A program made the position numbers and the translations under genes. DNA of 20,326 nucleotides. Source: Marinilabiliales bacterium (GTDB taxonomy: Bacteria; Bacteroidota; Bacteroidia; Bacteroidales; BM523). The notes under the pieces were generated by a model. The model saw nothing but the letters and a program-made list of their open reading frames with translations, ran no database searches and was not told where the DNA came from. The stretch is from the NCBI GenBank assembly GCA_002869425.1, contig PKSZ01000396.1, forward strand, positions 1 through 20,326. The letters run 5' to 3'. Below, piece after piece: positions 1 through 20,326 of the stretch (position 1 is its first letter; every line of letters starts with the position of its first letter).

Positions 1-492
1 AAGCAGAGCATATTACGTATTCTAGACAGATTGAATCCCAAGCATATTATTATTGTTTCTTCAGCACCTCAAATCCGATACCCAGACTGTTATGGAATAG
101 ACATGGCAAAGCTTGGAGATTTTGCAGCATTCAAAGCTACGATTGAACTTCTAAAAGATCAGGGAAAGGAAAAGCTTATTCAAGATGTTTACAGGAAGTC
201 CAAAGAGCAGGAAAACCTGCCTAAGGAGCAAATCGTAAATTATGTCAAAGAAATCTATAAGCCATTTCTCGCTGATGAAATATCTGAAAAAATCAGTCAA
301 ATCCTGACACCTGAAGATATCTCTGCCAAAATCTCTATTGTTTATCAGTCCATTGAAAATTTACATGAGGCCTGCCCAATTGATAAAGGAGATTGGTATT
401 TTACCGGAGATTATCCTACAGCGGGAGGAAACAAAGTTGTCAATACATCTTTTATCAATTACATAGAAGGAAAAAACAAAAGAGCTTATTAA
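1..492 (+). CDS. PurF-like amidophosphoribosyltransferase, C-terminal part (5' truncated by window)
   Basis: The reading frame is open from base 1, so the gene starts outside the window and 163 C-terminal residues are visible. An internal TTG at 31 is not a start. The run SILRILDRLNPKHIIIVSSAP, then QIRYPDCYGIDMAKLGDFAAF, matches the end of the phosphoribosyltransferase half of glutamine amidophosphoribosyltransferases. In PurF this region follows the PRPP loop and ends the type I PRTase fold. The family transfers the amide nitrogen of glutamine to PRPP, the first step of purine synthesis. The Cys nucleophile and the PRPP-binding loop lie upstream and cannot be checked. Bacteroidota often carry a long PurF-like paralogue, so this could be the paralogue rather than the housekeeping enzyme. 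The next gene starts two bases after the stop codon, which suggests co-transcription. Confidence 0.8.
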   Translation, partial: KQSILRILDRLNPKHIIIVSSAPQIRYPDCYGIDMAKLGDFAAFKATIELLKDQGKEKLIQDVYRKSKEQENLPKEQIVNYVKEIYKPFLADEISEKISQILTPEDISAKISIVYQSIENLHEACPIDKGDWYFTGDYPTAGGNKVVNTSFINYIEGKNKRAY

Positions 493-493
493 C

Positions 494-1717
494 ATGGAAT
501 TTACAATTCCTCTTCTTCATGATCACCATAACCATCTGAACACATATTCAGCATTCAGTGCTGCAATAGATTTGTACGACATTAAAAATAACAAAGATGC
601 TATTGCTGCTATTGAGAGTAAGATTTCAAAAAAAGGCTTTACCATTGCCATAGGTTGGAATAATAGCGTATACGACTTGTACGAAGAGGATTTCAACCAT
701 CTGCCTCCCACAATTATCTGTAATCTTTCATTACACCAATACATCATCAACCAGGCAGCAAAAAATATTATTTCCGAATCAAATCCAGAAATACTAACCA
801 ATTTTAAATCAAGTGATCTCCTTGAAAAAAACCTTCCCTATATTCTTGCGTTTATAACAAATCTTATTCCTTTTGATAAAACCACCGTAAATAGCTTTAT
901 CAAAAAGTTGGAATCACAAGGCATATATAAGATTGATGATATGTTTATTACATCTAAATATCATCTTGATTACATTGCAGATTCAGAATTAAATTCCCGT
1001 TTGATTAATTGGTGCAGCTTTGATTTTTATAACGAACTGACCATTCAGCAAAAAAATCAAATATATGGAATAAAGCTTTTTACTGATGGTGCACTGGGTT
1101 CTTCAACAGCTGCACTAAAACATGGATATTTAAAAACAAATGGTAATGGCATCCTTACAGAAAGCGATGAAAGTTTGACACAAAACCTTGAAAAAGCATT
1201 TAATTTAGACCTCCCCCTTGCTATTCATGCTATCGGAGACAGGGCCACAGAACAAATTGCGTCAGTACTAAAAACGCTTTACAAGCAAATTAAAAACCCA
1301 ATCAGAATTGAACATTGCCAATTTATTGATAAAAATACAGCACGCATTTATAAAGATCTTGGAATAATTCTTTCCATGCAACCTAATTTCAATTATGACT
1401 CTGTTTATTATTCAGACAGATTAAATAATTTCTACAAGGAAACAAACAACCCCTTTCGCATGCTTATTGACGATTTTAAATTTGAAGCTGGTAAAGACTT
1501 ATTACTGGGTTCTGATGGCATGCCACATGGCGTTGAATTCGCTGTAAACCAATCACTTTTCCCACCTTACAATGGGCAACAACTTACCCTTGAAGAATTT
1601 CAAAAAGCTTATTGTATGAACAACACAAACAAAGGAGAAATAAAATTAAACATTAATCAAAAAGAGAGAAAAGTTCAAATTAAGGAAATCATAAAAGCCC
1701 AAAAGACTTCCTGCTAA
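494..1717 (+). CDS. Compact amidohydrolase (YtcJ-like, amidohydrolase-3 type)
   Basis: This is a 407-residue metal-dependent hydrolase of the amidohydrolase superfamily. Visible motifs are HDHHNH near the N-terminus (residues 9-14, the metal-binding HxH of strand 1), KLFTDGALGSSTA around residue 195, AIHAIGDRATEQI around residue 244, RIEHCQF around residue 270, and GSDGMPHGVEF near residue 340, which holds the late catalytic Asp. Family members (YtcJ, formamidase-like) are usually about 530 residues with an N-terminal beta-sandwich. Here the protein begins almost directly at the metal site, so that subdomain is absent or minimal. The last 30 residues are Lys/Asn-rich. It follows the PurF-like gene with one base between stop and ATG, so the two are probably co-translated and may act in the same nucleotide or amide pathway. 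The substrate cannot be assigned. Confidence 0.75.
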   Translation: MEFTIPLLHDHHNHLNTYSAFSAAIDLYDIKNNKDAIAAIESKISKKGFTIAIGWNNSVYDLYEEDFNHLPPTIICNLSLHQYIINQAAKNIISESNPEILTNFKSSDLLEKNLPYILAFITNLIPFDKTTVNSFIKKLESQGIYKIDDMFITSKYHLDYIADSELNSRLINWCSFDFYNELTIQQKNQIYGIKLFTDGALGSSTAALKHGYLKTNGNGILTESDESLTQNLEKAFNLDLPLAIHAIGDRATEQIASVLKTLYKQIKNPIRIEHCQFIDKNTARIYKDLGIILSMQPNFNYDSVYYSDRLNNFYKETNNPFRMLIDDFKFEAGKDLLLGSDGMPHGVEFAVNQSLFPPYNGQQLTLEEFQKAYCMNNTNKGEIKLNINQKERKVQIKEIIKAQKTSC

Positions 1718-2021
1718 TAATGAGCTAGTTAGGATCATTTCTCATCAAATAATAATATACCTTTTGTTTTAATAATGCAATCTAAATCACAGATTATCTG
1801 ATTGTTAATTTTTGTTAAAGCAAAATCATTACCTCTGTAGCATTTTAATAATCGTCTTGTTTTTCGTATATTTGTCGCATACGAACTATTTATTGTTTTA
1901 TAGCAAATTAGGATCTTAAGAGATTTTATACTGCAAATAGTGCTTGGTTTAAATTATTGCAACAGTATGTTGTCAATAATTATGGTTTATAGAAAATATA
2001 ATGATTTGACACAAAAGATTA
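1718..2021 (+). other. 304-bp intergenic region
   Basis: No convincing coding region or RNA gene is visible. It contains a weak imperfect inverted repeat around 1785-1804 (AATCA, then GAT/ATCTGATT) followed by a short T-rich stretch. This might end the upstream transcript, but it is poor as a terminator. A promoter-like TATATTTG lies at 1867-1874. The rest is AT-rich with nothing recognised. Confidence 0.5.
1843..1874 (+). promoter_or_regulatory. Candidate Bacteroidota promoter upstream of M20 hydrolase gene
   Basis: TATATTTG at 1867-1874 fits the Bacteroidota -7 consensus TAnnTTTG. A TTTT at 1843-1846, twenty bases upstream, could serve as the weak -33 box. A start site near 1880 would leave a leader of about 140 nt before the ATG at 2022, which is long. 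A promoter nearer the gene is not excluded. Confidence 0.4.
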
Positions 2022-3149
2022 ATGCTTGAACTCAAAAAAATAAGAAAATACTTACACAAATATCCTGAACTATCTGGTCAGGAATCAGAAACTTCGATAT
2101 ATATTACCAAACAATTACAAAAATTGGGATTGTCTGATATTGAAAAGATTGGAGGCAACGGTATCATTGCAAAAACTGGCACCAACGAAGGAATTTCGGT
2201 ATTATTCAGAGCAGATATCGATGCACTTCCCATACAAGAAGATACTTCCAATGATAATCACTCTGCTCATGATTCTGTGATGCATGCTTGCGGTCATGAT
2301 GGACATACGACCATACTTCTGGGACTCGCTGAAAAAATCATGAAAAATCCGCCTAAAAAGGGTAATGTATATCTTCTTTTTCAACCTGCAGAAGAAACAG
2401 GAATGGGAGCGGAACAAGTTATTAATGACAAAAAATGGGAAAAATATTCTCCAGATTTTTCATTTGCACTTCACAATATACCGGGATTTCCTTTACATAG
2501 CATTTTGATTAAAGAAGAAGGCTTCGCTTCCGCATCAAAAGGAGTCGTCTTCAAACTTAAAGGAAAAACTTCACATGCTGCTGAACCTGAATTTGGTATA
2601 AACCCAGCTGTTGCAGTAAGCAAAATCATTGCAGCTTTCGAGCAGATTAAGGAGCAAACAAAACTTTTTCGGGATAAAATTCTCCTTACATTTATTAATA
2701 TTCAATTAGGAGAAATTGCCTTCGGAACATCGGCCGGATATGCTGAAGTCCGAGTTACCATTCGTGCTTTTAACAATCAGGACATTGAGCTTTTATCAAA
2801 ACTTTGTTCGCAAATAGCCACCAGAATAGCAGAAGATGAAAAACTGGAAATTGATATTGAATTTGTAGAAGAATTTCCAGCTACGATCAACCATAAAGAA
2901 AATGTACATGCAATTATACAAGCAGCAGAAGAAAATAAACTTGAACAAATTAAGCTAGATTCTGCTTTTAAATGGTCTGAAGATTTTGGCCATTTTGGAT
3001 TTATTAGCAAGGCCGCCATGTTTGGTCTGGGTGCCGGCGAAAAACATCCTGCCTTACACAACCCGGATTATGATTTCCCTGATGAACTGATTGAATCTGG
3101 AGTAAATATGTTTTATTCCATTTACAAAAATATTTTATTAAACGACTGA
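2022..3149 (+). CDS. M20D family metallopeptidase/amidohydrolase (N-acyl amino acid or IAA-amino acid hydrolase type)
   Basis: This is a 375-residue zinc hydrolase of the M20D family, which cleaves N-acyl or amide bonds of amino acids (hippurate hydrolase, IAA-amino acid hydrolase, N-acetyl-diaminopimelate deacetylase types). Visible motifs are LFRADIDALPIQED (residues 61-74), HACGHDGHT with Cys90, His92 and His95 (88-96), FQPAEETGMGA with the catalytic Glu pair 124-125, ALHNIPG with His151, the dimerisation-domain HAAEPEFGINPA around 195, and EDFGHFGF plus the late metal ligand region LHNPDYDFPDE near the C-terminus. The length is normal and all metal ligands appear intact. The ATG at 2022 is the first in frame. 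No signal peptide is seen, so it is probably cytoplasmic. It has its own upstream intergenic region. Confidence 0.85.
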   Translation: MLELKKIRKYLHKYPELSGQESETSIYITKQLQKLGLSDIEKIGGNGIIAKTGTNEGISVLFRADIDALPIQEDTSNDNHSAHDSVMHACGHDGHTTILLGLAEKIMKNPPKKGNVYLLFQPAEETGMGAEQVINDKKWEKYSPDFSFALHNIPGFPLHSILIKEEGFASASKGVVFKLKGKTSHAAEPEFGINPAVAVSKIIAAFEQIKEQTKLFRDKILLTFINIQLGEIAFGTSAGYAEVRVTIRAFNNQDIELLSKLCSQIATRIAEDEKLEIDIEFVEEFPATINHKENVHAIIQAAEENKLEQIKLDSAFKWSEDFGHFGFISKAAMFGLGAGEKHPALHNPDYDFPDELIESGVNMFYSIYKNILLND

Positions 3150-3185
3150 TTGAATTACTGTTAACCTTATATAATTATTAAAAAC

Positions 3186-3437
3186 ATGCAAAACATTATC
3201 AACGTATTTGAAGATCCGCTTAAAATTTCAATTTTAGAATTACTTGACAAAAAATCCAGTATTTCGGCTGGCGATATAACCAGGGAACTTAAATCTTCAC
3301 CATCTTATATAATAGACAAATTACTTGAACTAAAAGATATAGGCTTGGTTAAAAAGACTGTTAATCCATTGAACTATAACCTAAATAAACAACTATACGA
3401 AAAAGCAAAAAAACATTTATCAGAATTATCTAACTAA
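3186..3437 (+). CDS. Small ArsR-like winged-helix protein
   Basis: This is an 83-residue protein with the pattern of a minimal winged-helix DNA-binding domain. It runs helix 1 (DPLKISILELLDKKSS), then SAGDITREL, the recognition-helix region SSPSYIIDKLLELKDIGLV, and a short wing ending KKTVNPLNYNLNK, followed by a final helix. ArsR-type metal-binding cysteines are absent, so no metal sensing is implied. It sits 36 bp after the M20 hydrolase gene and 43 bp before the sigma factor gene, on the same strand. It could be a repressor, or an accessory regulator of the sigma factor that follows. The target is unknown. Confidence 0.6.
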   Translation: MQNIINVFEDPLKISILELLDKKSSISAGDITRELKSSPSYIIDKLLELKDIGLVKKTVNPLNYNLNKQLYEKAKKHLSELSN

Positions 3438-3480
3438 TCAGTATAGTAACTGACATCGATTGAAATAACGAAAACGAAAA

Positions 3481-4341
3481 ATGAGGCAGTTAAAAATATC
3501 ACAACTGATAACCAACAGAGAATCAGAATCCCTGAATAAGTACTTACAGGATATCAGCAAAATTGAACTGATTTCGACAGAAGAAGAGGTTGCGCTAGCA
3601 GAAAGGGTAAGAAAAGGCGATCAGGAAGCCACAAAAAAACTGGTAGAAGCTAACCTCAGGTTTGTTGTGTCGGTTGCCAAGCAATATCAATATAGCGGTT
3701 TAAGCCTACAGGACCTTATCAATGAAGGAAATCTCGGCCTGATTAAGGCCGCACATAAATTTGATGAAACAAAAGGCTTTAAATTTATTTCTTATGCCGT
3801 TTGGTGGATCAGACAGCAGATTATGCAGGCAATTCACAACCATAAAAGAACAATCAGGCTTCCTCAGAATGAAATCAGCAATCTGGGAAAGCTAAACAAA
3901 ACAATCAATACCTTTGTACAAAAAAACGAGCGAGAACCAAGCACAGAAGAACTCAGCCAGTTAATGGATATTCCAAAAGAAAAGCTTAAAAAGATACAGG
4001 TTTACACAAAACCCTGCTTGTCTTTTGATGCTCCCTTATCTCAAGATGGAGATGGCAGTCTGATGGATGTTGTTGAAAACAACAATTCACCAAAAACAGA
4101 CAGAAAAGTACTTCAGGAATCATTTCATGCAGATTTGAAAAGCACTCTGAATATTCTGTCCGATAAAGAAAAATCAGTAATTGTTATGTATTATGGTCTT
4201 GACCAGTATAGCATGACTTTAAACGAAATTTCTGAACGTCTGGAGCTTTCTAAAGAAAGAGTAAGACAAATCAAAACAAGGGCAATTCACAAACTGAAAA
4301 ATTCAAGTAGGAAAAACAAGCTCAAGGAGTATATAAGCTAA
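3481..4341 (+). CDS. RNA polymerase sigma-70 factor, primary-type paralogue (RpoD/SigA-like, group 1/2)
   Basis: This is a 286-residue sigma factor with no region 1.1, the usual Bacteroidota RpoD layout. Region 1.2 covers about residues 14-45. Region 2 runs from NLRFVVSVAKQY (58-69) through LINEGNLGLIKAA to FISYAVWWIRQQ (102-113). Region 3 is about 135-200, and region 4 with its helix-turn-helix is about 225-283 (TLNEISERLELSKERVRQI). The N-terminus MRQLKISQLITNRE is the family signature. Just after the WWIRQ motif it reads IMQAIHNHKRTIRLPQNEISNLGKLNK. The usual housekeeping sequence, from memory, has QALAEQSRIVRLPLNK-like residues there. This points to a secondary sigma rather than the sole RpoD, possibly with altered promoter reading, which is inference. 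It may share a transcript with the winged-helix gene upstream and with hemD, 8 bp downstream. Confidence 0.85.
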   Translation: MRQLKISQLITNRESESLNKYLQDISKIELISTEEEVALAERVRKGDQEATKKLVEANLRFVVSVAKQYQYSGLSLQDLINEGNLGLIKAAHKFDETKGFKFISYAVWWIRQQIMQAIHNHKRTIRLPQNEISNLGKLNKTINTFVQKNEREPSTEELSQLMDIPKEKLKKIQVYTKPCLSFDAPLSQDGDGSLMDVVENNNSPKTDRKVLQESFHADLKSTLNILSDKEKSVIVMYYGLDQYSMTLNEISERLELSKERVRQIKTRAIHKLKNSSRKNKLKEYIS

Positions 4342-4349
4342 AAGCAATT

Positions 4350-5090
4350 ATGAAAAAAATCCTAATATCGCAACCCGAACCCAAGAATAACTCACCCTAC
4401 TTTGAGCTTGAAAAAAAACACAAAGTAAAAGTAGACTTCGTTTCTTTTATTCAAATAGAAGGTGTAGCAGGAAAAGAGCTCCGTCAGCAAAAAATAAAGT
4501 TTGAAGAAATAGAGGGAGTTATTTTCACCAGTAAAAAGTCTGCAGACCATTACTTCAGATCATGCAAAGAGCTATCATATAAACCCAGTGAAGAACTAAA
4601 GTATTTTTGTAATTCAGAAAGCATTGCATTGTATCTCCAAAATTACATTCCGTACAGAAAAAGGAAAATTTTTCATGGTAATGGAAAGTATGAGGAATTG
4701 GTTCAAATTATTAAGAAAAAAATGCCTGATGGCAACTTTCTAATCCCACTAAGTAATACTCATAATCCAAGATTGATTAAAAATCTTGATGCAGCTGGCA
4801 TCCATTATCAAAAAGCAATTATGTTTCGTACAGTCTCCAGCGATATTTCAAATATCAATTACGACGATTATGATTTAATAGTGTTTTTCAGTCCTTCAGG
4901 TATTCGCTCACTGTATGATAACTTCAGCGATTTTAAGCAAGACAACATGAAAATTGCAGCTTTTGGTAAATCTACTGCAAATGCCGTTGAAAAAGCAGGA
5001 CTCAGGCTGGATATTGCAGCACCAACAAAAGAAGCTCTTTCTATGGTAACAGCTATTGATAATTATCTGAAAAATAAGAATGGAAAATAA
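4350..5090 (+). CDS. hemD: Uroporphyrinogen-III synthase
   Basis: This is a 246-residue HemD, which closes hydroxymethylbilane with ring-D inversion to give uroporphyrinogen III in heme, siroheme and corrinoid synthesis. HemD proteins diverge strongly, but this one carries the Bacteroidota form. An N-terminal LISQPEP is followed by SPYFELEKKHKVKVDF, VIFTSKKSADHYF around 57-69, EELKYFCNSESIALYLQNYI (80-99) and YRKRKIFHGNG. The second domain has IVFFSPSGIRSLYDNF (about 183-198) and IAAFGKSTANAVEKAGLRLD. The length is normal and it is probably cytoplasmic. It starts 8 bp after the sigma factor stop and its last codons overlap the next ORF if that ORF uses the ATG at 5080. In related genomes the gene usually sits elsewhere, next to a DUF4271 membrane protein, so the sigma-factor neighbour is of some interest. 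Confidence 0.85.
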   Translation: MKKILISQPEPKNNSPYFELEKKHKVKVDFVSFIQIEGVAGKELRQQKIKFEEIEGVIFTSKKSADHYFRSCKELSYKPSEELKYFCNSESIALYLQNYIPYRKRKIFHGNGKYEELVQIIKKKMPDGNFLIPLSNTHNPRLIKNLDAAGIHYQKAIMFRTVSSDISNINYDDYDLIVFFSPSGIRSLYDNFSDFKQDNMKIAAFGKSTANAVEKAGLRLDIAAPTKEALSMVTAIDNYLKNKNGK

Positions 5091-5457
5091 TATGAAAAAC
5101 AAGCACATATTATTAGAACTTACTAAGCTTTTGAAAGAAGATGGCTTTGAAAACATAAAGACTCATCTGGAAGGACACTCAGAGCCGCCAAAGCTGGTTA
5201 AAGCAGGTTCAGATAAAGGATTCATTCCTGATATGACAGCTTCTCTGGAAAACAATACACATATTTTTGAAATTGAACTGAAAAACTCTTTCGACATTGA
5301 TAAATGGAAGCTTTTTGAAAGATATACAACCAATAAAGGAGGTAAGTTCATCATTCTAACACCCGCGGAAAACAAAAAAGAAGTTGTTAAGGCAATGCAA
5401 GAAAATGCTATAAATGCAAATTTAATTCTAATTAACCCGACAAACACAAACAATTAA
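5080..5457 (+). CDS. Small protein with possible PD-(D/E)XK nuclease-like core
   Basis: This is a 125-residue protein I do not recognise as a named family. From the ATG at 5080 the core reads GFIPDMTA (Pro50-Asp51), then HIFEIELKNS with Glu66-Leu-Lys68. A helix with KWKLFERY (75-82) follows, then KFIILTP. That is the order expected of a PD-(D/E)XK fold: Asp on strand 2, ExK on strand 3, then an aromatic helix and a hydrophobic strand. The protein is short for a nuclease and could be a degraded or non-catalytic relative. An alternative start at 5092 (MKNKHI) would remove the 11-bp overlap with hemD and leave a one-base gap. Both starts keep the core. The next gene begins 2 bp after its stop codon. 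Confidence 0.6.
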   Translation: MENNMKNKHILLELTKLLKEDGFENIKTHLEGHSEPPKLVKAGSDKGFIPDMTASLENNTHIFEIELKNSFDIDKWKLFERYTTNKGGKFIILTPAENKKEVVKAMQENAINANLILINPTNTNN

Positions 5458-5459
5458 TT

Positions 5460-6992
5460 ATGAGACATTTTGTTACATTTATTTTTGTTTTACTCAGTAT
5501 AAGCCTATACGCACAGTTGAAAAATGTAGACTTTGGAACTGAATCTAAACTGGAAAGAAGTCTCCGTTATCAAAAAATTATTGGTGGCAATCAGGATGGT
5601 TTTTACGTTCTTAAAATCAATGAATACAAACAGCTTTATATCGATTATATTTCAAACCTTACCAAAACAACAGACTGGTCTTCTAAAATAGTATTCCCAT
5701 CAATTCTTGGTTACGAAATCAAATTTACAGACATGTACTATATGCAGGGAAATTTAATAATGTTCCTTTCAACAAAAACACCAAGAAGTAACTATGAAGC
5801 ATTATATGTATGCTACCTTAAAGAAGATGGTACGCTTAAAAACAAACCCATTAAAATTGGTGAATACTTAAATGCTACTGAACCATCCATTGAATATTCA
5901 AAACTTCAAAAATCATTTTTGATAAGATTTGATCCATATTTTTCCCAGTACAATGGGGAACTCTTCACATTTAAACTTTACGATGCAACACTTAAAGAAA
6001 GATTATCAAAAAAGCTTTCCCTGCCCATGAAAGAACGCGTTTTCTCAATTATAGATTGCAAAATTGATGAAAACAAAAACATATATTTCAACATAAAAGC
6101 AGAAGAGCAGAGTAAACGAAGATCAAGAACCAGAAGCAAAAGCTATGAAAACCTGATTCTGGCATATTACAACAAAACGAATACATACAAATCATTCACG
6201 ATCAAACTAAAGAAATATACCACTACAGATATTATTTTTGATTTTGACAAAAGTGGGAATATTGTTGTAGCCGGACTTTACAAGGCCAGAAACAGCAGAA
6301 ACGGTAGTCTACTTGGTGGTTTTTATAAGAAAATTAATCCTTCCATACAAAAATTTGTTCCGATTAAAGCGAAAACCAATTATAAAACCTTTGATCGTAC
6401 TTTCCAGGCTGAATTCCTTAATAAAAGAAACGGCGATAACGCTAAAGACATTTATAATTTTAAACTCAAGGGTATCTATTTCTTCAAAGATGACAATTTT
6501 GTCTTTATTGCTGAGCAATACTACAAGAACTCAGAAATTATTACAGACCCCATGACTAAAGAAGAAATATACATCCATTACCATCACTATAACGACCTGA
6601 TTGTATTTGGTGTAAAAAACAAGGTGTTGAATTGGTATTACAGAATACCCAAAAACCAATATAGTATCAACGACGATGGTTTTAACAGCTCATTTTATGC
6701 CGCTATGACCAAGTACAACAACCTAAAGCTTGTGATCAACGACCATCCTTCAAATATTGATGAAACTGATCTTGATAAGATTAAAGAGATAAAATACAAT
6801 AAAGATCGTTATCCAAAAGGAATGGCAACCTTGTACACAATTTTTATTGATGGTGGAAAACAAAAAGAGCCTATGTTTGATGGAAACGACAAAGTTGTTG
6901 TTCCGAAAAGTCTTATTTATAAAAACAATGACACCTTTTATTTTTATCAGCAAAACAAGAATAAGTATAAATTTGGCTCCTTTTATTTTTAA
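5460..6992 (+). CDS. Secreted protein of unknown function
   Basis: This is a 510-residue protein with a clear Sec signal peptide: MRHF, a hydrophobic core TFIFVLLSISL, and a likely cleavage at YA|Q after residue 18. After cleavage it is a soluble, Lys/Tyr/Asn-rich, probably all-beta protein with many short Tyr/Phe-rich strands, for example YNDLIVFGVKNKVLNWYYRI. The spacing is loosely repetitive, which would fit a beta-propeller-like fold, but no named repeat can be assigned. A Lys/Arg-rich loop (SKRRSRTRSKSYEN) lies near residue 220. No LPxTG, lipobox or Por-type C-terminal sorting domain is visible, so a periplasmic location is most likely. It starts 2 bp after the preceding stop codon, and the next gene is a membrane-anchored coiled-coil protein, so the two may function together at the envelope. 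Confidence 0.7.
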   Translation: MRHFVTFIFVLLSISLYAQLKNVDFGTESKLERSLRYQKIIGGNQDGFYVLKINEYKQLYIDYISNLTKTTDWSSKIVFPSILGYEIKFTDMYYMQGNLIMFLSTKTPRSNYEALYVCYLKEDGTLKNKPIKIGEYLNATEPSIEYSKLQKSFLIRFDPYFSQYNGELFTFKLYDATLKERLSKKLSLPMKERVFSIIDCKIDENKNIYFNIKAEEQSKRRSRTRSKSYENLILAYYNKTNTYKSFTIKLKKYTTTDIIFDFDKSGNIVVAGLYKARNSRNGSLLGGFYKKINPSIQKFVPIKAKTNYKTFDRTFQAEFLNKRNGDNAKDIYNFKLKGIYFFKDDNFVFIAEQYYKNSEIITDPMTKEEIYIHYHHYNDLIVFGVKNKVLNWYYRIPKNQYSINDDGFNSSFYAAMTKYNNLKLVINDHPSNIDETDLDKIKEIKYNKDRYPKGMATLYTIFIDGGKQKEPMFDGNDKVVVPKSLIYKNNDTFYFYQQNKNKYKFGSFYF

Positions 6993-7005
6993 ACATATAT
7001 TTTTG
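6972..7005 (+). promoter_or_regulatory. Candidate Bacteroidota promoter for the coiled-coil membrane protein gene
   Basis: TATTTTTG at 6998-7005 matches TAnnTTTG and lies 17 bases before the ATG at 7023. TTTG at 6972-6975, within the end of the preceding gene, could be the -33 box, although the 22-base spacer is slightly long. The expected leader is about ten bases. Confidence 0.4.
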
Positions 7006-7022
7006 CGAAAAAAAGATTGGTT

Positions 7023-7913
7023 ATGAAGGGCAAAAAGATTGCTTGGAAAGATAGAATAAAGGACATTATTATTATTGTTCTACTGATAACTGTTTTCAGT
7101 CTTGCATGGAGTCTGTATGATAAACAGCAAGTTATAGAATTTGTGTACAATGAAAAAGAACAACTCACAAATGACTACGAAGACCTTCTTACGCAATACG
7201 AGACACTGGAAACAGACAATGATACGCTGAATGCTAAACTTTCAGCAGAAAAGATACGGATTTCAGAAATTATACAAGAGCTTGAAGAAGAAAAATCAAC
7301 GAACAGGCAAAAGATAAGACAATATAAAAACGAGCTTAAGACGCTACGTAACATCATGAAGGGATATATTTCACAGATTGATTCTCTCAACACACTTAAT
7401 CAACAATTAATTGCAGAAAATCTTGAAATCAAAAGCGATTTCGACGAATCCAAAAACAAACTTGAAAAGCTTTCCGATAAAAACGAAGAACTAAATGATA
7501 AAGTATCAATCGCTTCTGTTATTCAAGCTAAAGACATTTACATACAGATATTAAACGATAATGATAAAGTTGTCAATAAAGACGGGGAATCTGTTAAAAC
7601 AAAAAAGGTAAATAAAGTTAAAACAAACTTTATTCTAAGAGAAAATCCTTTGGCCCAAAATGGCAAACGATGGGTTTATATAAGAATAGCACGCCCCGGT
7701 GGATTGGTTCTAACATCTCAGGACAATGGCACATTTCTATACGAAGAACAAGATATTGCCTATTCTGCAAAAAGAGAAGTTCAATATGAGAACCAGGATC
7801 TTTCTACTGCAATCATATGGAAAAATCATCAACAACTACCCGAAGGTGAATATACGGTTGACATTTTCATTGATGGAAATCAAATTGGAACGCAAACATT
7901 CAAATTAAAATAA
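7023..7913 (+). CDS. Membrane-anchored coiled-coil protein with C-terminal beta domain
   Basis: The chosen start is the ATG at 7023, giving 296 residues. A TTG six bases upstream is also in frame but less likely. A positively charged N-terminus (MKGKKIAWKDRIK) precedes one transmembrane segment at about residues 13-31 (IIIIVLLITVFSLAWSLY). A long coiled coil rich in Glu, Lys and Asn runs from about residue 35 to 160. The last 120 residues look like a compact beta domain, with WVYIRIARPGG and a final EGEYTVDIFIDGNQIGTQTF typical of immunoglobulin-like folds. Topology would place the coiled coil and beta domain in the periplasm. I know this architecture from unnamed Bacteroidota proteins, sometimes mislabelled as chromosome-partitioning proteins. 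No enzymatic motif is present. It is preceded by the secreted 510-residue protein gene and has a candidate promoter of its own. Confidence 0.7.
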   Translation: MKGKKIAWKDRIKDIIIIVLLITVFSLAWSLYDKQQVIEFVYNEKEQLTNDYEDLLTQYETLETDNDTLNAKLSAEKIRISEIIQELEEEKSTNRQKIRQYKNELKTLRNIMKGYISQIDSLNTLNQQLIAENLEIKSDFDESKNKLEKLSDKNEELNDKVSIASVIQAKDIYIQILNDNDKVVNKDGESVKTKKVNKVKTNFILRENPLAQNGKRWVYIRIARPGGLVLTSQDNGTFLYEEQDIAYSAKREVQYENQDLSTAIIWKNHQQLPEGEYTVDIFIDGNQIGTQTFKLK

Positions 7914-7957
7914 CAGTCTATCTATTATTTGAACAACATAAAAACTCGTGATTTATA

Positions 7958-9382
7958 ATGCATTGGGTAGATATTGTCATATTTGTAATATACATGATTG
8001 TTATGCTTGGCGTGGGTGCTTTTTTCCTCCGCACGAATAAAAATCACGAAGACTATTATGTTGGTGGAAGGTCTATGAATAGCTTCCATGTGGGTTTATC
8101 TGTTGTTGCTACAGATGTAGGAGGAGGATTCAGCATTGGGCTTGGTGGCCTGGGATTCGCCATTGGTTTATCCGGATCATGGCTTTTATTCACAGGATTA
8201 CTTGGTGCATGGATTAGTGCAATTATTCTTGTCCCGAAAATATATAAACTGGGGAAACTGAAAAACCTACTCACATTCCCACAGGTATTTAAGCATTTTT
8301 ACGGCAAAGAAGTAGCTTTTGCAGCAGGAATTATCTCAGCAATAGGTTATATAGGATTTACAAGCTCTCAGCTTCTTGCCGGTGCAAAATTATTCTCTTC
8401 GACTTTTGAATCCATACATATGGATACGGCCCTTATCATTATGGGACTTATTGCTGTTATATATACTGTTATGGGAGGATTAAAAGCAGTAATCTATACA
8501 GACACAATCCAATGGATTATTCTAATGGCTGGTTTGTTTCTTATTGGAATTCCTGTTGCATATTACTCACTTGGAGGATATGAAGCCATTGTTAATTCAG
8601 TGCCTGAGCCTTTTTTAACTTTAACCAATACAAACTGGCAAACCATCGTGAAATGGATGGTTACTGTAATCCCCATTTGGTTTGTAGGCATGACCTTATA
8701 CCAAAGAATTTTTGCGTCAAAAGATGAAAAATCGGCAAAAAAAGCATGGTTCATTGCCGGACTATTTGAATATCCCATAATGGCATTTATGGGTGTTATA
8801 CTGTGGCTTTTTGCTCGTGTAGCTTTTGAAAACAACATGTTTGCTGAATTTGGATTCCCTGTTGGTTCTGCCATTGATCATGAACTGGGATTACCATTGC
8901 TACTAAGAAAAGTCATCCCTGTTGGGTTAATGGGACTAATCATGTCTGCCTTTTTCTCTGCAATTATGTCAACAGCAGATAGTTGCTTAATGGCTGCCAG
9001 TGGTAATATTATGACGGATATCTTTCCCAATAAGCGTAAAAAAGAATTACCGCTATTCATTTCCCAATTGATAACATTACTCATTGGAATAATAGCCATA
9101 ACCCTGGCTTGGTTCATGGAAGATGTACTTGAGCTTATGCTCTATTCCTATTCCTTTATGGTATCGGGCCTGTTTATTCCTATACTTGGAGCACTTTTTT
9201 GGAAAAGAAGTCATCCAACAGGCGCTTTAATTGCAATGATTATGGGTGGATTAACGACTGTTTTGTTAACAATTATCAAAGCTCCTCTCCCCCTTCAACT
9301 TGATCCTAACGTATTTGGGATCACCGTTTCAGCAGTATTTTTCTTTAGTTTTAGCCTAATGTTAAAAAGTAAATCTGTTTGA
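7958..9382 (+). CDS. Sodium:solute symporter (SSS family)
   Basis: This is a 474-residue integral membrane protein with about a dozen hydrophobic segments and the SSS signatures. These include an N-terminal DIVIFVIYMIVMLGVG segment, then DYYVGGRSMNSFHVGLSVVATDVGGG around residues 32-57. LLAGAKLF, YTVMGGLKAVIYTDTIQW (about 168-186) and the conserved late sodium-site segment SAFFSAIMSTADSCLMAASGN (about 328-348) follow. Family members import sugars, amino acids, vitamins or carboxylates with sodium. The sequence does not give the substrate. It starts 44 bp after the coiled-coil gene, and no terminator is visible between them. The universal stress protein gene follows after 64 bp. Confidence 0.88.
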   Translation: MHWVDIVIFVIYMIVMLGVGAFFLRTNKNHEDYYVGGRSMNSFHVGLSVVATDVGGGFSIGLGGLGFAIGLSGSWLLFTGLLGAWISAIILVPKIYKLGKLKNLLTFPQVFKHFYGKEVAFAAGIISAIGYIGFTSSQLLAGAKLFSSTFESIHMDTALIIMGLIAVIYTVMGGLKAVIYTDTIQWIILMAGLFLIGIPVAYYSLGGYEAIVNSVPEPFLTLTNTNWQTIVKWMVTVIPIWFVGMTLYQRIFASKDEKSAKKAWFIAGLFEYPIMAFMGVILWLFARVAFENNMFAEFGFPVGSAIDHELGLPLLLRKVIPVGLMGLIMSAFFSAIMSTADSCLMAASGNIMTDIFPNKRKKELPLFISQLITLLIGIIAITLAWFMEDVLELMLYSYSFMVSGLFIPILGALFWKRSHPTGALIAMIMGGLTTVLLTIIKAPLPLQLDPNVFGITVSAVFFFSFSLMLKSKSV

Positions 9383-9446
9383 TACTTTTTCAACATATTT
9401 ATTTCTATAGGAATCCTTATATTAGCATCAAACCCAAACCGGAGTT

Positions 9447-10265
9447 ATGAAAAATATTATTGTTCCCATAGACTTTTCGGAGCAATCAATTGCAGGTATT
9501 GAATTCGCTTTGATTATTGCTCAAAAATTCAAATCAGACATACATCTTGTTTATGCAATTAAAGACAGACATTTAAAAATCTTTCACAAAAAAGAGGAAG
9601 AAGAAGAATTCGCAAAATCAAGATTAGAAAACCTTGTGAACAAGTACATCTATCATGCACCCAAAGGAGCCGTTCTTGATTTTACCATTAAAAATGGTAA
9701 AATTTTTAAAGCTGTAAACTCCATGGTTAGTTCCCCGAAAGATTCCCTTATTGTTATGTCTGCTCATGGGTGCTCCGGATATGAACATCTTTTTGTAGGT
9801 GGCAACACATTCAAAATTGTATCGGCAGCAAAATGCCCAGTCTTATTGGTTCGAAACATGGTATTTCCACGCAACCTTCACAATATTGTAGTTCCTTTGG
9901 ATATTTCTTTTGAAAGTAAATACAAAATTCCCGTTACTATTGAGCTGGCAAAAGCTTTTGACTGTAAATTGCACTTAATATCGGTTTCTTCATCTGCAGT
10001 AACAGATATCAGAAACCAGTTAAGGCTATCTGCTGATGAAGTTACTTCTATCCTTGAAAAAGAAGATATTACATATTGTGAAGAACTACTACTTGGAGAT
10101 AATATTACAGACCTTACCATTGGATATGCAGAAAAGACCAAATCTGATATTATAGTGATTATGTCTGAGCAAATACATAATAAATCTAACATAATGGGAC
10201 AGTATGCTCACAAAATGATAAACGAGTCTCCGATACCGGTGTTGATTATTCCTTCAAAGAGATAA
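9447..10265 (+). CDS. Tandem-domain universal stress protein
   Basis: This is a 272-residue protein with two UspA domains, residues 1-139 (start IIVPIDFSEQS) and 145-272 (start NIVVPLDISFES). Domain 1 has the ATP-binding pattern G-2x-G...GNT as HGCSG (107-111) and GGNTF (118-122). In domain 2 the equivalent stretch reads SEQIHNKSNIMGQYAHKM and lacks the glycine motif, so it probably does not bind nucleotide. This fused pair with one degenerate half is common in the phylum. GGAG at 9441-9444 provides an unusually good ribosome-binding site before the ATG at 9447. The gene converges on the metallophosphoesterase gene with one base between the two stop codons, so any terminator must lie inside coding sequence. 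Confidence 0.88.
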   Translation: MKNIIVPIDFSEQSIAGIEFALIIAQKFKSDIHLVYAIKDRHLKIFHKKEEEEEFAKSRLENLVNKYIYHAPKGAVLDFTIKNGKIFKAVNSMVSSPKDSLIVMSAHGCSGYEHLFVGGNTFKIVSAAKCPVLLVRNMVFPRNLHNIVVPLDISFESKYKIPVTIELAKAFDCKLHLISVSSSAVTDIRNQLRLSADEVTSILEKEDITYCEELLLGDNITDLTIGYAEKTKSDIIVIMSEQIHNKSNIMGQYAHKMINESPIPVLIIPSKR

Positions 10266-10266
10266 A

Positions 10267-11802
10267 CTAATTAAAAATCAAATCAATAATCATAATCTCA
10301 GAATCGCCGGCTGAACGAATGGGAGCTCCCCAACCTCTTATTCCACTGGTAACGAAGAAGTGTGTGTGTCCAATTTTCTTGTACCCCCAGGGTAATTCGT
10401 AAATCCAAGAAATCACATAATTCAATGGCCATATTTGTCCGTTGTGCGTATGCCCGGATAATTGAATGTCGATACCAGCTTCTACTGCTTTATCCAACTG
10501 ATATGGTGAATGATCCAGTAAGATAACAGGTAATTTTTCTTCATTCGCTGGCATCAATTTGCTGATGGGTTTTGGCCTGCTATTGTTTCTGTATTTCAGG
10601 CCCATAAGATAAAAAGAATCATCCACATTCATAACAGTATCAGAAAGAACAAATCCATCAAAATCCTGTCTGTATCCACTAAAATCCAAACGGTCGTGAT
10701 TTCCTCCTACATAATATCGTCCCATGGGAACATCAATATCCAGCAATGCAGAATCCAGCCGATCCAACTCTCCTTCATCCTGGATTTCATACATTTCAAT
10801 AATATCTCCTCCCAACATTAGAACATCAGGATTCTGGTTCTCTATCAATTTTGTGAAATTTTCAAGATATTCATCAGAAATTCTCCTGCTAAAATGCAAA
10901 TCCGCAATAAAAGCAATTCTTATAGTGTCTTGCGCCCCATTTATCTCTTCCTGTAAATGCACCTGATATTTGTTAATTTTCAGATCGTAAAACTTTAAAT
11001 TCCCATAAATAAGCAATCCGGCAATTACGGGAATAACTACCAAAATAATTATCCTTCTTGTTTTATGTATCCGTCCTACAAAACCTGCATACTTAACAAT
11101 CAAAAGCAAAGGTTCAAAAACAAGCCATATCAACGAAATATAAAAAACAACAAATACATATACATCAGAGAAATCCAGTATTACATCGGAAAAATGAATA
11201 TTCAGGCTTCTAGAAAAAGCATATACATATATTACAAAAGCAGAAACAATAAAAATCAATAATCCTACAATTCGTTTCAGAAAAATATTTCTCGATAAAT
11301 ACAACAGTCCACGATAAAAATACAGATGCACATGAAAATACAGTAGAATAAAGACATTAAAAAAAACCACATACAGAGGAGAAACCGAAACATGTATGAA
11401 TAAATAAACGAAACTGTAAGCAATCACTATCAGATCATGAAAACCGACATTATATACTGTACTGTTTAAAGTAGAAATTATTTTTCTATTTCGTAGAAAC
11501 AAAATGATTACCAATCCAAAAATAAATTGGGCCATCATCATAAAACACGCCCTGTAGATGAAGGCAGAGTATATACCCATATCTTGATAACTAACTACCA
11601 ATAAGGACATTGAATACGAAAATAGCTCCATTGCATACGACACCGTCAAGCCCATAACAATAAATAGAAACGACAACCATCTCCTTTTCAATGCCCATAA
11701 ATTCAAGGATAATACTACTGCTGCTGCCAAAGGGCCTCCCAAAAGCAAAGCCAACTTAAAGTGCCTTACAGTTAGTAAACAATCATCATTTGCTTGAGTC
11801 AT
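10267..11802 (-). CDS. Membrane-bound metallophosphoesterase (YkuE/YaeI-like catalytic domain)
   Basis: This is a 511-residue two-part protein. Residues 15-270 form about seven to eight hydrophobic helices. Residues 293-511 form a calcineurin-like phosphoesterase domain with every metal-binding motif present: ADLHFS (Asp301, His303), GGDII (Asp333), GGNHD (Asn368, His369), LLDHSPY (His431) and SGHTHNGQIWP (His451, His453). The tail SGIRGWGAPIRSAGDSEI is typical of the YkuE/YaeI branch, whose members act on membrane-associated phosphate esters. The substrate here is unknown. The catalytic part follows the last membrane helix and its side of the membrane cannot be fixed from sequence. The ATG is at 11802 (MTQAND). 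It is divergent from the MATE gene with 83 bp between the starts. A TATATTTA sequence read on the minus strand at 11833-11840 is a near-consensus -7 element. Confidence 0.88.
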   Translation of the reverse strand: MTQANDDCLLTVRHFKLALLLGGPLAAAVVLSLNLWALKRRWLSFLFIVMGLTVSYAMELFSYSMSLLVVSYQDMGIYSAFIYRACFMMMAQFIFGLVIILFLRNRKIISTLNSTVYNVGFHDLIVIAYSFVYLFIHVSVSPLYVVFFNVFILLYFHVHLYFYRGLLYLSRNIFLKRIVGLLIFIVSAFVIYVYAFSRSLNIHFSDVILDFSDVYVFVVFYISLIWLVFEPLLLIVKYAGFVGRIHKTRRIIILVVIPVIAGLLIYGNLKFYDLKINKYQVHLQEEINGAQDTIRIAFIADLHFSRRISDEYLENFTKLIENQNPDVLMLGGDIIEMYEIQDEGELDRLDSALLDIDVPMGRYYVGGNHDRLDFSGYRQDFDGFVLSDTVMNVDDSFYLMGLKYRNNSRPKPISKLMPANEEKLPVILLDHSPYQLDKAVEAGIDIQLSGHTHNGQIWPLNYVISWIYELPWGYKKIGHTHFFVTSGIRGWGAPIRSAGDSEIMIIDLIFN

Positions 11803-11885
11803 ACTCTTTTGTATTACATCTTTAGGAACCTATAAATATAAGAGTTATAAAAAGATTCACTTTCTTTGCCCTTCATTTTTATTTT

Positions 11886-13274
11886 ATGCTAAAGAAGATA
11901 CGTCTTGATATTGCCGAATCACTAAAAGGCACCGAACAGGATTATACTCGTATTCCAATCGGGAAAGCAATCTTTTTACTAGCCATACCGATGATCATAG
12001 AAATGATAATGGAATCGGTATTTGCAGTAGTTGACATTTTCTTTGTATCTCAACTTGGAGCAGATGCTGTTTCAGCTGTTGGGATTTCCGAATCCATTAT
12101 GACTTTGGTTTATGCCATTGGCGTTGGTCTTGGTACAGCTACTACAGCTATGGTTTCAAGACGTATTGGAGAAAAGAGAAAAGACGATGCGGCATTTGTG
12201 GGTACGCAATCGATAATACTTGGAATAATTGGCGCCTTGCCTGTTCTATTCGCAGGGATCTTTTTTGCGAAAGAAATCCTTACCCTTATGGGTGGAACTG
12301 AAGAAATTAGCTCAGATGGCTATGTTTACACCCGAATCTTACTTGCTTCCAGTCCGGTTATCATGCTTCTTTTTGTTGTAAATGCCATTTTCAGAAGTGC
12401 CGGGGATGCCATATTGGCAATGAAAGTACTTTGGGTTGCCAATATGCTAAATATGATTCTGGATCCATGCCTTATTTTTGGATGGGGACCATTTACAGAG
12501 CTTGGACTTGAAGGAGCTGCATGGGCAACTTTTTCAGGCAGAACCATTGCTGTTGTATATCAGTTTTACCTGCTTTCCAAACCAAATAATAGAATTCGCA
12601 TAGAAAAGCGTCATATTATTTTCATTCCCAATATCATTAAAAAGCTTATCAAACTTTCTATTGGAGGCATTGGGCAATCACTCATTGCAACTTCGAGCTG
12701 GATAATACTGGTAAGAATCATTGCAATATTTGGAGCAAATGTATTGGCAGGATACACCATTGCCATCAGGGTATTACTTTTTACTTTATTACCTGCCTGG
12801 GGTATTTCTACTGCAGCATCAACCCTTGTGGGACAAAATTTGGGTGCCGGACATCCCGATCGGGCAGAAAAAACAGTTTGGAAAACAGCTTGGGTAAATA
12901 CTACTTTTCTGGGCATAACAGCCATATTGTTTATCGCATTTGCATCAGAAATCATTGGATGGTTCAGTAATGATCCAACCATTATTGAAGAAGGAATAGA
13001 TTGCCTTAGAATTGTTAGCTACGGCTATCTTAGCTATGCTTTTGGAATGATTTTAAGCAGGGCTCTAAACGGAGCAGGCGATACAAAAACACCCACCCTT
13101 ATTAATTTTATTGCATTTTGGATTATTGAAATTCCTTTGGCATACTTTCTGGCAATAGTTTTAGAATACAATGAAACTGGGGTATATTATTCAATTGTAA
13201 TTGCAGAGACCATTCTTGCCATCATTGCATTTTTTGTTTTTAAAAACGGAAAATGGAAATTTAAAAAAGTCTAG
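11886..13274 (+). CDS. MATE family efflux transporter (NorM/DinF type)
   Basis: This is a 462-residue polytopic protein with twelve predicted membrane segments in two similar halves. The first half contains IGKAIFLLAIPMIIEMIMESVFAVVDIFFVSQLGADAVSAVG (residues 25-67), the classic MATE opening in which a helix pair is followed by an AVS(A/I)G-type turn. ATTAMVSRRIGEKRKDDA and MNMILDPCLIFGWGPFTELGLEGAAWAT follow. The second half has the matching LIATSSWIILVRIIAIFGA and AASTLVGQNLGAGHPDRAEK. Such transporters expel cationic drugs or metabolites with sodium or protons. The cytoplasmic N-terminus is about 24 residues. It is transcribed away from the phosphoesterase gene. A weak -7-like TTTCTTTG lies at 11861-11868. 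tyrS follows after 81 bp with its own promoter. Confidence 0.9.
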   Translation: MLKKIRLDIAESLKGTEQDYTRIPIGKAIFLLAIPMIIEMIMESVFAVVDIFFVSQLGADAVSAVGISESIMTLVYAIGVGLGTATTAMVSRRIGEKRKDDAAFVGTQSIILGIIGALPVLFAGIFFAKEILTLMGGTEEISSDGYVYTRILLASSPVIMLLFVVNAIFRSAGDAILAMKVLWVANMLNMILDPCLIFGWGPFTELGLEGAAWATFSGRTIAVVYQFYLLSKPNNRIRIEKRHIIFIPNIIKKLIKLSIGGIGQSLIATSSWIILVRIIAIFGANVLAGYTIAIRVLLFTLLPAWGISTAASTLVGQNLGAGHPDRAEKTVWKTAWVNTTFLGITAILFIAFASEIIGWFSNDPTIIEEGIDCLRIVSYGYLSYAFGMILSRALNGAGDTKTPTLINFIAFWIIEIPLAYFLAIVLEYNETGVYYSIVIAETILAIIAFFVFKNGKWKFKKV

Positions 13275-13331
13275 TTCAAAAAACCTTATGTATAAATAAA
13301 TTTCGAATCTGTTTTCTTTATTACAGATTAT

Positions 13332-13339
13332 TATCTTTG
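13332..13339 (+). promoter_or_regulatory. Bacteroidota -7 promoter element of tyrS
   Basis: TATCTTTG is a perfect match to TAnnTTTG, 16 bases before the tyrS ATG, predicting a leader of roughly ten nucleotides. The -33 box is not clear; TGTTTT near 13310 is the nearest candidate. The same octamer precedes the trp leader at the right end of the window. Confidence 0.55.
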
Positions 13340-13355
13340 AACAAAATTTACAGGT

Positions 13356-14648
13356 ATGAATTTCATTGAAGATTTAAAATGGAGAGGTATGATCCACGAT
13401 ATCATGCCCGGAACAGATGAGCAACTTGAAAAAGAAATGACTTCAGCATATATTGGATTCGATCCAACAGCCGATTCACTTCATGTGGGAAGTTTTGCAC
13501 AAATTATGCTGCTTAAACGTTTCCAGATGGCAGGTCATAAACCTATTGCTCTGGTAGGTGGTGCAACAGGAATGATTGGCGACCCTTCTGGCAAATCTCA
13601 GGAAAGAAATCTGCTTGATGAAGAAACATTAAATAAAAACCTTGAAGGTATAAAGGCACAACTATCCAGATTTCTGGATTTTGATTCAGATGCACCCAAT
13701 CGCGCTGAAATTGTAAACAATTACGACTGGATGAAAGGCATTAGTTTCCTTGAGTTTATAAGGGATATTGGCAAACACCTTACCGTAAATTATATGATGG
13801 CCAAAGATTCTGTAAAGAAAAGACTAGGAAGTGAATCAAAGAGTGGAATGTCTTTTACAGAATTCACCTATCAGCTGGTTCAGGGTTATGATTTTTTCCG
13901 GCTATACAAGAACAAAGACTGTAAACTACAAATGGGCGGTTCAGACCAGTGGGGAAATATTACTACAGGAACCGAACTCATCAGGAGAAAAGCAAGTGGA
14001 AGTGCATTTGCTCTTACCATTCCTTTGGTCACAAAAGCAGATGGTTCTAAGTTTGGTAAAACTGAAGATGGAAATGTATGGCTGGATGCCAATTATACTT
14101 CACCTTACAAATTCTACCAGTTTTGGCTGAATGTAAGCGACGAAGATGCAGAAAAATATATCAAGATTTTTACATTCCTTTCCAAAGAAGAAATTGAAAA
14201 GCTTATTGCAGAACATCGCGAAGCTCCTCATATGAGGTTGTTACAAAAAACACTTGCAAAAGAAATAACCACAATGGTGCACTCGGAAGCCGAATATGAA
14301 GCTGCGGTTAATGCGTCGGCTATACTATTTGGGAAAGGTACAGCAGAACAGCTTGCTGCTATTGATGAAAAAACGTTTCTTGCAGTATTTGAAGGTGTTC
14401 CACAACACACTATTTCTATTCAAGACCTGGAATCAGGTATTGATATTTCAGAGTTACTGGCAGAAAAAACAGATGTCTTTCCATCCAAGGGGGAACTTCG
14501 CAGAACCATAAAAGGTGGAGGATTGAGCCTGAACAAAGAAAAAATTATGCAGCAAGATGCCAGCATTTCCAAACAAAACCTCATCAACAATAAATACTTA
14601 TTGTTTCAAAAAGGAAAAAAGAATTATTATCTGGTAGTTGCAGAGTAA
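13356..14648 (+). CDS. tyrS: Tyrosine--tRNA ligase
   Basis: This is a 430-residue class I aminoacyl-tRNA synthetase that charges tRNA-Tyr, of normal bacterial TyrS length. The Rossmann fold carries the HIGH-type motif HVGS (43-46) in [14 protein letters not shown], then [14 protein letters not shown] (68-81), LVQGYDFF and [11 protein letters not shown], the tyrosine-binding segment. The KMSKS-type loop is KFGKT (232-236). The C-terminal 70 residues form an S4-type RNA-binding domain ([19 protein letters not shown]). The catalytic motifs look intact. A perfect -7 element precedes the gene and a strong intrinsic terminator follows, so it can be expressed as a single-gene unit although it is close to the MATE gene upstream. 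No T-box or leader peptide is seen. Confidence 0.97.
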
Positions 14649-14674
14649 AATACAAGGCATAAAATACAATTATT

Positions 14675-14703
14675 GGGGAGCAACAAATACTGCTCCCTTT
14701 TTT
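14675..14703 (+). terminator. Intrinsic terminator of tyrS
   Basis: GGGAGCA (14676-14682) pairs perfectly with TGCTCCC (14691-14697) across an eight-base loop. Six T residues follow at 14698-14703. It starts 27 bases after the tyrS stop codon. Confidence 0.9.
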
Positions 14704-14729
14704 ATACCCCCTCACTAGTAATCGTTTGG

Positions 14730-14903
14730 AACGAGGACGATACGGCGTCGATAAAATTGCCGGCCACAAAAGCATACTTTGGTTACTTTCTGTGCCAGGC
14801 AGAAAGTAAAGCGGGCAGTCGCACTAGCATGAAATCAATGCGACAAACTTTTATCTGCACGAAACATTCCACAAGCTAAAATTTTAGGTATAAACGAGGA
14901 CGA
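14730..14903. repeat. Candidate small repeat element bounded by 11-bp direct repeats
   Basis: The 11-mer AACGAGGACGA occurs at 14730-14740 and again at 14893-14903 in the same orientation, enclosing about 150 bp of non-coding DNA that is visibly richer in G and C at its left end than its surroundings. Inside are a perfect 10-bp inverted repeat (14783-14809) and a second 6-bp one (GTCGCA 14818-14823 with TGCGAC 14839-14844). The hairpin region, TTTGGTTACTTTCTG followed by its reverse complement, resembles palindromic intergenic sequences I have seen in other Bacteroidota genomes. That is memory, not a search. It could be a REP- or MITE-like remnant. No transposase is nearby. Confidence 0.4.
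14783..14809. repeat. Perfect 10-bp inverted repeat (hairpin) inside the repeat element
   Basis: TTACTTTCTG at 14783-14792 and CAGAAAGTAA at 14800-14809 are exact reverse complements around the seven-base loop TGCCAGG. No T-run follows on either strand, so it is unlikely to be a terminator. Confidence 0.75.
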
Positions 14904-14914
14904 GAAAAAGTTCA

Positions 14915-15427
14915 CTACATATTCTCAATGCAAAACTCTTTTCTCTGGCATGTTTTACACTTCATTCCCATCCAAACCTGATCGTACTGCTGCATTAGTG
15001 CATCAACAATTTCCTCGTTGTTTGTAATAAATCCTGTTTCGAAATTACGTTTAGCTGGACTCTTAGCGCCCAATCCTGCACCTGTTAAGTTTGCGCTTCC
15101 TGAATAAGCCACCTGGCCATCAACAATTACAGTCTTAAAATGTACACGGGGACACTGCATTTGCTCCATTCCTTTAGCAAGAATGGGATATTTATCATAA
15201 TCTTTTCTGAAATTTGGTCCCGGTTCTTTTGCGTATAAAAATCTTACTTCAACTTTTCGCTTGATAAGATCTGAAATGATCTCAAGGAAAGGAACCATTC
15301 TCCCTGATTTATTTACATATAAATCTTTAATATCTGACGTACCCAGCCATAAAAAGCGCTTTGCTTTTACCGCTTCCTTAAGAATAACCGTCTCGTACAA
15401 TTCCCTGTCAAAAAGCAAACGGAACAT
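14915..15427 (-). CDS. Phospholipase D-like protein with single HKD motif and C-terminal Cys cluster
   Basis: This is a 170-residue protein with one HKD motif, His96-x-Lys98-x4-Asp103, followed by SGSANLT (109-115) and NFETGFIT (128-135), as in small PLD-superfamily nucleases and hydrolases. One HKD per chain usually means a homodimer makes the active site. The C-terminus has CKTCQRKEFC (Cys157, Cys160, Cys166), a possible metal or iron-sulfur site that is not part of the core fold. No signal peptide is seen. Its ATG (15425-15427) shares one base with the aroC stop codon (TAATG), so translation is probably coupled to aroC. A DNA or RNA end-processing role is possible. Nothing links the protein to chorismate chemistry except position, as the last gene of the operon. 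Confidence 0.75.
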   Translation of the reverse strand: MFRLLFDRELYETVILKEAVKAKRFLWLGTSDIKDLYVNKSGRMVPFLEIISDLIKRKVEVRFLYAKEPGPNFRKDYDKYPILAKGMEQMQCPRVHFKTVIVDGQVAYSGSANLTGAGLGAKSPAKRNFETGFITNNEEIVDALMQQYDQVWMGMKCKTCQRKEFCIENM

Positions 15428-16404
15428 TATCTAGACTTTTCTTGTAAATACAAATCTGCCAATGCAATGGCTGCTGCTGCCTCTACTACTACCGGCATCC
15501 TAAGAGCAATGCAAGCATCATGTCTTCCTTTCACTTCAAGTCCAGTAATTTTTTGTTTTCCAAAATGATAAGTCTCCTGCACTTTGCTAATACTAGATGG
15601 TGGTTTAACAGCAAGCCTGAAAACAATGTCATTTCCGTTGCTAATACCGCCATTGATTCCCCCTGAATGATTGGTAACTGTTTTACCCTGATCGTTAATT
15701 ATAAGATCATTATGTTCACTACCCATCATTTGAGCAGAATGGAATCCAGAACCAAATTCCAGTCCTTTAACAGCCGGAATTGAAAACACAATGGAAGCAA
15801 CCGAAGATTCAACAGAAGCAAAAAAAGGTTCTCCTAAGCCAATGGGCACATTGGAAATTGCACATTCCACAATCCCTCCAACACTATCACCCTTGCTCAT
15901 AGCTGTTTCTACCTGCTTATCAATATCCTTACTTCCATTCACTGAGACCAATGAAACCTGAACATTCATCCCGGAAATAATCTTTTTTGCCAATACGCCA
16001 GCAACCACCAATCCCCATGTTAAACGACCAGAAAAATGTCCACTTCCCCTCTGATCGGCATATCCTTTATATTTTTTCATGGAAACGAAATCTGCATGGC
16101 CAGGCCTCGGATGTTGCTCAAAATCCTTATAATCTTTAGATTGAATGTTCTCATTTTTGGAAACCAGCGTTATTGGTGCCCCGGTAGTATAGCCATTATA
16201 AATACCTGTAAGTAACTCAGGCTTATCCTCTTCCTTTCTTGCTGTTGATCCTTTTTTTACAGGTTTTCTACGTTGAATATCCTGCAAAAAATCATTCTTA
16301 TCGATACATATTCCTGCCGGACAACCATCAATTGTTACGCCTACACTCTCACCATGAGATTCACCAAAAATATGCACCCTGAACAATTTACCGTATGTAT
16401 TCAT
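15427..16404 (-). CDS. aroC: Chorismate synthase
   Basis: This is a 325-residue enzyme that converts EPSP to chorismate using reduced FMN, the last shikimate step. Signatures are GKLFRVHIFGESHGES (residues 5-20), RRKPVKKGSTARKEED, RPGHADF around residue 100, RGSGHFSGRLT around 118-128, GSEHND, NHSGGINGGISNGNDI, KPPSSIS and KGRHDACIALRMPVVVEAAAA at the C-terminus. It is about 30 residues shorter than enterobacterial AroC, but all core motifs are present. The RGSGHFSGRLT version is, as I recall, normal for this phylum. The ATG at 16404 overlaps the aroA stop by four bases (ATGA), and its own stop overlaps the PLD-like gene start, so all three are likely translated in sequence from one mRNA. Confidence 0.95.
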   Translation of the reverse strand: MNTYGKLFRVHIFGESHGESVGVTIDGCPAGICIDKNDFLQDIQRRKPVKKGSTARKEEDKPELLTGIYNGYTTGAPITLVSKNENIQSKDYKDFEQHPRPGHADFVSMKKYKGYADQRGSGHFSGRLTWGLVVAGVLAKKIISGMNVQVSLVSVNGSKDIDKQVETAMSKGDSVGGIVECAISNVPIGLGEPFFASVESSVASIVFSIPAVKGLEFGSGFHSAQMMGSEHNDLIINDQGKTVTNHSGGINGGISNGNDIVFRLAVKPPSSISKVQETYHFGKQKITGLEVKGRHDACIALRMPVVVEAAAAIALADLYLQEKSR

Positions 16405-17642
16405 TTTTGTAACTTTTTAAATTCCTGAAAAAATCCGGGAAAAGACTTTGACACACATTCCGGATTGATAATTTCCACAGGGCCATCTGCATTAATTGCA
16501 GCCAAAGCACCTGCCATTGCTATTCTGTGATCGTTATGAGAATTGATAATGCCTCCGCAAATTTTTCCTCCTTTTATAATCATTCTATCCTGATCTAGCT
16601 TAATATTCATTCCAAGTTTTGAAAATTCATCCTGTATAACTACTGCCCTGTTGCTTTCTTTATTGTATAACCTGCCAACACCAGCAATGGTAGATGTTCC
16701 ATTTGCATTTGCAGCCAATACAGCTAATACCGGAAACAAATCAGGACAATGGGTAGCATCAAACTGAAAAGCGCTTATTTTTGACCTTTCAAAGCAAACT
16801 TCCTCTGTAGTAATTTTGGCTTTTATTCCTGCACTGCATATAAGATCAAGAACATGCCTATCGGCCTGTAAGGATTTAATTTTCAACCCCTTAATACCTA
16901 CGATTCCTCCAAGGGCGCCAGCAGCAAGCATAACAGCAGCTGAACTCCAGTCGGATTCACAATGATAGCATAATGAGTTATATCGTTGGTTTCCCTGTAC
17001 TGTAAATATATTTTGTTCTCGAATAATATTCACGCCAAAATCATTCAAGACCTGAATGGTCATTTTTAAGTATGGTTCACTAACCAGCCTATCCACCTCA
17101 ATAACAGATTTATCTTTCAGCAATGGCAAAGCCATGAGTAAGCCTGAAAGAAACTGTGAACTATTACCCAATTCAATAGCATAAGAGCCTGGCAAAATGG
17201 GTCCAGTGACTTTAAAAGGCAATCTATCATTACTTGATTCTACTGCGACACCCATAGTCTTTAGTCCTTTTTCCATTGCTTTCATATCTCTGGCTAAAAG
17301 GCTGCCATATCCATTGATTATTAATGGCTTATGAAACAATGACAATAAAGGTGTAAACATTCGTGCAGCAAGACCTGATTCACCCATATCCACCTTCGGA
17401 TTATACTGAATTCCATTCGACCTTACCAGGATCTTGCCATCCAACAGATCAACAGAAACACCCAATGAACGCACCAAATCAATAACAGAATAAACATCTT
17501 CCGAAAATCCAGAGGCTACAATCTCTGTTTCTCCTTTGGAAAGCATTGCAGCACAAAGCGCTCTTTGCATAAAACTCTTAGATGCAGGAACATTGGCGTA
17601 TCCTTCAACACATGCGGGTAATATTATTATGGAATTAGTCAT
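16401..17642 (-). CDS. aroA: 3-phosphoshikimate 1-carboxyvinyltransferase (EPSP synthase)
   Basis: The chosen start is the ATG at 17642, giving 413 residues. The frame is open further upstream to 17738, but those residues lie inside aroD and do not resemble AroA. The enzyme joins PEP to shikimate-3-phosphate. Motifs are PASKSFMQRAL (Lys22, Arg27), GNSSQFLSGLLMALPL around 152-167, DWSSAAVMLAAGAL, HCPDLFPVLAVLAANA, YNKESNRA and SHNDHRIAMAGALAA. The glycine-rich PEP-site loop, NxGTxxR in enterobacterial enzymes, reads GESGLAARMF (87-96) with Arg94 kept. KESNR replaces the common KESDR. Both look lineage-typical from memory. The start overlaps the aroD stop by eight bases and the stop overlaps the aroC start by four. 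Confidence 0.94.
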   Translation of the reverse strand: MTNSIIILPACVEGYANVPASKSFMQRALCAAMLSKGETEIVASGFSEDVYSVIDLVRSLGVSVDLLDGKILVRSNGIQYNPKVDMGESGLAARMFTPLLSLFHKPLIINGYGSLLARDMKAMEKGLKTMGVAVESSNDRLPFKVTGPILPGSYAIELGNSSQFLSGLLMALPLLKDKSVIEVDRLVSEPYLKMTIQVLNDFGVNIIREQNIFTVQGNQRYNSLCYHCESDWSSAAVMLAAGALGGIVGIKGLKIKSLQADRHVLDLICSAGIKAKITTEEVCFERSKISAFQFDATHCPDLFPVLAVLAANANGTSTIAGVGRLYNKESNRAVVIQDEFSKLGMNIKLDQDRMIIKGGKICGGIINSHNDHRIAMAGALAAINADGPVEIINPECVSKSFPGFFQEFKKLQK

Positions 17643-18270
17643 TGAGTAAGATCTGCAATTTTTCCATTTTGCTTTTAGAGAACTGACCATCAGCAGTAGC
17701 TTCACATTCATCAGGATACACGTAGGTAAACGGAGCATACTTAAGCGATATCAAGCGCGTATAACGTCCAAGTTTTCCCATTCCTAAAATTATCCTATTC
17801 CTGGTATTCTCATATAATTTGATCAGGCGTAAATTATCCTTATCGTTATTTACAAAACAAGCAAGCTTGATATAATCAGGAGTCCAGGACTCCATCTTTG
17901 TAATAAGACGCATTAAAACACTATCTGCAGGTGTCTCTGTAAAAGAATGAAAAGAAGCAATAAGTTTTATATCCTTTCCTATAATTTCATTTTTCAGCTC
18001 TACAAATAACTCCTGATCCGTCTCAATATCCAAATCTACATATTTAACTCCCCATTGAATGGCTTTCAGCAAACGATCCAATCGTTCAGACTCAGGATGT
18101 TTTCCATGCCTGAAACAAGCTATTATTTCCCCTGACACGCACAATTGTTTTAATTGTTCATCTTCCAGAGATAAGCTATCCAAGCGCAGCTCGCACAAAT
18201 CAGAAGTCTTTATTAATTCCAGACAATGATCATAAGATGTATTTTGTATACTAACACACAATCTGCTCAT
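17635..18270 (-). CDS. aroD: 3-dehydroquinate dehydratase, type I
   Basis: This is a 211-residue class I dehydroquinase, the Schiff-base enzyme that makes 3-dehydroshikimate. Substrate-binding ELRLD (28-32), general-base His108 in ASFHSF, Schiff-base Lys135 in DYIKLA, GMGKLGRYTRL (163-173, Met/Gly/Arg) and the closing ATADGQFS loop (191-198) are all present. The protein is about 40 residues shorter than E. coli AroD, mainly in peripheral helices. The gene starts at 18270 inside the end of aroB (20-bp overlap) and ends inside the aroA start, so it is firmly embedded in the operon. Confidence 0.92.
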   Translation of the reverse strand: MSRLCVSIQNTSYDHCLELIKTSDLCELRLDSLSLEDEQLKQLCVSGEIIACFRHGKHPESERLDRLLKAIQWGVKYVDLDIETDQELFVELKNEIIGKDIKLIASFHSFTETPADSVLMRLITKMESWTPDYIKLACFVNNDKDNLRLIKLYENTRNRIILGMGKLGRYTRLISLKYAPFTYVYPDECEATADGQFSKSKMEKLQILLND

Positions 18271-19279
18271 ACGCTTTCAATTGTTCAAAACTTAACCTTT
18301 GGGTAACTGCGTTTCCAACTCTATCTATCAAGACAAAATGGATACTATCCGAATCCCTTTTTTTGTCTCTGGTCACTGCGCGCATCAAATCAGAATATTT
18401 GGCTGCACAATCTATTGGCAAATCATATGACTTCTGCAGGTTTGTAATATTCTCAAATTCTTTATGATCGAGCATGCCCAAATCAACTGAAATCTTTAAA
18501 GCTATGTGCATCCCCACACTTACAGCTTCACCATGATTATATTCTGATGTGCTTTCAATGGCATGGCCAAAAGTATGGCCAAAATTTAGAATCCTTCTTA
18601 GACCTCTTTCCTTTTCATAAGCATTTACAACCACTGACTTTAACCGAATGGCTTCATAAATTACCTTTTCCAATATATTTGCATTCAACTGGAAAATCTT
18701 ATCCCGATTGTTTTTAAGGAACGAAAACAAATTTTCATCAGAAACCAAAGCAATTTTTAGAACTTCTGCCAAGCCGCACTTCAATTCCCTTTTGGGCAAT
18801 GTTTTCATAAAATCAGGATGACAAACCACAAATTCTGGTTGATTTATGGTGCCAACAAGGTTCTTATATCCAGAAAAATTAATTCCATTCTTTCCTCCCA
18901 CACTGGCATCCACCTGAGCGAGCAAAGTGGTTGCAATATACCCAAAGCGACATCCTCTCATAAAAACAGAAGCTGTAAAACCTGCAATATCACAAACAAC
19001 ACCACCTCCAAAGCCAAGTATAAAACTCTGTCGATCAGCATCTTTATCCAATAAAAATTGTAAAGTTTTCTGGATTATATCAAAACTCTTTGCATCCTCT
19101 CCTACAGGAAGAACATAGACTTGAAAACCCTCCATTACACCCTTATACAATGCATACACATTTGCATCAGTAAACACAAAGGTCTTCTTCTTATCCAAAG
19201 ATTTCAGCAGGGATAAATAATCTTCACCAATGATTACCCTTGAGTCCATATTACTTCCATGCACAACAATTTCAGCCAT
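18251..19279 (-). CDS. aroB: 3-dehydroquinate synthase
   Basis: This is a 342-residue NAD- and metal-dependent enzyme that converts DAHP to 3-dehydroquinate. Visible elements are GFGGGVVCDIAGF (89-101, NAD site), TTLLAQVDASVGGKNGIN (117-134), NLVGTINQP, and the zinc ligands Glu172 (GLAEVLK), His235 (NFGHTFGHAIES) and His249 (NHGEAVSVG). Length and motifs are normal. The ATG at 19279 lies 71 bp after the trpG stop, the only real gap in the operon. A TACCTTTA read on the minus strand at 19300-19307 could be an internal promoter, one base from consensus. The stop codon overlaps the aroD start by 20 bp. Confidence 0.95.
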   Translation of the reverse strand: MAEIVVHGSNMDSRVIIGEDYLSLLKSLDKKKTFVFTDANVYALYKGVMEGFQVYVLPVGEDAKSFDIIQKTLQFLLDKDADRQSFILGFGGGVVCDIAGFTASVFMRGCRFGYIATTLLAQVDASVGGKNGINFSGYKNLVGTINQPEFVVCHPDFMKTLPKRELKCGLAEVLKIALVSDENLFSFLKNNRDKIFQLNANILEKVIYEAIRLKSVVVNAYEKERGLRRILNFGHTFGHAIESTSEYNHGEAVSVGMHIALKISVDLGMLDHKEFENITNLQKSYDLPIDCAAKYSDLMRAVTRDKKRDSDSIHFVLIDRVGNAVTQRLSFEQLKAYEQIVC

Positions 19280-19299
19280 GATATATCTTTCTGATAGTA

Positions 19300-19307
19300 T
19301 AAAGGTA
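19300..19307 (-). promoter_or_regulatory. Weak candidate internal promoter before aroB
   Basis: TACCTTTA on the minus strand differs from TAnnTTTG at the last base and lies 20 bases before the aroB ATG. No clear -33 box is seen. If real, aroBDAC could be transcribed without passing the trp leader. Confidence 0.28.
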
Positions 19308-19350
19308 CGAAATAAGATTAAAAAACACTGAGAAGAAAAGTTACAGCATC

Positions 19351-19923
19351 TTACATCTGAAACAAAAAATTTGAAATCACTTCACGACCATATTCAGTAA
19401 GTATAGATTCCGGGTGATATTGAACACCACACACTGGCAAATTACTGTATTGAAGTGCCATTATTTCATCATTTTGGTCTTTACAAAGAACGGAAAGCTC
19501 GTTTGGCAAATCTTCCATTGAAACCACCCAGGAGTGATATCTTGCACCTAAAAACCGATGGGGAACTCCGTTAAACAATATGTGACTGGATTCAGGTAAG
19601 TACATTTCATGCGCAACACCATGAAATACCGTATTCAAATTTTTAAGTTTAGCACCAAAAACTTCTGCAATGGCTTGCATTCCTAAACACACACCAAAAA
19701 TTTTATGACTATGATGACACAAACGAATAATCTCTTTCATTCTACCCTCTTCTTCAGGCAAACCAGGACCGGGAGAAAGAAATATCGTATCAAATTCTTT
19801 TATATATGAAATATCTATGGTATCATTTCGATATACCTCTACACGTATATCCACAATAGATTCAATAAGATGAACAAGATTATACGTAAAAGAATCGTAA
19901 TTATCCAATACCAAAATTTTCAT
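19351..19923 (-). CDS. trpG: Glutamine amidotransferase subunit of anthranilate/aminodeoxychorismate synthase
   Basis: The start is the ATG at 19923, giving 190 residues. An in-frame ATG at 19944 would put seven extra codons in the U-tract of the terminator and is rejected. The class I glutaminase motifs are complete: DNYDSFTYNLVH (7-18), SPGPGLPEEEG (50-60), nucleophile Cys79 in GVCLGMQAIAE, RYHSWVV (128-134) and the His170/Glu172 pair in QYHPES. It supplies ammonia from glutamine to TrpE (anthranilate, to tryptophan) or PabB (4-amino-4-deoxychorismate, to folate). Sequence alone does not separate TrpG from PabA. The Trp-codon leader directly upstream argues for TrpG or a shared subunit. No trpE or pabB is in the window. 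It is the first structural gene of the aroBDAC operon. Confidence 0.9.
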   Translation of the reverse strand: MKILVLDNYDSFTYNLVHLIESIVDIRVEVYRNDTIDISYIKEFDTIFLSPGPGLPEEEGRMKEIIRLCHHSHKIFGVCLGMQAIAEVFGAKLKNLNTVFHGVAHEMYLPESSHILFNGVPHRFLGARYHSWVVSMEDLPNELSVLCKDQNDEIMALQYSNLPVCGVQYHPESILTEYGREVISNFLFQM

Positions 19924-19930
19924 CTTGCAA

Positions 19931-19971
19931 TAATAATAAAACAAAACGGCCTATCTTTCGATAAGCCGTTT
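19931..19971 (-). terminator. Attenuator terminator upstream of trpG
   Basis: Read on the minus strand, AAACGGCUUAUC (19971-19960) pairs over twelve positions with GAUAGGCCGUUU (19955-19944), including one U·G pair, and is closed by a GAAA tetraloop (19959-19956). A U-rich tail, UUGUUUUAUUAUUA, follows and ends just before the trpG ATG at 19923. On the plus strand no T-run follows, so the terminator acts on leftward transcription. It lies between the trp leader peptide and trpG. Confidence 0.88.
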
Positions 19972-19998
19972 CAACTTGCTAATTACAATAAAATTTTA

Positions 19999-20028
19999 GC
20001 GTTTCAAAACACATGGCTTTGAGAACGC
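19999..20028 (-). promoter_or_regulatory. Leader hairpin adjoining the Trp codons (pause/alternative hairpin)
   Basis: On the minus strand GCGUUCUCAAA (20028-20018) pairs with UUUGAAACGC (20008-19999) in a 10-bp stem with one bulged C. The 5' arm starts at the last base of the third Trp codon and the 3' arm contains the leader stop codon. The terminator's 5' arm region repeats the sequence UUGAAACG, so the same 5' arm could pair there instead. That would be a possible antiterminator, but this is inference. Confidence 0.6.
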
Positions 20029-20039
20029 CACCACCACAT
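20004..20039 (-). CDS. trpL: Trp leader peptide (11 residues, MWWWRSQSHVF)
   Basis: The minus strand reads ATG, three consecutive TGG codons, CGT TCT CAA AGC CAT GTG TTT, then TGA. Three Trp in eleven residues, directly after the start codon, is the hallmark of a trp leader peptide whose translation senses charged tRNA-Trp. It begins about 33 nt after the predicted transcription start, is followed by a hairpin and then by a strong terminator, and precedes trpG. It is too short for routine gene calling. The gene symbol is used by analogy with E. coli trpL and the sequences are unrelated apart from the Trp codons. Other short frames across the same DNA lack any amino-acid bias that fits the downstream genes. 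Confidence 0.85.
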   Translation of the reverse strand: MWWWRSQSHVF

Positions 20040-20053
20040 TGTTGTGAACAATT

Positions 20054-20069
20054 ATTGTCCGTCGACAAT
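20054..20069. repeat. Inverted repeat at the 5' end of the trp leader RNA
   Basis: ATTGTC (20054-20059) and GACAAT (20064-20069) are exact reverse complements around CGTC. The repeat lies just downstream of the predicted start of the leader transcript. It could be a 5' stabilising hairpin or an operator. No regulator is identified. Confidence 0.5.
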
Positions 20070-20075
20070 GCATTA

Positions 20076-20106
20076 CAAAGATATTATTTTAAAGCAATTA
20101 TTAAAA
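20076..20106 (-). promoter_or_regulatory. Promoter of the trp leader/trpG-aroBDAC operon
   Basis: On the minus strand TATCTTTG (20083-20076) is a perfect TAnnTTTG -7 element, with TTTT (20106-20103) as a weak -33 box across a 19-base spacer. Transcription would start near 20072, giving a 5' untranslated stretch of roughly 33 nt before the leader peptide. Confidence 0.65.
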
Positions 20107-20161
20107 TGTAATAAATGTGTTTTACAAACTATTTGACCAACGGCTGGTTTCTTTATACAAA

Positions 20162-20326
20162 CTACTCAATGATTATTTCATCGATAAATATAAAAGCCTC
20201 TCCCCCAGCACCTAAGTGCCAATCAGGTAATTTCCCGTAATTCTTTGCAAACACCTTCACAAACCTTGCTTCTTTGTCAACATTATCAAATCCCAAATCC
20301 TTACTTATAACATCGTATTCTGTATC
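20162..20326 (-). CDS. C-terminal end of a probable glycoside hydrolase-type protein (5' part beyond window)
   Basis: The minus-strand frame is open from the window edge to a TAG at 20164-20162, giving 54 residues. The stretch RFVKVFAKNYGKLPDWHLGAG followed by GEAFIFIDEIIIE looks like the last beta strands of a galactose-binding-like (F5/8 type C) domain. The KNYGKLPDWHLGAGG pattern is familiar from the tails of Bacteroidota GH20 beta-N-acetylhexosaminidases. The catalytic region is outside the window, so the family call is tentative. The gene reads toward the trp leader, with only a weak 4-bp hairpin near 20137-20149 as a possible end signal. Confidence 0.65.
   Translation of the reverse strand, partial: DTEYDVISKDLGFDNVDKEARFVKVFAKNYGKLPDWHLGAGGEAFIFIDEIIIE

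Follow-up and report, generated by a model that had tools for sequence, protein, structure and literature searches.

A leader on the minus strand just upstream of trpG, in the 20,326-nucleotide stretch of DNA analysed here in full (the window), is most probably a trpL-class, ribosome-mediated transcription attenuator that would set transcription of a trpG-aroB-aroD-aroA-aroC gene cluster through tandem Trp codons. Sequence and computation together establish the parts of this element, their mutually exclusive pairings, a homologous leader on an aro operon of a second genome (G001) and similar leaders at trp genes of Bacteroidota; we infer from them that tryptophan level alters read-through and that the five genes form one transcript.

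Leader architecture and the operon behind it

A promoter element, a leader ORF, a protector hairpin and a terminator follow one another on the minus strand from 20083 to 19938, and trpG starts at 19923. An earlier note on this DNA had described these parts, and all of them were found in place, including the start of trpG 20 bases past the terminator, with some corrections of detail. The -7 element of the promoter, TATCTTTG (20083-20076), fits TAnnTTTG, the Bacteroidota promoter consensus; the -33 box is weak, being just TTTT at a 19-nt spacing. The leader ORF (20039-20004) reads ATG TGG TGG TGG CGT TCT CAA AGC CAT GTG TTT TGA and encodes the 11-codon peptide MWWWRSQSHVF, with the three TGG codons right after the ATG as reported (codons 2-4, 20036-20028), the TGA stop at 20006-20004 and an in-frame TTG 12 bases 5' of the ATG as a possible alternative start. 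The protector hairpin (segments 1:2, 20030-20016 with 20010-19997) does begin in the third Trp codon, but it measures 14 bp with one bulge rather than 10 bp, and the intrinsic terminator (19972-19938) carries the expected GAAA loop and U-rich tail on a 13-bp stem (19972-19960/19955-19943) rather than a 12-bp one. An outer stem, ACAAUG..UAUUGU (20042-19985), is predicted to join the start-codon region to 19985-19990 when the RNA is not translated, and a similar stem is also predicted in the G001 leader. The 133-nt leader as a whole folds at -47.4 kcal/mol (z = -6.1), and none of 200 dinucleotide shuffles was equally stable. With both strands counted, the window contains a single ATG..TGGTGG..stop ORF with a terminator after it, namely the trpG leader. 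Among the traits that define the trpL class, at least two adjacent Trp codons in a short ORF, a protector overlapping the control codons and an intrinsic terminator before the first structural gene are seen directly; the required antiterminator, incompatible with protector and terminator alike and formed when the ribosome stalls, was obtained by computation.

The genes downstream, all on the minus strand, do not make up a trp operon but are trpG and four shikimate genes. The trpG/pabA-type glutamine amidotransferase gene (19923-19351; TIGR00566, 158 bits, cutoff 121) is followed by aroB for 3-dehydroquinate synthase (19279-18251; TIGR01357, 334 bits, cutoff 305), aroD for a type I 3-dehydroquinate dehydratase (18270-17635; best match 111.6 bits, below curated cutoffs), aroA for EPSP synthase (17738-16401; TIGR01356, 321 bits, cutoff 287) and aroC for chorismate synthase (16404-15427; TIGR00033, 343 bits, cutoff 212). 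The true aroA start is probably internal to its ORF. The operon possibly ends with a further gene, a phospholipase D-like ORF abutting the aroC end (15427-14915, minus strand) that weakly matches the DISARM protein DrmC (29.9 bits, cutoff 133).

AroB was matched in 107 of 119 genomes (106 besides the window's own), and the possibility that the trpG-aro arrangement is a common one was rejected after inspection of 29 other AroB loci, in which trpG adjoins aroB once. That case is a cluster of trpG, aroB and aroD from a different family of the order (G065, contig C35; L163 2289-1711, minus strand); it has no Trp leader, and the 900 bases 5' of its trpG contain neither TGGTGG nor a match to the leader model (models R1 and R2 are described below). 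The suggestion of a leader at other aroB operons was likewise dropped, G001 being the sole case among the same 29 loci with an R1 match directly ahead of aroB (29.7 bits); in another of these loci (L169), two R1 matches weaker than that of G001 lie ~1.4 kb upstream of aroB. AroB, AroD, AroA and AroC were absent from the fetched flanks of loci L002-L110 and L112.

Antiterminator folding and the proposed switch

The antiterminator pairing, which the earlier note had found not obvious, is now identified as a predicted structure spanning 20019-19963 of the minus strand, in which AAGCC (20019-20015) pairs with GGCUU (19967-19963), GUUUUGA (20010-20004) with UUGAAAC (19974-19968) and GCUAA (20000-19996) with UUAGC (19982-19978). 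It was obtained with a ribosome modelled over the Trp codons, that is, with the sequence before 20027, 20024 or 20021 withheld and the terminator 3' arm absent, at -12.2 to -12.6 kcal/mol; the energy weakened to -10.4 and -7.3 when the first free base was 20018 and 20015, respectively, and the structure was gone at 20009. Ensemble folding with and without a ribosome on the Trp codons, the comparison outlined in the earlier note, was also carried out, the stalled state being defined by the second Trp codon in the A site with 12 nt covered. For the terminator 5' arm, pairing with upstream sequence came to 0.73 when the ribosome was stalled, 0.07 when it had reached the stop codon and 0.01 when the RNA was untranslated, and the stalled value exceeded the shuffled mean of 0.38, with 1 of 30 shuffles as high. 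Trp leader, protector, antiterminator and terminator thereby make up a consistent predicted three-state switch, which supports the trpL-type reading originally proposed.

The same calculation across the 61 leaders described below gave pairing values of 0.59 when stalled, 0.21 after the stop codon and 0.33 when untranslated, against 0.42 for shuffled controls. Stalled pairing was higher than after-stop pairing in 55 of the 61 and higher than untranslated pairing in 55 of the 61, and in 30 of the 61 at most a tenth of 30 shuffles matched it. An RNAduplex test run before the ensemble folding was weak, ranking the leader's own terminator arm in the top 5% against the arms of other loci in 5/61 and placing the leader above shuffled leaders at the 5% level in 16/61. 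The predicted antiterminator thus has support in the window and in the 61 leaders taken together, but not in each locus singly.

Once the complete terminator is available, the fold of lowest energy retains it even in the stalled state, which counts against the attenuator reading and means that the switch would have to be kinetic, with the antiterminator forming first. Switches of the trpL class usually need the antiterminator to form first. In such a scheme, plentiful charged tRNA-Trp would let the ribosome pass the WWW run to the TGA and cover segment 2, the terminator would form and transcription would stop near 19938. With Trp-tRNA in short supply the ribosome would wait at codons 2-4 and cover segment 1, segment 2 would then pair with the terminator 5' arm, and polymerase would continue into the operon. 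An untranslated leader would form the 1:2 hairpin, with termination as the default outcome.

The sister leader and the tryptophan genes

G001, the only same-family genome among those searched, has an aroB-aroD operon (C394) preceded by a homologous leader (L191 1695-1783), which aligns to that of the window with a score of 154, whereas 200 shuffles averaged 94.5 (sd 6.8) and reached at most 122. The two are alike in stems and terminator: the G001 leader retains GGCGUUUCGA..UUGAAACGCU, CGCUUAA:UUAAGCG and the terminator, and with them the protector and the antiterminator. They differ in the genes that follow, the G001 terminator ending ~190 bases before aroB with no trpG in between, and in the leader ORF, which in G001 reads ATG TAA TGG TGG CGT TTC GAA GAG TAA; because codon 2 is a stop, the Trp codons are not read from the leader ATG, and this counts against the attenuator reading. 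Trp codons are conserved in 60 of 80 distant trpG loci and their reading is broken by a TAA in one same-family genome. Loss of the TGG run or of the terminator in close relatives had been named in the earlier note as grounds for refuting an attenuator; in G001 the Trp reading is lost, while the stems and terminator are kept. Judged from these two genomes, the leader appears to belong to the aro operon of this family and to have lost Trp sensing in G001.

The tryptophan genes of the window's own genome (G000, an 83.2%-complete assembly in 751 contigs) also weigh on the question. No match to PF04715, PF00425, PF00591 or PF00218 was found in it and PF00290 was matched below cutoff only; at this completeness (83%), TrpE, TrpD and TrpC are without a match and TrpA is seen below cutoff only. 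This counts against the attenuator reading, since the reason for Trp control of the operon is then not evident. A trpB gene is present on contig C456 (TIGR00263, 544 bits, cutoff 392) and is preceded by a Trp leader of its own, MKNKTNKYWWQKFLFN, plus terminator (L152 16943-16838, minus strand). In G001 (94% complete) neither IGPS nor an above-cutoff TrpA was seen, and its single chorismate-binding protein scores best as pabB (315.5 bits, cutoff 328.4) compared to trpE_most (268.6 bits, cutoff 517.7). Missing IGPS is no proof of a lost pathway, however, because two other genomes, G007 and G044, have trpE preceded by a Trp leader although no IGPS match was seen in them. The combination of a Trp leader with missing IGPS has a parallel in G016 (98% complete, no IGPS match), where the leader precedes trpG-trpB (L154 4100-4234, contig C6). 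Either the de novo Trp genes of G000 lie on missing contigs, or the lineage takes up indole or Trp and employs trpG as pabA.

These observations bear most on the possibility that the leader is the remnant of a once-working Trp attenuator in a lineage that has lost Trp synthesis, with the window copy intact-looking and drifting, G001 already without Trp reading and the terminator now giving a fixed read-through. The gene content of G001 (neither IGPS nor TrpA over cutoff, a lone chorismate-binding protein closest to PabB), the TAA at codon 2 of its leader and the lack of TrpE, TrpD and TrpC matches and of TrpA over cutoff in G000 all fit such a history. However, the window retains its WWW run together with a mutually consistent protector, antiterminator and terminator, the trpB gene of G000 keeps a separate Trp leader, G000 is just 83% complete, and the absence of IGPS proves little in view of G007 and G044; we therefore regard loss of function as improbable, though it is the strongest of the competing explanations. 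It is conceivable, if rather unlikely, that the Trp-sensing device of this family has been wired to the shikimate operon in cells that no longer make Trp from chorismate, so that Trp supply would serve as a proxy for general amino-acid supply. On that reading, and judging by predicted folds, a ribosome on the AUG-UAA to which the G001 leader ORF has shrunk would cover segment 1, hold the antiterminator and lock the operon on, with the RNA fold kept.

Similar leaders in Bacteroidota and comparison with known systems

A TrpG search of genome contigs yielded at least 578 loci, the best 80 of which form the set of named trpG loci; all carry titles of Bacteroidota taxa except L085, which is titled Proteobacteria bacterium and carries no such leader. 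To be scored as a leader, an ATG..TGGTGG..stop ORF had to have, no more than 130 bases beyond it, a terminator at -10 kcal/mol or lower. Comparison of the regions upstream of trpG, as envisaged in the earlier note, revealed a Trp-run leader with terminator in 60 of the 80 loci in the sense orientation and in 0 of 80 in antisense; trpE follows within 160 nt of the terminator in 53 of the 60, and trpB and then trpE in the remaining 7. In the wider set L001-L110 the leader was found in 61 of 110 loci, and among the 30 of these with flanks of 1500 bases or less (many filled by trpE) only the window's own gave a leader. A looser scan that allowed GTG and TTG starts produced one antisense match (L077), a few sense ORFs that arose by chance outside trp leaders, and GTG-start WWW leaders in L039 and L101 that fall outside the stricter 60/80 count. 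The first Trp residue is number 2 in the window leader and number 8 or later in the other 60, a difference that counts against the attenuator reading. The exact leader pattern, searched in 393 genomes of the order, matches the window alone. ATGTGGTGGTGG by itself was discarded as a marker because it is too common (26/60 genomes vs 24/60 for a reversed control pattern, hand count).

Two covariance models were built with the terminator as their sole paired structure, R1 from 35 of the 61 leaders, window included, and R2 from the other 34, window excluded. The hold-out model R2 found the window leader at 55.6 bits (E = 9e-13 in 64 kb). R1 matched at 40 bits or more in 32 of 60 genomes (window's own included), namely in 21 of 23 genomes with IGPS (TrpC) compared to 11 of 37 without (Fisher P = 3e-6). 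Matches of 40-47 bits are unspecific for Trp, a His leader of G000 scoring 43.4 bits, which counts against the attenuator reading. The best R1 locus was retrieved from each of 30 genomes: trpE follows in 15 of them, a trp-operon-type trpB in 7, a trpB-like gene with no trpE at the locus in 6 and trpG-trpB in one (G016), the last being the window. Two candidate matches in G000 were set aside, one at the 3' end of a long ORF without a Trp run (C715) and one that, considered as a Trp leader, proved to be a His leader before hisG (C456:3267); near a match of 46.5 bits in G005 (C73), no WW ORF was found in the 7 kb fetched.

The Trp-run leaders at trpE and trpB share with the window a WWW leader, a stop codon and a terminator, often with a GGCUURUC-type stem. 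They differ in position, 28 of the 30 fetched model-match loci preceding trpE or trpB and the window alone preceding trpG-aro. This kind of leader is common in Bacteroidota, and because it is so widespread, only the placement before a shikimate operon is unusual. In G007 two tandem WWW leaders stand before trpE (C131; L157 3427-3208, minus strand). Leaders for other amino acids occur as well. Ahead of hisG-hisD-hisC, G000 has tandem His leaders (HHHH), MINITAHTSHHHHNIG and MKRIQLHHHHKMNLRKK, both with a terminator after them (C456; L152 3389-3150, minus strand), and in G001 a leader of alternating Phe/Tyr codons, MKNINKFYFYIHHPAT, with a terminator, precedes a prephenate dehydratase gene (C705; L192 2364-2510), whose product scores 181 bits, under the cutoff of 219. 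Given these His and Phe/Tyr leaders in G000 and G001, leader-peptide attenuation looks like a habit of this group.

That the hairpins simply end the transcript of the upstream gene, with a chance Trp ORF nearby and an operon that leaks constitutively, is very unlikely: terminators are common and an unrelated ORF upstream does end at ~20164, but the promoter element sits between that ORF and the leader, the same architecture recurs at trpG loci in 60/80 sense and 0/80 antisense cases, the hold-out model recognizes the window at 55.6 bits, and G001 has a homologous leader. Least probable of all is control of the same terminator by a T-box, TRAP or riboswitch, which would suit the stems and terminator that G001 keeps without a readable Trp run; a scan of the window against 4227 Rfam models, T-box and other leader families included, gave no match at the gathering cutoff, and the leader (134 nt) contains 2 (G/U)AG triplets, compared to the about 11 closely spaced (G/U)AG repeats of TRAP sites.

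Within the phylum, the main text of a transcript-mapping report on Flavobacterium psychrophilum describes strong clues of leader-peptide attenuation upstream of amino-acid operons (PMC9723704); the general mechanism is alike, and the words 'trp' and 'tryptophan' are absent from that main text. For Bacteroides thetaiotaomicron, short ORFs reminiscent of leader peptides are mentioned (PMC7366714), and leader genes are treated generally in a further article (PMC4833913). Within the partial coverage of the open-licence literature, we found no report of a Trp attenuator on an aroB operon or on Bacteroidota trp operons. With the window, leader-peptide attenuation in Bacteroidota would extend past the trp genes to the shared shikimate pathway; the homologous pair of leaders, one with readable Trp codons and one with a stop at codon 2, would allow a direct test of lost amino-acid sensing. 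There is also a gap in annotation, as Trp-run leaders precede trpE or trpB in 60 of the 80 named loci and that of the window reaches no Rfam gathering score.

Ribosome-mediated attenuators of the trpL type are found in Proteobacteria and Actinobacteria, as in the case of E. coli trpL. The window leader has in common with them a short tandem-Trp ORF, alternative 1:2, 2:3 and 3:4 stems, a U-tailed terminator and aromatic genes downstream, and it differs from them in its Bacteroidota-type promoter, in the position of its Trp codons (2-4), in lacking an Rfam match at gathering score, and in standing before trpG and four shikimate genes.
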